A stretch of DNA of 64,000 nt from Pseudomonas sp. AOB-7 (GCF_003696305.1 NZ_RFFK01000002.1:1-64000), one strand, 5' to 3'. Shown: positions 1 to 64,000, numbered from the stretch's first letter. The notes: generated by a model not told the origin, from the sequence alone. Program-made: numbers and translations.

Positions 1-285
1 GAGCATCCGCTGGTGGGCGAGGTGCGCGGTGTCGGCATGCTCGGCGCCATCGAGTTGGTGCGGGGCAAGGTGACGCGCACGCGCACGCGCTTCGCCGGCG
101 AGGTGGGCGTGGGCATGGTCTGCCGCGGTCATTGCTTCGACAATGGTCTGATCATGCGCGCCGTGGGCGACACCATGATCATCGCGCCGCCGCTGGTGAT
201 CAGCCGTGCGGAGATCGACGAACTGGTGGAAAAAGCACGCAAGTGCCTGGACCTGACCTGGGAACAGGTTCGTAGCTCTGTGTGA
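1..285 (+). CDS. C-terminal end of a class III aminotransferase (partial)
   Basis: The frame is open from base 1 and ends with TGA at 283-285, so only the last 94 codons are present. The peptide carries a pattern typical of the small C-terminal domain of class III PLP-dependent aminotransferases: a GVGMLGAIELV strand, then a segment ending in RAVGDTMIIAPPLVI, then a helix with EIDELVEKA. Enzymes of this group transfer an amino group from an omega-amino acid or diamine to a keto acid. The PLP lysine and substrate-binding residues lie upstream, outside the window, so the substrate cannot be inferred. A strong hairpin terminator follows 29 bases after the stop. Confidence 0.8.
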   Translation, partial: EHPLVGEVRGVGMLGAIELVRGKVTRTRTRFAGEVGVGMVCRGHCFDNGLIMRAVGDTMIIAPPLVISRAEIDELVEKARKCLDLTWEQVRSSV

Positions 286-314
286 GCAGTCGCGAAGGAC
301 GATGAGCAAAACCA

Positions 315-352
315 AACCCCGCCACCGGTAACGGTGGCGGGGTTAGTTTTTT
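315..352. terminator. Intrinsic terminator between convergent genes
   Basis: A perfect 13-bp stem (315-327 pairing with 332-344) with a four-base loop, followed on the plus strand by TTAGTTTTTT. It lies between the plus-strand aminotransferase and the minus-strand esterase. The T-tract is clear only for the plus direction, but the stem may serve both. Confidence 0.85.
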
Positions 353-359
353 CAGCCGC

Positions 360-1376
360 TTACTCGAGGCCGTTCTTCAGTGCCTGGGCGGCCTGATCCA
401 TGGCGTTGCGCACCGCCGGCACCCCGGCCAGCACGTTGAGCAGGCCATAGTCGTGGATCATGCCGTTGTAGCGCACGGCGGTCACCGCCACGCCGGCGGC
501 GTTGAGGCGGCGGGCGTAGGCTTCGCCTTCGTCGCGCAGCACGTCCATCTCGGCGGTCTGCACCAGTGCCGGCGGCAGGCCTTTGAGCTGCTCCAGGCTG
601 GCCCGCAGCGGCGAGGCATGGATCTCGTTGCGCTGCTTCGGGTCGGTGGTGTAGTTGTCCCAGAACCATTCCATCATGCCGCGGGTCAGGAAGTGGCCTT
701 CGGCGAACTGGTTGTAGGAGGCGTTGTTGAAGTTGGCGTCGGTCACCGGCCACAGCAGCAGCTGGAAGCGCAGCTTCGGCGTGCCAGCCTCCTTGGCCTT
801 GAGCGCCACCACCGCCGCCATGTTGCCGCCGACGCTGTTGCCGGCCACGGCCAGACGGGAGCCGTCGACGCCGATCTGGCTGCCGTTGTCGGCGACCCAC
901 TGGGTGGCGGCGTAGGCCTGGTTGATCGCGGTCGGGTACTTGGCTTCCGGCGACGGGGTGTAGTCGACATAGACCGCCGCAGCGCCGGAGCCTACCACCA
1001 GGTCGCGGATCAGGCGCTCATGGGTCGGGTAGTCGCCCAGCACCCAGCCGCCGCCGTGAAAGAACATGAAGCCCGGCAGCACGCCGCGAGCACCTTCGGG
1101 ACGCACCACCTTGAGGGTGATCGACTGGCCGTTGGCCTGGATCACCTTGGTGTCCACCACGATGCCGGACAGGTCCACCTTGGCACTGGCCTGGGCGCCC
1201 ACCAGCACGGCGCGGGCATCCTTCGGCGAGAGGGTTTCCAGCGGTTGGCCGCCGCCGGCAGCCAGGGCCTCGAGGAAGCCCTGAGTGTTGTGTTCCACAC
1301 CGGGGCTGCCGGCGGCGAAGCTACTGCTAACGGCCAGGGCAAGCAGCCCGGCGGTCAGGGTACGCGAGATGTTCAT
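360..1376 (-). CDS. Secreted alpha/beta hydrolase, hormone-sensitive-lipase family esterase
   Basis: A protein of 338 residues beginning MNISRTLTAGLLALAVSSS, a typical Sec signal peptide ending near AAG, so the enzyme is probably periplasmic or exported. The mature part has the family IV hallmarks: the oxyanion motif HGGG (in FFHGGGWVLGDY), the nucleophile elbow GNSVGG, an acid in the DVLRDEGE segment and a late catalytic His in MIHDYG. Such enzymes hydrolyse short-chain esters. The start at 1376 is preferred over an in-frame upstream codon because AGGAG lies just ahead of it and the signal peptide starts there. A possible tiny ORF ends 32 bases upstream on the same strand. The natural substrate is unknown. 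Confidence 0.88.
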   Translation of the reverse strand: MNISRTLTAGLLALAVSSSFAAGSPGVEHNTQGFLEALAAGGGQPLETLSPKDARAVLVGAQASAKVDLSGIVVDTKVIQANGQSITLKVVRPEGARGVLPGFMFFHGGGWVLGDYPTHERLIRDLVVGSGAAAVYVDYTPSPEAKYPTAINQAYAATQWVADNGSQIGVDGSRLAVAGNSVGGNMAAVVALKAKEAGTPKLRFQLLLWPVTDANFNNASYNQFAEGHFLTRGMMEWFWDNYTTDPKQRNEIHASPLRASLEQLKGLPPALVQTAEMDVLRDEGEAYARRLNAAGVAVTAVRYNGMIHDYGLLNVLAGVPAVRNAMDQAAQALKNGLE

Positions 1377-1408
1377 GGTCAAACTCCTGTCGATAGGGGC
1401 TGCAAGGA

Positions 1409-1546
1409 TCAGTTCTGGTTGCTGCAAATGCTGGACAGCTGCTCGTAGGTGAGCACTTCCACTTCACCGGCGCTGTTGCGGTAAGTCATCTTCGCGGTGA
1501 CCACTTCGCACCAGGGGCTGGCGGGTACGCCGATGGCAATCGGCAT
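1409..1546 (-). CDS. Possible small protein of 45 residues upstream of the esterase
   Basis: Reading the minus strand gives a short frame from ATG at 1546 to TGA at 1409. It encodes a peptide with two cysteines and the segment MTYRNSAGEVEVLTYEQLSS, which looks protein-like rather than random (acidic/aliphatic alternation, few rare codons). The frame stays open further upstream without an obvious start, and a purine-rich AAGAGGAAA lies about 60 bases before the ATG, so the true start is uncertain. It would be co-oriented with the esterase and end 32 bases before it. No family is recognised. It may also be a decayed fragment. Confidence 0.33.
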   Translation of the reverse strand: MPIAIGVPASPWCEVVTAKMTYRNSAGEVEVLTYEQLSSICSNQN

Positions 1547-1643
1547 GGCGATATTCAGTGGCAAGCCGCAGCGATACGGGGTGGCTGCGGTGTTTCCTCT
1601 TGGGCCCGCTGACGGCCAGGCCGTCAGCGTTCGCCTCAGTGTG

Positions 1644-2069
1644 TCAGACGATGGTCAAGGTGACGTCGATGTTGCCGCGGGTGGCATTGGAGTAGGGGCA
1701 GACGATGTGCGCGCGGTCCACCAGGGTCTGCGCCGCTTCGCGGTCCAGGCCCGGCAGGCTGATGCGCAGCTCCACCTCGATGCCGAAGCCGGTGGGGATC
1801 GGGCCGATGCCCACGGTGCCTTCGATAAAGGAGTCGGCCGGGATGCTCAGCTTGTCGCGGGCGGCGACGAACTTCAGGGCGCCGAGGAAGCAGGCCGAAT
1901 AGCCGGCGGCGAACAGTTGTTCCGGGTTGGTGCCGTTGCCGCCGGCGCCGCCGAGTTCCTTCGGCGTGGTCAGGGCGATGTCCAGTACGCCGTCGGAGGA
2001 GACGGCGCGGCCTTCACGGCCGCCGAAGGCTTCAGCGGTAGCACGGTAGAGAACGTTTTCGATGGTCAT
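1644..2069 (-). CDS. ohr: Organic hydroperoxide resistance protein Ohr (OsmC family)
   Basis: A thiol peroxidase of 141 residues that reduces organic and fatty-acid hydroperoxides to alcohols in the cytoplasm, recycled in this family by lipoylated proteins. The sequence shows the two reactive cysteines in family context: C60 in [14 protein letters not shown] and C124 in [17 protein letters not shown]. It also has the conserved [11 protein letters not shown] and [18 protein letters not shown] segments. Length is standard. The ATG at 2069 has AAGAGGAA 8 bases upstream. A small secreted-peptide gene precedes it by 50 bases on the same strand, and its likely repressor ohrR lies upstream on the same strand. 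Regulation is probably peroxide-responsive through OhrR sites near 2322-2378. Confidence 0.96.
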
Positions 2070-2119
2070 GGCGGTATTCCTCTTGAGATGCGATGGGGGG
2101 GTGCGTAGGTATTCGTCGA

Positions 2120-2245
2120 TCAGCCTTCGTGGCTGACCAGCCATTCGGGGTACAGGCCCTTGCCGTTCTGGCTGGCTTGACCATTGTCGGCCAGAACCGG
2201 GGCGGAAAGAATCAGCGTGGCGGTCAGTGCGATCAGGGTTTTCAT
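2120..2245 (-). CDS. Small secreted peptide (41 residues) leading the ohr transcript
   Basis: A minus-strand frame from ATG at 2245 to TGA at 2120, preceded by GGAG 6-9 bases upstream. The first 19 residues, [19 protein letters not shown], form a textbook signal peptide ending in an A-x-A-type cleavage site. The mature peptide would be only about 22 residues ([19 protein letters not shown] plus HEG). It sits between the putative OhrR-controlled promoter and ohr, 50 bases ahead of ohr, so the two should be co-transcribed. I do not recognise a family. Support comes from the ribosome site, the signal peptide and the good codon bias. A periplasmic role in peroxide stress is only inference from position. 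Confidence 0.72.
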
Positions 2246-2321
2246 CGGTTTCTCCAGGGCTTCGGTGGGTAGCGGGTGGAGACGACAGCGAAGTCTCCGT
2301 GGAATATTTCGCGCTAATGTT

Positions 2322-2378
2322 TTGTGCGCAAGTCATTTCCATGGAGCGAACTGTAGTCCGCATACATTTTGCGCGCAA
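2322..2378 (-). promoter_or_regulatory. Putative OhrR operators and promoter of the ohr operon
   Basis: Two near-identical palindromes, TTGTGCGCAA at 2322-2331 and TTGCGCGCAA at 2369-2378, lie 47 bases apart in an AT-rich stretch. On the minus strand the second overlaps a likely -35 (TTGCGC, 2378-2373), followed after 17 bases by a -10 TACAGT (2355-2350). OhrR proteins of proteobacteria bind AT-rich inverted repeats centred on GCGC-like cores, so these fit repressor sites over the ohr promoter. The promoter would give a leader of about 100 bases before the small peptide. Confidence 0.6.
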
Positions 2379-2549
2379 GATAATTTTTTGAGTATTTCGC
2401 TATAACCCTGGAACTTCAGAGCATAAGCAGGCGTGACGGGGGATAGAGCCGATGGAAGGGCTCGGGCGGGGGCGTGCGGACCTCGGATGGACCTTGAGGT
2501 GGCGGCCGCTCAATCGCTGCCGGTGCGATGGGCGGCATGAGCGCCTGGT

Positions 2550-3002
2550 TTAGAGCGATTGCTGCAGGTGACTGCGCAGTTCCACCAGATCCGCTTTGAG
2601 CGAGGCGAGCTTCTCCAGGCTCAGGCCGGAGGCCTTGAGGATGCAGGCCGGCAGCGCCTTGGCCTGCTCGTGCAGGGCGCGGCCCCGGTCGGTGAGGTAG
2701 AGCTGCACCACGCGTTCGTCCTGGCTGCTGCGTACCCGCTGCAGCAGGCCCTCGCTTTCCAGGCGCTTGAGCAGGGGGGTGAGCGAGCCGGGGTCGGTGA
2801 GCATGCGTGCGCTGATCTCGCCGACGGTGATGCCGTCGTTCTCCCACAGCACCAGCATGGCCAGGTACTGCGGGTAGGTCAGTCCCAGTGCCTGCAGCAG
2901 CGGCTTGTAGGTCTTGGTCATCAGCAGCGAGGTGGAATAGAGGGCGAAGCACAGCTGGTTGTCCAGCAGCAGCTCGGCGCAGGGCTGCACTTGGGTGGTC
3001 AT
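2550..3002 (-). CDS. ohrR: MarR-family organic peroxide sensor/repressor OhrR
   Basis: A 150-residue winged-helix protein. The peroxide-sensing cysteine of the family is C18 in DNQLCFALYSTS, followed by the TKTYKPLLQALGLTYPQYL helix typical of OhrR and the recognition region ITVGEISARMLTDPGSLTPLL. A basic wing (RVRSSQDERVVQLYLT) follows. Oxidation of the cysteine releases the repressor from the ohr promoter. The start at 3002 matches the family N-terminus, and there is an additional cysteine at position 8. The gene is 305 bases upstream of the small peptide/ohr unit, on the same strand, with the putative operators between them. Confidence 0.93.
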   Translation of the reverse strand: MTTQVQPCAELLLDNQLCFALYSTSLLMTKTYKPLLQALGLTYPQYLAMLVLWENDGITVGEISARMLTDPGSLTPLLKRLESEGLLQRVRSSQDERVVQLYLTDRGRALHEQAKALPACILKASGLSLEKLASLKADLVELRSHLQQSL

Positions 3003-3099
3003 GGCGGTGGCCTGTGAGGGGGTAAGTGTGCTTAAAGCTAGCGCGCCAATGATCTTTGCGCCAGAGGAAGGTGCGGGCGTCACCCGCACCTCGACCAGG

Positions 3100-3405
3100 C
3101 TAGCCGCAGGATACGCGGGTGATGACGCGCTGGTCGTCGACGTTGAGATTGAGGCGCTGGCCGTTGTATTCCAGGGTCACCACGCTGCCGGGGGTGAGCA
3201 CGCGGGCGGTGCTGGCGCCGGCCTGCTGGCGGGCCTGTTCGAGCAGTTCGGGGGTGGCCACCTGGCCCTGCAGGTGTTCCACTGCCGAAGAGGTGCAGCC
3301 CTGGCTGGGGTCGGCGGGCTTGGCCGGCGGTTTGTCGGCGGTGCTGCAGCCGGCGGCGAGCAGGGCGGTGGCGAGAATCAGGCTGAAACGGGTTTTGAGA
3401 GTCAA
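3100..3405 (-). CDS. Lipoprotein with peptidase inhibitor I78-like domain
   Basis: A protein of about 101 residues with a lipoprotein signal: a basic start, a hydrophobic stretch and the lipobox LAAGC. The mature part begins with a short Pro/Ala/Lys linker and continues with a compact domain resembling peptidase inhibitor family I78 (GCTSSAVEHLQGQ near its start, RVLTPGSVVTLEYNGQRLNL and a final RVSCG). I78 members bind serine proteases, and in Gram-negatives may protect the periplasm. TTG at 3405 is the preferred start because AAGGAG lies nine bases upstream. An in-frame ATG at 3426 precedes that ribosome site and would place it inside the gene. Two cysteines in the domain may form a disulfide. 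Confidence 0.75.
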   Translation of the reverse strand: MTLKTRFSLILATALLAAGCSTADKPPAKPADPSQGCTSSAVEHLQGQVATPELLEQARQQAGASTARVLTPGSVVTLEYNGQRLNLNVDDQRVITRVSCG

Positions 3406-3431
3406 CGCTGTGGGCTCCTTTTCCATAGGGA

Positions 3432-4082
3432 TTATTGCGCGCCTTCGAGGCGCGCCAGACGTTCTTCGAGGGCGGCGATGCGCGCTTCCAGTTCGACCAG
3501 GCGTTCGTCGTTAGGTGCCGAGGTCTCGCTACGCGAACTGGGGCGGCTGGCCAGCAGGCTTTCCAGGTCGGTCGGCTCGCCCAGCAGGTGCATATAGCGA
3601 TCCTCGCGCTGGCCGCTCTGACGCGGCAGCAGCACCACCAGGCCGCGGCCGATCAGGCGCTCCAGCTGGTGCTGGACTTCGGCGACGTCGTCGAAGTCGT
3701 GCATGCGGTTGCTGCGTGTCAGCAGTTCGCTCAGGGTCTGCGGGCCGCGCAGCAGCAGCAGGCCGAGCAGCACGGTCTGCGGCTTGACCAGCTCCAGCTG
3801 CTTGTCGCAGCGCTGCTCCCAGCGGTCGGCGCGGCTGCCCATGACCAGGCGCACCAGCTCGCGGCCTTCCAGGCTGCGCAGGTAACGGCCGACTTCGCCG
3901 GTTTCCAGGTTCATCAGCGGCTCGCGGCTGGTCTTCTGGTTGCAGGCCAGTTGCAGGGCATTGAGGGTCAGCGGGTAGCTTTCCGGGGTGGTCAGCTGCT
4001 TTTCGATCAGGCAGCCGAGCAGGCGCACTTCGATGGCGTGCAACGGGGTGTCGCCGACCAGGGGGGAGGGGGTATGGGACAT
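3432..4082 (-). CDS. YceH family protein (DUF480)
   Basis: A 216-residue protein with the conserved YceH start ([20 protein letters not shown]), followed by [19 protein letters not shown] and a second winged-helix-like half containing [19 protein letters not shown]. The C-terminus (about residues 185-216) is a charged coiled-coil, [18 protein letters not shown]. The family is built from two winged-helix domains, yet no DNA target or process is firmly established. The gene lies 50 bases downstream of the TetR gene on the same strand and 26 bases before the I78 lipoprotein, so the three may share a transcript. Confidence 0.9.
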
Positions 4083-4132
4083 GGGTGGATCCTGCCGCGG
4101 GGAAATAGCCTCTAGCCTAGCGGTATCCGCCC

Positions 4133-4693
4133 TCAGCCGACAGGCTCCAGTGTGCCTTGCAGCAGATTCAGGCTGGCGTCCAGCACCTGCTGGCGGGCTT
4201 CGCCGCCGGCCAGCATGCGCGCCAGCAGCACGGCGCCGAGGCATTGGGCGAGGATGGCCCAGGCCAGTTGCGGGTCGCCTAAGATCTCGGCCCAGGCCTG
4301 CTGCAGTTGCACTATCCAGTCCTGGACGCGTTGGCGTACGGCCAGGTCGGCGCGGGCGATCTCGGCGCCGAGGGCGGGCAGGGCGCAGCCCTGCTGCGGC
4401 TGTTCGACGTGGGCCAGGCTGAGGTAGGCGGCCAGGCAGCGCTTGAGCTTGTCGCGCCCGCCATCGCCGGCGCCGAGGCGGGCCAGGCTGTTGCTCAGCT
4501 CGCGTTCGAGCAGCGCGGCGAACAGGGCGTCCTTGGAGTCGAAATGGCTGTAGAAGGCCGCGCCGCTGAGGCCGATGGCCTTCATCAGGGCGTCCACGCC
4601 GGTGGTGGCGAAGCCGCCCTGCTTGGCGATGGCGCCGCTGCTGGCGAGCAGTTTCTCGCGGGTTTCGGCCTTGTGTTCGGCGGAGTAGCGCAT
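4133..4693 (-). CDS. TetR/AcrR-family transcriptional regulator
   Basis: A 186-residue repressor. The N-terminal helix-turn-helix (about residues 9-55) reads [19 protein letters not shown] then [19 protein letters not shown], the standard TetR DNA-binding layout with a GAAFYSHF recognition helix. The rest is an all-helical ligand domain without recognisable ligand specificity. It is transcribed divergently from the SDR gene at 4783 with only 89 bases between, which contain a promoter and two AACG-N2-CGTT repeats. It is therefore likely to control that SDR/isomerase unit and itself. Confidence 0.9.
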
Positions 4694-4715
4694 GGGAGCT
4701 CCGGAGGAATGTCGC

Positions 4716-4764
4716 TTGACCTGGCGCGAAGCCTAGCATAACGTCCGTTCACCTAACGACCGTT
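4716..4764 (+). promoter_or_regulatory. Promoter of the SDR operon with putative TetR operator
   Basis: On the plus strand TTGACC (4716-4721) and TAACGT (4739-4744) are separated by 17 bases, a plausible sigma-70 promoter. Two copies of a near-palindrome, AACGTCCGTT (4740-4749) and AACGACCGTT (4755-4764), start over the -10 box and are spaced 15 bases apart. A repressor bound there would block RNA polymerase. The assignment to the adjacent TetR protein is by position. Confidence 0.5.
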
Positions 4765-4782
4765 TAGTTAGCGAGGTAGGCC

Positions 4783-5520
4783 ATGAGTGACGTACACAAC
4801 AAGAAAGTCGCACTGGTTATCGGCGCCGGCGATGCCACCGGCGGCGCCATCGCCCGGCGTTTCGCCCGTGAAGGCTATGTCGCCTGCGTCACCCGGCGCA
4901 GCCTGGACAAGTTGCAGCCGCTGCTCGAGCAGATTCGCGCCGAGGGCGGCCAGGCCCATGGTTTCGCCTCCGATGCGCGCCAGGAAGAGCAGGTGGCCGA
5001 ACTGGTCGAGCACATCGAACGGGAGATCGGCCCGATCGAGGCGATGGTCTTCAACATCGGCGCCAACGTGCCCTGCAGCATCCTCGAGGAGACCGCGCGC
5101 AAGTACTTCAAGATCTGGGAAATGGCCTGCTTCGCCGGGTTCCTCACCAGCCAGGCGGTGGCCAAGCGCATGGTCGCCCGCGGCCGCGGCACCATCCTGT
5201 TCACCGGCGCCACCGCCGGTCTGCGCGGCGCCGCCGGGTTTGCCGCCTTCGCCGGCGCCAAGCACGGCATCCGCGCCCTGGCGCAGAGCATGGCGCGCGA
5301 GCTGGGGCCGCTGAACGTGCATGTCGCCCATGTGGTGGTGGACGGCGCGATCGACACCGCCTTTATCCGCGACAGCTTCCCCGAGCTCTATGCCAAGAAG
5401 GACCAGGACGGCATCCTCGATCCCGAGCATATCGCCGACAGCTACTGGTACCTGCACAGCCAGCCGCGCGACGCCTGGACCTTCGAGCTGGACCTGCGGC
5501 CCTGGATCGAGCGCTGGTAA
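4783..5520 (+). CDS. Short-chain dehydrogenase/reductase-like protein lacking the catalytic tyrosine
   Basis: A 245-residue Rossmann protein with a glycine-rich nucleotide loop near the start (VIGAGDATGGAIA) and the usual SDR length. At the place of the canonical Tyr-x3-Lys motif the sequence reads FAGAK (in GFAAFAGAKHGIRAL), so the tyrosine is phenylalanine while the lysine is kept. The serine position also falls in FTGATAG. My recollection is that FA-AK versions form a recurrent SDR subgroup, so this looks like a subfamily trait and not a mutation. It probably heads an operon with the DsbA-fold gene 30 bases downstream and is divergent from a TetR gene. Substrate unknown. Confidence 0.87.
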   Translation: MSDVHNKKVALVIGAGDATGGAIARRFAREGYVACVTRRSLDKLQPLLEQIRAEGGQAHGFASDARQEEQVAELVEHIEREIGPIEAMVFNIGANVPCSILEETARKYFKIWEMACFAGFLTSQAVAKRMVARGRGTILFTGATAGLRGAAGFAAFAGAKHGIRALAQSMARELGPLNVHVAHVVVDGAIDTAFIRDSFPELYAKKDQDGILDPEHIADSYWYLHSQPRDAWTFELDLRPWIERW

Positions 5521-5550
5521 TTGCCCCATAACCACAAGCGAGTGACCGCC

Positions 5551-6144
5551 ATGAGCAAGAGCGTGGAATTCTTCTTCGACCTGGGCAGCCCGGCCTCCTA
5601 CCTGGCCCATACCCAACTGCCCGCCATCTGCCGCGACAGCGGCGCCGCGCTGGTCTACCGGCCGATGCTGCTGGGCGGCGTGTTCCAGGCCACCGGCAAC
5701 GCCTCGCCGGCGCTGATCCCGGCCAAGGGCTGCTACATGCTGCGCGACCTGGCGCGCTTCGCCGAGCGCTACGGCGTGGCGATGCGCTTCAACCCGCATT
5801 TCCCGCTCAATACCCTGAGCCTGATGCGCCTGGTCGTCGCCATCCAGCTGTATCAGCCCGAGCGCTTGGCGGCGGGCCTGCAGGCGCTGTTCCAGGCGAT
5901 CTGGGTGGATGGCGCGAACCTCGGCGATCCGGCGAAGGTGGCCGAAGTACTGACCGCGGCCGGCTTCGACGCCGAGGCGCTGCAGGCGCAGATCGCCGAA
6001 CAAGAGGTGAAGGACGCGCTCAAGGCGACCACCGAGGAGGCGGTCAAGCGCGGCGTGTTCGGCGCGCCGACCTGCTTCGTCGGCGGCGAGATGTTCTTCG
6101 GCCAGGATCGCCTGGATTTCGTGCGCGAGGCGCTCGCGCGCTGA
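5551..6144 (+). CDS. DsbA-fold 2-hydroxychromene-2-carboxylate isomerase-like protein
   Basis: A 197-residue protein of the DsbA/kappa-class GST fold. The N-terminus VEFFFDLGSPASYLAHTQLP is the signature of 2-hydroxychromene-2-carboxylate isomerases, where the serine of SPASY replaces the thioredoxin cysteine. The C-terminal GVFGAPTCFVGGEMFFGQDRL has the cis-proline and the return to the thioredoxin core. The named enzyme isomerises an intermediate of naphthalene breakdown using glutathione. No naphthalene genes are nearby, so a general glutathione-dependent isomerase is as likely. Start at ATG 5551; an upstream in-frame TTG has no ribosome site. It lies 30 bases after the SDR gene. Confidence 0.85.
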   Translation: MSKSVEFFFDLGSPASYLAHTQLPAICRDSGAALVYRPMLLGGVFQATGNASPALIPAKGCYMLRDLARFAERYGVAMRFNPHFPLNTLSLMRLVVAIQLYQPERLAAGLQALFQAIWVDGANLGDPAKVAEVLTAAGFDAEALQAQIAEQEVKDALKATTEEAVKRGVFGAPTCFVGGEMFFGQDRLDFVREALAR

Positions 6145-6194
6145 GGCTCTGGCACAATGGCCGGCGTTACCGCCGATCATTGTGCGAGACCCCG

Positions 6195-6410
6195 ATGAAC
6201 CCCGAAGCGCTGAAACTCCTGGTGACCCGCCGCATGCCCTACGGCAAGTACAAGGATCGGCTGATCGCCGACCTGCCCGGGCACTACCTCAACTGGTTCG
6301 CCCGCGCCGGCTTTCCCAAGGGCGAACTGGGCCAGCTGCTGGCGCTGATGCAGGAGATCGACCACAACGGCCTCAAGCCGCTGCTCGATCCGCTGCGGCG
6401 GGATGCATAG
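6195..6410 (+). CDS. DUF3820 small conserved protein
   Basis: A 71-residue protein with the DUF3820 pattern: a basic start (LKLLVTRRMPYGKYKDRLIADLP), then GHYLNWFARAGFP and a hydrophobic helix. The MPYGKYKG-like core is highly conserved in proteobacteria. The Pfam name for the family mentions a quorum-sensing-regulated factor of P. aeruginosa, but no biochemical role is established. It follows the isomerase gene by 50 bases. The TAG stop (6408-6410) is formed by the first three bases of a REP repeat, TAGCCCGGATG. Confidence 0.85.
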   Translation: MNPEALKLLVTRRMPYGKYKDRLIADLPGHYLNWFARAGFPKGELGQLLALMQEIDHNGLKPLLDPLRRDA

Positions 6411-6464
6411 CCCGGATGCCACCGGGGAAAGCCTTGCGCTCTGCCGCGGATTTCATCCGGGCTA
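6408..6464. repeat. REP doublet (GCCCGGAT class) after the DUF3820 gene
   Basis: TAGCCCGGATG at 6408 and its inverse CATCCGGGCTA ending at 6464 bracket a GC-rich stretch. This is the usual inverted pair of Pseudomonas REP sequences. The left end overlaps and supplies the upstream stop codon. Confidence 0.8.
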
Positions 6465-6485
6465 CGGGCTGCGGTGCACCCAGGG

Positions 6486-6734
6486 TCAATGCCAGCTGCG
6501 GCCGTGGTCGAGCTTCTGGTCCACCAGCCATTTGCCGTGGGCGATGGAGGCGCGCTGCGCCTTATTCAGGTCGTCCATGAAGGCATAGTCCACCGGCAGG
6601 GTCTGGCGCTTGCTGGTGTGGCCGTCGGGGTCGGTGATCTGGCAGCCGCCGGCCCAGGGCGTGGGCAGGCCTGGGTGTTCCATCACCGTGGCGCGAATGA
6701 TGTGGTCGCGGTGGGTGCAGGTCATGGTGCTCAT
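6486..6734 (-). CDS. Hypothetical conserved small protein (82 residues)
   Basis: A soluble protein of 82 residues starting MSTMTCTHRDHIIRATVMEH and ending with a His-rich tail (KLDHGRSWH). The start at 6734 has GAGGATAAG a few bases upstream. An in-frame continuation upstream is rich in unlikely residues and was not used. Many histidines and a CTH-RDH pattern near the N-terminus could bind metal, but this is only suggestive. It stands alone between two convergent repeats/genes. I do not recognise a characterised family. Confidence 0.68.
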   Translation of the reverse strand: MSTMTCTHRDHIIRATVMEHPGLPTPWAGGCQITDPDGHTSKRQTLPVDYAFMDDLNKAQRASIAHGKWLVDQKLDHGRSWH

Positions 6735-6926
6735 GGGCTTATCCTCATGGCGAGGCGCCGCCCCGGGCGTCGACGCTGGCCCGAGGGTTCCAGCCGGGGG
6801 CCGGAATCGGCGCCGCGTGGATGAGTGTTGCGTCGGTTTCCCCACCATAGCCCAGATGGCGCAGCGCCGGGCGTTACCCGACAAAACGCACGGGGCCGGC
6901 ATGGGCCGGCCCCGCGGTGGCGCTTT

Positions 6927-7814
6927 TTACTCGGTCGCCTCGCGCACCTTGGCTGCCCCCTTGGGCTTGGGCGCGAAGCGCGCGGCCAGGCGCATCGAGA
7001 CGGTCACCAGGCGTTGGTACAGCGCCGGCATGCTGCGCTGCATCCAGTCCAGCACATGGGCGTCGGCGCCGATCAGGATGCGCCGCTTGTTGGCCAGCAC
7101 GCCGCCCACTATGACCTTGGCCGCCTGTTCCGGCGTGGTGCGCAGCAACTGATCGTTGAACTGCTGGCGCGCCTGCTCGGCGGCTTGCCCTGTTACCTTG
7201 GTCAGGCTGTCGTTCATCCGCGCGGTCTTGGCGATATTGGTGCGAATGCCGCCGGGGTGCACGCAGCTGGCGGACACGCCGCAAGCGTCCATGTCCAGCT
7301 CCTGGCGCAGGGATTCGGTGAAGCCGCGCACGGCGAACTTGCTGGCGTTGTAGGCGCTCATGCCGGGCTGGGAGAACAGGCCGAACACGCTGGAGACGTT
7401 GACCACATGGCCGGCGCCGCTCGCCTTGAGGTGGGGCAGGAAGGCCTTGGTGCCGTTGACCACGCCCCAGAAGTTGATGTTCATGATCCACTCGTAGTCT
7501 GCGTAATCGTTGCCTTCCACGGTGCCGCCCTGCGCCACGCCGGCGTTGTTGAAGATGGCATTGACCCGGCCGAACTCGGCCACCACCTGCTCGGCCCAGG
7601 CCTGCATGGCGGCGCGGTCGGCCACGTCCAGGCGGGCTGCGCTGACGGTGACGCCAAGCTTGCGCGCCTGCTCCGCGGTTTCCGTGAGGCCCTCGAGATT
7701 GACGTCGGACAGCGCCAGGTGGCAGCCCTGGCGGGCCAGGTGGTAGGCGAGGGCGCGGCCGATGCCGGAGCCGGCGCCGGTGATGGCGGCTACTTTGTTT
7801 TCGAAGGATTTCAT
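6927..7814 (-). CDS. Short-chain dehydrogenase/reductase paired with a Baeyer-Villiger monooxygenase
   Basis: A 295-residue classical SDR. It shows the cofactor loop TGAGSGIG (residues 13-20), NNAG, the catalytic serine in NVSSVFG and the YNASK catalytic Tyr/Lys motif. The C-terminal extension (about residues 240-295), rich in basic residues and with hydrophobic helices, is common in SDRs acting on lipids or membranes. Its start overlaps the stop of the monooxygenase gene by four bases (ATGA, 7811-7814), which means translational coupling. The pair probably oxidises an alcohol to a ketone that the monooxygenase then converts to an ester. The substrate is not evident. Confidence 0.92.
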   Translation of the reverse strand: MKSFENKVAAITGAGSGIGRALAYHLARQGCHLALSDVNLEGLTETAEQARKLGVTVSAARLDVADRAAMQAWAEQVVAEFGRVNAIFNNAGVAQGGTVEGNDYADYEWIMNINFWGVVNGTKAFLPHLKASGAGHVVNVSSVFGLFSQPGMSAYNASKFAVRGFTESLRQELDMDACGVSASCVHPGGIRTNIAKTARMNDSLTKVTGQAAEQARQQFNDQLLRTTPEQAAKVIVGGVLANKRRILIGADAHVLDWMQRSMPALYQRLVTVSMRLAARFAPKPKGAAKVREATE

Positions 7815-9364
7815 GCGGTGGCCTCCTGCACGTCGAGGATGAGGGCGTTGCTCTGCGCCGGGTGTACGGCGTCCTTGCGGCTGAAGTGGTAGGCCGCCGA
7901 GTCGAAGTGGCGCGTCAGCATGCGAAAGCGCCAGGTGAAACCGGGCCATACCGTGCAGTTGCGCCCGCTGACCGGGTGCAGGTACCAGCTCATGCAGCCG
8001 CCGGCGTTCCACACCGTGCCGCCGAGGGTGCCCTGGATCCTCCGGTTGAAGGCATCCTGCGCCTCGCGCTTGGGTTCCAGGCTCTGCAGGCGGCCGTCCT
8101 CGACCTGCTTGAGGGCGCCGAGCACGTAGGCGATCTGCGACTCGATCATATAGACCATGGAGTTGTGGCCCAGCCCGGTGTTCGGTCCCATGAGGAAGAA
8201 CAGGTTGGGGAAGCCGGCGGTCATGGTGCCCTTGTAGGCTTCCGGGCCCATCGGCCAGGTGTCGAGCAGGTCGACGCCGCCGCGGCCGAACACCGTGCCG
8301 CGCGGCAGCGGGTCGCTGGGGGTGAAGCCGGTGCCGAAGATGATGGCGTCGACCTCGCGTTCCTGGCCATCGGCGGTGCGCACGCCGTGCGGCAGGATTT
8401 CGGCGATGCCGTCGGTGATCACCGCGACGTTCGGCTGCACCAGCGCCGGGTAGTAGTCGTTGGAGATCAGCACGCGCTTGCAGCCCATGGTGTAGTCCGG
8501 GGTGACCTTGGCGCGCAGCACCGGGTCCTTGATCTGCCTGTTGATGTACAGCTTGGCGATGCCCTGGGCCAGGCGCAGCAGGCGCGGGGCGAAGGCGAAG
8601 GCGATCACCCGGCTTTCGAGGATGCCGTACAGGGCGCCGCGCCAGAGCTTCTGCGCCAGCGGGAAACGCCGGAAGCGGGCGCGCTCGCCGTCGCGAATGG
8701 CGCGGTCGGGCTTGGGCATGATCCAGGGCGCGGTGCGCTGATAAAGGTCGAGGCGCTCGACCTGCTTCTGGATCTGCGGCACGAACTGGATGGCCGAGGC
8801 GCCGGTGCCGATCACCGCCACGCGTTTGCCGGTGAGGTCGTAGTCGTGGTTCCACTGCTGCGAGTGAAAGACCTCGCCGGTGAAGTGCTCCAGGCCCTTG
8901 AGCTTGGGAATCGACGGCGTCGACAGCGCGCCCATGCCGGAGACCACGAACTGCGCGCTGTAACGGTTGCCGGCGCGGTCCTGCAGGTGCCACAGCTCGG
9001 CCTGTTCGTCCCAGCGGATCTGCACCACCTCGGTGCCGAGCAGGGTCTTGTCCTGCAGGCGGTACTTCTCCCAGCAGCCTTCCAGGTATTGCTTGATCTC
9101 CGGCTGCTTGGCGAACATCCGCGTCCAGTTCGGATTGGGCTCGAAGGAGAAGGAGTACAGGTGCGATTGCACGTCGCAGCCGCAGCCCGGGTAGTTGTTG
9201 ACCCGCCAGGTGCCGCCGACGCCCGCCTCTTTCTCGAACAGGAGGAAATCCTGCTCGCCCTTTTGCTTGAGGCGGATCGCCATGCCGAGGCCGGAGAAGC
9301 CGCTGCCGAGGATGGCGATCTTGCACTGGCGGGCAGCGGTAGGGGGTGACACGGGCGCATTCAT
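7811..9364 (-). CDS. Flavin-binding Baeyer-Villiger-type monooxygenase
   Basis: A 517-residue FAD/NADPH enzyme. The FAD loop is GSGFSG (residues 20-25) and the NADPH loop is GTGASA (about 186-191). Between them lies FTGEVFHSQQWN (161-172), matching the Baeyer-Villiger fingerprint FxGxxxHxxxW with the final proline replaced by asparagine. GTW and DVQSHLY segments also fit the family. Such enzymes insert an oxygen atom beside a ketone to give esters or lactones. It is the first gene of a two-gene operon with an SDR and is divergent from a TetR-family gene. Two direct repeats in the promoter gap are candidate regulator sites. Confidence 0.93.
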   Translation of the reverse strand: MNAPVSPPTAARQCKIAILGSGFSGLGMAIRLKQKGEQDFLLFEKEAGVGGTWRVNNYPGCGCDVQSHLYSFSFEPNPNWTRMFAKQPEIKQYLEGCWEKYRLQDKTLLGTEVVQIRWDEQAELWHLQDRAGNRYSAQFVVSGMGALSTPSIPKLKGLEHFTGEVFHSQQWNHDYDLTGKRVAVIGTGASAIQFVPQIQKQVERLDLYQRTAPWIMPKPDRAIRDGERARFRRFPLAQKLWRGALYGILESRVIAFAFAPRLLRLAQGIAKLYINRQIKDPVLRAKVTPDYTMGCKRVLISNDYYPALVQPNVAVITDGIAEILPHGVRTADGQEREVDAIIFGTGFTPSDPLPRGTVFGRGGVDLLDTWPMGPEAYKGTMTAGFPNLFFLMGPNTGLGHNSMVYMIESQIAYVLGALKQVEDGRLQSLEPKREAQDAFNRRIQGTLGGTVWNAGGCMSWYLHPVSGRNCTVWPGFTWRFRMLTRHFDSAAYHFSRKDAVHPAQSNALILDVQEATA

Positions 9365-9399
9365 GGGCGAACTCCTGCTTGTCGTTCTTGTTGAGGTCT

Positions 9400-9431
9400 A
9401 CAGCTGTATACCTGGGTAGACAGATGTATAC
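9400..9431. promoter_or_regulatory. Paired direct repeats ACAG(C/A)TGTATAC, putative TetR operator
   Basis: ACAGCTGTATAC (9400-9411) and ACAGATGTATAC (9420-9431) match at 11 of 12 bases and are exactly 20 bases apart, about two helical turns. The first copy includes the palindrome TACAGCTGTA. They lie in the 115-base gap between the monooxygenase operon (minus) and the TetR gene (plus), the expected place for the regulator's binding sites. Confidence 0.6.
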
Positions 9432-9479
9432 TCGCGGCGCGCCAGCGGACCAACAAGCCAACTTTCGGTAGGGGTGAGG

Positions 9480-10187
9480 ATGCACAGCGACGAAACGCAG
9501 CTACGCGACAAGGTCGGCGAAGCCCCCGGCAAGCGCCTGCTGATGGAGGCGGCGTTACGTCTCACCTCAACCAGCCGCAGCCTCAGCAGCCTGGGCCTGC
9601 GCGAGCTGGCGCGCGAGGCCGGGCTCAACCCCAATACCTTCTACCGGCATTTTCGCGACATCGACGATCTCGGCCTGAGCGTGATCGGCGAGATCACCCA
9701 GCTGCTGCGCCAGCCATTGCGCGACCTGCGCCGCGAGGCCGCGCAGCGCGCGGTCAAGGACGAGGGGCCGGTGCTGCCCAAGCTGCTGGGCATCGACCTC
9801 GGCCGCGGTCGGCGCGTCTGCCACGAGACGGTGCAGCTGTTCTTCAACTTCGTCGCCGAGCACCCCGAGGCCTTCATCATCGGCGTGCGCGAACTGCACG
9901 GCGCTTCGCCCGTATTGCGCGAGGCACTGCGCCAGGTGATGGACGATTTCGCCGACGATATGGCCGAGGACATCCTCGAGTTCAAGCTGTTGCCGGGTAT
10001 CGTCAGCGCGGCAGCGGTGCGCCAGGTGTCCGGACTGATAAGCCGCAGCCTGTTCGAGCAGTCGCTGGACTATATCGGCCAGCCGCAGCGGCGTGCGGCG
10101 ATCCGCGCGCTGGCCGAGGAGCAGATCGTCATGCTGTTCACCGGCGCCAGCGTGCTGCAGAGCCTGGGGCAGCTGCGTCTGGGCTGA
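9480..10187 (+). CDS. TetR-family regulator (FabR/DesT-like DNA-binding domain)
   Basis: A 235-residue repressor. The helix-turn-helix region reads LMEAALRLTSTSRSLSSLGL then RELAREAGLNPNTFYRHF, closely resembling the FabR/DesT group that senses fatty acyl-CoA. The C-terminal ligand domain has a long helical build. Start ATG at 9480 has GGTAGGGGTGAGG directly upstream; a GTG six bases earlier is within that ribosome site. It is divergent from the monooxygenase/SDR operon and probably represses it, with a lipid-like inducer as a reasonable guess. Confidence 0.9.
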   Translation: MHSDETQLRDKVGEAPGKRLLMEAALRLTSTSRSLSSLGLRELAREAGLNPNTFYRHFRDIDDLGLSVIGEITQLLRQPLRDLRREAAQRAVKDEGPVLPKLLGIDLGRGRRVCHETVQLFFNFVAEHPEAFIIGVRELHGASPVLREALRQVMDDFADDMAEDILEFKLLPGIVSAAAVRQVSGLISRSLFEQSLDYIGQPQRRAAIRALAEEQIVMLFTGASVLQSLGQLRLG

Positions 10188-10215
10188 GGGTCGTCCGAGG
10201 CGCTTGGCCAGGACC

Positions 10216-10256
10216 GGATTTATCCGCGAATTTCGCGGCTCAAGCCGCTCCCACAG
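10216..10256. repeat. REP repeat (GGATTTATCCGCGAA class)
   Basis: GGATTTATCCGCGAA followed by TTCGCGGCTCAAGCCGC forms two small hairpins, a common Pseudomonas REP type found between convergent genes. A related copy is at 40643-40680. Confidence 0.7.
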
Positions 10257-10316
10257 TGCCTGCTCCGGGGCGCACAGGCGAATGAAAAAGGGCGGCCAGG
10301 GCCGCCCGAGGGGACA

Positions 10317-11153
10317 TCAGTTGGCGAAGCCGAGGCGCTGGCGCCAGCGGCTTTCCAGTTGCGCGGTGTCGTGATCCTTGGGGTGGAAGCCGGGGCGGTA
10401 GTAGTCCAGGTAGGGGCCGATCAGCTTGGTGAAGAAGCCGTTGCGCGGGCCGAACAGCGTCTTCAGGCCGAAACCCCAGCTGCGCCAATTGAACAGCTGG
10501 CCGTCCTTGCGCAGCAGGTGCACCTGGAACCAGCCGATCACGCCGAGGAAGATCAGGGTGGTCAGCATCATCACCAGGGTGCGGGTGAAATAGCCGCCGT
10601 AGACCTTCTGGTACACGTCGTAGCAGACCGCCTTGTGCTCGTTCTCCTCGATGGCGTGCCACATCCACAGCTGGTACAGCTTGGGGTCGTTCATCTGGGT
10701 GGTGAGGTCTTCGCGCTTGAGCAGCTGCTCGGCCATGGTCGCGGTGAAGTGCTCCAGGGCGCAGGTGGCGGCCAGACGCTGCTTCTTGGTGCTGACCTTG
10801 GTGACCCACTCCAGCAGCACCTTGATGCGCAGCTCCAGGCGCTCCAGGTCGATATCGTGCTCATTGGCGTAGTCGTTGTAGGCCGCGTGCTCCTTGGAGT
10901 GCATGGCCTCCTGGCCGATGAAGGCGCTGATGTCCTTCTTCAACTGCGGTTCGCTGACCTGGTCGCGCACCGCCCGCACGCTGTCGACGAAGAACTTCTC
11001 GCCGTAGGGGAACAGCGACGACAGGTTGTTCATGAACTGGCTCATGAAGGGATCGTCGTAGAACCAGTACTTGGGCGTCTCGGAGAAGCTGAAGTCCATG
11101 CGGCGAACCGGGAAGCTGGATTTCGGCTGGGGCAGGGTGGCGCTGGCGCTCAT
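10317..11153 (-). CDS. Predicted metal-dependent hydrolase family protein (PF10118 type)
   Basis: A 278-residue protein of the predicted metal-dependent hydrolase family, which has a ferritin-like helical fold. The motif IGQEAMHSKEHAAYN (about residues 83-97), a middle segment with CALEHFTATMAEQLL and a later WHAIEENEHKAVCYDVYQ give the Glu and Glu-x2-His pairs of a di-metal centre. A single hydrophobic segment, LVMMLTTLIFLGVIGWFQV, suggests membrane attachment. Start ATG at 11153 follows AAGAGGAC. The gene stands alone. Function in the cell is not established for the family; links to lipid or sterol modification have been suggested only by context. Confidence 0.85.
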   Translation of the reverse strand: MSASATLPQPKSSFPVRRMDFSFSETPKYWFYDDPFMSQFMNNLSSLFPYGEKFFVDSVRAVRDQVSEPQLKKDISAFIGQEAMHSKEHAAYNDYANEHDIDLERLELRIKVLLEWVTKVSTKKQRLAATCALEHFTATMAEQLLKREDLTTQMNDPKLYQLWMWHAIEENEHKAVCYDVYQKVYGGYFTRTLVMMLTTLIFLGVIGWFQVHLLRKDGQLFNWRSWGFGLKTLFGPRNGFFTKLIGPYLDYYRPGFHPKDHDTAQLESRWRQRLGFAN

Positions 11154-11315
11154 CGTTCGAGTCCTCTTCTGGGGAGCCGGTGCTCCCGGTTGTTGTGCGG
11201 CTCTGGGCGACACGAGCAATCGTGTCATTGAACGATGTAACTATCGGGCGCAGGCGCGCCGGACGCCGCCAACTTAAGGCGGGTCGTGTCGGACAAGCGC
11301 GAGGGACTGAAGGGG

Positions 11316-11339
11316 CCAGGGCGGGGCAATCCGCCCTGG
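11316..11339 (-). terminator. Hairpin after the ion channel gene
   Basis: CCAGGGCGG (11316-11324) pairs with CCGCCCTGG (11331-11339) around a six-base loop, just downstream of the minus-strand channel gene. There is no good T-tract, so it could be a Rho-assisted terminator or an mRNA-end stabiliser. Confidence 0.4.
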
Positions 11340-11356
11340 TCGAGGCGAGCGAGGGG

Positions 11357-12175
11357 TTAGCGGCTCTGGCGGCGCAGCTCGGCGATTTCGCCGCGTAGCG
11401 CCCTGAGCTCGTCGAGGATGGCCTGCTCGCGGGCCTCCGCGGCCTGTTCCTCGGCGCTGGGCTCGTGGGTGCTCTGCATGGCGTTGACGATCACCGCGAT
11501 GAACAGGTTGAGCATCATGAAGGTGGCGATGAGGATGTAGGGCACGAAGAACAGCCAGGCCAGCGGATAGGCCTCCATCACCGGACGCACGATGCCCATC
11601 GACCAGCTCTCCAGGGTCATCACCTGGAACAGGGTGTAGAGGCTGGCGCCGATGTTACCGAACCACTCGGGGAAGCTCTGGCCGAACAGCTGGGTGGCCA
11701 TTACCGCGGCGACGTAGAAGATCAGCCCCATCAGCATGACGATGCTGCCCATGCCCGGCAGCGAGGCGAGCAGCGCCTGCACCACCTTGCGCATGCTCGG
11801 GTTGATCGAGATCAGGCGCAGCACGCGCAACACGCGCAGGGCGCGCAGCACGGCGAAGGGGCCGCTGGCCGGTACCAGGGCGATGCCCACCACCAGGCAG
11901 TCGAACACCGCCCAGGGATCGCGCAGCAGGCCGGGGCCGCGGGCGGCGAAGCGCAGCGCCAGCTCGATGACGAAGCAGGCGAGGATGATGGCGTCCAGGG
12001 TCAGCAGCGGCCGGCCCCAGTCGGCCATGATCGCCGGCGAGGTCTGCAGGCCGAGAATGGCGGCGTTGATCACGATCAGCAGGGTGACCAGGCGCTGCAC
12101 GGCCAGGCCGTCCATCAGCTGGCCCAGGCGCTGGCGCCAGTCGGCGGGGGATTGCTTCAGTTCGAGTTCGTTCAT
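11357..12175 (-). CDS. NaChBac-type voltage-gated sodium channel
   Basis: A 272-residue inner-membrane protein with six transmembrane segments. S4 carries regularly spaced arginines at 111, 114, 117 and 120 (RALRVLRVLRLI). The pore loop contains TLESWSM (residues 187-193), equivalent to the sodium-selective TLESWAS filter of NaChBac, and S6 ends in MMLNLFIAVIVNAM. The cytoplasmic tail (about 238-272) is a charged coiled coil, as in the tetramerising C-terminus of bacterial Nav channels. Such channels admit sodium on depolarisation and have been linked to motility, chemotaxis and pH homeostasis in alkaliphiles; the role here is open. It appears monocistronic. Confidence 0.92.
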   Translation of the reverse strand: MNELELKQSPADWRQRLGQLMDGLAVQRLVTLLIVINAAILGLQTSPAIMADWGRPLLTLDAIILACFVIELALRFAARGPGLLRDPWAVFDCLVVGIALVPASGPFAVLRALRVLRVLRLISINPSMRKVVQALLASLPGMGSIVMLMGLIFYVAAVMATQLFGQSFPEWFGNIGASLYTLFQVMTLESWSMGIVRPVMEAYPLAWLFFVPYILIATFMMLNLFIAVIVNAMQSTHEPSAEEQAAEAREQAILDELRALRGEIAELRRQSR

Positions 12176-12199
12176 GATTACTTCAGTGGATATCGGTGG

Positions 12200-12253
12200 T
12201 CCGGATGCCGTCCGGGATGGGGCGCACGCCTGTCCCGGATGGCATCCGGGCTA
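12200..12253. repeat. REP doublet (CCGGATG class) between apt and the channel gene
   Basis: CCGGATGCCGTCCGGG and CCCGGATGGCATCCGGG, each a short hairpin, stand as an inverted pair in a 90-base gap. Same class as the copies at 6408, 40551 and 49820. Confidence 0.8.
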
Positions 12254-12265
12254 CGCGGCAACTGC

Positions 12266-12814
12266 TCAACGATCGTCGAGGGCGAAGGCGGTCAGGCAGA
12301 AGGTGGGGATGCCGATGTCCTGCAGCTTCTGCGAGCCGCCCAGTTCCGGCAGGTCGATGATCGCCGCGGCTTCATGGATGCTGGCGCCCATGCGTCGCAC
12401 CAGCTTGGCGGCGGCCAGCAGGGTGCCGCCGGTGGCGATCAGGTCATCGAAGATCAGCACCGAGTCGCCCTCGCAGAGGCTGTCGGCATGCACCTCGAGG
12501 AAGGCTTCGCCGTATTCGGTCTGGTAGCCCTCGCTGAGCACGTCGGCCGGCAGCTTGCCCTGCTTGCGGAACAGCACCAGCGGCTTGTTCAGTTCGTAGG
12601 CGATGATCGAGCCGATCAGGAAGCCGCGCGCGTCCATGGCGCCGATATGGCTGAACTCGGCCTCCACGTAACGCTGGATGAAACTGTCGGCGACCATGCG
12701 CAGGGCGCGCGGCGACTGGAACAGCGGGGTGATGTCGCGGAAGATCACCCCCGGCTTGGGAAAGTCCGGCACCGGGCGGATCAGGGTCTTGATGCTGAAT
12801 TCGTCGAAAATCAT
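12266..12814 (-). CDS. apt: Adenine phosphoribosyltransferase
   Basis: A 182-residue type I phosphoribosyltransferase that converts adenine and PRPP to AMP (purine salvage, cytoplasm). The PRPP loop is [13 protein letters not shown], and the N-terminal [20 protein letters not shown] is diagnostic for bacterial Apt. Start ATG at 12814 ([12 protein letters not shown]) matches the Pseudomonas family; an in-frame upstream extension lacks a ribosome site and family similarity. It lies 44 bases downstream of anr on the same strand. This anr-apt adjacency is known from other Pseudomonas, so read-through from anr is likely. Confidence 0.96.
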
Positions 12815-12858
12815 CGCGGGTTCCTGAAAGGCGCTGCGCCCACGACTCGCGGGCGAGC

Positions 12859-13593
12859 TCAGACGTCGAGGTTGCCGCCGGCCAGGGCGCACAGCTCGAT
12901 GGGGTCGAGAATATGCACTTCCTTGCCTTCGGCTTCGAGCAGCTTGTTCTGTTGGAAGCGGGTAAATACGCGAGACACCGTCTCCACCGCAAGGCCCAAA
13001 TAGTTACCAATTTCGTTGCGCGACATGGCCAGGCGGAACTGGTTGGCGGAGAAGCCGCGGGCACGGAAACGCGCGGAGAGGTTGACCAGGAAGGTGGCGA
13101 TGCGTTCGTCGGCGGTCTTCTTCGACAGCAACAGCATCATCTGCTGATCGTCGCGGATCTCCCGGCTCATGACGCGCATCAGCTGGCGGCGCAGCTGCGG
13201 CAGCTGCAGGGCCAGGTCGTCGAGGCGCTCGAAGGGGATCTCGCACACCGAGGTGGTCTCCAGCGCCTGGGCCGAGACCGGGTAGCGCTCGCCGTCGACG
13301 CCGGACAGGCCGACCAGCTCGCTGGGCAGGTGAAAACCGGTGATCTGCTCCTCGCCGGCGTCGCTCAGGCTGAAGGTCTTCAGCGCGCCGGAGCGCACGG
13401 CGAATACCGAGCCGAAGGCGTCGCCCTGGCGGAACAGGAATTCGCCCTTCTTCAGCGGGCGGCCGCGCTTGACGATCTCGTCCAGCGCGTCCATGTCTTC
13501 CAGGTTAAGCGAGATCGGCAGGCACAGGCTGGCCAGGCTGCAATCCTTGCAATGGGCTTGATGCTGCGCACGCAGCTTGATGCTCTCGGACAT
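12859..13593 (-). CDS. anr: Anaerobic regulator Anr (FNR family, [4Fe-4S] oxygen sensor)
   Basis: A 244-residue CRP/FNR-type activator. Cysteines at 15, 18 and 24 ([10 protein letters not shown]) and 117 (TSVCEIP) match the four ligands of the oxygen-labile [4Fe-4S] cluster of FNR. The effector fold spans about 25-140. The helix-turn-helix contains [23 protein letters not shown], with the E-SR residues that read TTGAT half-sites. Without oxygen the dimer activates fermentation, denitrification and microaerobic genes. Candidate target sites in this window precede hemN, ccoG and ccoN2. Start at 13593 gives the canonical N-terminus [18 protein letters not shown]. Confidence 0.97.
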
Positions 13594-13747
13594 CGTTGGG
13601 CTTCCCGGGTAAACACGCAATGTTCGTAAGGGTACAGCAGGGGGCGGATGCCGGCCAGTCGTAGCAAGGTCTGACCATCCGCTCAAGTTCGTCGCCAGGC
13701 GGCCGACCCAGACAGTGGAACCTTAGTTCAACGCAGGGAGCAGCGCG

Positions 13748-14197
13748 ATGCGCATCGAATCCGGCGCTCCGCTGGCCAATCTGGTCCGCGGCGTGCAGCG
13801 ACAAAATAGCGCAGGCGAGCGCAGTCCCGAGGAGGTGCGCGAGGGCCTGCGCATCAGTCTCTCCGAGCTGGGCAGGAGCCTGTCGGCCAAGGCCGGCAAG
13901 AACCAGGACATCGACGACAGCGGGCTGCCCGACAGCATCAAGCAGCTGCTGAAGATGATCCGCGAGCTGAAGGCGCAGATCGCCGAGAAGCAGGCGCAGA
14001 TCGAGGCGATCATGAGCGATCAGAGTCTCGATGCGGAAACCAAGCGCCAGCAGCTTGAAGGGCTGCAGACCGAGCTGGCGTCGCTCAACAGCGCCTTGAC
14101 TGCGGCCAATGCCAACCTGATCAAGCTGATGCGCGACAACGGCCTCAGCGACGAGCAGATGATGACCGCCGCCAGCCTGGCGATGGCCGAGCCCTGA
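13748..14197 (+). CDS. Hypothetical coiled-coil protein between anr and hemN
   Basis: A 149-residue soluble protein. The N-terminal third is polar (RIESGAPLANLVRGVQRQNS), followed by a region with helix-forming heptads from about residue 75 to 125 (LKMIRELKAQIAEKQAQIEA, then a second helix SLNSALTAANANLI), suggesting a two-helix coiled coil. ATG at 13748 has AGGGAG upstream. It is divergent from anr and convergent with hemN. A gene of this type holds this position in other Pseudomonas genomes, which argues for a real gene, but I know of no function. Confidence 0.85.
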   Translation: MRIESGAPLANLVRGVQRQNSAGERSPEEVREGLRISLSELGRSLSAKAGKNQDIDDSGLPDSIKQLLKMIRELKAQIAEKQAQIEAIMSDQSLDAETKRQQLEGLQTELASLNSALTAANANLIKLMRDNGLSDEQMMTAASLAMAEP

Positions 14198-14223
14198 TCG
14201 CCGGCAAGCCGGCTGCTAACCGG

Positions 14224-15606
14224 TCAGATCACCCGTGAAAAGCGCTGGCGCACCTGGTCGTTGAGGTAGCGGTCGAACAGCATGCACAGCGAACGTACCA
14301 GCAGGCGGCCGGCGGGCAACACTTCGAGGCGTTCGGCGTCGAGTCGGATCAGGCCGTCGCGGGCCAGTTGCTGCAGCTCGGGCCAGAGCGCGGCGAAGTA
14401 GTCGCGAAAGACCAGGCCGTGGGCCTGCTCGATGGCGGCAAAATCCAGCTGGAAATGACAGATCAGCTGCTGGATCACCGCGCGGCGCACGCGGTCGTCG
14501 GCGTTGCAGTGCAGGCCGCGGCTGGTGGCCAGTTGGCCGTTGCCGAGGCTCTGCTGGTAGCTGGCGATGTCGCTGTCGTTCTGGCTGTAAAGGTCGCCGA
14601 TCTGGCTGATGGCCGACACCCCCAGGCCGATCAGGTCGCAATGACCGTGGGTGGTGTAGCCCTGGAAGTTGCGCTGCAGGGTGCCTTCCTCCTGGGCCAC
14701 GGCCAGCTCGTCGTCGGGCAGGGCGAAGTGGTCCATGCCGATGTACCGATACCCGGCGCGGGTCAGCTGCTCGATGCTGGCCTGCAGCATCTCCAGTTTC
14801 TGCGCCGGGCTGGGCAGGTCGTCGGCGCTGATGCGCCGCTGCGGCATGAAGCGCTCGGGTAGATGGGCGTAGTTGAACAGCGACAGGCGGTCGGGCTGCA
14901 GGGCGATCACCTCGGCGACGGTACGGGCGAAGCGCTCGGGGGTCTGCTTGGGCAGGCCGTAGATCAGGTCGATGTTCACCGAGCGGAACTGCAGGGTGCG
15001 CGCCGCCTCGACTATGGCGCGGGTCTCCTCCAGGGTCTGCAGGCGGTTGACCGCGCGCTGCACCTCGGGGTCGAGGTCCTGCACGCCGAGGCTGACGCGG
15101 TTGAAGCCCAGCTCGCGCAGCAGACCCATGGTCGACCAGTCGGCCTCGCGCGGGTCGATCTCGATGCTGTAGTCGCCGGAGTCGTCGTCGAGCAGATTGA
15201 AGTGCTGACGCAGGTGCTGCATCAGCCGGCGCAGTTCGTCGTGATTGAGGAAGGTCGGGGTGCCGCCGCCGAAGTGCAGCTGCTCGATCACCTGGCCCCG
15301 GTCCAGGTAGCGGCTGATGATCTCGATCTCGCGTTCAAGCTTCTCCAGATAGGGCAGGGCGCGACCGCGGTCCTTGGTGATCACCTTGTTGCAGGCGCAG
15401 TAGTAGCAGATGTGCGCGCAGAACGGGATGTGCAGGTACAGCGACAGCGGGCGCTTGCCCTTGCGGCTGTCGCGCAGGGCGTGCAGCAGGTCGAAGGGGC
15501 CGATGTCGTCGTGGAACTGCACGGCGGTCGGATAGGAGGTGTAGCGCGGGCCGGCCAGATCGTAGCGGCGGATCAGGTCGGCGTCCCACTGGATGGCGTC
15601 GAGCAT
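14224..15606 (-). CDS. hemN: Oxygen-independent coproporphyrinogen III oxidase (radical SAM)
   Basis: A 460-residue radical SAM enzyme that decarboxylates two propionates of coproporphyrinogen III to give protoporphyrinogen IX without oxygen, supplying heme under low oxygen. The cluster motif is C63-x3-C67-x2-C70 (PFCAHICYYC) with C72 nearby. The start RRYDLAGPRYTSYPTAVQF and the segment FGGGTPTFL are typical of HemN proper, not of the HemW-like proteins. Length fits. Start ATG at 15606. A strong Anr-type site and -10 box lie upstream (15636-15677), consistent with its expected Anr control and with neighbouring anr. Confidence 0.97.
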   Translation of the reverse strand: MLDAIQWDADLIRRYDLAGPRYTSYPTAVQFHDDIGPFDLLHALRDSRKGKRPLSLYLHIPFCAHICYYCACNKVITKDRGRALPYLEKLEREIEIISRYLDRGQVIEQLHFGGGTPTFLNHDELRRLMQHLRQHFNLLDDDSGDYSIEIDPREADWSTMGLLRELGFNRVSLGVQDLDPEVQRAVNRLQTLEETRAIVEAARTLQFRSVNIDLIYGLPKQTPERFARTVAEVIALQPDRLSLFNYAHLPERFMPQRRISADDLPSPAQKLEMLQASIEQLTRAGYRYIGMDHFALPDDELAVAQEEGTLQRNFQGYTTHGHCDLIGLGVSAISQIGDLYSQNDSDIASYQQSLGNGQLATSRGLHCNADDRVRRAVIQQLICHFQLDFAAIEQAHGLVFRDYFAALWPELQQLARDGLIRLDAERLEVLPAGRLLVRSLCMLFDRYLNDQVRQRFSRVI

Positions 15607-15635
15607 GGAAAAAATCCTGGAAAGGCAGTGGGGCC

Positions 15636-15677
15636 AGTCTAGGGAGTGCGGCGGCGGCGGCTGTTGATCTGAGTCAG
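15636..15677 (-). promoter_or_regulatory. hemN promoter with Anr-type site
   Basis: TTGATctgaGTCAG (15664-15677) matches the Anr/FNR consensus TTGAT-N4-ATCAA at 8 of 10 positions. On the minus strand a -10 box TAGACT covers 15641-15636. A start site seven bases downstream, near 15629, would place the centre of the Anr site at about -41.5, the classical position for FNR-type activation. Confidence 0.65.
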
Positions 15678-15725
15678 GTCGCGGTGCGTTTGCCTGGCGC
15701 GCGCGTTACATGTGCCGGCGCAGCT

Positions 15726-15757
15726 GTAGGTTGGCGCTGAGCGCAGCGAAGCCCAAC
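15726..15757. repeat. Short palindromic repeat (GTAGGTTGGCGCTGAG type)
   Basis: GTAGGTTGGCGCTGAG followed by CGCAGCGAAGCCCAAC forms an imperfect stem. This sequence type recurs in intergenic regions of many Pseudomonas. It lies in the 186-base gap between hemN and the membrane-protein gene at 15793; nothing else is evident there besides the hemN promoter. Confidence 0.55.
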
Positions 15758-15792
15758 GGGGGGCAGCGGGCGGCGGCGTTGGATATGGCGTC

Positions 15793-16476
15793 TCAGTGCC
15801 CCATCAGCCAGTGCTGGTGCGGGCCGGGCAGGGTCCAGAGGCCGAACAGTATGACCAGCAGGCCGCCGGCCATGCGAATGCCGCGCTGGCGCAGCAGGGC
15901 GGTGACGCGTTCGGCGGCGAGGCCAGTGGCCAGCAGCACCGGCCAGGTGCCCAGGCCGAAAGCCAGCATCAGCACGGCACTGTCGACCGCGTTGCCCTGG
16001 CTGGAGGCCCACAGCAGGGTGCTGTAGACCAGCCCGCAGGGCAGCCAGCCCCACAGCCCGCCCAGCACCAGGGCGCGCGGCAGGCTGGTAACCGGCATAA
16101 AGCGCCGGGTCAGCGGTTGAATGTGGCGCCACAGGCCGCGGCCGAGCGCCTCGATACGGGTCAGGCCGCTCCACCAGCCGGCCAGGTACAGGCCCATGGC
16201 GATCAGCAGCAAGGCCGCCAGGGTGCGCATCACCACTTCGCCGGCGCTGCCGGCAATGGCCCAGCCGGCCAGACCGAGGAGCAGGCCGGCGGCGGCATAA
16301 CTGAGGATGCGACCGAGGTTGTAGGCCAGCAGCAGGCGCAGGCGGCGGCCGCGCTGCTCGGCCGGGATGGCCAGGGTCAGCGCGCCCATCAGGCCGCCGC
16401 ACATGCCCAGGCAGTGACCGCCACCGAGCAGGCCGAGAATCAGCGCGGACACCAGCAGCGGCGCCAGCTCAAGCAT
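15793..16476 (-). CDS. TauE/SafE-like (DsbD_2) membrane protein of the cbb3 assembly cluster
   Basis: A 227-residue protein with about six transmembrane helices. The N-terminal motif GGGHCLGMCGG (His and two Cys near residues 19-27) is the signature of the UreH/DsbD_2-type membrane proteins that sit next to ccoS in many proteobacteria. The Cys-His pattern suggests copper or other metal handling, or thiol transfer, for oxidase maturation; this is not proven. Its start overlaps the end of ccoS by eight bases, so it belongs to the ccoGHIS transcript. Databases often call it a sulfite exporter, which is only a fold-based label. Confidence 0.85.
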   Translation of the reverse strand: MLELAPLLVSALILGLLGGGHCLGMCGGLMGALTLAIPAEQRGRRLRLLLAYNLGRILSYAAAGLLLGLAGWAIAGSAGEVVMRTLAALLLIAMGLYLAGWWSGLTRIEALGRGLWRHIQPLTRRFMPVTSLPRALVLGGLWGWLPCGLVYSTLLWASSQGNAVDSAVLMLAFGLGTWPVLLATGLAAERVTALLRQRGIRMAGGLLVILFGLWTLPGPHQHWLMGH

Positions 16477-16675
16477 CGGGCTTGTCCTGCTTGCTCTGCT
16501 CTTCGGCCTGTTCGACCCCCGCCTTGTGCAGCGGGTCTTCGTCGTCGAACAGAATGCTGTGCGCCGGGCCGTCGAGGTCGTCGTACTGGCCGCTGTCCAC
16601 CGCCCAGAAGAACAGCCAGATGGCGAAGCCGACCAGGGCGATGGCGACGGGAATCAGGATGTAGAGGGCGGACAT
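16469..16675 (-). CDS. ccoS: Cytochrome oxidase maturation protein CcoS
   Basis: A 68-residue protein with one N-terminal membrane helix (LYILIPVAIALVGFAIWLFF) and the family motif FFWAVDSGQYDDLDGPAHSI, ending in a charged tail. CcoS is required for heme and copper insertion into CcoN of cbb3 oxidase. Start ATG at 16675 follows GGAGACAGC. It overlaps the downstream membrane-protein gene by eight bases and is separated from ccoI by a palindromic repeat. Confidence 0.95.
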   Translation of the reverse strand: MSALYILIPVAIALVGFAIWLFFWAVDSGQYDDLDGPAHSILFDDEDPLHKAGVEQAEEQSKQDKPDA

Positions 16676-16699
16676 GCTGTCTCCATGGTGGGCATCTGG

Positions 16700-16753
16700 G
16701 TAGGCGCGAGCGCTGCTCGCGAACCGCTTGGTCGCGAGTAGCGCTCGCACCTA
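16700..16753. repeat. Palindromic REP element between ccoI and ccoS, overlapping the ccoI stop
   Basis: GTAGGCGCGAGCGCTGCTCG and the inverse GCGAGTAGCGCTCGCACCTA form a long hairpin across 16700-16753, a variant of the common Pseudomonas GAGCGAGC-type repeat. Its outer end contributes the TAG stop of ccoI (16751-16753), and the element fills almost the entire ccoI-ccoS gap. Confidence 0.8.
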
Positions 16754-19159
16754 GGTGTTCGGGGGGCGGCTCAGGCGCAGCGCATTGAGCACCACCAGCA
16801 GCGAGCTGAGCGACATGCCCACCGCGGCCCAGATCGGCGTGATCCAGCCGAGGGCGGCGAAGGGCAGGACCAGGCCATTGTACAGGGTGGCCCAGGTTAG
16901 GTTCTCGACGATGATGCGCCGCGTGCGCTTGGCCAGGGTCAGGCCCTGCACCAGGCTGCCCAGGCGGTTGGACAGCAGCACCGCATCGGCGCTGGTCTTG
17001 GCCAGGTCCGAGGCCGAGCCCATGGCCACGCTGATGTCGGCGGCGGCCAGCACCGGCACGTCGTTGACCCCGTCGCCGAGCATCAGCACGCGGCGACCGG
17101 CGCCGTGCAGCTGCTTGAGCACCGCCAGCTTGGCATCCGGGGTCAGGCCGCCGCGGGCATCCTCGATGCCCAGCTGGCGAGCCACCTCGCCAACCATCGG
17201 CGAGCTGTCGCCGGACAGCAGGTGGATCTGCCAGCCACGGGTGCGAGCGGCGGCGATCAGCTCGGGCGCATCCTCGCGCAGGCGGTCGTCGAGCACGAAC
17301 CAGGCCAGCGGCCCTTGTTCATCGCCTAGCAGCAGCCATTGGCCGTGCTCGCCGGCAATCGACGGCACGGTTTGGCCGCTCAGGGCGCAGACGAAGCTGG
17401 CCTCGCCGATGCGCAGCAGACGGCCGTCGACGCGGCCCTGCAGGCCCTGGCCAGGATGGCTGTCGACCGACTCGGCGGCGCGCGGTGCCTGGCCGAAGGC
17501 GCGGGCGATGGGGTGCTCGGAGCGGTTCTCCAGGGCCGCGGCCAGCGCCAGGCAGGCGTCCTGGTCCAGCTCGCGCAGCGGCTGGATGGCCCTGAGCGTC
17601 AGACGGCCCTCGGTCAGGGTGCCGGTCTTGTCGAGCACCAGGGTGTCGATCTGGTTCAGGCCTTCTAGCACATGGCCGCGCGTCAGCAGCATGCCCAGCT
17701 TGTGCAGGGTGCCGGTGGCGGTGGTCAGCGCAGTCGGGGTGGCCAGGGCCAGGGCGCAGGGGCAGGTGGCCACGAGCAGGGCGAGCACGACCCAGAAGGC
17801 GCGGCTGGAGTCGATCTCCCACCAGGCGAAACCGACCACGGCGGCAGCGATCAGGATGAACAGCAGGAACCATTGCGACACGCGGTCGGCGATTTCCGCC
17901 AGGCGTGGTTTTTCGCTCTGAGCCCTATCCAGCAAACGCACGATGGCCGAAAGGCGCGTGGCATCGCCCAGCGCCTGCACTTCGACGGTCAGCGGGCCTT
18001 CGACGTTCAGCGTGCCAGCGGTAACGCTGTCGCCGATGCCGCGTGGCAGCGGCAGGTACTCGCCGGTGAGCAGCGATTCGTCGACACTGGATTGGCCGGC
18101 GAGGATGCGCCCGTCGGCGGGAATCAGCGAGCCGGGTTGCACCAGCACCTGCTCACCTTCGCGCAGCTCGCTGAGCAGGATGCGCTGGCTCTGGCCGTCG
18201 TCGCTCAGGCGCAGGCAGGAGGCCGGCAGCAGCTTGACCAACTGCGCCGTAGCGGCGGCTGTGCGTTCTCGTGCACGGCGCTCCAGGTAGCGTCCGGCGA
18301 GCAAGAACAGGGCGAACATGCCCACGGCGTCGAAATACAGTTCGCCCTGGCCGGTGATGGTTGACCAGATGCCGGCCACGTAGGCACCGCCGATGGCCAG
18401 CGAGACCGACACGTCCATGGTCAGATGGCGGGTACGCAGGTCGCGCAGGGCACCGCGGAAGAACTGACCGCAGCAGTAGAAGACGATGGGCGTGGTGAGA
18501 AACAGGCTGGTCCAGCGCAGTATCTTGTCCAGCTCCGGCGACAGGTCGATGTTGAATTCCGGCCAGGTGGCCATGGTCGCCATCATCACCTGCATCCACA
18601 GCAACCCGGCCACGCCCAGCTCGCGCATGCGTCGACGGTTTTCCGCGGCCATGCGCTCGGCGGCCTCGTCGGCGCGCCAGGGGTGGGCGGCGTAACCGAT
18701 GCGGCGCAGTTCGGCGAGCAGCTTGCTCAGCGCGATCTGGCTGTCCTGCCAGCGCACCTGCAAGCGGTGATTGGACAGATTCAGGTGCGCTTCGGCGACA
18801 CCCGGCACGCCGCGCAGATGCTTCTCGATCAGCCAGCCACAGGCGGCGCAACTGATGCCTTCGATCAGCAGCTGGGTTTCGCTCAGTTCGCCCTCGTGCT
18901 GGACGAAGGGCTGCTGCACATCGCTGCGGTCATACAGCGCCAGTTCATCCGGCAGGGCGGCGGGTAGTGCCTGCGGGTTGGCCGCGTTCTCGCTGCGATG
19001 GCTGTAGTAATGCTCCAGGCCGCCAGCGACGATGGCTTCGGCCACGGCCTGGCAGCCGGGGCAACACATTTCGCGGGTCTGGCCGAGTACGTCGGCACGG
19101 AACTGGCTGCCGGTAGGCACCGGCAGGCCACAGTGATAGCAGGGAGTGGGGGTGGGCAT
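16751..19159 (-). CDS. ccoI: Copper-exporting P1B-type ATPase CcoI
   Basis: An 802-residue membrane ATPase that moves copper to the periplasmic side for assembly of the CcoN binuclear centre. The N-terminus has metal-binding cysteines: C7/C10 (CYHC), C32-C36 (CCPGC) and C105/C108 in a heavy-metal domain (GISCAACGW). The membrane motif is TCPCALALATP, the phosphorylation motif LDKTGTLTEG, then SEHPIARAF and MLGDGVNDVPVL. The double-cysteine N-terminus is typical of FixI/CcoI, not of CopA. It follows ccoH by eight bases and precedes ccoS, in the classical ccoGHIS order. Confidence 0.97.
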   Translation of the reverse strand: MPTPTPCYHCGLPVPTGSQFRADVLGQTREMCCPGCQAVAEAIVAGGLEHYYSHRSENAANPQALPAALPDELALYDRSDVQQPFVQHEGELSETQLLIEGISCAACGWLIEKHLRGVPGVAEAHLNLSNHRLQVRWQDSQIALSKLLAELRRIGYAAHPWRADEAAERMAAENRRRMRELGVAGLLWMQVMMATMATWPEFNIDLSPELDKILRWTSLFLTTPIVFYCCGQFFRGALRDLRTRHLTMDVSVSLAIGGAYVAGIWSTITGQGELYFDAVGMFALFLLAGRYLERRARERTAAATAQLVKLLPASCLRLSDDGQSQRILLSELREGEQVLVQPGSLIPADGRILAGQSSVDESLLTGEYLPLPRGIGDSVTAGTLNVEGPLTVEVQALGDATRLSAIVRLLDRAQSEKPRLAEIADRVSQWFLLFILIAAAVVGFAWWEIDSSRAFWVVLALLVATCPCALALATPTALTTATGTLHKLGMLLTRGHVLEGLNQIDTLVLDKTGTLTEGRLTLRAIQPLRELDQDACLALAAALENRSEHPIARAFGQAPRAAESVDSHPGQGLQGRVDGRLLRIGEASFVCALSGQTVPSIAGEHGQWLLLGDEQGPLAWFVLDDRLREDAPELIAAARTRGWQIHLLSGDSSPMVGEVARQLGIEDARGGLTPDAKLAVLKQLHGAGRRVLMLGDGVNDVPVLAAADISVAMGSASDLAKTSADAVLLSNRLGSLVQGLTLAKRTRRIIVENLTWATLYNGLVLPFAALGWITPIWAAVGMSLSSLLVVLNALRLSRPPNT

Positions 19160-19167
19160 CGGCTGGG

Positions 19168-19686
19168 TCAGTAGGAGGGGTTGTCACCGATCATGATGGT
19201 CTGGCCGCCGCTGATGTTCTCTTCCTCGAACAGACGCCAGTTCTGGCTGCCTTCCTGGCCGAGCAACTCGACGAAGCGGCGACCGCTGACTTCATCGACC
19301 ATCTGCCCACGGTACTGGCCGTCAGCGGCCGGCTGCAGGATCACGCGGCGGTCGCGCTCCGGCTGGGTCGGCGAGATCAGGTTGAGCACGATCTGCTGCG
19401 GTCTGCTGTTGCCCTCCAACGACAGGGTGGCGACGCCGGTGGTGTTGTCCAGCACCAGCTCGCCATGCAATTGCAGGCGCTCGGCCAATTTTTCGCGCTC
19501 CAGCGACTGGTTGATGCCCTTGCCGACATCGTAATAGTCGTCGGAGATCAGCCCTGGCGGATTCTTCGTGGCGATGGTGAGCAGGGTCAGGCCCTGCACT
19601 ACCGAGTAGCCCAGCAGGAACAGGATGAACCAGGGCCAGAACTGCTTGTACCAGGGTTTGACTGGCGATGGGGTTTGCTCGGTCAT
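19168..19686 (-). CDS. ccoH: cbb3 oxidase assembly protein CcoH (FixH family)
   Basis: A 172-residue single-pass inner-membrane protein. The N-terminus PVKPWYKQFWPWFILFLLGY contains the characteristic WPWF before the membrane helix. The conserved DDYYDVGKGINQSLERE follows on the periplasmic side. CcoH associates with the oxidase and is needed for a stable complex. It lies 13 bases downstream of ccoG and eight bases before ccoI. Confidence 0.95.
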   Translation of the reverse strand: MTEQTPSPVKPWYKQFWPWFILFLLGYSVVQGLTLLTIATKNPPGLISDDYYDVGKGINQSLEREKLAERLQLHGELVLDNTTGVATLSLEGNSRPQQIVLNLISPTQPERDRRVILQPAADGQYRGQMVDEVSGRRFVELLGQEGSQNWRLFEEENISGGQTIMIGDNPSY

Positions 19687-19699
19687 GCGTTTTCCGTTG

Positions 19700-21112
19700 T
19701 CAGCGGACGCTTGGGCCGATGAAGCGGCTGTCGGCGTCGTTCTTGATACTGGGGTCGTCTGCCGATTGTACGTGGAAGACGATGTTGTTGGCGCTCGACG
19801 GCAGCTTCTCCGGTGCGATGGACAGCTCGACCGGGAAGGAATACACCTCGCCAGCCAGGGCCCGCACTTCGCGCTTGCCTTCGTAGACCAGGCCGTCGAG
19901 GCCGTCGGCAGTGATCACGTAGGTCATGTCGCGCTGCGCCTTGTTCATGATCTTCAGGGTGTAGACGTTCTCGATATGGCCGCGCTCGTTCTCACGGAAC
20001 AGCACGCGGTCCTTGAGTACATCCAGCTCCACCAGCGGGCGATTGGCCACGGCCCAGGCGAACAGGCCGATCATCGCCAGCAGCGCGACGGCGTAGCCTA
20101 TCAGCCGCGGGCGCAGCAGGTGGGTCTTGTGCCCGGAAAGATTGTGTTCGGTTGTGTAGCTGATCAGCCCCTTGGGGTAGTTCATCTTCTCCATGATGCT
20201 GTCGCAGGCGTCGATGCAGGCGGCGCAGCCGATGCACTCGATCTGCAGGCCGTCGCGGATGTCGATGCCGGTGGGGCAGACCTGCACGCACATCTTGCAG
20301 TCGATGCAGTCGCCCAGGCCCTGGGCCTTGTAGTCGGCGTCCTTCTTGCGCGGGCCGCGGCTCTCGCCGCGGCGCGGGTCGTAGGAAACGATCAGGGTGT
20401 CCTGGTCGAACATCACGCTCTGGAAGCGCGCATAGGGGCACATGTAGATGCACACCTGCTCGCGCAGGTAGCCAGCGTTGCCGTAGGTGGCGAGGGTGAA
20501 GAAGCCGGTCCAGAAATAGGCCCAGCCGCTGGCTTCACCGGTGAAGATCTCGATCACCAGTTCGCGAATCGGCGTGAAATAGCCGACGAAGGTGATCGCG
20601 GTGAGCAGCGAGACGCCAACCCAGATACCGTGCTTGGCCGCCTTGCGCCCGAGTTTCGCGCCGCTCATGGGCTGCTTGTCCAGCTTCATGCGCTGGTTGC
20701 GGTCACCCTCGGTGACCTTCTCGGCCCACATGAATACCCAGGTGAACACGCTCTGCGGGCAGGTGTAGCCGCACCAGACGCGACCGGCGAACACGGTGAT
20801 GAAGAACAGGCCGAAGGCGCAGATGATCAGCAGCCAGGACAGCAGCATGAAGTCCTGCGGCCAGTAAGTGGCGCCGAAGATGTGGAACTTGCGCTCCGGC
20901 AGATTCCACCACACGGCCTGGCGACCTTCCCAGTTCAGCCACACGGTGCCGAAGAACAGCAGGAAGAGCAGGGCGCCGCCAGCGAGTCGCAGATTACGAA
21001 ACAGGCCAGTGAACGCGCGGGTGTAGATCTTCTCGCGGCTGGCGTAGAGATCGACGCTGGCATTCTTGGCAGAAGGAGGGGTGACGTCCTGGACGGGAAT
21101 CTGTTCGCTCAT
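19700..21112 (-). CDS. ccoG: Cytochrome c oxidase accessory protein CcoG (FixG)
   Basis: A 470-residue membrane protein with several N-terminal helices and two ferredoxin-type clusters: CIDCKMCVQVCPTGIDIRDG and CIGCAACIDACDS. A further cysteine set, WCGYTCPQSVFTW and CIYMCPYARF, lies in the helical region, and a periplasmic immunoglobulin-like domain ends the protein. CcoG is reported to act as a cupric reductase during cbb3 assembly. Start ATG at 21112; the preceding TTG is also in frame but unlikely. It heads the ccoGHIS operon. An Anr-type palindrome lies 132 bases upstream. Confidence 0.96.
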   Translation of the reverse strand: MSEQIPVQDVTPPSAKNASVDLYASREKIYTRAFTGLFRNLRLAGGALLFLLFFGTVWLNWEGRQAVWWNLPERKFHIFGATYWPQDFMLLSWLLIICAFGLFFITVFAGRVWCGYTCPQSVFTWVFMWAEKVTEGDRNQRMKLDKQPMSGAKLGRKAAKHGIWVGVSLLTAITFVGYFTPIRELVIEIFTGEASGWAYFWTGFFTLATYGNAGYLREQVCIYMCPYARFQSVMFDQDTLIVSYDPRRGESRGPRKKDADYKAQGLGDCIDCKMCVQVCPTGIDIRDGLQIECIGCAACIDACDSIMEKMNYPKGLISYTTEHNLSGHKTHLLRPRLIGYAVALLAMIGLFAWAVANRPLVELDVLKDRVLFRENERGHIENVYTLKIMNKAQRDMTYVITADGLDGLVYEGKREVRALAGEVYSFPVELSIAPEKLPSSANNIVFHVQSADDPSIKNDADSRFIGPSVR

Positions 21113-21203
21113 CAATGCATACCAAAGCGGTTGGTTGGCAGCCCGGGCCGATACATGCCGGTCAGGGTCAATTCACGGTAGCTATATGGTACGCCTGAAA
21201 GAC

Positions 21204-21241
21204 AACGCCCGGGTGCGACCAGCGGTCGCGACCCGGGCGTT
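21204..21241 (-). terminator. Strong hairpin after ccoP1
   Basis: AACGCCCGGGT (21204-21214) pairs with ACCCGGGCGTT (21231-21241), with an inner CGACC/GGTCG stem. It lies downstream of ccoP1 on the minus strand. The T-tract is poor (TTGTCTTTC), so termination may be partial and some read-through into ccoG is possible. Confidence 0.65.
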
Positions 21242-21243
21242 CA

Positions 21244-21257
21244 TTGACCCTTGTCAA
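21244..21257 (-). promoter_or_regulatory. Anr-type palindrome upstream of ccoG
   Basis: TTGACccttGTCAA is a perfect inverted repeat matching the Anr/FNR consensus. It lies between ccoP1 and the ccoGHIS operon. The strong hairpin overlaps where a -41.5 promoter core would be; a -10-like CATATA at 21188-21183 would instead give a class I spacing of roughly -75. The exact promoter is uncertain. Confidence 0.65.
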
Positions 21258-21273
21258 AAGAGTCGTGCTGCGA

Positions 21274-22269
21274 TTACTGCTCTTGTGCCTTGTGCGACAG
21301 GCTGTACACGTAGGCAGCCAGCAGGTGCACCTTGTCATTGCCGAGGAATTCTTCCTGGGCCGGCATGTTGCCGTGACGGCCGTAGCGAATGCTCTGCTGC
21401 AGTTGCGCGTAGCTGCTGCCGTAGATGAAGGCTGCCGGGTTGGTCAGGTTGGGCGCGCCCATGGCTGCGGTACCCTTGCCGTCTGCACCATGGCAGGCGA
21501 AGCAGGTACCGGCGAAGACCTTCTGGCCCGCTTCGATATCGGCTTCCACGCCTTCCGGCAGCTCACGACCGGCCAGCTCGGTGAGGACGTAGGCGGCAAC
21601 GTTGCGCACGCCGTCTTCGCCGATGGCCGGGCCCTGGGCCGGCATGGCGCCCTGGCGGCCAGCGAGGATGGTGGTCTTGATGGTTTCCGGCTCGCCGCCC
21701 CAGCGCCATTCGCTGTCGGTCAGGTTGGGGAAACCGTAGCTGCCCTTGGCGTCGGAGCCGTGGCAGACCGAGCAGTTGGAGGCGAACAGGCGACCGCCCA
21801 TTTTCAGGGCTTGTTCGTCCTTGGCCACTTCCTCGATCGGCATGGCGGCGTATTTGGCGAACAGCGGGCCGTATTGCTCGTCGGCACGCGCCATTTCCTT
21901 TTCCCACTGGTGCACGCCGGTCCAGCCAGTGTGACGCATGGAGCCGTCGGCGATCTGTACGCCAGCAGCGAAGGGGGTCTGCTTGTCGCTGTCGACGTAG
22001 TCGTAGCCCGGCAGCACGCCTTTCCAGTTGCCCAGGCCCGGATACAGGGCCAGGTAGCCCAGGGCGAAGACGATGGTGGCGACGAACAGCATGAACCACC
22101 ACTTGGGCAGCGGGTTGTCATACTCCTCGATGCCGTCGAAGGCATGGCCGACGGTTTCCTCGGTGGTCTCCTGGCGCTGGCCCTTGCGGGTGCCGAAGAT
22201 CAGCCAGGTCAGGGCGAAGATGGTGCCCAGAGACAGAATGGTTACGTACCAACTCCAGAACGTGGTCAT
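21274..22269 (-). CDS. ccoP1: cbb3 cytochrome c oxidase subunit III, set 1 (diheme)
   Basis: A 331-residue diheme cytochrome. One N-terminal membrane helix ([17 protein letters not shown]) and a second ([18 protein letters not shown]) are followed by two c-type domains with heme sites CSVCHG and CFACHG. It passes electrons from soluble cytochrome c to CcoO and CcoN. ATGA overlap (22266-22269) couples it to ccoQ1. Compared with the second copy it carries an additional stretch of some 20 residues after the second helix. Confidence 0.97.
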
Positions 22270-22448
22270 TGGTTATTGCTCCTGGAAGAGTCTTGGTCGC
22301 GCTTGGACTCGGGCTCGTCGGCGAAGGGCAGGTTGGCAGCCTCGTCGAAGCTGGACTTGCGCTTGCTGCTGTAGGCCCAGAGCACCACGCCGATGAAGGC
22401 GATGAACACCACCGCCGTGCCGATGCCGCGAATCATCCCGATGTCCAT
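22266..22448 (-). CDS. ccoQ1: cbb3 oxidase small subunit CcoQ, set 1
   Basis: A 60-residue single-helix protein: a short N-terminus, a membrane helix ([18 protein letters not shown]) and a charged tail containing [12 protein letters not shown]. CcoQ stabilises the oxidase complex, especially in the presence of oxygen. It lies six bases after ccoO1 and overlaps the start of ccoP1. Confidence 0.95.
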
Positions 22449-22454
22449 AGCGTT

Positions 22455-23062
22455 TTACCGTTTGTTCTTGATGGAAGTGCCGAGAACCTGCAGGTACGAG
22501 ACCAGCGCGTCCATTTCGGTCTTGCCTTTCACCGCATCCTTGGCGCCGGCGATGTCCTCGTCGCTGTAGGGGATGCCGAAGCCACGCATGACTTCCATCT
22601 TCTTCGCGGTGTCGCGGCCGTCGAGCTTGTTCTCCACCAGCCAGGGGTAGGCGGGCATCTTCGACTCGGGCACGACGTTGCGCGGGTTGTACAGGTGGGC
22701 GCGGTGCCACTCGTCCGAGTAGCGGCCGCCGACGCGGGCCAGGTCCGGGCCGGTACGCTTGGAGCCCCACAGGAAGGGGTGATCCCAAACGCTTTCGCCA
22801 GCGACGGAGTAGTGGCCGTAGCGCTCGGTCTCGGCGCGGAACGGACGGATCATCTGCGAGTGGCAGCCGACGCAGCCTTCCTTGATGTAGATATCGCGAC
22901 CTTCCAGCTGCAGCGCGGTGTAGGGCTTGAGGCCCTCCACCGGCTCGTTGGTGACGTCCTGGAAGAACAGCGGGACGATCTGGGTCAGGCCGCCGATGCT
23001 GACGGCGATCACCATCAGCAGCGCCATCAGGCCGATATTCTTCTCGATGATTTCGTGTTTCA

Positions 23063-23063
<1 letters not shown>
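22455..23063 (-). CDS. ccoO1: cbb3 oxidase subunit II (monoheme cytochrome c), set 1
   Basis: A 202-residue membrane-anchored cytochrome c. One N-terminal helix ([17 protein letters not shown]) is followed by the heme motif [16 protein letters not shown], and methionine ligands are available further along (SKMPAYPW). It receives electrons from CcoP and hands them to CcoN. Stop of ccoN1 and start of ccoO1 share one base at 23063. The sequence is almost identical to the second copy up to about residue 160. Confidence 0.97.
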
Positions 23064-24812
<1,749 letters not shown>

Positions 24813-24839
24813 GCCGGCGACCCGCTTGCGGTCGCCGGC
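24813..24839 (-). terminator. Terminator of the second cco operon
   Basis: GCCGGCGACC (24813-24822) pairs perfectly with GGTCGCCGGC (24830-24839) around a seven-base loop, ten bases after ccoP2. On the minus strand CCTTCCTTTATAT follows, a moderate T-tract. Confidence 0.75.
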
Positions 24840-24849
24840 AGGCTGAGGG

Positions 24850-25776
24850 TTACTCGGCGTCGCCCTGGCTCAGCTTGAGCACGTAGGCGGCCAGCAGGTG
24901 GGCCTTGTCGTTGCCGAGGAAGTCTTCCTGGGCGGGCATGTTGCCGCTGCGGCCGTAGCGGATGGTCTGCTGCAGTTGGGCGAAGCTGCTGCCGTAGATA
25001 AAGGCGCCGGGCTGACGCAGGTTGGGCGCGCCCATCAGCGCCATGCCGCTGCCGTCCTGGCCATGGCACGCCGAGCAGGTGCTGGCGAAGATCTGCTGGC
25101 CGGCGGCGATGTCGGCCTGCGCATCGTCCGGCAGCTCGCGGCCGCCCAGCTCGCTGAGGACGTAGGCGGCGACGTTGCGCACGCCGTCCTCGCCGATGGC
25201 CGGACCTTGCGCCGGCATCATGCCGATGCGGCCCTTGAGGATGCTGGTCTTGATCGTCTCCGCCGCGCCGCCCCAGCGCCAGCTGCCGTCGGCCAGGTTG
25301 GGGAAGCCGTAGCTGCCCTTGGCGTCGGAGCCGTGGCAGACCGAGCAGTTGGAGGCGAACAGGCGGCCGCCCATCTTCAGCGCCTGCTCGTCCTTGGCTA
25401 CTTCCTCGATGGGCATGGAGGCGAACTTGGCGAAGATCGGCCCGTACTCCTCGTCGGCGCGGTCCATCTCGCGCTGCCACTGGGCGACCTGGGTCCAGCC
25501 GCCTTCGTAGCCCGGCAGCCAGCCCCTGAAGTTGCCCAGGCCGGGGTAGAGCAGCAGGTAGGCGATGGAGAACAGCAGGGTGCCGAGGAACAGCATGAAC
25601 CACCACTTGGGCAGCGGGTTGTCGTACTCCTCGATGCCGTCGAAGGCATGGCCCATGGTATGCTCGGTGGGGTTCTTGTGCACCTCGCTCTTGCGGGTGG
25701 CGAAGATCAGCCAGAACAGGGCGACCAGGGTGCCGATGGTCAGCAGGGTGATGTACCAGCTCCAGAAGGGGGTCAT
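24850..25776 (-). CDS. ccoP2: cbb3 cytochrome c oxidase subunit III, set 2 (diheme)
   Basis: A 308-residue diheme cytochrome with the same plan as CcoP1: N-terminal helix, second helix ([18 protein letters not shown]), and heme sites CSVCHG and CSACHG. It is 23 residues shorter, lacking a segment between the second helix and the first heme domain. It ends the ccoN2O2Q2P2 operon and overlaps ccoQ2 by four bases. The second oxidase is expected to dominate under oxygen limitation because of the Anr site before ccoN2. Confidence 0.97.
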
Positions 25777-25952
25777 GCGTCAGTCCTCGAAACGGCGGGC
25801 TTGGCTTCGTCGGCGAAGGGCAGGTTGGCCGCAGCGGCGAAGGCGTCGCGGCGTTTGCCGCTGTAGGCCCAGAGGGTCACGGCGGTGAAGGCGATCAGTA
25901 CCAGGGCGGTGCCCAGACCGCGCAGGGTGCCGACATCGATCAGCTCGAACAT
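25773..25952 (-). CDS. ccoQ2: cbb3 oxidase small subunit CcoQ, set 2
   Basis: A 59-residue single-helix protein: start [14 protein letters not shown], helix [18 protein letters not shown], and the shared ANLPFADE tail. It diverges clearly from CcoQ1 except for these features, so the small subunits are less conserved than N, O and P. Five bases separate it from ccoO2. Confidence 0.93.
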
Positions 25953-25957
25953 GGCGC

Positions 25958-26566
25958 TCACCTCTTGTTCTTCACGGCGGTGCCGAGCACCTGGAGATAG
26001 GCGACCAGGGCGTCCATCTCGCTCTTGCCCTTCACTGCCTCGCCAGCGCCGGCGATATCCGCGTCGCTGTAGGGCACGCCGAGGGTGCGCAGGGCGCTCA
26101 TCTTCTTGGCGGTGTCCTGGCCGTCGAGCTTGTTCTCCACCAGCCAGGGGTAGGACGGCATCTTCGACTCGGGCACGACGTTGCGCGGGTTGTACAGGTG
26201 CGCGCGGTGCCACTCGTCCGAGTAGCGGCCGCCGACCCGTGCCAGATCCGGGCCGGTGCGCTTGGAGCCCCACAGGAAGGGGTGGTCCCAGGCGCTTTCG
26301 CCAGCGACGGAGTAGTGGCCGTAGCGCTCGGTCTCGGCGCGGAACGGACGGATCATCTGCGAGTGGCAGCCGACGCAGCCTTCCTTGATGTAGATATCGC
26401 GACCTTCCAGCTGCAGCGCGGTGTAGGGCTTGAGGCCCTCCACCGGCTCGTTGGTGACGTCCTGGAAGAACAGCGGGACGATCTGCGTCAGGCCGCCGAT
26501 GCTCACCGCGAGGATCATCACCAGGGCCATCAGGCCGATGTTTTTCTCGAGAATCTCGTGTTTCAT
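25958..26566 (-). CDS. ccoO2: cbb3 oxidase subunit II (monoheme cytochrome c), set 2
   Basis: A 202-residue membrane cytochrome c with the heme motif [15 protein letters not shown] and protein are close to ccoO1 over the first three quarters. It differs mainly near the C-terminus, where this copy has [18 protein letters not shown]. Its start overlaps the ccoN2 stop by one base. Confidence 0.97.
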
Positions 26567-28005
26567 CAGTGCGCTCCTTCAACCGAGAACTGCGCGGCGG
26601 CTTGCACCTCGGCCGGTTTTGCCGCGCGTACGGTCAGCCAGGTGTTCCAGGCCATCAGCAGCATGCCGACGAAGAAGATGGCGCCGCCGATCACCCGCAC
26701 CACGAAGCCGGGGTGGCTGGCTTCCAGTGCCTCGACGAAGGAGTAGGTGAGGGTGCCGTCCTCGTTCACCGCGCGCCACATCAGGCCCTGGGTGATGCCG
26801 TTGACCCACATCGAGGCGATGTACAGCACGGTGCCGATGGTGGCCAGCCAGAAGTGGGCGTTGATCAGGGCGACGCTGTGCATCTGCTCGCGGCCGAACA
26901 CCTTGGGAATCAGGTGATAGAGCGAGCCGATCGACACCATGGCGACCCAGCCGAGCGCGCCGGCGTGGACGTGGCCGATGGTCCAGTCGGTGTAGTGCGA
27001 CAGGGCGTTGACGGTCTTGATCGCCATCATCGGGCCCTCGAAGGTGCTCATGCCGTAGAACGCCAGCGACACCACCAGAAAGCGCAGGATCGGGTCGGTG
27101 CGCAGCTTATGCCAGGCCCCGGAGAGGGTCATCATGCCGTTGATCATGCCGCCCCAGCTCGGCGCCAGGAGGATCAGCGACATCACCATGCCGAGGCTCT
27201 GCGCCCAGTCCGGCAGGGCGGTGTAGTGCAGGTGGTGCGGGCCGGCCCAGATGTACACCGCGATCAGCGCCCAGAAGTGGACGATGGACAGGCGGTAGGA
27301 GTAGACCGGGCGTTCGGCCTGCTTGGGCACGAAGTAGTACATCATCCCGAGGAAGCCGGCAGTGAGGAAGAAGCCCACGGCATTGTGGCCGTACCACCAC
27401 TGGATCATCGCGTCGGTGGCGCCGGCGTACAGCGAGTAGGACTTGGTCAGGGTCACCGGGATCTCCAGGTTGTTGACCACGTGCAGGATCGCCACGGTGA
27501 GGATGAAACCGCCGAAGAACCAGTTGCCCACGTAGATGTGGCTGACCTTGCGCTTGACGATGGTGCCGAAGAAGACGATGGCGTAGGCGACCCAGACCAC
27601 CGTGATGAGGAGGTCGATCGGCCATTCCAGTTCGGCGTATTCCTTGGAGCTGGTCCAGCCCAGCGGCAGGCTGATGGCGGCCAGGACGATCACCAGTTGC
27701 CAGCCCCAGAAGGTGAAGGCGGCCAGCTTGGGCGCGAACAGCGCGGCCTGGCTGGTGCGCTGTACCGCGTAGTAGCTGGTGGCGAACAGCGCGCAGCCGC
27801 CGAAGGCGAAGATCACCGCGTTGGTGTGCAGCGGCCGCAGGCGGCCGAAGCTGGTCCACGGCAGGTTCAGGTTGAGGTCGGGCCAGGCCAGCTGGGCGGC
27901 GATGAAAACGCCGAGTCCCATGCCGACGATGCCCCAAACCACCGTCATAATGGCGAACTGGCGAACCACCCTGTAGTTGTAGGCGGAACGGGTTGTTGTG
28001 TTCAT
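26566..28005 (-). CDS. ccoN2: cbb3 cytochrome c oxidase catalytic subunit I, set 2
   Basis: A 479-residue heme-copper oxidase subunit, closely similar to CcoN1, with the same histidine-bearing helices ([28 protein letters not shown]). Start ATG at 28005 matches CcoN1's position ([17 protein letters not shown]); an in-frame extension upstream is not family-like. Differences cluster in the N-terminus, around residues 90-170, and at the C-terminus. It leads the operon whose promoter carries an Anr site at 28132-28145, within the divergent hydrolase gene. Confidence 0.97.
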
Positions 28006-28103
28006 GTCTGGGTTTCCATCCACGGTTATGGCAGAGCGGCCGATAACCCTGGCGTGCGCAGGCATGAGCAAGCCACGACCGCCACGGATATCGACGCGAG
28101 GCA

Positions 28104-28145
28104 AGCATGAGCAAAGGGCCATCCGGGTTTATTGACGCCGATCAA
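28104..28145 (-). promoter_or_regulatory. Anr-type promoter of ccoN2, inside the divergent hydrolase gene
   Basis: TTGACgccgATCAA (28132-28145) matches the Anr/FNR consensus at nine of ten positions. A -10-like CATGCT lies on the minus strand at 28109-28104, giving about -41.5 spacing for the box. The transcript would begin near 28097 and have a leader of about 90 bases. The site is in codons 9-13 of the plus-strand hydrolase. Confidence 0.7.
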
Positions 28146-28796
28146 TGCGCGCAGGGGCTGCCCTGGCTGTGGGACAGGCCGGCGGGCGAGGCGCGCGCGA
28201 CGCTGATCCTCGCCCACGGCGCCGGGGCACCGATGGACAGCGAGTTCATGCAGCAGATGGCCAGAGGCCTTGTCGCGCGCGGCATTGCAGTAGTGCGCTT
28301 CGAGTTCGCCTACATGGCCGCGCGGCGTGTGGACGGCAAGCAACGCCCGCCCAATCCACAGGCGCAACTGCTGCAGCAATGGCGCGATGTGCATGCCCGG
28401 GTGCGCCAACAGGTCGCAGGGCCGCTGGCCATCGGCGGTAAGTCGATGGGCGGGCGCATGGCCAGTCTGCTGGCCGACGAACTGGGCGCTGACGCCCTGG
28501 TCTGCCTGGGCTATCCCTTCTACGCCGCCGGCAAGCCGGAAAAACCGCGGGTCGCGCACCTGGCCGAGCTGCGCACCAAGACGCTGATCGTGCAGGGCGA
28601 GCGCGACGCCCTGGGCAATCGTGAGGCGGTGGCCGGCTATGCCCTGGCGCCGGCGATCCGCCTGCACTGGCTGACGGCAGCCGACCACGACCTCAAGCCG
28701 CTGAAAAGCTCGGGCTGCAGTCATGAGCAGCACCTGGCCGACGCGGCGCAGGCGGTGGCGGACTTTCTTGCCGGGGCGTCGCAGCCGCGGCTTTAG
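28107..28796 (+). CDS. Alpha/beta hydrolase of the KANL3/Tex30 (dienelactone hydrolase-like) type
   Basis: A 229-residue cytoplasmic hydrolase. The oxyanion [12 protein letters not shown] and elbow [10 protein letters not shown] with serine nucleophile are the family signature, followed by an acid in [10 protein letters not shown] and a His in ADHDLKPL. No signal peptide. Start at 28107 follows GAGGCAAGC. Its first codons contain the Anr site of the divergent ccoN2 promoter. Substrate and role are unknown; the family is widespread and uncharacterised in bacteria. Confidence 0.88.
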
Positions 28797-28849
28797 TTGC
28801 GAAAGAGGCGGCCTGGTGGAGCGCCGCGCGTACCAGCCATAGCGGCTAC

Positions 28850-29155
28850 CCGGGCAAAAAAAACCGCCCATACGGGCGGTGCAGAACATCGGTCGAAGAC
28901 TTCGACCAGGAGAGAGGGCGTGCGCTGCTGGCCTTGCGTGGCCTGGCGCAAGTCGCCTGGGCCGAACCGCCGCAGTCAATCGGCTCCGGCTCGGCGGCGA
29001 CAACTGCCGGCGAGTATGGGCAGTGCGCCGGCTGCGGGGAAATCGCTTCTGCCTATCTGCCTCATAGACAAGGCAGCTGCCACCTAACGGGGCGGCGTGC
29101 GACCCGTGGGTCACGGCGTTGCACCTCGTTGGTGCGCGGGGCTCGGGTTTTTTTG
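28850..29155 (-). ncRNA. Possible small RNA in the gap before the ATP-grasp gene
   Basis: The 443-base gap holds no convincing gene. At its left side a minus-strand unit ends in a stem-loop GGTCGAAGTCTTCGACC, then a terminator hairpin ACCGCCC/GGGCGGT with a run of eight T. There is no minus-strand gene on that side that would need a terminator, so a short transcript ending here is plausible. The 5' end is unknown; I set the limit at the T7 run (29149-29155). No known RNA family was recognised. Confidence 0.3.
28856..28880 (-). terminator. Intrinsic terminator for a minus-strand transcript
   Basis: ACCGCCC (28863-28869) and GGGCGGT (28874-28880) form a stem with loop ATAC. On the minus strand eight T residues follow (28863-28856). 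It lies 60 bases past the end of the plus-strand hydrolase and points toward it. Confidence 0.75.
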
Positions 29156-29239
29156 TCAAGCCATTGAAATAAAAGGAATTACTTCGCTGGCTCGGGCCTT
29201 GCAAAGCTCCCTGCAAGTCCGGGTGACAAGGAGTACGGC

Positions 29240-30649
29240 ATGGCCCGCACCTTTTATGACGAGATGTACGACGCGAGCGGCGCAGTCCGCCCGCACTACC
29301 GTGAATTTGCCCGCTGGCTGGCAGAGACGCCGGACGAACTGCTGGCCCAGCGCCGCCGCGAAGCCGACCTGCTGTTCCACCGCGCCGGCATCACCTTCAC
29401 CCTCTATGGCGACGATCAGGGCACCGAGCGCCTGATCCCCTTCGACATCGTCCCGCGCAGCATTCCGATGAGCGAATGGCGCATGGTCGAGCGCGGCTGC
29501 ATCCAGCGCGTGCAGGCGCTCAACCTGTTCCTCGCCGACCTCTACCACGACCAGCGCATCATCAAGGCCGGCATCATCCCGGCCGAGCAGGTGCTGGCCA
29601 ACGAGGGCTATCAGATGGCCATGCAGGGCCTCGACCTGCACCGCGACATCTACGCGCACATCGCCGGGGTCGACCTGGTGCGCGACGGCGACGGCAGCTA
29701 CTACGTGCTGGAAGACAACCTGCGCACCCCCAGCGGCGTCAGCTACATGCTCGAAGACCGCAAGATGATGATGCGCCTGTTCCCCGAGCTGTTCGCCGCG
29801 CAGCGCGTGGCGCCGGTGGACCACTACCCGAACCTGCTGCTCGACACCCTGAAGAGCTCCAGTGCGCTGGACAACCCCACGGTGGTGGTGCTGACCCCGG
29901 GGCGCTTCAACAGCGCCTACTTCGAGCACGCCTTCCTCGCCCGCGAGATGGGCGTGGAGTTGGTGGAGGGCGCCGACCTGTTCGTCCGCGACGACAAGGT
30001 GTACATGCGCACCACCGCCGGTGCCCGCCAGGTCGACGTGATCTACCGCCGCCTCGACGACGCCTTCCTCGACCCGCTGGCCTTCAACCCCGACTCCATG
30101 CTCGGCGTGCCCGGCCTGCTGGCCGCCTACCGCTCGCGCAACGTGGTGCTGGCCAACGCCATCGGCACCGGGGTGGCGGACGACAAGTCGGTCTACCCCT
30201 TCGTCGGCGACATGATCCGCTTCTACCTGGACGAGGAGCCCATCCTGAACAACGTGCCGACCTGGCAGTGCCGCAAGCCGGAGGAACTGTCCCACGTGCT
30301 GGCCCACCTGCCCGAGCTGGTGGTCAAGGAAACCCAGGGCTCCGGCGGCTACGGCATGCTGGTCGGGCCGGCGGCGAGCAAGGCCGAGATCGAGGCCTTC
30401 CGCGCGCGGCTGATGGCCAAGCCCGAGGCCTATATCGCCCAGCCGACGCTGAGCCTGTCGACCTGCCCGACCTTCGTCGAGCGCGGCATCGCCCCGCGCC
30501 ATATCGACCTGCGCCCCTTCGTCCTGTCCGGGCGCGAAACCCGTCTGGTGCCCGGTGGCCTGACCCGCGTGGCGCTGCGCGAAGGCTCGCTGGTGGTCAA
30601 CTCGTCGCAGGGCGGCGGGACCAAGGACACCTGGGTGGTGGAGGACTGA
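29240..30649 (+). CDS. Circularly permuted ATP-grasp protein (DUF404/407 type)
   Basis: A 469-residue circularly permuted ATP-grasp ligase-like protein. Segments typical of the family are PFDIVPRSIPMSEWRMVERG, ALNLFLADLYHDQRII, then the nucleotide-side DGSYYVLEDNLRTPSGVSYM and VVKETQGSGGYGMLVGP, and a metal-binding end VNSSQGGGTKDTWV. ATP-grasp enzymes join a carboxylate to an amine. Comparative work has proposed that this family ligates amino acids or peptides together with its partners. It is followed by an alpha-E gene three bases later and a transglutaminase gene, the usual trio. AAGGAG precedes ATG 29240. Confidence 0.92.
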   Translation: MARTFYDEMYDASGAVRPHYREFARWLAETPDELLAQRRREADLLFHRAGITFTLYGDDQGTERLIPFDIVPRSIPMSEWRMVERGCIQRVQALNLFLADLYHDQRIIKAGIIPAEQVLANEGYQMAMQGLDLHRDIYAHIAGVDLVRDGDGSYYVLEDNLRTPSGVSYMLEDRKMMMRLFPELFAAQRVAPVDHYPNLLLDTLKSSSALDNPTVVVLTPGRFNSAYFEHAFLAREMGVELVEGADLFVRDDKVYMRTTAGARQVDVIYRRLDDAFLDPLAFNPDSMLGVPGLLAAYRSRNVVLANAIGTGVADDKSVYPFVGDMIRFYLDEEPILNNVPTWQCRKPEELSHVLAHLPELVVKETQGSGGYGMLVGPAASKAEIEAFRARLMAKPEAYIAQPTLSLSTCPTFVERGIAPRHIDLRPFVLSGRETRLVPGGLTRVALREGSLVVNSSQGGGTKDTWVVED

Positions 30650-30651
30650 AC

Positions 30652-31602
30652 ATGCTGTCGAGAACTGCCTCCGATCTGTACTGGATGTCGCGCTACCTGG
30701 AGCGCGCCGAGAACCTCGCGCGCATGCTCGACGTCAGCTACTCGCTGTCGCTGATGCCGCAGGACGGCCGCGGCGACGGCCTCGATGAACTGGCCATGCC
30801 GCTGCTGATCACCGGCACCCTGGACGCCTACCTGGAATGTCACGGCCCGCTGCACGCCGAGCGCATGCTGCACTTCTTCGCCCTCGACGCGAGCAACCCG
30901 GCGAGCATCTACTGCTGCCTGCAGGCCGCGCGGGCCAACGCCCACGCGGTGCGCGGGCGGATCACCGCGGACATGTGGGAGAACATCAACGCCACCTGGC
31001 TGGAGGTGCGCGGCATCGCCGAGCAGGGCCTGGGCCGCTACGGCATCAGCCGCTTCTGCGAGTGGGTCAAGGAGCGCTCGCACCTGTTCCGCGGCGCCAC
31101 CTTCGGCACCATCATGCGCGGCGAGGCCTACCGCTTCATCCGCCTGGGCACCTTCATCGAACGCGCCGACAACACCCTGCGCCTGCTCGATGCGCGCTAC
31201 GAGATGCTCGGCGAGGAGATCGACGAGCTGGAAGAACGCACCGCGCGCAGCTACTACCAGTGGAATGCGCTGCTGCGTGCGCTGTCGTCGTCCGAGGCCT
31301 TCGCCGAGATCTACCGCGGCTCGCCGCGCACGCGCAAGGTCGCCGAACTGCTGCTGCTGCGCCCCGAGGTGCCGCGGTCGCTGCGCGCCTGCATGGAGGA
31401 ACTCAACCTGATGCTCGCCGGCCTGCCCGGCGACAACGGCCGCTCGGCGCAGCGCCTGGCCGCCGAGCTGGATGCGCGGCTGCGCTACACCGGCATCGAC
31501 GAAGTGCTCGGCGAAGGCCTGCACGCCTGGCTCACCGACTTCATCCTGTTGGTGCGCCAGCTGGGCAACACCATCCACACGTCCTACCTGGAGGTCGCAT
31601 GA
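30652..31602 (+). CDS. Alpha-E domain protein
   Basis: A 316-residue, mostly helical protein. The N-terminus MLSRTASDLYWMSRYLERAENLARML is the diagnostic alpha-E motif, with conserved Trp-Met-Ser-Arg-Tyr and Glu-Arg-Ala-Glu-Asn. Further family stretches are SIYCCLQAARANA, ENINATWLE, TFIERADNTLRLLD, and YYQWNALLRALS. Its biochemical role is unknown, but it is always next to the circularly permuted ATP-grasp and may bridge it to a substrate peptide. It begins three bases after that gene and overlaps the next by four. Confidence 0.92.
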   Translation: MLSRTASDLYWMSRYLERAENLARMLDVSYSLSLMPQDGRGDGLDELAMPLLITGTLDAYLECHGPLHAERMLHFFALDASNPASIYCCLQAARANAHAVRGRITADMWENINATWLEVRGIAEQGLGRYGISRFCEWVKERSHLFRGATFGTIMRGEAYRFIRLGTFIERADNTLRLLDARYEMLGEEIDELEERTARSYYQWNALLRALSSSEAFAEIYRGSPRTRKVAELLLLRPEVPRSLRACMEELNLMLAGLPGDNGRSAQRLAAELDARLRYTGIDEVLGEGLHAWLTDFILLVRQLGNTIHTSYLEVA

Positions 31603-32396
31603 GACTCTCGATCAGCCACGACACCACCTACCGCTACGACGACCAGGTGCGCGCGAGCATCCAGTACCTGCGCCTGACCCCGCACGACAGCGAGCGCCAG
31701 CAGGTGCTCAGCTGGCAGCTCGACCTGCCGCGCCCGGTGCGTGCGCAGCTCGACCCCTACGGCAATATCCTCCATGTGCTGACCCTCGACGAGCCGCACG
31801 AGGCCATCGTCATCGGCGCCCGTGGCCAGGTCGATATCGACGAGGCGCGCGAGGCCGAACACGAACGCCAGTCGGCGCTGCCGTTCCTGCGTTTCACTCG
31901 CCTGACCGAGGCCGACGACGCCCTGCGCGAGTTCGCCAGCCAGCAGAGCAAGGCGCGCAGCGACCGCAACGCGCTGATCGAGCTGATGCACGCGCTCAAC
32001 GCCCATATCGCCTACCAGCCGGGGATCACCGCGGTCGACACCAGCGCCGCCGAAGCCTTCGCCGGGCGCCGCGGCGTGTGCCAGGACCACACCCACGCCT
32101 TCCTCGCCTGCGCGCGCAGCCTGGGCGTGCCGGCGCGCTACGTGTCCGGCTACCTGTACACCGACAACGCCGCGCACCTGGCCAGCCACGCCTGGGCCGA
32201 AGCCTGGCTGGACGGCGCCTGGTACAGCTTCGACGTGACCAACTGCCTGGCCAAGCCGGAGCGCCACCTCAAGCTGGCGGTCGGCCTGGATTACCTCGAC
32301 GCCTGCCCGGTACGCGGCATGCGCCGCGGCGGTGGCGGCGAGCAGATGCACGCCCTGGTGCAGGTGGCGCCGCTGCTGCAGGTGCAGCAGCAGTAG
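31599..32396 (+). CDS. Transglutaminase-like cysteine protease
   Basis: A 265-residue protein with an N-terminal beta domain (RLSISHDTTYRYDDQVRASI), typical of bacterial transglutaminase-like peptidases, and a C-terminal catalytic domain. The triad is C161 (RRGVCQDHTHAFL), H197 (ASHAWAEAWL) and D212 (WYSFDVTN). Such enzymes cut or form isopeptide bonds. ATGA overlap with the alpha-E gene means the trio is translated together. It probably processes the product of the ATP-grasp partner; no substrate is known. Confidence 0.93.
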   Translation: MRLSISHDTTYRYDDQVRASIQYLRLTPHDSERQQVLSWQLDLPRPVRAQLDPYGNILHVLTLDEPHEAIVIGARGQVDIDEAREAEHERQSALPFLRFTRLTEADDALREFASQQSKARSDRNALIELMHALNAHIAYQPGITAVDTSAAEAFAGRRGVCQDHTHAFLACARSLGVPARYVSGYLYTDNAAHLASHAWAEAWLDGAWYSFDVTNCLAKPERHLKLAVGLDYLDACPVRGMRRGGGGEQMHALVQVAPLLQVQQQ

Positions 32397-32514
32397 CCGC
32401 GTTGCGCGCTGGCTCGCCCCTACGACCAAAGTGCCGGTCGGGCCGGGCGAAAGCAGCATTGCCGGCGCCTCGCGCCGGGGCGACTCTGGGCGCGGACTGC
32501 CCCGAGTAGCTGCG

Positions 32515-34911
32515 ATGCATGGCGTTTCACCTTCTTTCTCCGCCGGCCGCCACCGCCTGCGCCTGCGCAATGGCGCCACGCTGGACGTGGCGCAGCAGCC
32601 CTGGGCCGAGCGGGCCGGCATCTGCCTGCGGGTGGCGGCGGGCAGTCACGACGAGCCGGTCGCCTATCCGGGGCTGGCGCATTTTCTCGAGCACCTGCTG
32701 TTTCTCGGCAGCCGCGACTACGGCCCCGAACAGGGGCTGATGGCCTATGCCCAGGGCTGCGGCGGCCAGGTCAACGCCTCGACCCAGGCGCGCCATACCG
32801 ATTTCCTCTGCGAGCTGCCGGCCGAGCGCCTGCAGCCGGCGCTGGCGCGCCTGTTCGACATGCTGTGCCGGCCGCTGCTGGACAGCGCCGCGCAGCTGCG
32901 CGAGCGCGAAGTGCTGCAGGCCGAATACCAGGCGCGCAGCACCGACGCCGACAGCCGCATCGAGCACGCCCTGGGCCAGGCGCTGGCGGCGGGGCACCGC
33001 TGCGGCGACTTCCTCGCCGGTGATCGCGCCAGCCTGGCTGTCGAGCAGGCCGCCTTTCAGCAGGCGCTGCACGGCTATCACCGGCGTCATTACCAGGCCG
33101 GCAACATGCGCCTGACGCTGGTCGGGCCGCAGTCGCCGGAAGACTTGCTGGCCATCGGTGAGGCCCTGCTGGCGCAGTTGCCCGCTGCCGACTCGCCGAC
33201 CATCGGCGAATCCCCGCCGCCCATGCTGCCGCTGCGGGCGCCGCGCCTGGGTCTGCAGCAGCGCGCCGCAGCGCTGCACCTGGGCTTTGCCGTGCAACTG
33301 AGCGAACCCGGCCTGGCGTCGGCGCTGGCGCTGCTGCTGGACGTGCTGCAGGACCCGGCGCCTGGCGGGCTGCTCGCCGGCCTGCGCCAGGCGCGGCTGT
33401 GCCGGCAGTTGCGGGCGCGAGTGCTGTACTGCCACGCCGGGCAGTGCCTGCTGCGCCTGGACTGCACCGCAGCGGAGCGGGGCGCCGCGCTGATCGCCGA
33501 ACTGCTGGGCTGGCTGCGCCAGGTGCGGGGCGACCCCGCCTGGCCGGTGCGTCTGGCCGACTGGCGTCAGGCCCAGGCCTTGCGCCAGTTCGGCATGGGG
33601 CCGCTGGCCTTGGCGCGCAGCCTGCAGGACGCCGAAGCGGAGCTGGACGACGCCCGCCTGCTGCACACCCTGAGCGCCTTGCTCGCCCAGCTGGCCGGCG
33701 GCACTGGGCTGATCGAGCTGGCGTGCGACAACCAGGCGCGACCGCCGTGGCCGGCCACCGGCCTGGCGTTGCCGCTGGCCGCATTGCCGGCGCGCGAGCT
33801 GCCTGCAGCGCAGCTGAGCGTGGGGCTGGCACCGGTCGAATCGCTGCTGGCGCTGCCCGAGGCGGCCTCGCCCAGCCTGCCGCTCGCGCGCTTGCGTCAC
33901 CATCCCGGCGCGGCCGCTGGCGGGCCGGCGGCGCTGCATTGGTGCGGCGAGGTGGCCGGGCAGCATGGGCCTGGCGAGCTGCAGGCCCTGCTGCAGGCAC
34001 GCATCGCCGATCTGCAACGTGGCTGCGAACGCCTGGGCATCGCCCTGCAGCTTGAGGTACAGCCAGGCGGCTGGAGCCTGGCGCTGCAGGGCGCCGCGGC
34101 CTTGCTGCCGGCTTGCAGCGCGCGGCTGTTGCCGCTGTTGCTGGCGCCGCCAACCGAGGCGGCCGAACCGGCCACCAGCGGCCTGCTGCTGCGCCAGTTG
34201 CTGCAGCGCTTGCCGCAGCTGGGCGGCGGCGACAGTGACGGCGGTCTGCAGGGGCTGAGCGTGGGCCTGGGGCCGGGCGAGCGGGCGCAGCTCGACGCGC
34301 TGTTCGCCGTGGTCGAACCCTTGCCCGCCGGGCAACCGCTAGCAGCGCGAAACCACGAGCTGCTGTGGCGCGAGGTGGAGCAGCCGGGCAGCGAGGCGGC
34401 GCTGGTGCTGCTGTGCCCATTGCCGGATGCCGATGCCGGCCGCGAGGCGGCCTGGCGCCTGCTCGGGCAGCTGTTGCAGGGGGCCTTCTACCGCCGCCTG
34501 CGCGGCGAGCTGCAACTGGGCTATGCGCTGTTTGCCGGCTATCGCCAGGTGCAGGGCGAGCGCGCGCTGCTGTTCGCCCTGCAGTCGCCGGTGTGCGAGG
34601 CGGCCGGCATCTTTGAGCATATCCACGCCTTTCTCGATCAGCAGCGCCAGCGTCTCGCCGCGCTGTCGGTGGCGGAGTTCGCCCGCTGCCGCGACGAGCT
34701 GGCGCAGGCCCTGCGCCCGCCCAAGAGCAACCTGGCCCGCGCCGAACAGTTGTGGCAGCTGCAGCTGGCCGGGCTGAGCGAGGCGCACCCGCAACGGGTG
34801 CGCCAGGCGCTGGCCGAGTTGACGCCGGACGAGCTGCAGGCGGCTTATGCGCAGTTGTTGCAAAGCGGCCACTGGCGCGTACTGGCCAGTGGACCAGGGC
34901 CGCACGTCTAA
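32515..34911 (+). CDS. pqqF: M16 family zinc peptidase, PqqF-like
   Basis: A 798-residue M16 metallopeptidase. The inverted zinc motif H56-x2-E59-H60 (AHFLEHLLF), with E137 in EVLQAEY 77 residues on, matches the insulinase HxxEH-x76-E pattern. The length and the leucine/alanine-rich, poorly conserved C-terminal half are typical of Pseudomonas PqqF, which cuts the PqqA precursor in PQQ synthesis. No pqqA or other pqq genes are visible here, so the name rests on overall resemblance. It lies 118 bases after the transglutaminase gene. Start ATG 32515 has no strong ribosome site. Confidence 0.75.
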   Translation: MHGVSPSFSAGRHRLRLRNGATLDVAQQPWAERAGICLRVAAGSHDEPVAYPGLAHFLEHLLFLGSRDYGPEQGLMAYAQGCGGQVNASTQARHTDFLCELPAERLQPALARLFDMLCRPLLDSAAQLREREVLQAEYQARSTDADSRIEHALGQALAAGHRCGDFLAGDRASLAVEQAAFQQALHGYHRRHYQAGNMRLTLVGPQSPEDLLAIGEALLAQLPAADSPTIGESPPPMLPLRAPRLGLQQRAAALHLGFAVQLSEPGLASALALLLDVLQDPAPGGLLAGLRQARLCRQLRARVLYCHAGQCLLRLDCTAAERGAALIAELLGWLRQVRGDPAWPVRLADWRQAQALRQFGMGPLALARSLQDAEAELDDARLLHTLSALLAQLAGGTGLIELACDNQARPPWPATGLALPLAALPARELPAAQLSVGLAPVESLLALPEAASPSLPLARLRHHPGAAAGGPAALHWCGEVAGQHGPGELQALLQARIADLQRGCERLGIALQLEVQPGGWSLALQGAAALLPACSARLLPLLLAPPTEAAEPATSGLLLRQLLQRLPQLGGGDSDGGLQGLSVGLGPGERAQLDALFAVVEPLPAGQPLAARNHELLWREVEQPGSEAALVLLCPLPDADAGREAAWRLLGQLLQGAFYRRLRGELQLGYALFAGYRQVQGERALLFALQSPVCEAAGIFEHIHAFLDQQRQRLAALSVAEFARCRDELAQALRPPKSNLARAEQLWQLQLAGLSEAHPQRVRQALAELTPDELQAAYAQLLQSGHWRVLASGPGPHV

Positions 34912-35375
34912 GCGTGCATTTCTTGGCTATGCCCCTGCTAGCCGTTACTAGGGCTCCAAGGAAGGCTCGGGGGCCTGTGGGCCGGGCGGCGATCCGCTTT
35001 AGCCCACGCCAACCACCGGTGGTGGGCTAAAGCCCACCCTACGGGCCTTTGCACCCACTCCCAACACTTAACGCAGAAATAGCCTTTTTCTTTCCCCTTC
35101 TTTTCGATGGTCTTCGCGGCGCGCGGCGCACCTTAGGGTTTGCCGCCGGTAGTCGGTGCGCCTCGCGCTTCTACGCCCAAGGATTGTCCCGGTACTACGA
35201 CCTTTCGCCCGCTACCGGTAGCGGGTCGGTCGCGGGCCGCCCGGGGCAAGTCGGGCAGGGCGCGCCAAAGCAGCGGGCAAACGCTGCCAAGGCAGCGTAT
35301 GGCCGCTCCCGGCGCCTTTCGATAATCGCCTCCGACCTGACTGCCCTGGCGGTCGCCACTCAAGCGGAGAGCGTT
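34912..35375. other. Gap before the porin, with a palindromic repeat and possible leader
   Basis: The 464-base gap contains an inverted repeat TTTAGCCCAC/GTGGGCTAAA (34998-35007 and 35022-35031), a common repeat type in Pseudomonas. A pyrimidine-rich stretch follows near 35086-35105 and an 18-base perfect palindrome, CCCGCTACCGGTAGCGGG, at 35208-35225. No gene was supported on either strand. The last part should carry the porin promoter. A CCCGGTACT motif is at 35188-35196. Confidence 0.5.
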
Positions 35376-36560
35376 ATGCACAACAAGAAGATCGCCAACC
35401 CCCGGTTTCTGCCCCTTGCCTTGACTGCGGCCGTCGCCCTGGCCGGTGCCCAGCAGGCCGCCGCCGAGATCGTCCTGTACGACCAGGACGACACCACCTT
35501 CTCCACCGACGGCTACATCAACGCCTTCTACGTCAACAGCGACGTGGATCGCGAAGGCGAGCAGTTCGACCGCCGCCAGTCGCGGGTGAAGATGGGCTTT
35601 CTGCCCAACTGGATCGGCTTCAACTTCGGCAAGCAGATCGACGATCTCAAGCTCGGCGGGCGTTCCTCGTTCTGGGTGACCATCAACGACAGCGAGCAGA
35701 ACGGCACCGACACCGCCATCGACGTGCGCCAGTTCTACGGCACCGTGGCCAACCCGGAGTGGGGCGAGGTGCTGGTGGGCAAGGACTTCGGCCTGTTCTC
35801 GCGCTCCAACATCTTCCTCGACGAACTGCTGGCCGGTTACGGCAACGTCTCCGATACCCTCGGCCTGGTCGACGGCACCGGGGTGTCCTTCGGCAACATT
35901 GGTACCGGCTATCCGTACCCGTTCCCCACCTCGCAGATCACCTACCGCAACAACCACCTGGCCGAGGGCCTGCGCCTGGCGGTCGGCATCATGGACCCGG
36001 TGGACACCAACGACGACAGCGCCGTGGGCAAGGCCTACCAGGAAGAGCCGCGTTTCGAATCGGAGGTCAGCTACCAGTTCGACCTGGGTGGTTCGACCAT
36101 CTACACCTGGGTCAACGGCGCCTACCAGACCTCGGAAAACACCGACGACAGCGTCGATACCGTGACCTCCAAGGGCCTCGGCTACGGCGTGCAGGCCAAG
36201 TTCGGCGGCCTCTCGCTGACCGGCTCGGGCTTCCAGGCCAAGGGCATCAACCCCTTCTTCACCAACAACCTGGGCGAGCCGACCCTGCGCGACATCGACA
36301 GCGACGGCTACCTGCTGCAGGGCTCCTACACCTGGGGCAAGAACCGCGTGGCACTGTCCTACGGCAAGACCGAGGACGACGGCAACGGCCTGGGCGTGGC
36401 GGCCGACTACGAGACCCGCGGTCTGGCCTACTTCCGCACCATCAACGACAACCTCAAGCTGGTCGCCGAGTACAACCAGTACGAGATCGATGCCGCCGAG
36501 GGCAGCGGTCTGAACGAGGACACCGACACCTTCGCCGTGGGCGCCGTGCTCAGCTGGTAA
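35376..36560 (+). CDS. Outer-membrane porin (Gram-negative porin family)
   Basis: A 394-residue porin. The signal peptide occupies about residues 1-30 (LPLALTAAVALAGAQQAAA). The mature chain is a run of amphipathic beta strands ending in a C-terminal aromatic, here tryptophan (AVGAVLSW). Family features are an early YINAFYVNSDVDREGEQF and a terminal region DTFAVGAVLSW, resembling Porin_4-type general porins. It forms diffusion channels for small solutes; substrate preference is unknown. GGAGAG precedes ATG 35376. A strong terminator follows. Confidence 0.9.
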   Translation: MHNKKIANPRFLPLALTAAVALAGAQQAAAEIVLYDQDDTTFSTDGYINAFYVNSDVDREGEQFDRRQSRVKMGFLPNWIGFNFGKQIDDLKLGGRSSFWVTINDSEQNGTDTAIDVRQFYGTVANPEWGEVLVGKDFGLFSRSNIFLDELLAGYGNVSDTLGLVDGTGVSFGNIGTGYPYPFPTSQITYRNNHLAEGLRLAVGIMDPVDTNDDSAVGKAYQEEPRFESEVSYQFDLGGSTIYTWVNGAYQTSENTDDSVDTVTSKGLGYGVQAKFGGLSLTGSGFQAKGINPFFTNNLGEPTLRDIDSDGYLLQGSYTWGKNRVALSYGKTEDDGNGLGVAADYETRGLAYFRTINDNLKLVAEYNQYEIDAAEGSGLNEDTDTFAVGAVLSW

Positions 36561-36576
36561 ACACCGTTGCACAGGG

Positions 36577-36611
36577 CCGGGCAGGGGGCGACCGCTGCCC
36601 GGTCTTTTTTT
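36577..36611 (+). terminator. Intrinsic terminator of the porin gene
   Basis: CCGGGCAG (36577-36584) pairs with CTGCCCGG (36595-36602), followed by TCTTTTTTT. A clear rho-independent terminator 17 bases past the porin stop. Confidence 0.9.
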
Positions 36612-36791
36612 GCCTGCGCTTCGTAAGATGCGCCGTGCGCACCAGGTTCCCGGTTACCGCTGCTGCGCCCGGCCTGGCGGCCCCGCGACACCCTACCTAG
36701 GAAGGCCCGACCCAGTACTCAAGTAGCATGGGGCAGCCATCCTCCGCTTCGTAGAATTTCCCCCTATCCAGCAGGTGTATTGGGGCGTCTT

Positions 36792-37946
36792 ATGGCCTTG
36801 GAACAGTCGGAAGGCGTGCTCAGCGCCGTTTCCAGCGCAAAGGATGTGGAGCAGGCCGCCCAGGAGCTGGCGCGCCAGCTGATCCATCCCTACCTCGGCT
36901 TCGTGCTGTTCTTCTGCTCGGCCGAGTACGACCTCGAAGCCCTCGGCCGGGCCCTGGAGCAGCACTTCGGCGGTGTCAGCCTGGTCGGCTGCACCAGCGC
37001 CGGCGAGATCACCCCGCAGGGCTACGGCCGCGGCTGCGTGGTGGCGCTGGGCTTCGACCTGCGCTGCTTCTCCATCGCCAGCGCGCTGATCGACGAGATG
37101 GAGCGCTTCAACCTGCTCGATGCGCAGCAGCTGGTCGACGGCCTGGTGCGCGACTGCCGAAGCAACGAGCTGGCCTCGATCAAGGGCCACAGCTTCGCCC
37201 TGACCCTGCTCGACGGTCTGTCCAGCCGCGAGGAGCTGGTGCTCGGCGCGCTCAGTGCGGCGCTGGGCAGCATCCCGCACTTCGGCGGCTCGGCCGGCGA
37301 CGACAACCACCTGACCCACACCCACGTCTACCACGGTGGGCGCTTTCACAGCGGCGCCGCGGTGGTGGTGCTGTTCAACACCTGGCTCGACTTCGAGGTG
37401 TTCAGCACCCACCACATCCAGCCCAGCGGCGAGAAACTGGTGGTGACCCGCGCCGACAGCGCCAGCCGGCGGGTCTACGAGCTCAACGCCGCGCCGGCAG
37501 CGCAGGAATACGCCGAGCTGATCGGCGTGCCGCTCGACGCCCTGGACCACCGGGTGTTCGCCGCCTATCCGCTGGCGGTGCGCATCAGCGATCACTACTA
37601 CGTGCGCTCGATCCAGCAGGTGCACGACGACCTCAGCCTGAGCTTCTACTGCGCGGTGGAGAACGGCATCGTCCTCACCGCCATGCGCCCCGGGCCGCTG
37701 CTGCCGAATCTCGAGCAGCTGTTCGCCGGCCTCGAGCAGCGCCTCGGTCCGCTGCTGCTGACCATCGGCTGCGACTGTTTCCTGCGCCGCCTGGAGATCG
37801 AGAACGACGGCGGCAGCCTGCCGGTGTCGGCCTTTCTGCGTCGGCAGCGGGTGATCGGCTTCAACTCCTACGGAGAGCAGTTCAATGGCATGCACATCAA
37901 TCAGACCTTCACCGGAGTCGCCATTGGCCGCCCTGGTCGCGGCTGA
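36792..37946 (+). CDS. nosP: FIST-domain nitric-oxide sensor NosP
   Basis: A 384-residue FIST protein. The N-terminal FIST domain contains GFVLFFCSAEYD, LVGCTSAGEITPQGY and the C-terminal half has FGGSAGDDNHL and YPLAVRISDHYYVRSIQQV. In P. aeruginosa the FIST protein upstream of the kinase NahK is a heme-binding NO sensor, NosP, that controls NahK and biofilm dispersal; this gene has the same architecture and partner. It overlaps nahK by 62 bases. The start at ATG 36792 has a weak ribosome site; a TTG 12 bases upstream is also in frame. Confidence 0.85.
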   Translation: MALEQSEGVLSAVSSAKDVEQAAQELARQLIHPYLGFVLFFCSAEYDLEALGRALEQHFGGVSLVGCTSAGEITPQGYGRGCVVALGFDLRCFSIASALIDEMERFNLLDAQQLVDGLVRDCRSNELASIKGHSFALTLLDGLSSREELVLGALSAALGSIPHFGGSAGDDNHLTHTHVYHGGRFHSGAAVVVLFNTWLDFEVFSTHHIQPSGEKLVVTRADSASRRVYELNAAPAAQEYAELIGVPLDALDHRVFAAYPLAVRISDHYYVRSIQQVHDDLSLSFYCAVENGIVLTAMRPGPLLPNLEQLFAGLEQRLGPLLLTIGCDCFLRRLEIENDGGSLPVSAFLRRQRVIGFNSYGEQFNGMHINQTFTGVAIGRPGRG

Positions 37947-40530
37947 TGGCGCCGAGCTGCAGGTGCGCCTGGCCGCGCTGGAAGGCGAGAACGCCAAGCT
38001 CAGGCGGATCAACGCCGCGCTGATCGAGCGGGTGGAGTCGATCCACTCGCGTGGTGACGATGCCTACGCCGCCTTCCAGCACTCGGTGGTACTGGCCGAG
38101 CAGGTGCGCGAGCGCACCGACGCGCTGAACCAGGCGATGGCCGAACTGAAATCCAGCAACCAGCTGCTCAGCGACGCGCGGCTGCGCGCCGAGACCGCCC
38201 ACCAGCACCTGATCGACGCCATCGAGAGCATCTCCGACGCCTTCGTGCTGTTCGACGACCGCCAGCGCATCGTGCTGTTCAACAGCCGCTTCAAGGCGCT
38301 ATGGGCGCGCAGCCGGGCGCGCATCGGCACCGGTACTCGGCTGGAGGAGATCAGGCGCCTGAGTCGCAGCACCGGCCTGGTGGTGGAGGCGCAGCTGGGC
38401 AAGGAGGGCGAGCCGAGCCTGTTCCGCCTGCAGGATGGGCGCTGGGTGCAGGTCAGCGAGCGGCCGACCCGCGAGGGCGGGCTGGTGATCCTCTACACCG
38501 ACATCACCGAGGTCAAGCAGAGCGAGGCGCTGCGCCGCGAACAGGCCCTGGCGCAGAAATCGCGGCTGCTGCAGCGCGCGGTGGACAACCTGTCCCAGGG
38601 CATGGCCATGGTCAACGCCGAGGGCGCGCTGGAGCTGTGGAACCACCGCTTCCTCGAACTCTGCGGCCTGGCGCCGATCAGCGCGCATCGGCCCTTCGCC
38701 GAGGTGATGGCCGAAAGCGAGCTGGAGCCGCTGACCCCGGCCAGCCGCGATATCGCCGGCAAGCCGCTGCGCCAGGTGGAGGTGCGTCTGTTCGACGGGC
38801 GCATGCTCGAGGTGCGCACCCATCCGCTGCCCACCGGCGGCTTCGTCAACACCTTCACCGACATCACCGAGCGCCACCGCCAGGCCCAGGCGCTGAGCGA
38901 CAGCGAGCGCTGGATCCGCCTGATCACCGACCACGTGCCGGCGCTGATCGCCTACCTGTCGGCCGACCTGGTCTACGAGTTCACCAACAAGGTCTACGAG
39001 GAGTGGTACTGCTGGCCGCGCGGCGCCATGCTCGGCCAGAGCCTGCGCGAGGTGCACAGCGAGGAACATTGCCGGCGCCTGGAACCCTACGTCGAGCGGG
39101 CGCTGTCCGGCGAGAGCGTGACCTTCGAGTTCGCCGAAACCAACCACAGCGGCCAGGAGCGCTACATGCTGCGTTCCTACGTGCCCAACCGCCAGGCCAG
39201 CGGCGAGGTGGTGGGGATCTTCGTGCTGATCCGCGACATCACCGAGCGCCGGCGCACCGCCGAGGCGCTGCACCAGGCCTACCAGCACCTGGAGCAGCGC
39301 GTGCGCGAGCGCACCGCCGAGCTGACCACGGTCAACGAGCAGCTGCGCCGCGAGATCGACGAACGCACGCAGATGGCGGCGCGCCTGCGCGAGGCCAAGG
39401 GCGAGGCCGAACAGGCCAACCTGTCCAAGACCAAGTTCCTCGCCGCGGTCAGCCACGACCTGCTGCAGCCGCTCAACGCCGCGCGGCTGTTCACCAGCGC
39501 GCTGCTGGAGAAGGACGACCTGTCCGGCTGCGCGCCGCTGGTGCGCAACGTCAGCAACTCGCTGGAGGACGTCGAGAGCCTGCTCGGCACCCTGGTGGAC
39601 ATTTCCAAGCTCGACGCCGGGGTGATCAAGCCGGACATCGCGCCGTTCGCCGTCAGCGAGCTGCTGGAGAACCTCGCCGCCGAATACCACCAGATCGCCC
39701 GCAGCGAGGGCCTGCGCCTGGACTACCTGCCCAGCTCGGCGCTGGTACGCAGCGACGTGCAGTTGCTGGCGCGGATTCTGCGCAATTTCCTCAGCAACGC
39801 CATCCGCTACACCGCCAGCGGGCGCATCCTGCTCGGCTGCCGGCGGCGCGGCAACAGCCTGTCGATCGAGGTCTGGGACAGTGGCATCGGCATCGCACCG
39901 GACAAGCTCGGCGAGATCTTCCAGGAGTTCAAGCGCGGCGACACGGTGCAGCGCAAGCAGGACCGCGGCCTCGGCCTGGGCCTGGCCATAGTCGACAAGA
40001 TCGCGCGCATGCTCGGCCACCGCATCCGCGTGGCCTCGCAGCCGGGCAGGGGCTCGATGTTCGCCGTCGAGGTGCCGCTGACTCGCCTGGCGCCCAAGGC
40101 GCGGGCGCTGCACGACAGCCCGGACCAGCTGCTCGAGCGCCTCTCCGGAGCGCGGGTGTGGGTGCTGGATAACGACGCGGCGATCTGCGCCGGCATGCGC
40201 ACCCTGCTCGAAGGCTGGGGCTGCCGGGTGGTCACGGCGTTGTCGGAGGAAGACCTGGCGCGCCAGGTGGACAACTACCACGCCGAGGCCGACCTGCTGA
40301 TCGCCGACTACCACCTCGACGACGAACGCAATGGCGTCGACGCGGTGGCGCAGATCAACGCCCGGCGCAGCGCTGCGCTACCGGCGCTGATGATCACCGC
40401 CAACTACAGCAACGAGCTCAAGCAGCAGATGCGCGAGCTGGGCCACAGCCTGCTGCACAAGCCGGTACGGCCGATGAAGCTGAAGGCGGCGATGAGTCAT
40501 CTGCTCGAACGCGGCGGCTTGGGCGCCTAG
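37885..40530 (+). CDS. nahK: PAS-containing hybrid histidine kinase NahK
   Basis: An 881-residue cytoplasmic hybrid kinase. An N-terminal coiled coil (about 20-110) precedes three PAS-like domains (about 110-215, 225-335, 345-455), a second coiled coil, the dimerisation H-box AAVSHDLLQPLNAARLF with H524, an ATPase domain (RNFLSNAIRYT, WDSGIGI, RGLGLGLAIVD) and a C-terminal receiver with D808 in LLIADYHLDDE. In P. aeruginosa NahK feeds HptB and the GacS/Rsm network, and is inhibited by NO-bound NosP. No membrane helix is seen. GGAGAG seven bases before ATG 37885 supports the overlapping start. Confidence 0.92.
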   Translation: MACTSIRPSPESPLAALVAADGAELQVRLAALEGENAKLRRINAALIERVESIHSRGDDAYAAFQHSVVLAEQVRERTDALNQAMAELKSSNQLLSDARLRAETAHQHLIDAIESISDAFVLFDDRQRIVLFNSRFKALWARSRARIGTGTRLEEIRRLSRSTGLVVEAQLGKEGEPSLFRLQDGRWVQVSERPTREGGLVILYTDITEVKQSEALRREQALAQKSRLLQRAVDNLSQGMAMVNAEGALELWNHRFLELCGLAPISAHRPFAEVMAESELEPLTPASRDIAGKPLRQVEVRLFDGRMLEVRTHPLPTGGFVNTFTDITERHRQAQALSDSERWIRLITDHVPALIAYLSADLVYEFTNKVYEEWYCWPRGAMLGQSLREVHSEEHCRRLEPYVERALSGESVTFEFAETNHSGQERYMLRSYVPNRQASGEVVGIFVLIRDITERRRTAEALHQAYQHLEQRVRERTAELTTVNEQLRREIDERTQMAARLREAKGEAEQANLSKTKFLAAVSHDLLQPLNAARLFTSALLEKDDLSGCAPLVRNVSNSLEDVESLLGTLVDISKLDAGVIKPDIAPFAVSELLENLAAEYHQIARSEGLRLDYLPSSALVRSDVQLLARILRNFLSNAIRYTASGRILLGCRRRGNSLSIEVWDSGIGIAPDKLGEIFQEFKRGDTVQRKQDRGLGLGLAIVDKIARMLGHRIRVASQPGRGSMFAVEVPLTRLAPKARALHDSPDQLLERLSGARVWVLDNDAAICAGMRTLLEGWGCRVVTALSEEDLARQVDNYHAEADLLIADYHLDDERNGVDAVAQINARRSAALPALMITANYSNELKQQMRELGHSLLHKPVRPMKLKAAMSHLLERGGLGA

Positions 40531-40550
40531 GAGCAGGCGCTTCGCCCGTG

Positions 40551-40612
40551 GCCCGGATGCAATCCGGGGATACACTCAAGTCAGGCCAGCCGTCCCGGAT
40601 TGCATCCGGGCT
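40551..40612. repeat. REP doublet after nahK
   Basis: CCCGGATGCAATCCGGGG and the inverted CCCGGATTGCATCCGGGC form a pair of hairpins, the same class as at 6408, 12200 and 49820. Confidence 0.85.
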
Positions 40613-40642
40613 GCTGATAGAGAAAGACAATGTCGCCAGCCC

Positions 40643-40680
40643 CTGTAGGAGCGGATTCATCCGCGAAATTCGCGGCTGAA
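40643..40680. repeat. REP repeat (GGATTCATCCGCGAA class)
   Basis: CTGTAGGAGCGGATTCATCC followed by GCGAAATTCGCGGCTGAA, related to the copy at 10216-10256. Two REP classes therefore lie side by side in this 264-base gap between convergent genes. Confidence 0.75.
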
Positions 40681-40749
40681 ACGGTGCGCCCCCGGCCGCG
40701 CCATAAAAACGCCGGATCGGAGCATCGACACATAGCGGGGCATAGCCAA

Positions 40750-40775
40750 CAAAAAGCCCGGCATCAGGCCGGGCT
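40750..40775 (-). terminator. Terminator of the crotonase gene at 40795
   Basis: AGCCCGGC (40755-40762) pairs with GCCGGGCT (40768-40775) around ATCAG. On the minus strand TTTTTGTTG follows. It lies 20 bases after the crotonase stop. Confidence 0.88.
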
Positions 40776-40794
40776 CGGATAAAGCGGGACGGCC

Positions 40795-41484
40795 TCAGAT
40801 CAGATGCTGCTTGTCCAGCTCGATGGCCGCGTCCAAGGTCTCCAGCAGCGCCTTGCGCACTTTCAGCTTGGTGTTGCGGTGCGCGGTCATGTTGATCTTC
40901 TTCATCTGCTGCGCCACGGCGTTGGCAACGGCCATCAGCTCGCCGACCGGCACCACCTTGTCGAGGAAACCGGCGTCCACCGCGCCCTGCGGATCGAACA
41001 TCTCGCCGTTGATCACCGAGCGGTGGAAAGCCGACTTGCGCAGGCGGTCGCGCGCCAGTTCGATGCCGACGTGGTGCATGGTCATGCCGATCTGTACCTC
41101 GTTCAGGCCGATATTGAACGGCCCCTCGACGCCGATGCGGTAGTCGGCCGACAGCAGGATGAAGGCGCCCTTGGCCACCGCATGGCCCGGGCAGGCGACG
41201 ATGATCGGGTAGGGGTGGGCGAGCATGCGCCGCGCCAGGGTCGAGCCGGCCGCCACCAGGTTGATCGCGTTCTGCGGGCCGGAGGTCATCACCTTGAGGT
41301 CGTAGCCACCGGAGAGGATGCCCGGCTGGCCGGTGACGATGACGATGGCGCGATCCTGCTCGGCGCGGTCCAGCGCGGCATTGAAGGCGGCGATCACGTC
41401 GGGGGAGATGGCGTTGACCTTGCCGTTGCTCAGGGTCAGGGTGGCGATGCCGTCTTCGAGTTGGTAGCTGATCAGGTCGCTCAT
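40795..41484 (-). CDS. Enoyl-CoA hydratase/isomerase (crotonase) family protein
   Basis: A 229-residue crotonase, shorter than the usual 255-265. The oxyanion region GILSGGYDLKVM (about residues 55-66) and second loop CPGHAVAKGAFILLSADYRIG (acidic residue of ECH absent, Ala-Lys-Gly instead) are visible. This short type, with FNIGLNEVQIGMTMHHVGIE, is common in Pseudomonas as a crotonase/enoyl-CoA hydratase-family protein of unknown substrate. It stands alone. Function beyond binding an acyl-CoA thioester is not clear. Confidence 0.87.
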   Translation of the reverse strand: MSDLISYQLEDGIATLTLSNGKVNAISPDVIAAFNAALDRAEQDRAIVIVTGQPGILSGGYDLKVMTSGPQNAINLVAAGSTLARRMLAHPYPIIVACPGHAVAKGAFILLSADYRIGVEGPFNIGLNEVQIGMTMHHVGIELARDRLRKSAFHRSVINGEMFDPQGAVDAGFLDKVVPVGELMAVANAVAQQMKKINMTAHRNTKLKVRKALLETLDAAIELDKQHLI

Positions 41485-41669
41485 GGCAGTTTCCTTATTA
41501 AGGCCGCGGGGCTGAATGTGGGCAGAAGGTACTCAGCCGCACCGCTGCGGTAAAGCGCCGCGGCTGACCGGCGGGTCAGCGATTTCGCCTATTGCCGCGA
41601 TGGCCGATGGCAATTGGTCGAGGGTTAGGGGCGGTAACTAGAGTGGGCGGCGAATCGAAGGAGTCACCC

Positions 41670-41888
41670 ATGAATCTGTTGTCGTCCATCCTCTGCGTCG
41701 CCGCGGCGCTCGTCCTGCTGCTGGTCTCGGTGCTGATCGGCGAGCGCCCGCAGCTGCACAACCCGCTCGGCGTGCTGGCCCTGTTCTCCGTCGGCCTGTT
41801 CATCTCCCTGGGTTTTCTGCTGTTCGGCCACATGCGCTTCGACGAGCTGCTCGGCGAGCGCCGCGGCGAAGACCCGTCCTGCTCTTAA
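41670..41888 (+). CDS. Small two-helix inner-membrane protein
   Basis: A 72-residue protein with two predicted membrane helices: [19 protein letters not shown] and [21 protein letters not shown] short loop with GERPQLHN lies between and a charged tail ends [27 protein letters not shown] precedes the ATG at 41670, a strong ribosome site. No family recognised. It lies between the crotonase (divergent) and a tRNA gene. Confidence 0.75.
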
Positions 41889-41913
41889 GCGCATGAATCT
41901 TCTGAAAAAAAAT

Positions 41914-41942
41914 TTGCCATCGAGAAAACATTCGACTACATT
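41914..41942 (+). promoter_or_regulatory. Promoter of tRNA-Ser
   Basis: TTGCCA (41914-41919) and TACATT (41937-41942) with 17-base spacing, followed by a GC-rich discriminator (AGCGCGCC), the arrangement expected of a growth-rate-controlled stable RNA promoter. It starts 69 bases before the tRNA. Confidence 0.75.
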
Positions 41943-41982
41943 AGCGCGCCTCGACGGGCTACACGCAAAAACGTCGAGATCC

Positions 41983-42072
41983 GGTGAAGTGTCCGAGTGG
42001 TTGAAGGAGCACGCCTGGAAAGTGTGTATACGGGAAACCGTATCAAGAGTTCGAATCTCTTCTTCACCGCCA
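41983..42072 (+). tRNA. tRNA-Ser (anticodon GGA)
   Basis: A 90-base class II tRNA with encoded CCA. Acceptor stem GGTGAAG (41983-41989) pairs with CTTCACC (42062-42068), then G and CCA. Anticodon loop CTGGAAA (42015-42021) flanked by CACGC/GTGTG, anticodon GGA at 42017-42019, reading UCC and UCU. The long variable arm TACGGGAAACCGTA is typical of tRNA-Ser, and the T-loop has GTTCGAATC. Confidence 0.97.
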
Positions 42073-42077
42073 CTTTC

Positions 42078-42106
42078 AAAAAGCCCAGCCTTGCGCTGGG
42101 CTTTTT
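42078..42106 (+). terminator. Terminator of tRNA-Ser
   Basis: AGCCCAGC (42082-42089) pairs with GCTGGGCT (42094-42101), flanked by AAAA and TTTTT. It lies six bases after the tRNA CCA end. Confidence 0.92.
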
Positions 42107-42343
42107 CGTTTTCGCCTGGTCAGCCTTTACGGCGCCTGCGCTCGGCAGGCGCCGCTCGCTAGCGGCTTCGGGCGTGCTGGCCTGCGCATCGCGAGCGCTC
42201 CCGAGGCCGGTCAAATCCAGAGCGCCGCAGTCTCTCTATTTCCGGTACTCCGCCGTCTATCCGCGTGCCAGAGTGGTGCGTGTGACGCGGGGCAATTTGT
42301 ATGGTTTGTAAATACGCTTAACTGGCAAATAACAGTAAATATC

Positions 42344-42562
42344 ATGAACTGCGATTCCGGCTGGCGGCAGCGGAGCGCTGTCGAGGTTCCCGGCGTTCGT
42401 GGCACCTGCTGGGCGGTCCTTTCTCTTTTGCGGAGAGATACGCCCAGGCAGCCGTGCTTCAAACTCAGCCCGTTGACTCTGGCCATGCTGATGGCCGGCG
42501 CCCCCTACGCCCTGGCCGCGGATGCGCCCGTCGTGCTGGCTCTCTATCAAGCGGACATCTGA
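42344..42562 (+). pseudogene. Truncated exported-protein gene (signal-peptide remnant)
   Basis: A short frame from ATG 42344 to TGA 42562 encodes a basic N-terminus, then FKLSPLTLAMLMAGAPYALA, which looks like a signal peptide cut after ALA, and only a dozen further residues before the stop. The extended start before the signal resembles long signal peptides of large secreted proteins or receptors. The upstream stretch (42290-42345) is AT-rich, unlike the region. I read it as the 5' remnant of a lost gene; a real small secreted protein is the alternative. The rest of the 570-base gap after the tRNA terminator shows nothing. Confidence 0.4.
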
Positions 42563-42676
42563 GCGGCCGGCCGCGATCCATTGGCAATAACCATGGTGAC
42601 TATCGAAAGCACTGATTTCCGCGCGGCCGGCCAGGCGCCTAAGGTGGACTCAACGCAGATTCAGTTGGAGGTCGTT

Positions 42677-42883
42677 ATGTCCCGTATCGATGTGGTGTCC
42701 CTGGTCGGCAGCGCCGTACCCGCCGAACTCAGGTCCGACGGCCATATGGCGTGCTGGCTGCTGATGGTCGACGGCCAGCCCAAGGCCGGCCCCTTCGCCT
42801 CGCGCGAGGCCGCGCTGGCCTGCCAGGCGGTGTGGCTGCTGAGCACCGCCGCGCGCGACGAGGGCGCCGCGCTGCTGGCCTGA
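42677..42883 (+). CDS. Conserved small hypothetical protein (68 residues)
   Basis: A 68-residue soluble protein (MSRIDVVSLVGSAVPAELRS, then GHMACWLLMVDGQPKAGPFA and a helical Ala-rich C-terminus). TTGGAGGTCGTT precedes the ATG at 42677, a clear ribosome site. The mid-part looks like a small beta-hairpin then helix fold. It lies just upstream of earP but a terminator separates the two. I do not recognise a function. Confidence 0.75.
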   Translation: MSRIDVVSLVGSAVPAELRSDGHMACWLLMVDGQPKAGPFASREAALACQAVWLLSTAARDEGAALLA

Positions 42884-42922
42884 TCCCATGGTTTTCCTGC
42901 GCGTGCTCCCGCGCTCCCCTTG

Positions 42923-42944
42923 GCCCGCCTCTGGCGGGCTTTTT
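42923..42944 (+). terminator. Terminator after the small gene at 42677
   Basis: GCCCGCC (42923-42929) pairs with GGCGGGC (42933-42939) with loop TCT, followed by TTTTTC. It isolates the small gene from earP. Confidence 0.9.
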
Positions 42945-42990
42945 CTTGTTCGCGAGGTACACTGGCGGCCTTTTTCCGAGGGGCGCATGC

Positions 42991-44133
42991 GTGGCGAAGT
43001 GGGACATTTTCTGCAGCGTGGTGGATAACTACGGCGATATCGGGGTGACCTGGCGTCTGGCGCGTCAGCTGGCCGCCGAGCACGGCCATGCGGTGCGCCT
43101 GTGGGTGGACGAGCTGGCCGCCTTCGCGCGCCTGTGCCCCGAGGCCAGCACCACGGCCGCCCGCCAGCAGCTGGCCGGCGTCGAGCTGTGTCACTGGAGT
43201 GCGCCCTGGCCCGTGGTGGAGCCGGCCGAGGTGGTGATCGAGGCCTTCGCCTGCCACCTGCCGCCCACCTATATAGAGGCGATGGCCGCCAGCGGGGCGC
43301 GGCGGCTGTGGCTGAACCTGGAATACCTCAGCGCCGAGGACTGGGTGGCCGGCTGCCATGGCTTGCCGTCGCCGCAGCCGGGCGGCTTGCAGAAATTCTT
43401 CTTCTTTCCCGGCTTCGTCGCTGGCACCGGCGGCCTGCTGCGCGAGGGCGATCTGCTGGCGCGGCGGCGCGCCTTCCAGGCTGATGCAGCGGCGCAGCAG
43501 GTCTTTCTCCAGCGTCTCGGCGTGACGCGCCAGGCCGGCGCGCGGCTGATCTCGCTGTTCGCCTACGAGAACCCGGGGCTGGCGGACTGGCTGCAGGCGC
43601 TGGCGGACGAGCGCCAGGCCAGTCAGCTGCTGGTGCCGCAGGGCAAGATCCTCGGCGACCTGCAGGCCTGGCTCGGCGAGGACGGGCTGGTCCCCGGCGA
43701 CCGCCGGCAGCGCGGCAGCCTGCAGATCCAGGTGTTGCCGTTCATGGCGCAGGACGACTACGACCGCTTGCTCTGGTGCTGCGACCTCAATGCGGTGCGC
43801 GGCGAGGATTCCTTCGTCCGCGCGCAGTGGGCCGGGCGACCGCTGCTCTGGCACATCTATCAGCAGGAGGAGGGCGCCCACTGGGACAAGCTGGAAGCTT
43901 TTCTGGCGCTGTACGGCGCCGAACTGTCGCCCGCGGCGGCCGCAGCCCTGGGCGAATTGTGCCGCGCCTGGAACGCCGGCAAGGGCATGGGCGAGGCCTG
44001 GGACAGGCTGTTGCCGGTCTGGCCGGAGCTGGCGGCGCACGCCGAGCGCTGGTGCGTTGAGCAGGCCGCTCGGCCGGACCTTGCCACGGCGCTGGAACAG
44101 TTTTACCGAAATTGGCTATCATACGCGGCCTAG
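42991..44133 (+). CDS. earP: EF-P arginine rhamnosyltransferase EarP
   Basis: A 380-residue inverting glycosyltransferase (GT-B fold) that adds rhamnose from dTDP-rhamnose to arginine 32 of elongation factor P. The N-terminal [19 protein letters not shown] has the catalytic aspartates, and the C-terminal [29 protein letters not shown] carries the nucleotide-sugar and catalytic Glu-Asp-Ser region typical of EarP. GTG at 42991 is the start (AKWDIF N-terminus), with GAGGGG upstream; a nearby ATG is in a different frame. It is 34 bases before efp, its protein substrate. Confidence 0.95.
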
Positions 44134-44167
44134 ATTTCTGTACCTCCCGCATATTTCGGATATTCGT

Positions 44168-44743
44168 ATGAAAACCGCACAAGAAATGAAGCCCAACAGC
44201 GTGGCCCTGATCGACGGCCAGCCGTGGCTGATCCAGAAGGCCGAGTTCACCAAGTCCGGCCGTAACAGCGCCATCGTCAAGATGAAGCTGAAGAACCTGC
44301 TCAACGGCTCCAAGACCGAGACCGTGTACAAGGCCGACGACAAGATGGAGCCGGTGATCCTCGAGCGCAAGGAAGTGACCCTGTCCTACATCAGCGGTGA
44401 GGACTACGTGTTCATGGATCCGGAGTACAACTCCTACGAATTGCGCGCCGAAGACCTGGAAAGCGTCCTGCCGTTCATCGAAGAAGGTATGACCGACGTC
44501 TGCGAAGCCGTGTTCTTCGAAGGCAAGGTGATCTCCGTCGACCTGCCGACCACCATCGTGCGTCAGGTGGTGTACACCGAGAACGCCGCCCGTGGCGACA
44601 CCTCCGGCAAGGTGATGAAGCCGGCCAAGCTGCGCAACGGCACCGAGATCAAGGTCGCCGAGTTCGTCGGCATCGACGACTGGATCGAGATCGACACCCG
44701 TGACGGTTCCTACAAGGGCCGCACCCAGGCGCCGCAAGCCTAA
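44168..44743 (+). CDS. efp: Elongation factor P (arginine-32 type)
   Basis: A 191-residue EF-P that relieves ribosome stalling at polyproline sequences. The loop tip in [13 protein letters not shown] carries R32 where other bacteria have a lysine, as expected for the rhamnosylated type modified by EarP. The KOW-like N-domain and two OB domains fit the standard length. Adjacent earP confirms the pathway; the dTDP-rhamnose genes are outside the window. Strong terminator follows. Confidence 0.98.
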
Positions 44744-44759
44744 GCCTGCGCGTCAGACA

Positions 44760-44786
44760 AAACCCGGCCTTGCGCCGGGTTTTTTG
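44760..44786 (+). terminator. Terminator of efp
   Basis: ACCCGGC (44762-44768) pairs with GCCGGGT (44774-44780) around CTTGC, flanked by AAAA and TTTTTT. Confidence 0.92.
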
Positions 44787-44840
44787 TGCCCGGGATTCGG
44801 GCTCTGCCGCCGGCAAGGCTCCTCCCACGTATTCCCCGTG

Positions 44841-45803
44841 CTATTGCTGCGGCGTCGCCAGGCCGGCCTGCAGGGCCTGGTCCCAGGGCGGCGGGAAGCC
44901 GAAGCGCTGCTTGAGAAAGCTCAGCAGCAGGCGCGTGCGCGGGCTGGCTTCGCGTTCCAGGCGCAGGGCGTAGATGCTCACCGGCTCTGCCGGCGGCAGG
45001 CCGGTCTCGCAGAACAGCGGCAGCAGTTCGCCGCGCTGCAGGTGCTCGCTGCTCAGCCAGGTCGGCAGGTGGGCGATGCCCAGGCCGGCGAGGGCGCTGA
45101 ACAGCAGGGTTTCGGCGTTGTTGGTGGTCAGGCGCAGGCGCTTGGGCTTGCACAGCTGCAGCTTGCCGTCCGCCTCGAAGCGCCAGGCGTAGGGCGGCGC
45201 CAGGCTGTCCCAGTCGAGGCCGTCGTGCTGCTCCAGCTCCAGCGGGCTGCGCGGAATGCCGCGGCGGCGCAGGTAGTCCGGGCTGGCGCAGAGGATGCGG
45301 GTCATCGAGGCCAGCGGCGTGGCGACCAGGCGACTGTCCGGCAGCGGGCCGATGCGCACGACTATGTCCACTTCGCCGAGGTGTTCGCCGTGCAGGTCGG
45401 TGAAGCTGTCGATCAGGCGCAGCTGCACGTCCAGCCCGGGGTTGGCGCCGAGAAACTCGGCGATGGCCGGGGCCAGGTGGCGGCGGCCGAAGGGCGAGGG
45501 CGCGTCGATGCGGATCAGCCCCTCCGGCGCGCTGCTCAGCGACACCGCCTCGGCGCGCGCCAGGTGCAGTTCGGCGAGGATGCGCCGGGCGCGTTCGGCG
45601 AAGGCCAGGCCGGCCGGAGTGACGCGTACCGCGTGGGTGCTGCGGCTGAACAGGCTGCTGCCGAGGCCGCGCTCCAGGGCGTCGATGCGCCGCGCCACCG
45701 CCGAGGGCGTCAGCGGGTGGCGGCGCGCGGCGGCGGAGAAGCTGCCGGCCTCCAGCACGTCGAGAAAGAGTTGCAGCTGGTCGGTCAGGGCATCGGGGTT
45801 CAT
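44841..45803 (-). CDS. LysR-family transcriptional regulator
   Basis: A 320-residue LysR protein. The N-terminal winged helix contains LQLFLDVLEAGSFSAAARRH and PSAVARRIDALERGLGSSLF, in which the usual S-QPA-S is varied. The effector domain spans about 90-300 (GLIRIDAPSPFGRRHLAPAI). The start at ATG 45803 aligns with the family; an upstream in-frame TTG/ATG adds 11 residues. Divergent from a TauE/SafE transporter gene 100 bases away, which it probably controls. Effector unknown. Confidence 0.92.
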   Translation of the reverse strand: MNPDALTDQLQLFLDVLEAGSFSAAARRHPLTPSAVARRIDALERGLGSSLFSRSTHAVRVTPAGLAFAERARRILAELHLARAEAVSLSSAPEGLIRIDAPSPFGRRHLAPAIAEFLGANPGLDVQLRLIDSFTDLHGEHLGEVDIVVRIGPLPDSRLVATPLASMTRILCASPDYLRRRGIPRSPLELEQHDGLDWDSLAPPYAWRFEADGKLQLCKPKRLRLTTNNAETLLFSALAGLGIAHLPTWLSSEHLQRGELLPLFCETGLPPAEPVSIYALRLEREASPRTRLLLSFLKQRFGFPPPWDQALQAGLATPQQ

Positions 45804-45903
45804 GGCGACTCTGTTGTGCGTGATAAGCGCAGCCATTGTGCGCGGCTATGCGTTTCCGCGCCAGCCGCCCCTGATTAGCATGCGCCCATTGCCTGGAGGT
45901 GCC

Positions 45904-46656
45904 ATGAATCTGCTCGATCTATCGCTGAATCTGTTGCTGGGCCTGAGTCTGGGCACCCTGGGCGGGCTGTTCGGCATCGGCGGCGGGCTGATCGCCATTC
46001 CGGTGCTCGGCGTGCTGTTCGGCCTGGATCAGCAACTGGCCCAGGGCACAGCCCTGGTGATGGTGGTGCCCAACGTGATGCTGGCGCTGTGGCGCTACCA
46101 CCAGCGCAACCGCATCGATCCGCGCCACGCACTGCTGCTCGGCGGCTCCAGCCTGCTCTGCGCCTGGCTGGCTTCGCTCTACGCGGTGGGGCTGGAGGCG
46201 CGCACCATGCGCTGGGCCTTCGTCGGCTTCCTGCTGGCCCTGGCCGGCTACAACCTGCTGCGCATGTCGATGCGCCAGGCGCCGGCCAGCGCCGAGCTGC
46301 GTCATCCCTGGGGCTGGTTCGGCGCGCTGGGCGGAGTCTCCGGCGCCATGGGCGGGCTGTTCGGCGTCGGTGGTGCGGTGGTGGCCACGCCGGTGCTGAC
46401 CAGCCTGTTCGGCACCAGCCAGGTGGTGGCCCAGGGGCTATCGCTGTCGCTGGCGCTGCCCAGCACCGGGGTGACCCTGCTGACCTACGCGCTGCACCAG
46501 CACGTCAACTGGTGGATGGGCGTGCCCCTGGCGGTGGGCGGGCTGCTCAGCATCAGCTGGGGCGTGCGCATGGCCCACGCGTTGCCGGAGCGCCTGTTGC
46601 GCAGCCTGTTCTGCGGTTTTCTGCTGGTCTGTGCGGCGCTGCTGGCCCTGGAGTAG
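45904..46656 (+). CDS. TauE/SafE (TSUP) family membrane permease
   Basis: A 250-residue inner-membrane protein with about eight helices arranged as two repeats, each opening with a GG-x-GG motif: GLFGIGGGLIAIPVLGVLFG and GLFGVGGAVVATPVLTSLFG. These are the hallmark of the TSUP family, which moves sulfite, sulfonates or related organic anions. Start ATG at 45904 with GGAGGTGCC upstream. Divergent from a LysR gene, suggesting regulated transport of an inducer-linked anion. Confidence 0.93.
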   Translation: MNLLDLSLNLLLGLSLGTLGGLFGIGGGLIAIPVLGVLFGLDQQLAQGTALVMVVPNVMLALWRYHQRNRIDPRHALLLGGSSLLCAWLASLYAVGLEARTMRWAFVGFLLALAGYNLLRMSMRQAPASAELRHPWGWFGALGGVSGAMGGLFGVGGAVVATPVLTSLFGTSQVVAQGLSLSLALPSTGVTLLTYALHQHVNWWMGVPLAVGGLLSISWGVRMAHALPERLLRSLFCGFLLVCAALLALE

Positions 46657-46686
46657 CAGCGGCGGGCGCTGCTGGATTGCCTCCGG

Positions 46687-47541
46687 CTACAGGCGAAAGC
46701 CCTCGACTATATGCTCGGCCAGGCACTCGGTGACCGGCGACTGGCTGGCCTCGTTGCGCAGCAGCACGATGCTCGCCGAGGGCATGGCCGGCAGCCCCTC
46801 GGCCTCGCCGATGATGCGCATGTCCGGGGTGATCAGGCTCTGCAGCTGCGCGGTGATCGCCAAGCCGGCGCTGACCACCGCCATGATCGCCGACAGGCTG
46901 GGGCTGGTGTAGGCGATGCGGTACTCGCGCTCCATGGCGTCCAGCGCATTGCACGCCCAGGAGCGGCAGAAGCATTGCGAGTTGAACATCGCCAGCGGCA
47001 GCGGCTCCTGTTCGTGCGGGCTGAAGCCCTGGGCCTCGGCCCAGACGATGCGCTCCTGGCGCAGCAACTGGCCGATTTCCTTGCCCGGTTCGCGAGTGAC
47101 GATGGTCAGGTCCAGATCCTGGCGCTGCAGCAGCTGGAACGAGGGTTCGCAGTGCAGCTCGACCTGCACCATGGGGTAGGCCTGGGCGAAGCGCGAGAGG
47201 ATGCCGGGCATGAAGCGCATCACGTAGTCGTCCGGCGTGCCGATGCGCACGGTGCCGACCATGTGCGGCTCGCGCAGGGTGGTCAGCAGCTCGCCGTGCA
47301 GCTTGAGGATGCGTCGGGCGTAACCGAGCAGCAGCTGGCCCTCGGCGGTCAGGCTGACCTGGCGGCCGTCGCGCTGGAACAGCGGGCGCTGCATCACGTC
47401 TTCCTCGAGGCGCTTCATCTGCATGCTCACCGCCGATTGGGTGCGGTTGACCGCCTCGGCGGCGCGGGTGAAGCCGCCCTGGTCGACGATGGCGACGAAG
47501 GTACGCAGCAGTTCGCTGTCGATGCTTGGGTACAGGGCCAT
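46687..47541 (-). CDS. LysR-family transcriptional regulator
   Basis: A 284-residue LysR protein with a canonical winged helix: IDSELLRTFVAIVDQGGFTR and AVNRTQSAVSMQMKRLEEDV. The effector domain starts VGTVRIGTPDDYVMRFMPGI, and FNSQCFCRSWACNAL carries three cysteines, unusual and possibly redox sensing. It is divergent from the DUF1127 gene at 47639 with 97 bases between, so it may control that gene. Effector unknown. Confidence 0.92.
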   Translation of the reverse strand: MALYPSIDSELLRTFVAIVDQGGFTRAAEAVNRTQSAVSMQMKRLEEDVMQRPLFQRDGRQVSLTAEGQLLLGYARRILKLHGELLTTLREPHMVGTVRIGTPDDYVMRFMPGILSRFAQAYPMVQVELHCEPSFQLLQRQDLDLTIVTREPGKEIGQLLRQERIVWAEAQGFSPHEQEPLPLAMFNSQCFCRSWACNALDAMEREYRIAYTSPSLSAIMAVVSAGLAITAQLQSLITPDMRIIGEAEGLPAMPSASIVLLRNEASQSPVTECLAEHIVEGFRL

Positions 47542-47638
47542 CCATCAATCTCCCAGATGCAGTGCATAAGAAACATTCGTTGGATTGATCTTAAGCCCGG
47601 CGCGAGACTGGCGCCAACCCCACAGGGAGGGCAAAGAG

Positions 47639-47872
47639 ATGAAAGGTCAAAAAGGTTATGCCGTCGCTCAGCCGCTGCACTTCGCCGCTCCGCGCCTGGG
47701 CGCCCGCTTGCTGTCGATGGCGCGTCAGTTGCGCCGCTGGTGGCAGCTGGCCGAGCAGCGCCGCCGTCTGGGCATGCTCGACGATGCCGCGCTCAAGGAC
47801 ATCGGCCTGAGCCGCGCCGATGCGCTGCAGGAGAGCGAGCGGCCGTTCTGGGACGATCCGCTCAAGCGCTGA
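47639..47872 (+). CDS. DUF1127 (YjiS-like) small basic protein
   Basis: A 77-residue protein. The C-terminal half is the DUF1127 domain: RRWWQLAEQRRRLGMLDDAALKDIGLSRADAL, rich in Arg and Trp, a pattern shared with small RNA-turnover-related or stress proteins in proteobacteria. The N-terminal 30 residues are variable. AGGGAGGGCAAAG precedes the ATG at 47639. Divergent from a LysR gene. The TGA stop at 47870-47872 is directly followed by a MITE-like element. Confidence 0.88.
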   Translation: MKGQKGYAVAQPLHFAAPRLGARLLSMARQLRRWWQLAEQRRRLGMLDDAALKDIGLSRADALQESERPFWDDPLKR

Positions 47873-48012
47873 GAGCCTGTTCAAAGGCTCGCGAGCTAGA
47901 GCAATGCAAGGCAAAAACAGGCGAGGGCGCGGAGTTTACGAGCTGTAAATGAGCAGCCCGAGCCTGTTTTTAACGCAGCAGTGCCGACGCACAGCAGACT
48001 TTGAAGCGGTTC
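47873..48012. mobile_element. MITE-like element with terminal inverted repeats
   Basis: The 140-base stretch begins GAGCCTGTTCAAAG and ends with the inverse CTTTGAAGCGGTTC, 11 of 14 bases matching. Internal parts (GAGCTAGAGCAATGCAAGGC and an AAAACAGGC/GCCTGTTTTT pair) resemble a small non-coding repeat family found in several Pseudomonas. No gene inside. It abuts the upstream stop codon exactly. The remaining 83 bases before the next gene hold only its ribosome site. Confidence 0.6.
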
Positions 48013-48095
48013 TGAGGCCGTGGCGCTGTGGGGCTCGCCGGCTCGGCAGCGCAGCCCAATAACCGCATCATGTAATGGATAGACAAGGAGTGCCC

Positions 48096-48578
48096 ATGCC
48101 CGGTTACCACCTGGCCCAGCTGAACATCGCCAACCTGGCGGCGCCGCTGGATTCGCCGCCGCTGGCCGATTTCGTCGCCAATCTGCAGCGCATCAACGCC
48201 CTGGCCGAGGCCTCGCCGGGCTTCGTCTGGCGCCTCGCGGACGAGGGGGGCGACGCCACCGCGTTGAGCCCGTTCGGTGAGGACGTGCTGGTCAATCTGT
48301 CGCTCTGGCGCGACGTCGAGAGCCTGAGCGACTACGTCTACAAATCGGCCCACACCGAGATGCTCAAGCGCCGCCGCGAATGGTTCGAGCCGGTGGCGCA
48401 GGCGCATCTGGTGCTCTGGTGGGTGGCGGCCGGACAGCGGCCGAGCCTCGAGGAGGCGGCCGAACGTCTGCAGCGCCTGCGCCGCGAGGGGCCGACGCCT
48501 GCGGCCTTCAGCTTTCGCCAGCGCTTCCTGGCGCCCGACGCGCAGCCGTCGTTGCCACTGGAGCTGGCGCGCGACTAG
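48096..48578 (+). CDS. DUF3291 family protein (EthD-like barrel)
   Basis: A 160-residue protein. The N-terminal half HLAQLNIANLAAPLDSPPLA is followed by FVANLQRINALAEASPGFVWRL and DVLVNLSLWRDVESLSDYVYKSAHTEML, the DUF3291 pattern of a dimeric alpha/beta barrel. Related barrels serve in aromatic degradation and heme or polyketide chemistry, but function here is unknown. AAGGAG precedes ATG 48096. The ycaQ-like gene follows 32 bases later, so the two may be co-transcribed. Confidence 0.85.
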   Translation: MPGYHLAQLNIANLAAPLDSPPLADFVANLQRINALAEASPGFVWRLADEGGDATALSPFGEDVLVNLSLWRDVESLSDYVYKSAHTEMLKRRREWFEPVAQAHLVLWWVAAGQRPSLEEAAERLQRLRREGPTPAAFSFRQRFLAPDAQPSLPLELARD

Positions 48579-48610
48579 TCTGGGCGCACCGCCACTCCAG
48601 GGACGGCCCC

Positions 48611-49822
48611 ATGCCCGATTCACTTTCCCTCGCCGAAGCCCGGCGCCTGGTACTGGCTGCCCAGGGCTTCGGTCGTGCCCCGCGCGGCGCCGTCGGCCGG
48701 CATCAGTTGCTGAGCCAGGTCGAGCGCCTCGGCGTGCTGCAGCTCGATTCGGTCAACGCGCTGGTGCGCTCGCACTACCTGCCGGCCTTTTCCCGTCTCG
48801 GCCACTACGCGCCCGAGCTGCTCGACCAGTTGGCCTGGGGCAAGCCGCGTCAGCGCGCGCTGTTCGAGTACTGGGGCCACGAGGCCTCGCTGTTGCCGCT
48901 GGAGATCCATCCCCTGCTGCGCTGGCGCATGCGCCGCGCGGCGCAGGGACGCGGCATCTACCGGCAATTGGCGGAATTCGGCGCACAACGCGGCGAGGTG
49001 ATCGCCCGGGTGCTGCAGGCGGTGCGCGAGCAGGGCGCGCTGGGCGCCGGCAGCCTGTCGAGCCGCCAGCAGCGCGCCGGCCCCTGGTGGGACTGGAGCG
49101 AGGAGAAGCACGCGCTGGAATGGCTGTTCGCCGCAGGCGAAGTGACGGTGGCCGGACGCCGCGGTTTCGAGCGCCTGTACGACCTGCCCGAGCGGGTGAT
49201 TCCCGCCGCCATCCTCGCGCAGGCGGAGCCGGACGAGGCCGAGGCGCAGCGCCACCTGCTGTTGCGCTCGGCCGCGGCGCTGGGACTGGCCACGGAACAG
49301 GATCTGCGCGACTACTACCGGCTCGACGCCGCCGACTGCAAGGCGCGCCTGGCCGAGCTGGTCGAGGCCGGCGCACTGCGGCCGCTGCGCGTCGAGGGCT
49401 GGAAGGCGCCGGGCTACTGCCTCGGCGAGCCGAGCATCCCGCGCAGGATCGAGGCCAGCGCGCTGCTGTCGCCGTTCGACTCGCTGATCTGGGCCCGCGA
49501 GCGCACCGAGCGCCTGTTCGGCTTTCGTTATCGCCTGGAACTCTACACCCCGGCGCACAAGCGCGTGCACGGCTACTACGTGCTGCCGTTCCTGTACCAG
49601 GAGCGCCTGCTGGCACGTGTCGACCTGCGCAGCGAACGGGCGCAGGGTCGTCTGGCGGTGCATGCCGTGCATCTGGAGGCGGCGTGGCCGAGCGAGGACG
49701 CGCTGCCGGCGCTGGCCGGCGCGCTGCGAGCGCTGGCGCAGTGGCTGGGGCTGGACGGGGTGGCGCTGCACTGCCGCTCGCAGCCGGCGCAGCGCTTGCG
49801 CGGGGCCTTGCTCGAAACCTAG
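48611..49822 (+). CDS. YcaQ/AlkX-type DNA glycosylase (winged-helix, HTH_42)
   Basis: A 403-residue protein of the HTH_42 (winged-helix DNA-binding) family. The QLD signature appears in VERLGVLQLDSVNALVRSHY, where YcaQ from E. coli uses Gln-x-Asp to unhook nitrogen-mustard interstrand crosslinks. The following HYLPAFSRLGHY and ALFEYWGHEASLLP are conserved in the group. The C-terminal half includes APGYCLGE and SPFDSLIWARERTERLFGF. The stop codon TAG is provided by a REP repeat. The gene may be transcribed with the DUF3291 gene. Confidence 0.88.
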   Translation: MPDSLSLAEARRLVLAAQGFGRAPRGAVGRHQLLSQVERLGVLQLDSVNALVRSHYLPAFSRLGHYAPELLDQLAWGKPRQRALFEYWGHEASLLPLEIHPLLRWRMRRAAQGRGIYRQLAEFGAQRGEVIARVLQAVREQGALGAGSLSSRQQRAGPWWDWSEEKHALEWLFAAGEVTVAGRRGFERLYDLPERVIPAAILAQAEPDEAEAQRHLLLRSAAALGLATEQDLRDYYRLDAADCKARLAELVEAGALRPLRVEGWKAPGYCLGEPSIPRRIEASALLSPFDSLIWARERTERLFGFRYRLELYTPAHKRVHGYYVLPFLYQERLLARVDLRSERAQGRLAVHAVHLEAAWPSEDALPALAGALRALAQWLGLDGVALHCRSQPAQRLRGALLET

Positions 49823-49846
49823 CCCGGATTGCCGCCGGGCTAGGGC
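49820..49846. repeat. Single REP repeat overlapping the stop of the YcaQ-type gene
   Basis: TAGCCCGGATTGCCGCCGGG then CTAGGG. The initial TAG is the stop codon of the gene at 48611. A short hairpin GCCCGG/CCGGGC, lying 36 bases from the convergent DAHP synthase gene's stop. Confidence 0.75.
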
Positions 49847-49857
49847 GCTGGCGTCTC

Positions 49858-51204
49858 CTAGCGGCGCACCTGCTTCAGCGTCTCGGCGATCATAAAGGCC
49901 AGTTCCAGCGACTGGTCGGCGTTCATCCGTGGGTCGCAGTGGGTGTGATAACGGTCCGACAGGCTGTCCTCGGTGACCGGGCGGGCGCCGCCGATGCATT
50001 CGGTGACGTTCTGCCCGGTCATCTCGATATGGATGCCGCCGGCGTGGCTGCCTTCGGCCTGGTGCACGGCGAAGAACTGTTTGACCTCGGCGAGGATCTG
50101 CGCGAAGTCGCGGGTCTTGTAGCCGCTCGAGGCCTTGATGGTGTTGCCGTGCATCGGGTCGGAGCTCCACAGCACCTGGCGGCCTTCGCCCTGCACCTTG
50201 CGCAGCAGGCGCGGGAAGTGCTGCTCGACCTTGTCGGCGCCCATGCGCACGATCAGGTTGAGGCGGCCCGGGTCGTTGTCCGGGTTGAGCACGTCGATCA
50301 GGCGGATCAGCTCGTCCGGGTCCATGCTCGGGCCGACCTTGACCCCGATGGGGTTCTCGATGCCGCGCATGAACTCGACGTGGGCACCGTCCAGCTGGCG
50401 GGTGCGGTCGCCGATCCACAGCATGTGCGCCGAACAGTCGTACCAGCGCCCGGTGAGGCTGTCCTGGCGCACGAAGGCCTGCTCGTAGTTCAGCAGCAGC
50501 GCCTCGTGGGCGGTGAAGAAGCTGGCTTCGCGCAGCTGCGGCGCGCTGTCCATGCCGACCGCGCGCATGAAGGCCAGGGTCTCGTCGATGCGGTTGGCCA
50601 ACTGGTGGTACTTCTCGGAGAGGGCCGAGTTGGCGATGAAGTCCAGGTTCCACTGGTGCACCTGGTGCAGGTCGGCGAAGCCGCCCTGGGCGAAGGCGCG
50701 CAGCAGGTTGAGGCTGGCGGTAGCCTGGTGGTAGGCCTGCAGCAGGCGCTCCGGATCCGGCACGCGGCTGGCGGCGTCGAACTCGATGGCGTTGACGATA
50801 TCGCCGCGGTAGGCCGGCAGGGTGACGCCGTCGATGGTCTCGCTGCCGGACGAGCGCGGCTTGGCGAACTGGCCGGCCATGCGCCCGACTTTCACCACCG
50901 GGCAGCCGGCGGCGAAGGTCATGACGATGGCCATCTGCAGCAGCACCTTGAAGGTGTCGCGAATCTTCGCCGCGGAAAACTCGGCGAAGCTCTCGGCGCA
51001 GTCGCCGCCCTGCAGGAGGAAGGCGCGGCCCTGGGTGACCTCGGCGAACTGCCGGCGCAGCTCGCGGGCCTCACCGGCGAACACCAGCGGCGGGTAGCCG
51101 GCCAGGGTCTGCTCGACCCGGGCGAGGTGGGCGGCATCGGGGTATTCGGGTTGCTGCTGGATGGGTTTGGCTCTCCAGCTTGCGGGGCTCCAGGCGTGCG
51201 ACAT
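49858..51204 (-). CDS. Class II 3-deoxy-7-phosphoheptulonate (DAHP) synthase
   Basis: A 448-residue class II DAHP synthase that condenses phosphoenolpyruvate and erythrose 4-phosphate in the first step of the shikimate pathway. Family features are the N-terminal [30 protein letters not shown] (metal-binding Cys), [16 protein letters not shown] (PEP-binding) and [11 protein letters not shown] and [15 protein letters not shown] (metal-ligand His and Glu). Pseudomonas carry several DAHP synthases, and this one belongs to the plant-like type. No aromatic genes are adjacent. It probably serves housekeeping or specialised aromatic supply. Confidence 0.95.
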
Positions 51205-51324
51205 GCGGCGTCTCTATCGGCTAATCGGACAGACCTGCATGGTAACCGATAAGCCTGCTGGCCGTAGGGTGTGTGGGCCCGCCAGGCCGTGCGCACCGAG
51301 GGCCGGGTGCGGTGCGCGCGCAGC

Positions 51325-53112
51325 CTAGGCGGTGGTCGGCTGCAGGTCCGCCGCCGGCTGGCGGCGCGGCAGCACCTCGCGGCTCGGCAGGAAGCGCCCG
51401 TAATCCTGCGTCTTGCCCAGCTCCTCGGGGTATTCCAGGCCGCGGCGGTAGGCGATGCGGCCGTTGATCAGGGTGGCCTCCACCGCCGCATCGTTGCGCT
51501 TGACCACCCGCGTCAGGCCGAGCACTTCCATCGGCGCCTCGGCGATGGCGTCCAGCTCCTCGGTGAGCCCCTCGGGGTTGATGATCACCAGGTCGGCGCG
51601 GTCGCCGACGCGGATATAGCCGGCGTCCACGCCGATGAAGTCGGCCAGCTCGCCGCTGCAGCGGCGCACCGCCTGGCCCAGTTCCATGAAGGGCGTGCCG
51701 GCCAACTGCGCATCGCGCACATACTTGAGAAAGCGCAGCGGGAAGTTGTACTGGGCGATGGAACGCAAGTGCGCGCCGGAATCGGCGAAGCCGGGGTGGG
51801 TCCAGGGGCTGGCCAGCAGCTTGCGCATGATCGGCTCGCGATCGTTGCCGTAGCAGGTGCTCCACTTCAGCGCTTCACGGTACTGGCAGGCCAGCTCGAA
51901 GTAGGCGTCCACCGCGTCCAGGCCGCGAGCCTCGCCGAGCTGCCTGAAGTTCTGGCCGACCAGGCTGGCATCCGGGCACTCGGTCACCCAGCAGTCGGAG
52001 AAGTCGCGGTGCCACAGGCCCTTGGTCAGCACCGCCTTGACCTGCTGCTTGAACAGGGCGCGGAACGCCGGTTCCTTGACCTTGGCGTAGAGCTCGTCCG
52101 GGTCCTTGATGTTGCGCAGGATCTCGCCGGCGCCGAACTCCTCGAAGGCGTTCACGTTGAGCCCTTCCAGGCGCAGGGTGAAGGGCGCGGGCAGGGTCTG
52201 CCAGCGGAAGTGGCCGCGCAGCACGCGGTTGGCCAGCCAGCCGGAGAGGCGGGTGAAGCGGTGCAGCAGCGGCTGCGACTTGAGGTCCAGCGCCGTGAGC
52301 ATGGTGCACTTGAGCGGCTGTCTGAACCAGCCGTGGGCCTGCCAGAGGAAGGCGAACACATTGACCTTGGTCACCGCGTTCGGCGCGCCCTGCAGCACCG
52401 CGCCGCGGCGGCGCAGCACGGCGAACAGGCGCGAGAACTCCTTCCAGTTGGCGAAAGTCGAGGGCAGCGGGCTGGACCAGGCGCGCTCGCCGTCCATCTT
52501 GTCCAGGCGCGTGGTCATCACCGACAGGCCGATGCAGCCGGCGTCCAGCGCCTCCTCCAGCAACTGCTCCATGCGCTGCAGCTCGGCCTCGCTCGGCGCC
52601 ACCTTGCTGGTGGCGCGCGTGAGGCCCATTACCGCTACGCGCAGTTCGGAGTGGCCGAGAAAGGAGCTGACGTTCGGGCCCAGTGCATGCTGGTCGTAGA
52701 AGGCGCGGTAGCCGGCGGCGTCGCGCCAGCTCTTCTTCTCCTGGAGGATCGGCAGCACGTATTCGCGCGGCACCGCCTCGACGCGGGTGAACAGGTCCGA
52801 GCAGTCCTCGGCGTCGGCCAGCACCATGCTGATCGAGCAGGAGCCGATGGTCACGCTGGTCACGCCGTGGCGCACCGACTCCTTGAGCGCCGGCGCGGCG
52901 ATCACTTCGGCGTCGTAGTGCGAGTGGATTTCCAGAAAGCCCGGGGTGACCCACTTGCCGGCGGCGTCGATCACCTCGGCGCCGCGCTCATCCAGCGGGC
53001 TGAGGCTGAGGGTGTCGATGCGGCCGTGCTTGATGCCGATATGGCGCAGCGCGCCGGGTGCGCCGCTACCGTCGAAGTACAGGCCGTTGTTGATGACGAT
53101 GTCGAAACTCAT
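51325..53112 (-). CDS. N-acyl-D-amino-acid deacylase family amidohydrolase
   Basis: A 595-residue metal-dependent amidohydrolase of the Amidohydro_3 / D-aminoacylase group. The N-terminal small domain (SFDIVINNGLYFDGSG) precedes the metal motif FLEIHSHYDAEV, and SVTIGSCSISMV corresponds to the zinc-cysteine segment of D-aminoacylases. PGFADSGAHL is the late catalytic Asp region. It cleaves an amide of an N-acylated amino acid or related compound. It is the last gene of a five-gene operon; its ATG overlaps the TauE/SafE stop by four bases. Substrate unknown. Confidence 0.9.
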   Translation of the reverse strand: MSFDIVINNGLYFDGSGAPGALRHIGIKHGRIDTLSLSPLDERGAEVIDAAGKWVTPGFLEIHSHYDAEVIAAPALKESVRHGVTSVTIGSCSISMVLADAEDCSDLFTRVEAVPREYVLPILQEKKSWRDAAGYRAFYDQHALGPNVSSFLGHSELRVAVMGLTRATSKVAPSEAELQRMEQLLEEALDAGCIGLSVMTTRLDKMDGERAWSSPLPSTFANWKEFSRLFAVLRRRGAVLQGAPNAVTKVNVFAFLWQAHGWFRQPLKCTMLTALDLKSQPLLHRFTRLSGWLANRVLRGHFRWQTLPAPFTLRLEGLNVNAFEEFGAGEILRNIKDPDELYAKVKEPAFRALFKQQVKAVLTKGLWHRDFSDCWVTECPDASLVGQNFRQLGEARGLDAVDAYFELACQYREALKWSTCYGNDREPIMRKLLASPWTHPGFADSGAHLRSIAQYNFPLRFLKYVRDAQLAGTPFMELGQAVRRCSGELADFIGVDAGYIRVGDRADLVIINPEGLTEELDAIAEAPMEVLGLTRVVKRNDAAVEATLINGRIAYRRGLEYPEELGKTQDYGRFLPSREVLPRRQPAADLQPTTA

Positions 53113-53849
53113 GCGAGGCTCCAGGGGGCCAGCAGCAGAACGCCGGTGACCAGCAGCAGGCAGTAGATGGCGAGGCGGAAATGGCGCTCGTCGAAGCGCC
53201 GGTGCAGGCGTTCGCCCAGCCACAGGCCGAGCAGCAGCAGCGGGGCGTAGGCGAGCACCTGGGGCAGGGCCGGCTGCAGGCGGCCGTCGAGCAGGAAGGC
53301 GGCGGTCAGCAGGCTGTTGAGGCTGAACCAGACCGTCACCAGGGTGGCGCGAAAGCGTGCCTTGTCCAGCGTCGTGCCGGCCAGGCCGTAGACCAGCAGC
53401 GGCCCGCCGGAGGCGAACAGGCCGTGGCTGAGGCCGGCGCCGAGGGTAATAGCGCGGGTCAGCCAGGCCGGGCGCAGCGGTAGCGCTGCGGCATGGCGCA
53501 GGCGCCACAGCTCGCGCCCGGCGAACCACAGGATCAGCAGGCCGAAGCCGCGCTTGAGCAGCGCCGCGTCGAGATAGGGCAGCAGCCAGTAGCCGAGCAG
53601 GGTGCCGGCGAGCATGCCCGGCAGTATGGTGCCGAGCAGCAGCGGGCGGTCGATCTGCGCGCGGTGGCGCCACACCAGGTAGCCGGTCATGCCGATGTTC
53701 AGCGGCACCAGCACCGGCAGCAGCTGGTCGATGGGCAGCAGCAATGCACCCAGCGACAGGGCGATCACTATGCTGCCGAAACCGGTGACCGCCTCCAGGG
53801 TGTAGGCCAGCAGGATAAAGGCGCCGAGGGCGTAGGGGGCGAAGGCCAT
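53109..53849 (-). CDS. TauE/SafE (TSUP) family exporter in the FMO operon
   Basis: A 246-residue protein with about eight helices. The repeats are degenerate: the first begins LEAVTGFGSIVIALSLGALL and the second GLSHGLFASGGPLLVYGLAG. TSUP members export sulfite, sulfoacetate or other small anions. Both ends overlap neighbours (stop/start ATGA with the deacylase, and its ATG overlaps the stop of the SDR gene by one base). This suggests disposal of a product anion formed in the same pathway. Confidence 0.88.
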   Translation of the reverse strand: MAFAPYALGAFILLAYTLEAVTGFGSIVIALSLGALLLPIDQLLPVLVPLNIGMTGYLVWRHRAQIDRPLLLGTILPGMLAGTLLGYWLLPYLDAALLKRGFGLLILWFAGRELWRLRHAAALPLRPAWLTRAITLGAGLSHGLFASGGPLLVYGLAGTTLDKARFRATLVTVWFSLNSLLTAAFLLDGRLQPALPQVLAYAPLLLLGLWLGERLHRRFDERHFRLAIYCLLLVTGVLLLAPWSLA

Positions 53850-54634
53850 CAACCCAGCTCCCCGGCGAAGCGCCGGCTCATCTGCCGGTAGTAGAGGGCC
53901 GGGGCGACGCGCCAGAGCAGGCTGGCCAGCCAGCTGCCGCGATCCGGAAACAGGCGCTCGCGGCGCTGCTCCAGGGCCTCGAGGATTTCCCCGGCCATCC
54001 AGTCGGCGCCGCGAATGCGGCCTACGGTCGAGCGCGCATGGCCGGCCGGCTGGCCGTCGCCGCCCAGGGCGTTGCGCTCGATGGGGGTGTCGAGAAAGCT
54101 CGGGTAGACCATCAGCAGGCCGATGCCGTCGCGGCCGATCTCCGCACGCAGCACCTCGAAGGCCTGGCCCAGGGCGCTTTTCGCCGCGCAGTAGCCGGCG
54201 CGGCCGAGCACCGGCATCCAACCGGCCATGGAGCCGATGGCGACGACCTGGCCGCGGCTCTGGCGCAGCAGCGGCAGGGCGGCGAGGGTCAGCTCCAGCG
54301 GCGCATGGTAGTCCACCGCCATGACCTTGCGCAGCACCGCCGGGGCGGTGTGCACGGTGGGCGAGCGGTGGGTGATGCCGGCGTTGTTGAGCAGCACGTC
54401 GAGGCGGCCGAAGTGCGTGCGGCAAGTCGCCAGCAGCTGCTGGTGCAGCGCCGGATCGGTGATATCGCCGGCCACGCCGAGCACGCGCGCTTGGCCCAGC
54501 TCCCCGACGCGCGCGGCCAGGCCGCTCGCGTCGATATCGGTGAGCAGCAGGGCGTCGCCGCGGGCGTGGCAGGCGCGCGCCAGTTGCCAGCCGAGGCCGC
54601 TGGCGGCGCCGGTGATCAGGACGACTCGCATCAT
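53849..54634 (-). CDS. Short-chain dehydrogenase/reductase in the FMO operon
   Basis: A 261-residue classical SDR with TGAASGLG (cofactor), NNAG, the catalytic serine in AIGSMAGWM and the YCAAK catalytic motif. The C-terminus (SLLWRVAPALYYRQMSRRF) is basic and hydrophobic, hinting at a membrane-associated or lipid substrate. Start at 54634 shares ATGA with the stop of the BASS transporter gene. It likely oxidises a hydroxyl group in the same pathway. Confidence 0.92.
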   Translation of the reverse strand: MMRVVLITGAASGLGWQLARACHARGDALLLTDIDASGLAARVGELGQARVLGVAGDITDPALHQQLLATCRTHFGRLDVLLNNAGITHRSPTVHTAPAVLRKVMAVDYHAPLELTLAALPLLRQSRGQVVAIGSMAGWMPVLGRAGYCAAKSALGQAFEVLRAEIGRDGIGLLMVYPSFLDTPIERNALGGDGQPAGHARSTVGRIRGADWMAGEILEALEQRRERLFPDRGSWLASLLWRVAPALYYRQMSRRFAGELG

Positions 54635-55557
54635 TTTTCTCCGAGAGCGATCAGCGGGGCTGTGAGTGGCGGCGGCGGGCGGCGCGACCAGAACCAGGCC
54701 AGGGCCAGGCCCGAGACCAGGTGCCAGCAGCCCCAGAAGGCGGCGATCAGCAGCATGCCGCCGGCCTGGGGGAAGAAGGTGAAGATGATCACCAGGCCCA
54801 GCGCCGAGTTCTGGATGCCCACCTCCAGGGTGATGGCGCGACGTTCGGCGACCGCCAGACCGCTCAGCCGCGCGCTGAGGTAGCCGATGCTCAGGGCCAG
54901 GGCGTTGTGCGCCACCACCAGCCAGAAGAACAGGTGGAAGTGCGTGGTGAACTGCTCGAGGTTGCGGCTGAAGGCCAGGGCGACGAAACCGAGCATCACC
55001 AGCAGGGCGAACAGGCGCAGCGGTTTTTCCACCTTGAGGGTCAGCTGCGGAAAGCGCCGGCCGACCCACATGCCGGCCACCAATGGCAGACCCAGCACCA
55101 GCAGCACCAGCAGGAGCAGGCCGAGCGGGTCGAGGGCGATCTGCGTCAGCAGCGGTCGGGTGTACGGGTTGAGCCAGGCGTACAGGGCGAAGTTCAGCGG
55201 CGTCAGCAGGCTGGCGGCGAGGCTGGACACCGCGGTCATGCTTACCGACACGGCGACGCTGCCGCGCGCCATCCAGGTCATGATGTTGGAGAAGCTGCCG
55301 CCGGGGCAGGCGGCGATCAGCGCCATGCCCAGGGCCAGTTCCGGCTGGATGCGCAGCGCCCAGCAGGCCAGGCAGGTCAGCGCCGGCAGCAGCACGAACT
55401 GCGCCAGCAGGCCGATCAGCGGCGCCTTGGGCGCTCGGGCGATGCGGCGGAAGTCCTCGGCGCGCAGGTCGAGCGACACGCCGAACATCATCAGGGCGAC
55501 GATCAGGTTGATCAGTACCAGGTTGCTGGGGTCGAAGGCGATAGTGACGGCTTCCAC
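54631..55557 (-). CDS. Bile acid:sodium symporter (BASS) family transporter
   Basis: A 308-residue inner-membrane protein with about nine or ten helices. Typical features are LALGMALIAACPGGSFSNIM, the sodium-site region, and EVGIQNSALGLVIIF in the crossover helix. BASS proteins import organic anions such as bile acids, keto acids or sulfonates with sodium. GTG at 55557 is the start, with GGGAGCC upstream. It follows the FMO gene by two bases. In this operon it is the probable uptake route for the substrate. Confidence 0.92.
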   Translation of the reverse strand: MEAVTIAFDPSNLVLINLIVALMMFGVSLDLRAEDFRRIARAPKAPLIGLLAQFVLLPALTCLACWALRIQPELALGMALIAACPGGSFSNIMTWMARGSVAVSVSMTAVSSLAASLLTPLNFALYAWLNPYTRPLLTQIALDPLGLLLLVLLVLGLPLVAGMWVGRRFPQLTLKVEKPLRLFALLVMLGFVALAFSRNLEQFTTHFHLFFWLVVAHNALALSIGYLSARLSGLAVAERRAITLEVGIQNSALGLVIIFTFFPQAGGMLLIAAFWGCWHLVSGLALAWFWSRRPPPPLTAPLIALGEK

Positions 55558-55559
55558 GT

Positions 55560-56888
55560 TCAGGCTCCCTGGGCGGCCGGCATGGCGCCGGCGGCCAGCT
55601 CGCGGCGCAGCGCCGCGCTATGGGTGGCGATGCGCTGACGATAGCTGTCCTTGTGCACGTAGTAGGCCATGCGCTCCAGGTCCAGGTACCGGTAGCCGCC
55701 GTCCAGGCGCTGCCCGGCGCGTTCGCGCTTGAGCCGGCGCAAGGCCTCGGCCGCCGGACTGCCGGCCTGCAGCTGGCGGATGTACAGGGCCACCAGCTCG
55801 GCTTGCTCGTCGCGGCCCTGCCAGCCGAGACCGGAGGCCTCGACCATGCCGAGCATGAACAGGTCGTCCCGTTCGGGGTGGAAGACGTTGAGGTACAGCT
55901 GCGGCGCGCCGGCGCCCTGCGGCCAGTTCAGCTCGCCGCGTTCGATAAAGGGATAGTCGAGCTTGTAGCCGGTGGCCATCAGGATCAGGTCGTACTCGCC
56001 CTGTTCGCCGTTGGCGAAGTGCACGCTGTGGCCGTCCACCGCGACGATATCGCCGCGGGCGCGGATATCGCCGTGGCCGAGGTGGTGCAGCACCAGCGAG
56101 TTCATCACCGGGTGCGACTCGTACAGGCGGTAGTCCGGATCCGGCAGGCCGTACTGCGACGGCTTGCCGACCAGGGCGCGCACCAGCAGGCCGTCGACCA
56201 GCTGCTTGAGCCGGCGCGGCAGCCTGATCGCGCCGCCGAAGGTGTCGGTGGGCTTGCCGAGAATGAACTTGGGCAGGAAGTAGTAGCCGCGGCGCACCGA
56301 CAGGTCCACCGAGGCGGCGCGGTGCACGGCATCCACCGCGATGTCGCAGGCCGAATTGCCGCAGCCGACCACCAGCACGCGCTTGCCGGTGAAGAGCTCG
56401 GCGCTCTTGTAGGCGCAAGAATGCAGCAGCTCGCCGCTGAACTCGCCCGGCAGCGCCGCCAGGTTCGGCGTATGCAGGGTGCCATTGGCGATCAGCACGC
56501 CGTCGAAGCGCCATTCGCGGCGCTCGCCATGGCGCTCGCTGATCAGCTGCCAGCCTTGGTCCAGGCGCTGCAGCTGCACCACCCGGGTGTCGAACTGGTA
56601 GTGCGGGTACAGGCCGAACTGCCGCGCGTAGTCGCGGAAATAGCGGCGCATCTCGCTGTGGTGCGGGTAGGGCGCCACCTCGGCGCGCATGGGGAATTCG
56701 CTGAACTCGGTGGTGCCCTTGGAGGAAATCAGGTGGGCCGAGTGGTACATGGTGCTGTGCGGGTTGTCGATGTCCCACAGGCCGCCGACATCGCTGTGCA
56801 GCTCGAAACCGACGAAGTCGATGCCGTGCTTCTTCAATTGCCGGGCCGTGCACAGGCCCATGGGACCGGCGCCGATGATGGCGTACAT
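55560..56888 (-). CDS. Flavin-containing monooxygenase
   Basis: A 442-residue FAD/NADPH monooxygenase. The FAD loop GAGPMGLCTARQL is at the very N-terminus, the NADPH loop VVGCGNSACDIAVD lies near residue 172, and a late MATGYKLDYPF completes the FMO pattern. FSEFPMRAEVAPYPHHSEM is also typical. It oxygenates nitrogen, sulfur or ketone groups. ATG 56888 with GAGG upstream heads the five-gene operon running to 51325. No regulator gene is adjacent. Confidence 0.93.
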   Translation of the reverse strand: MYAIIGAGPMGLCTARQLKKHGIDFVGFELHSDVGGLWDIDNPHSTMYHSAHLISSKGTTEFSEFPMRAEVAPYPHHSEMRRYFRDYARQFGLYPHYQFDTRVVQLQRLDQGWQLISERHGERREWRFDGVLIANGTLHTPNLAALPGEFSGELLHSCAYKSAELFTGKRVLVVGCGNSACDIAVDAVHRAASVDLSVRRGYYFLPKFILGKPTDTFGGAIRLPRRLKQLVDGLLVRALVGKPSQYGLPDPDYRLYESHPVMNSLVLHHLGHGDIRARGDIVAVDGHSVHFANGEQGEYDLILMATGYKLDYPFIERGELNWPQGAGAPQLYLNVFHPERDDLFMLGMVEASGLGWQGRDEQAELVALYIRQLQAGSPAAEALRRLKRERAGQRLDGGYRYLDLERMAYYVHKDSYRQRIATHSAALRRELAAGAMPAAQGA

Positions 56889-57025
56889 GGCGAACCTCGT
56901 TATTGTTATGAGTGAGCAGCGCAAGTGCTGGAATTATCGCGTGACCGGGGGCGGCCGCTTCAATGACAATCGGCGCCTTTGCCCCGTCGCTTCTGGTGCG
57001 GGATGTCACTGCTGGAGGGAGAGCC

Positions 57026-57805
57026 ATGCCGGGATTGCCGCCGAGCGACGAGTTGCAGATGCAGGACGAGGTGCTGCTGGCCGAGGTGCGCGACGCCTTC
57101 GGGGTGATCCGCGTGGTGCAGATCGGCGCCTACCGCTTCCTCGAGTTCGGCGAGGCCATCGAGCAGAGCTGCGTGTTCGCCGGCGACCCGAGCTGGCTGG
57201 AGTACGACTACACCCGCGCCATGCTGCTCGGCGCGTTGTGCCACGATGCGCCGGAGACCGCGCTGTTTCTCGGTCTGGGCGCCGGCAACCTGACCCAGGC
57301 CTGCCTCAGGTTTCTACCCTTGGAGGATGTCGAGGCCATCGAGCTACGCCCCGACGTGCCGCGTCTGGCCATGGAGTTTCTCGGCCTGGACGACGACCCG
57401 CGGCTGACCATCCGCATCGGCGACGCCACCGAGCTGCTGGGCAGCGCCGAGACCGCCGACCTGATCTTCCTCGACCTCTACACCGACCAGGGGCCGGGCG
57501 CCGGCCACCTGGCCTGGCGCTTTCTCGAGCGTTGCCGGGAAAAGCTCAACCCCGGCGGCTGGCTGATCATCAACCAGTGGGCCGGCAACGACGGCAAGCC
57601 GCTCGGCGCCGCGCTGCTGCGCGGGCTCTACCACCGCCACTACTGGGAATGCCCGGTGAAGGAGGGCAACGTGGTGCTGCTGATCCCCGCCGACCTCGAC
57701 CAGCAACTGGATCGCGGCCGCCTGCAGGCGCGCGCCGGCGAGCTGGCGCCGCGCCTGGGCTACTCGCTGCAGCCCTTGATCGAGGCGTTGCGCCCGGCCA
57801 CCTGA
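57026..57805 (+). CDS. Spermidine-synthase-fold methyltransferase-like protein
   Basis: A 259-residue Rossmann protein with the spermidine synthase fold. A short N-terminal beta domain is followed by ETALFLGLGAGNLTQACLRF (the GxGAG nucleotide loop), EDVEAIELRPDV and TADLIFLDLYTDQGP. The DxD gatekeeper typical of true polyamine synthases is not obvious, so it may be one of the numerous SpeE-like proteins of unknown substrate. GGAGGGAGAGCC precedes ATG 57026. Divergent from the FMO operon by 137 bases. Confidence 0.85.
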   Translation: MPGLPPSDELQMQDEVLLAEVRDAFGVIRVVQIGAYRFLEFGEAIEQSCVFAGDPSWLEYDYTRAMLLGALCHDAPETALFLGLGAGNLTQACLRFLPLEDVEAIELRPDVPRLAMEFLGLDDDPRLTIRIGDATELLGSAETADLIFLDLYTDQGPGAGHLAWRFLERCREKLNPGGWLIINQWAGNDGKPLGAALLRGLYHRHYWECPVKEGNVVLLIPADLDQQLDRGRLQARAGELAPRLGYSLQPLIEALRPAT

Positions 57806-57815
57806 GGCGCAGGGC

Positions 57816-57877
57816 AGGGTGGATGTCGCTGTCTGCAGCCACCAGAAGCGGTGGATCGGTGACGCGCGATCCACCCT
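57816..57877. repeat. Inverted repeat AGGGTGGAT ... ATCCACCCT
   Basis: AGGGTGGAT (57816-57824) and ATCCACCCT (57869-57877) with inner GGTGGATCGGT. The GGTGGAT-type palindrome is a frequent intergenic repeat in Pseudomonas and lies here between convergent genes. Confidence 0.65.
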
Positions 57878-57921
57878 ACGCAAGCCTGGCTTGCAGGCAG
57901 TCATGCATCGGCTGGTTCCGC

Positions 57922-58713
57922 TCAGCGCCCCTGAAAATTCCCCGGACGCCGTTCGAGCATGGCGCGCACGCCCTCGGCGGCGTCCTCGCTGGCCATCAGC
58001 TGCTTGACCGTGCCGTGCAGCGCGGCCGCCGCCGCGGCCTCGCCCTCGCGCACCGCCTGGCGCGCCGAGGCCAGGGTGGCGCGCACGCCCAGCGGCGCCT
58101 GCGCGGCGATGCGTTCGGCCAGGCGCAACGCTTTGGGCAGCAGTTCCTCGCTGGCCAGCACCTCCTGCACCAGCCCCAGGCGATAGGCCTCGTGAGCGTC
58201 GAACTCGTCGCCGGTGAGCAGCCAGCGCATGGCGTTGCCCCAGCCGGCCTGCTGGTGCAGGCGCAGGGTGGCGCCGCCGAAGGGGAAGATGCCGCGCTGC
58301 ACCTCCATCTGGGCGAAACGGGTGTTGCTGGCGCACAGGTTGATGTCCGCGGCCAGCATCAGCTCGATGCCGATGGTGTAGCAGTAGCCCTGCACCGCGA
58401 GCAGCACCGGCTTGCTCACCCGCGGTCCGCCGAACACGCCCCAGGGGTCGCAGCCGCCCGCGGGAATCTGCCAGCCGGCGGCGAACTGGGCGGCCACCTT
58501 GGCCAGGTCGAGGCCGGCGGTGAAGTGCTCGCCATGGGCGAACACCAGCGCCACGCGCGCCTCGTCGTCGCGCTCGAACTCGCCGTAGGCCCGGCACAGG
58601 TCGTCGAGCATGTCGAGGTCGAAGGCATTGCGCTTGGCCACCCGGTCGAGGCCGAGCAGCAGGATGTGGCCGCGTTTTTCGCGGCTGACGCGGCCGCGGT
58701 CGGAGGAGGTCAT
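57922..58713 (-). CDS. Crotonase/enoyl-CoA hydratase family protein
   Basis: A 263-residue crotonase. GEHFTAGLDLAKVAAQF forms the first oxyanion loop and VQGYCYTIGIELMLAADINL the second, with a conserved Glu (IELMLA) that in hydratases acts catalytically, while the partner Glu position reads FPFGGATLRL. This group is common in Pseudomonas as a crotonase/enoyl-CoA hydratase protein with unknown acyl-CoA. It stands alone, divergent from the DEAD-box helicase gene. Confidence 0.9.
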   Translation of the reverse strand: MTSSDRGRVSREKRGHILLLGLDRVAKRNAFDLDMLDDLCRAYGEFERDDEARVALVFAHGEHFTAGLDLAKVAAQFAAGWQIPAGGCDPWGVFGGPRVSKPVLLAVQGYCYTIGIELMLAADINLCASNTRFAQMEVQRGIFPFGGATLRLHQQAGWGNAMRWLLTGDEFDAHEAYRLGLVQEVLASEELLPKALRLAERIAAQAPLGVRATLASARQAVREGEAAAAAALHGTVKQLMASEDAAEGVRAMLERRPGNFQGR

Positions 58714-58848
58714 GAGGATGATCCTTGGCTCGTGGAGGAGGTCGCAGGGATATAGCCGGCCGCCGCGCGCTTGTCCATGGCGGCGACCGTTTGGCAGCGC
58801 ACGGCCGGGAAAACTGCAAAAACCGCCACCCGCGTCAGGAATTTCCGG

Positions 58849-59075
58849 TATAGTGCGCGCCGGCCAATTCTCTGGCCACGTTCAGGTAGCGCAATTCGCC
58901 CGAAGCCCGACTTCGGCAGCCAGTCCCGCAGCGGACTATCCTTGACGATTCACTTTTCATCACGTCTTCGCAAATCCCCGCCGAACCAGGCTGCCAGGGT
59001 GACCCACAAGGTCTTACACGGCATGCGCAGCTTTGGAACATGGGTCTTTGCGGATGCACTAGAGGCAGACCCATG
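58849..59075 (+). promoter_or_regulatory. Long leader of the DEAD-box helicase gene with a start-codon hairpin
   Basis: A good -10 (TATAGT, 58849-58854; no clear -35) would give a leader of about 210 bases. At its end CATGGGTCT (59039-59047) is perfectly complementary to AGACCCATG (59067-59075), nine base pairs enclosing the ribosome site AGAGG (59061-59065) and including the ATG start codon itself. An upstream ATG (59040) is in frame but lacks a ribosome site. Such a structure could make translation temperature- or helicase-dependent. Confidence 0.5.
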
Positions 59076-60755
59076 ACCCAGGAAATCGGCGGCTTCGCCG
59101 CGCTCGGACTTCACCCCAATATTCTCGCCGCTCTGACCGCCGTCGGTTACGAAGAGCCCTCGCCGATCCAGGCGCAGGCGATTCCGGTGATCCTCGCCGG
59201 CCACGACATGATCGGCCAGGCGCAGACCGGCACCGGCAAGACCGCCGCCTTCGCCCTCCCGCTGCTGTCGAAGGTCGACCCGGCCAAGCGCGAGCCGCAG
59301 GTGCTGATCCTCGCCCCGACCCGCGAGCTGGCCCTGCAGGTGGCCACCGCCTTCGAAACCTACTCCAAGCAGATGCCCGGCCTGAACGTGGTCGCCGTCT
59401 ACGGCGGCGCGCCCATGGGCCCGCAGCTCAAGGCCATCCGCCAGGGCGCGCAGGTCATCGTGGCCACCCCGGGCCGTCTGGTCGACCACCTGCGTCGCGA
59501 CGAGAAAGTGCTGTCGACCATCCAGTACCTGGTGCTCGACGAGGCTGACGAGATGCTCAAGCTGGGCTTTATGGACGACCTCGAAGTGATCTTCGAGGCC
59601 ATGCCGGAAAGCCGCCAGAGCGTGCTGTTCTCCGCGACCCTGCCGCACTCGATCCGCGCCATTGCCGAGAAGCACCTGCGTAACCCGCAGCACATCAAGA
59701 TCGCCTCCAAGACCCAGACCGTGACTGCCATCGAGCAGGCGCACCTGATGGTCCACGCCGACCAGAAGCACGCCGCCGTACTGCGCCTGCTGGAAGTCGA
59801 GGAGTTCGATGCGCTGATCGGTTTCGTGCGTACCAAGCAGGCCACCCTGGACCTCGCCGCCGCGCTGGAAGCCAAGGGCTACAAGGCCGCCGCGCTGAAC
59901 GGTGACATCGCCCAGAACCAGCGTGAGCGGGTGATCGACTCGCTCAAGGACGGCCGCCTGGATATCGTCATCGCCACCGACGTGGCCGCCCGCGGCCTCG
60001 ACGTGCCGCGCATCACTCACGTGATGAACGTCGACATGCCCTATGACCCGGAATCCTACGTGCACCGTATCGGCCGCACCGGTCGTGCCGGCCGTACCGG
60101 TCGCGCGCTGCTGCTGGTGACTCCGCGCGAGCGCCGCATGTTGCAGGTGATCGAGCGCGTCACCGGGCAGAAGGTCGGCGAAGTCAAGCTGCCGAACGCC
60201 CAGCAGGTGCTGGATGCGCGGATCAAGAAGCTCACCAGCAGCCTGGCGCCGCTGGTGGCCGATGCCGAAGCCAGTCATGGCGAACTGCTCGACCGCCTGA
60301 CCGCCGAAATCGGCTGCAGCCCGCGCGCGCTGGCCGCCGCCCTGTTGCGCAAGGCGACCAACGGCCAGGCCCTGGATCTGGCCAGCGTCGAGCGCGAGCA
60401 GCCGCTGGTGCCGGGCGCCGGTGGTGCGCCGCGCGAGCGTCGTGAGCGCGATGGCGAGCGCAGCGCTGAGCGCGGTGAGTACCGCGAACGTCGCGCGCCG
60501 CTGCCGCTGACCGAAGGTCGCGTGCGCTGCCGTACCGCGCTGGGCACGCGCGACGGTATCGCCGCGAAGAACCTGCTCGGCGCCATCCTCAACGAGGGCG
60601 GCCTGGCTCGCGAAGCCATCGGCCGCATCCAGATCCGCGAGACCTTCAGCCTGGTCGAGCTGCCGGAAGACGGCCTGGATCGCCTGCTCGGCAAGCTCAA
60701 GGACACCCGCGTTGCCGGCAAGGCCCTGAAGCTGCGCCGCTACCGCGAGGATTGA
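59073..60755 (+). CDS. deaD: DEAD-box ATP-dependent RNA helicase (DeaD/CsdA type)
   Basis: A 560-residue RNA helicase. Motifs are Q (PSPIQAQAIPVI), I (AQTGTGKT), II (VLDEADEM), III (SAT), and VI (HRIGRTGRAGR). The C-terminal region has the DbpA/CsdA-type RNA-binding fold (CRTALGTRDGIAAKNLLGAI), with an arginine/glutamate-rich linker at about 450-478 (RERRERDGERSAERG). It unwinds structured RNA in ribosome assembly and mRNA turnover and is often cold-induced. Start ATG 59073 follows AGAGGC. A long leader precedes it. Confidence 0.93.
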   Translation: MTQEIGGFAALGLHPNILAALTAVGYEEPSPIQAQAIPVILAGHDMIGQAQTGTGKTAAFALPLLSKVDPAKREPQVLILAPTRELALQVATAFETYSKQMPGLNVVAVYGGAPMGPQLKAIRQGAQVIVATPGRLVDHLRRDEKVLSTIQYLVLDEADEMLKLGFMDDLEVIFEAMPESRQSVLFSATLPHSIRAIAEKHLRNPQHIKIASKTQTVTAIEQAHLMVHADQKHAAVLRLLEVEEFDALIGFVRTKQATLDLAAALEAKGYKAAALNGDIAQNQRERVIDSLKDGRLDIVIATDVAARGLDVPRITHVMNVDMPYDPESYVHRIGRTGRAGRTGRALLLVTPRERRMLQVIERVTGQKVGEVKLPNAQQVLDARIKKLTSSLAPLVADAEASHGELLDRLTAEIGCSPRALAAALLRKATNGQALDLASVEREQPLVPGAGGAPRERRERDGERSAERGEYRERRAPLPLTEGRVRCRTALGTRDGIAAKNLLGAILNEGGLAREAIGRIQIRETFSLVELPEDGLDRLLGKLKDTRVAGKALKLRRYRED

Positions 60756-60773
60756 TCGCGCAGCGATAAACGA

Positions 60774-60801
60774 AAAGCCCCGCCAAGTGCGGGGCTTTTT
60801 C
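60774..60801 (+). terminator. Terminator of the helicase gene
   Basis: AAAAGCCCCGC (60774-60784) pairs with GCGGGGCTTTTT (60790-60801) around CAAGT, 18 bases after the stop. Confidence 0.92.
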
Positions 60802-60813
60802 GTTTCTGGCCTG

Positions 60814-60887
60814 TAGCCGGATGCAGTCCGGGGCCGATGGGCTTGCCAGGCGCGTAGCCCGGGTTGAGCGCGCCGATACCCGGGCAA
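60814..60887. repeat. REP-like repeat cluster
   Basis: GTAGCCGGATGCAGTCCGGG and GTAGCCCGGGTTGAGCGCGC with ACCCGGGC form two palindromic units between the helicase and the dioxygenase gene, related to the GCCCGGAT REP class. Confidence 0.6.
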
Positions 60888-60903
60888 GGCCCTGCGCGCC
60901 GGT

Positions 60904-61671
60904 TCAGCCGAAGCGGTAGATATCCATGCCCAGCGCCCCATAGGTGAAGCCGGCATGCTCCAGCTTGAAGGCGCCACCGGCACCGCGGGCGAAGAACAGC
61001 GGCAGCAGGTGCTCGTCCGTGGGGTGGTTGCGCGCCGCGTGCGGCGCCAGCTGGCGGTAGCGGTGCAGGGCGTCTTCGTCGTCGGCTTCGAGTTGGGCCA
61101 CCATCCAGTCGCGAAACTCCCTGGCCCAGGGGGTGACGACCTCGGGGCCGGCGCGCCAGTCGAGTTCACCGAGGTTGTGGGTGATGCTGCCGGAGCCGAT
61201 CAGCAGCACGCCCTCGGCGCGCAAACCGGCCAGGGCGCGGCCGACGCGGGTCTGCAGCTCGGGGCCGAGCTGGCTGGGTAGCGACAGTTGCAGCACGGGG
61301 ATGTCGGCGGCCGGGTACAGCAACGACAGCGGCACCCAGGCGCCGTGATCGAAGGGGCGCTGCGGGTCGAGCGCGGCGGGCAAGCCGGCATCGCTCAGGC
61401 GCTGGGCAATCTCTGCTGCCAGCGCAGGCGCGCCGGGGGCCGGGTACTGCACGGCATACAGGGCGGGCGGAAAGCCGCCGAAGTCGTGCCAGGTTTGCGG
61501 GCGCTCGGCACTGGTCAGTTGCAGGCGATCGCTTTCCCAGTGCGCCGAGACCACCAGCACGGCGCGCGGGCGCGGCAACTCGGCCGCCAGGCGGGCCAGG
61601 GCCGGGCCGCTGGCGCCCGGTTCGAGGGCGAGCATGGGGGAGCCGTGGGAGATGAACAGCGAAGGCAGCAT
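60904..61671 (-). CDS. LigB/DODA-type extradiol dioxygenase-like protein
   Basis: A 255-residue class III extradiol ring-cleavage dioxygenase family protein (YgiD/DODA group). Likely metal ligands are His in LFISHGSPMLAL (residue 9), His in VVSAHWES and His in DHGAWVPLSLLYP, with a further SGSITHNLGEL. The family includes DOPA 4,5-dioxygenases; E. coli YgiD can cleave L-DOPA in vitro, but its normal substrate is unknown. It lies divergently from tpm with a gap of 103 bases. Confidence 0.9.
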   Translation of the reverse strand: MLPSLFISHGSPMLALEPGASGPALARLAAELPRPRAVLVVSAHWESDRLQLTSAERPQTWHDFGGFPPALYAVQYPAPGAPALAAEIAQRLSDAGLPAALDPQRPFDHGAWVPLSLLYPAADIPVLQLSLPSQLGPELQTRVGRALAGLRAEGVLLIGSGSITHNLGELDWRAGPEVVTPWAREFRDWMVAQLEADDEDALHRYRQLAPHAARNHPTDEHLLPLFFARGAGGAFKLEHAGFTYGALGMDIYRFG

Positions 61672-61774
61672 GGTGCTAACTCCTGGAGTAGGATGCGGCC
61701 ATCTTGGTGGCTGGACCTATCCGATACCAGCATAAATTCTTGAGCCTTATCATCGATTTACCTGGAGGTTTTGC

Positions 61775-62434
61775 GTGCACGAAAGTTTTTGGCAGGAGCG
61801 CTGGGCGCGCGATCAGATCGGTTTTCACCTGGATCAGGTCAATCCCTACCTGCAACGGCACTGGCCGGCGCTGGCGGTGCCTGTGGGCGCGCGAGTGCTG
61901 GTGCCGCTGTGCGGCAAGAGCCTGGACCTGGCCTGGTTGGCCGGCCAGGGCTATCGCGTGCTGGGCGTGGAGCTGGCGGAAAAGGCCGTGCAGGACTTCT
62001 TCGCCGAGCAGGGCCTGCAGGCCGAGGTCGTCCGGCACGGGGCGTTCAAGCTCTACCGCGCCGGCGCGCTGGAGCTGTGGTGCGGCGATTTCTTCGCCCT
62101 GCGCGCCGAGGATGTCGCCGATTGCCAGGCGCTGTTCGATCGCGCCGCGCTGATCGCCCTGCCGCCGCAGATGCGCGAGCGCTATGCGGCGCACCTGACG
62201 GCGATTTTGCCGCGCGGTTGCCGCGGCCTGCTGATCACCCTGGATTACGCCCAGAGCCAGATGGACGGGCCGCCCTTCGCCGTCGGCGACGACGAGGTGC
62301 AACGGCACGCCGCCGCCGCCTGGCAGGTGCAGGAGCTGCAGCGCGAGGACGTGCTGGCGGGCAACTGGAAGTTCATCCGTCATGAGCTCAAGGCGCTGGA
62401 CGAGGTGGTCTATCGGCTGGAGAAGCTTGTGTAG
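61775..62434 (+). CDS. tpm: Thiopurine S-methyltransferase
   Basis: A 219-residue SAM-dependent methyltransferase. [18 protein letters not shown] is the bacterial TPMT N-terminus, [20 protein letters not shown] holds the SAM-binding glycine region and GVELAEKAV the acidic ribose site. In Pseudomonas TPMT methylates selenium and tellurium compounds, contributing to resistance, besides thiopurines. GTG at 61775 is the start, with TGGAGG upstream. Convergent with htpX through a shared terminator. Confidence 0.95.
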
Positions 62435-62484
62435 GCTTCGCCACGCGCGCCGCCAGGGATGCTGCACGCGGCCCTACGAAACAA

Positions 62485-62510
62485 AAAAGGCGACCCGCAG
62501 GTCGCCTTTT
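62485..62510. terminator. Bidirectional terminator between tpm and htpX
   Basis: AAAAGGCGACC (62485-62495) pairs with GGTCGCCTTTT (62500-62510) around CGCA. Flanking A and T runs serve both directions. Confidence 0.92.
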
Positions 62511-62525
62511 CATTGTTGCTTGCGA

Positions 62526-63398
62526 TCAACCCAGGCGGCGCAGCGCCTCGATGCGATCTTCCAGCGGCGGGTGGCTCATCAGTAGGCCGGCCAGGCCGTT
62601 CTTCAGGCCGCCGTTGATGCCGAAGGCAGTCAGGCTGTCCGGCATGTTCACCGGTACGCCCTGTTCGGCGCGCAGGCGCTGCAGCGCGGCGATCATGGCG
62701 CCGGTGCCGGCCAGGCGGGCGCCGGCTTCGTCGGCCTTAAACTCGCGTTTGCGCGAGAACCACATGACGATGATGCTGGCCAGGATGCCCAGTACCAGTT
62801 CGGCAAAGATGGTCGCGACGAAGTAGCCGATGCCATGGCCGTCCTCGTTCTTGAGGATGGCCTTGTCGACGAAGTTGCCGAAGATGCGCGCGAAGAACAT
62901 CACGAAGGTGTTCACCACGCCCTGGATCAGCGCCAGGGTGACCATGTCGCCGTTGGCCACGTGGCCGATCTCGTGGGCCAGCACCGCGCGCACTTCATCC
63001 GGGGAGAAGCGCTCGAGCAGGCCCTGGCTGACGGCGACCAGCGCGTCGTTCTTGTTCCAGCCGGTGGCGAAGGCATTGGACTCGTAGGCGGGGAAGATAC
63101 CGACTTCCGGCATCTTGATCCCGGCTTCGCGCGACAGCTCCTCGACGGTCTGCAGCAGCCACTGTTCGTGGCGGGTGCGCGGCTGGGTGATGATCTGGGT
63201 GCCGGTGCTCATCTTCGCCATCCACTTGGAGATGAACAGCGACACCAGCGAGCCGGCGAAACCGAACACGGCGCAGAAGATCAGCAGGCTGCCATGGTTC
63301 TGGCCGGTGAAGCGATCGACCCCCAGCAGTTTGAGGGTGATGCTGGCGATGATCAGCACCGCCAGGTTGGTGGCCAGGAACAACATAATGCGCATCAT
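62526..63398 (-). CDS. htpX: Membrane-bound zinc protease HtpX
   Basis: A 290-residue M48 metalloprotease of inner-membrane quality control. Two N-terminal helices ([17 protein letters not shown] and [19 protein letters not shown]), the zinc site H142-E143-x2-H146 ([12 protein letters not shown]), two more helices around 155-215, and a third ligand Glu in FKADEAGA. It degrades misfolded membrane proteins alongside FtsH. ATG 63398 or the adjacent second ATG is the start. Confidence 0.96.
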
Positions 63399-63487
63399 GG
63401 TGTGAACGGACTCCTCACGGGGAAAGACGTACGAGTAATGCGGGCTATATAAGGGCGCGCCCCCCAGGGTTTCAACCAGCGACTATT

Positions 63488-63940
63488 TCAAACTATGTCG
63501 CCTGAACCCTGCAGGTTGCTCTCGAACAGCAGGCGGGTCAGGCGCGCGGTACGTTCGCCGTGTTGCTGGGCCAGCGCCTCGCGCAGTTGGAAGGCCAGGG
63601 TAGCATGCACCCGGCGCACGCTGGGCGGTAGCGCCTGGCTCTCGCCCACGGCGTGGGGAATGGCCCGCGACAGGCGCAGGAAACCCTTCTCGGTCAGCAC
63701 CGCCTGGTCCAGCGCGTCGTAGGCGATGGTCGACTCGAAGCGCAGATAGCCTTCCTCGGCCAGCCACAGCAGGGCGCCGAGACAGGCCTGGTGGCGCTTG
63801 CTCGGCAGGCCGAACTCGTCGGGCTCCTCGCGGCCGATCAGGTCCTCGACGTACAGCGCCAGCTTGCGCGGGAAGGCCTGATAGAGCAGCAGCAGGCCGC
63901 CGGCGGCGTCCTTGTAGAAGTCGTCGATCTGCAGATCCAT
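63488..63940 (-). CDS. Hypothetical conserved protein (150 residues)
   Basis: A 150-residue soluble protein, MDLQIDDFYKDAAGGLLLLY near the start, then EDLIGREEPDEFGLPSKRH and a winged-helix-like LGALLWLAEEGYLRFESTI segment. The overall plan resembles a small regulatory or scaffolding protein conserved in Pseudomonas near htpX; function is unknown. It lies 6 bases downstream of the gene that ends at 63947 and 89 bases upstream of htpX, all minus strand. Confidence 0.85.
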   Translation of the reverse strand: MDLQIDDFYKDAAGGLLLLYQAFPRKLALYVEDLIGREEPDEFGLPSKRHQACLGALLWLAEEGYLRFESTIAYDALDQAVLTEKGFLRLSRAIPHAVGESQALPPSVRRVHATLAFQLREALAQQHGERTARLTRLLFESNLQGSGDIV

Positions 63941-63946
63941 GCCGGC

Positions 63947-64000
63947 CTACTGGCTGTAGCCCTTGAGGAAGTTGCCGATGCGGCCGATGGCCTGCTCCAG
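63947..64000 (-). CDS. C-terminal end of a gene entering from the right edge, possibly an aminotransferase
   Basis: The last 17 codons of a minus-strand frame, ending ...AIGRIGNFLKGYSQ and TAG at 63949-63947. The final helix resembles the end of class I PLP-dependent aminotransferases, a gene that sits beside htpX in other Pseudomonas, but too little is visible to be sure. Confidence 0.5.
   Translation of the reverse strand: MEQAIGRIGNFLKGYSQ

Follow-up and report, generated by a model that had tools for sequence, protein, structure and literature searches.

The closest described relatives of the terminal enzyme of the gene cluster analysed here, in both fold and sequence, are D-aminoacylase, N-acyl-D-glutamate deacylase and OngB (1M7J, 3GIP and 9KB3). 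Subtype V enzymes combine a Cys/His/His zinc site, which is needed for amide hydrolysis, with a catalytic Asp, and OngB has "alpha site" metal ligands as described in the same work (PMC12017989). The metalloBSH of Bilophila, found in a bile-salt context, likewise belongs to the amidohydrolase superfamily; it is a secreted, 101-kDa protein with a predicted binuclear site and an extra C-terminal domain, and its ligands are an HxH motif, a carboxylated Lys, two further His and an Asp (PMC13081902). Transporter-core homology links the cluster to ASBT-like bacterial members of the bile acid:sodium symporter (BASS) family (3ZUX, 8OYF) and to PanS. A further lead, compared by description only, is the mymA operon of M. 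tuberculosis, in which the AraC-family regulator VirS, encoded next to flavin monooxygenase and short-chain dehydrogenase/reductase (SDR) genes, controls them; BASS, TauE and amidohydrolase genes are not known from it. A Baeyer-Villiger activity is ascribed to MymA (PMC13234193).

The window, a 64,000-nucleotide stretch of Pseudomonas sp. AOB-7 (NZ_RFFK01000002.1:1-64000) from a genome of 4.88 Mb, carries on its minus strand (56888-51325) a five-gene cluster in the order FMO, BASS, SDR, TauE/SafE and amidohydrolase. A divergent spermidine-synthase-like gene (SpdSyn) lies upstream and a class II DAHP synthase gene (DAHPS) downstream. The features are as follows:

55560..56888, minus strand: FMO, class B flavin monooxygenase, FMO-type; 442 aa, ATG start; PF00743, E 7.5e-50
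54631..55557, minus strand: BASS, bile acid:sodium symporter family (SLC10-like), "type A" lineage; 308 aa, GTG start; PF01758, E 3.2e-34
53849..54634, minus strand: SDR, classical short-chain dehydrogenase/reductase; 261 aa; PF00106 (adh_short), E 4.8e-41
53109..53849, minus strand: TauE/SafE (TSUP) family permease; 246 aa; PF01925, E 7.9e-28
51325..53112, minus strand: amidohydrolase, D-aminoacylase-like fold, with a putatively degenerate beta-metal site; 595 aa; PF07969 (Amidohydro_3), E 6.6e-13
56889..56962, no strand: divergent intergenic region between FMO and SpdSyn; 74 bp, no AraC gene here

The earlier note had placed five genes here, two bases apart and then with 4-, 1- and 4-base overlaps. 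The gene ends and junctions proved to be as given, with spacings of +2, -4, -1 and -4 bases (FMO/BASS, BASS/SDR, SDR/TauE and TauE/amidohydrolase), and all five family names were backed by Pfam. Its remark that no pathway with this set was described also held, as no description of the five-gene combination was found in the open-access literature. Neither a consensus sigma-70 promoter nor an intrinsic terminator was seen within or around the cluster, which is weak evidence in Pseudomonas. Judged by the operon, the nearest relatives are Pseudomonas alcaligenes/oleovorans/mendocina-type species.

FMO contains GAGPMG at position 6, the FMO fingerprint FSGELLHSCAYK at 150 and GCGNSA at 175, as well as LMATGY; by its FAD and NADPH Rossmann motifs and FxGxxxHxxx(Y/F)(K/R), it is a class B FMO. 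The Baeyer-Villiger fingerprint FxGxxxHxxxW(P/D) had no match in the FMO sequence. In class B enzymes the type of fingerprint informs the chemistry, and because the FMO fingerprint is present and the Baeyer-Villiger fingerprint absent, N- or S-oxygenation is most likely, rather than Baeyer-Villiger oxidation. The best solved relatives (8z12-8z17) are named "flavin-dependent monooxygenase"; no paper describing them was found in the open-access literature. SDR has the intact motifs TGAASGLG (TGxxxGxG), NNAG and S..Y...K of a classical SDR. BASS scored 118.7 bits against PF01758 (cut-off, 24.3), and its best solved relative was 3zux (E 3.6e-40); the Na+-site positions were conserved in the alignment, read against what we take to be the Na+-site residues of ASBT. 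Since BASS fell below the curated cut-offs of both TIGR00841 (183 versus 326 bits) and the PanS model (132.6 versus 400), a substrate is not transferable from those systems. TauE, with 98.2 bits against PF01925 (cut-off, 32.6), has a TSUP domain, and neither an NCBIfam relative nor, by sequence, a solved (PDB) relative was found, nor any close relative of characterised function. Both "TauE" and "bile acid symporter" denote families, and sequence gives neither the direction nor the specificity of TSUP and BASS proteins.

The amidohydrolase begins with MSFDIVINNG and has no signal peptide obvious by eye, so that it is probably cytosolic. An AF2 model built from 12 sequences (pLDDT, 70; pTM, 0.71) retrieved OngB, N-acyl-D-Glu deacylase, D-aminoacylase and D-acylase entries as the top nine Foldseek matches (TMt, 0.59 to 0.71), and sequence comparison likewise placed OngB, N-acyl-D-glutamate deacylase and D-aminoacylase nearest. 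Because the model is locally weak, with low pLDDT around the active-site loops, statements on the metal site are based on alignments and strand positions rather than on coordinates. The HxH on beta-1 (H63, H65), the beta-2 Cys (C92) and the post-beta-8 Asp (D444) were invariant in 12 orthologues and also kept in paralogues of 48-54% and 36-38% and in a Nocardia (actinobacterial) relative. A haloarchaeal D-aminoacylase served as alignment bridge to 1M7J; since this bridge lacks the beta-2 Cys, the Cys was judged directly on 1M7J. In contrast to subtype V enzymes, with which the HxH, beta-2 Cys and catalytic Asp are shared and the N-terminal third is alignable, the subfamily lacks the beta-5 and beta-6 His of the catalytic zinc. 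In 13 aligned subfamily members, no His was found at or beside either position (H220 and H250 of 1M7J), as checked by MAFFT and HH-align, between which the exact partner differs by one or two residues. Neither His occurred in any orthologue, in either paralogue group or in the Nocardia relative. The AOB-7 protein reads Q241-G-A-P and M271-L-T-A-L-D-L-K there, and the model places strands at 239-242 and 268-275 around these positions. It is also about 110 residues longer than the subtype V PDB chains.

The retained HxH/Cys/Asp set matches the "alpha site" ligands described for OngB (PMC12017989), and we infer either a single metal at this site or altered chemistry. With both catalytic-zinc His missing across the subfamily, the name "N-acyl-D-amino-acid deacylase", which the earlier note had used, is unsupported despite the D-aminoacylase-like fold and is best avoided for this subfamily unless an assay backs it. 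A search with NF006560 for canonical D-aminoacylases in Pseudomonas genomes gave partial matches only, and the stretches inspected were other amidohydrolases or wrong-frame ORFs. The AOB-7 protein also differs from metalloBSH in having no obvious signal peptide, another ligand set and neither of the two barrel-strand His. A bile-salt link through PMC12882949 and PMC13081902 was rejected, as neither ligand residues nor context are shared.

Conservation was assessed in 53 loci found via the amidohydrolase. All five genes were present on one strand in fixed order in 40 of them, with SpdSyn upstream in 40/40 and DAHPS downstream in 38/40 of these full loci. Overlaps of -4 or -1 were retained in 38/40 at both the BASS/SDR and the SDR/TauE junction, and the -4 overlap of TauE and amidohydrolase in 34/40. 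Values of dN/dS for the five genes ranged from 0.14 to 0.48 (NG86). Conserved order, kept overlaps and dN/dS show that the arrangement is far beyond chance, and the overlaps would be compatible with translational coupling. Contigs of P. oleovorans and P. indoloxydans carry a decayed locus with only FMO and amidohydrolase pieces between SpdSyn and DAHPS, in P. indoloxydans together with some BASS. The amidohydrolase is missing from one relative (G234), which has FMO-BASS-SDR-TauE, and two others (G206, G212) have FMO-TauE alone at the site.

Within otherwise similar operons, the BASS slot is occupied by two lineages, types A and B, which are about 63-68% alike; in the tree, type B clusters with genus g9 BASS (support, 1.0). 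Two P. alcaligenes loci (L013 and L011) illustrate the exchange: neighbouring proteins are 96-100% identical, whereas the BASS proteins share 67%. Along the DNA, an identity of about 97% gives way to 50-91% near position 5500, and 95% is regained near 6500, with breakpoints close to the BASS gene ends. Mapping onto the FMO, TauE and amidohydrolase trees gave 5-7 changes of BASS type. Divergent importers amid near-identical neighbours, together with these changes, indicated that the importer has repeatedly been exchanged in place, via recombination or gene conversion.

Co-occurrence was counted in 298 genomes of the family, uncorrected for phylogeny; FMO was found in 76, TauE in 92, SDR in 59 and the amidohydrolase orthologue in 46. 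TauE accompanied FMO in 74/76, SDR in 59/59 and the amidohydrolase in 46/46 genomes, and in genus g1 FMO and TauE were carried by one and the same set of 28 sampled genomes. Fisher tests, likewise uncorrected, gave p values of 7.7e-50 for FMO/TauE and 6.5e-42 for FMO/SDR. All four genes occurred in 24 genomes, FMO, SDR and TauE without the amidohydrolase in 33, FMO and TauE without SDR or amidohydrolase in 12, and FMO, TauE and amidohydrolase in 5; 16 had TauE and amidohydrolase without FMO or SDR, and 4 showed other patterns. By these counts and patterns, TauE is the most constant partner of the cluster.

Partial sets recur at different sites and in different genera. In the small-genome genus g5, an AraC gene lies beside FMO-BASS-epimerase-SDR-TauE, without an amidohydrolase orthologue, and SpdSyn/DAHPS were not found near these clusters, which weakens the notion of FMO as a mere stray neighbour. 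In genus g9, which we take, as a guess, to be a P. aeruginosa-like group, AraC stands beside BASS-TauE-amidohydrolase near a different gene set; FMO was absent from 16/21 genomes and stood alone between SpdSyn and DAHPS in 4/9 genomes examined. Genus g12 has FMO-SDR-TauE or FMO-TauE at SpdSyn/DAHPS. Beyond the family or genus, further sets were AraC beside BASS-SDR-TauE-amidohydrolase in Atopomonas, SDR-BASS-TauE-amidohydrolase in Thalassolituus, BASS-TauE-amidohydrolase in Microbulbifer, BASS-amidohydrolase in two other MAGs and a lone amidohydrolase in Alcanivorax. These recurring sets resolve into two overlapping modules, BASS-TauE-amidohydrolase and FMO(-SDR)-TauE, both of which are held by the operon of the window. 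The mapping across genomes that the earlier note had proposed thus showed co-conservation, with 40/53 full loci, but also modularity, since parts occur apart.

A divergent AraC gene (PF12625 plus HTH) lies between SpdSyn and FMO in 17/40 full loci, and a like gene (at least 50% identity) adjoins the g9, g5, g16 and Atopomonas versions. This putative regulator thus adjoins the cluster in many relatives; the AOB-7 genome has no close orthologue (best match, 39%). The g9 protein scored 256.6 bits against the NCBIfam QhpR model, just over the cut-off of 250, and its possible identity as QhpR serves as a lead only. QhpR responds to amines; no paper on it was found in the open-access literature.

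We consider it probable that the cluster is an accessory operon through which an organic anion is taken up and oxidatively processed, assembled from two modules with the TauE-type permease in common. On the substrate class, joint action of the five products, order of reactions and directions of transport that we infer, BASS would import the organic anion with sodium, the presumably cytosolic amidohydrolase-type enzyme and SDR would act on it, FMO would oxygenate a soft N or S atom without Baeyer-Villiger oxidation, and the TauE/TSUP permease is predicted to move a small anion, most likely an end product, outwards. The junctions and order kept in 40/53 loci, the pairwise co-occurrence in the 298 genomes, the intact cofactor and catalytic motifs of FMO and SDR, the conserved sodium-site positions of BASS, and recurrence elsewhere in the chromosome and in further genera count in favour of an accessory operon; the separable members (16, 12 and 33 genomes lacking parts) and the lone FMO of aeruginosa-type genomes count against it. 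Because the members can be separated, they need not all act in one strict pathway. The single pathway proposed in the earlier note was right in outline, as a co-conserved operon of importer, oxidation, hydrolase-type enzyme and exporter, but not as five obligatory steps.

Other readings divide the cluster differently. A resident FMO, perhaps with a housekeeping or detoxification role, might act on another compound and merely share a transcript with a BASS-SDR-TauE-amidohydrolase block inserted downstream. The g9 genomes, with a lone FMO between SpdSyn-like and DAHPS genes, BASS-TauE-amidohydrolase elsewhere and FMO missing from most, fit two such independent units; however, FMO and TauE occur together in nearly all FMO-bearing genomes, including the g1 set, and in g5 FMO sits with BASS, SDR, TauE and AraC away from any SpdSyn/DAHPS found, so that we regard this arrangement as rather unlikely. 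Less likely still is a detoxification or efflux system, in which FMO would oxygenate toxic amines or sulfides and TauE would export the oxidised anion, with BASS and amidohydrolase peripheral. The FMO-type fingerprint suits N- or S-oxygenation, 12 genomes combine FMO with TauE while lacking both SDR and amidohydrolase, and the QhpR call would point to amines, but BASS members are usually importers and the g9 module of BASS, TauE and amidohydrolase does without FMO.

The substrate favoured by the earlier note, a sulfonated N-acyl compound such as an N-acyl taurine or a bile-salt conjugate, would undergo amide cleavage followed by sulfite export. What speaks for it are family names (bile acid symporter, sulfite exporter TauE/SafE, D-aminoacylase-like), and nothing found points there. 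Subtype V enzymes need a Cys/His/His site for amide hydrolysis (PMC12017989), and both its His are missing from the amidohydrolase, which is also unlike metalloBSH, the published metal-dependent bile salt hydrolase with another metal site (PMC13081902); neither a taurine dioxygenase nor a sulfoacetaldehyde acetyltransferase nor a desulfonase is encoded in the five-gene cluster. We therefore consider this route very improbable.

Building on the accessory operon, we tentatively suggest, as a speculative extension, that in the amidohydrolase subfamily catalysis has shifted from the beta to the alpha site (HxH/Cys/Asp), or that hydrolysis dependent on a metal was lost. Together with FMO, SDR and a repeatedly swapped sodium importer, the enzyme may form a catabolic route, not described so far, for a class of organic anions, in which strains would replace the importer when their substrate changes. 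If true, these findings would define a widespread Pseudomonadales operon. They would also correct the naming of a large amidohydrolase subfamily, reaching from Pseudomonas to Nocardia, that is labelled "N-acyl-D-amino-acid deacylase". Near-identical operons that differ mainly in the importer would represent a natural experiment, in which pairs of strains make substrate specificity testable.

Comparison of the BASS slot across 41 loci revealed that the importer gene had been substituted in situ several times by a lineage 63-68% alike. Operons around the exchanged BASS genes were otherwise near-identical, and the breaks lay close to the BASS gene ends. In P. oleovorans and P. indoloxydans, remnants of the operon, comprising parts of the FMO and amidohydrolase genes, were found between the SpdSyn and DAHPS genes, and represent natural operon loss. 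Loci of small-genome relatives (genera g5 and g16) carried an extended-SDR gene (PF01370 epimerase) within the operon, and the amidohydrolase orthologue was missing.

Loci of relatives, in the coordinates of each locus
5500-6500, L011 versus L013 (both P. alcaligenes): example of BASS exchange
7249-8504, L060 (P. oleovorans): operon remnant
6044-8521, L061 (P. indoloxydans): operon remnant
5756-6688, L154 and 4960-5898, L159, with further g5/g16 loci: extended-SDR gene (PF01370)
6671-7846, L050 and 6659-7846, L057: Alcanivorax amidohydrolase
8001-9740, L151 (Nocardia) and 7001-8742, L153 (Tsukamurella): amidohydrolase relatives

Elsewhere in the window, a further putative TauE/SafE-like protein (LLGLSLGTLGGLFGIGGGLIAIPVLG; 45295-46656, plus strand) was recognized by eye, as was an adjoining putative LysR-like gene (46687-47541).

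The Alcanivorax amidohydrolase gene has neither BASS nor TauE adjoining; the gene ahead of it encodes a GGDEF diguanylate cyclase (domain scan of L050 only). Amidohydrolase relatives at 45-47% occurred in Nocardia and Tsukamurella, the next annotated gene in the latter being an NDMA-dependent methanol dehydrogenase. Within Pseudomonas, amidohydrolase paralogues (48-52%) were located elsewhere (L097, L102, L103, and L104) with AraC genes nearby, which shared 27-33% identity with the divergent AraC regulator of the operon; PF12625 was confirmed for the one in L097. The proximity of these AraC genes suggests a regulatory habit common to the amidohydrolase paralogues and the operon.
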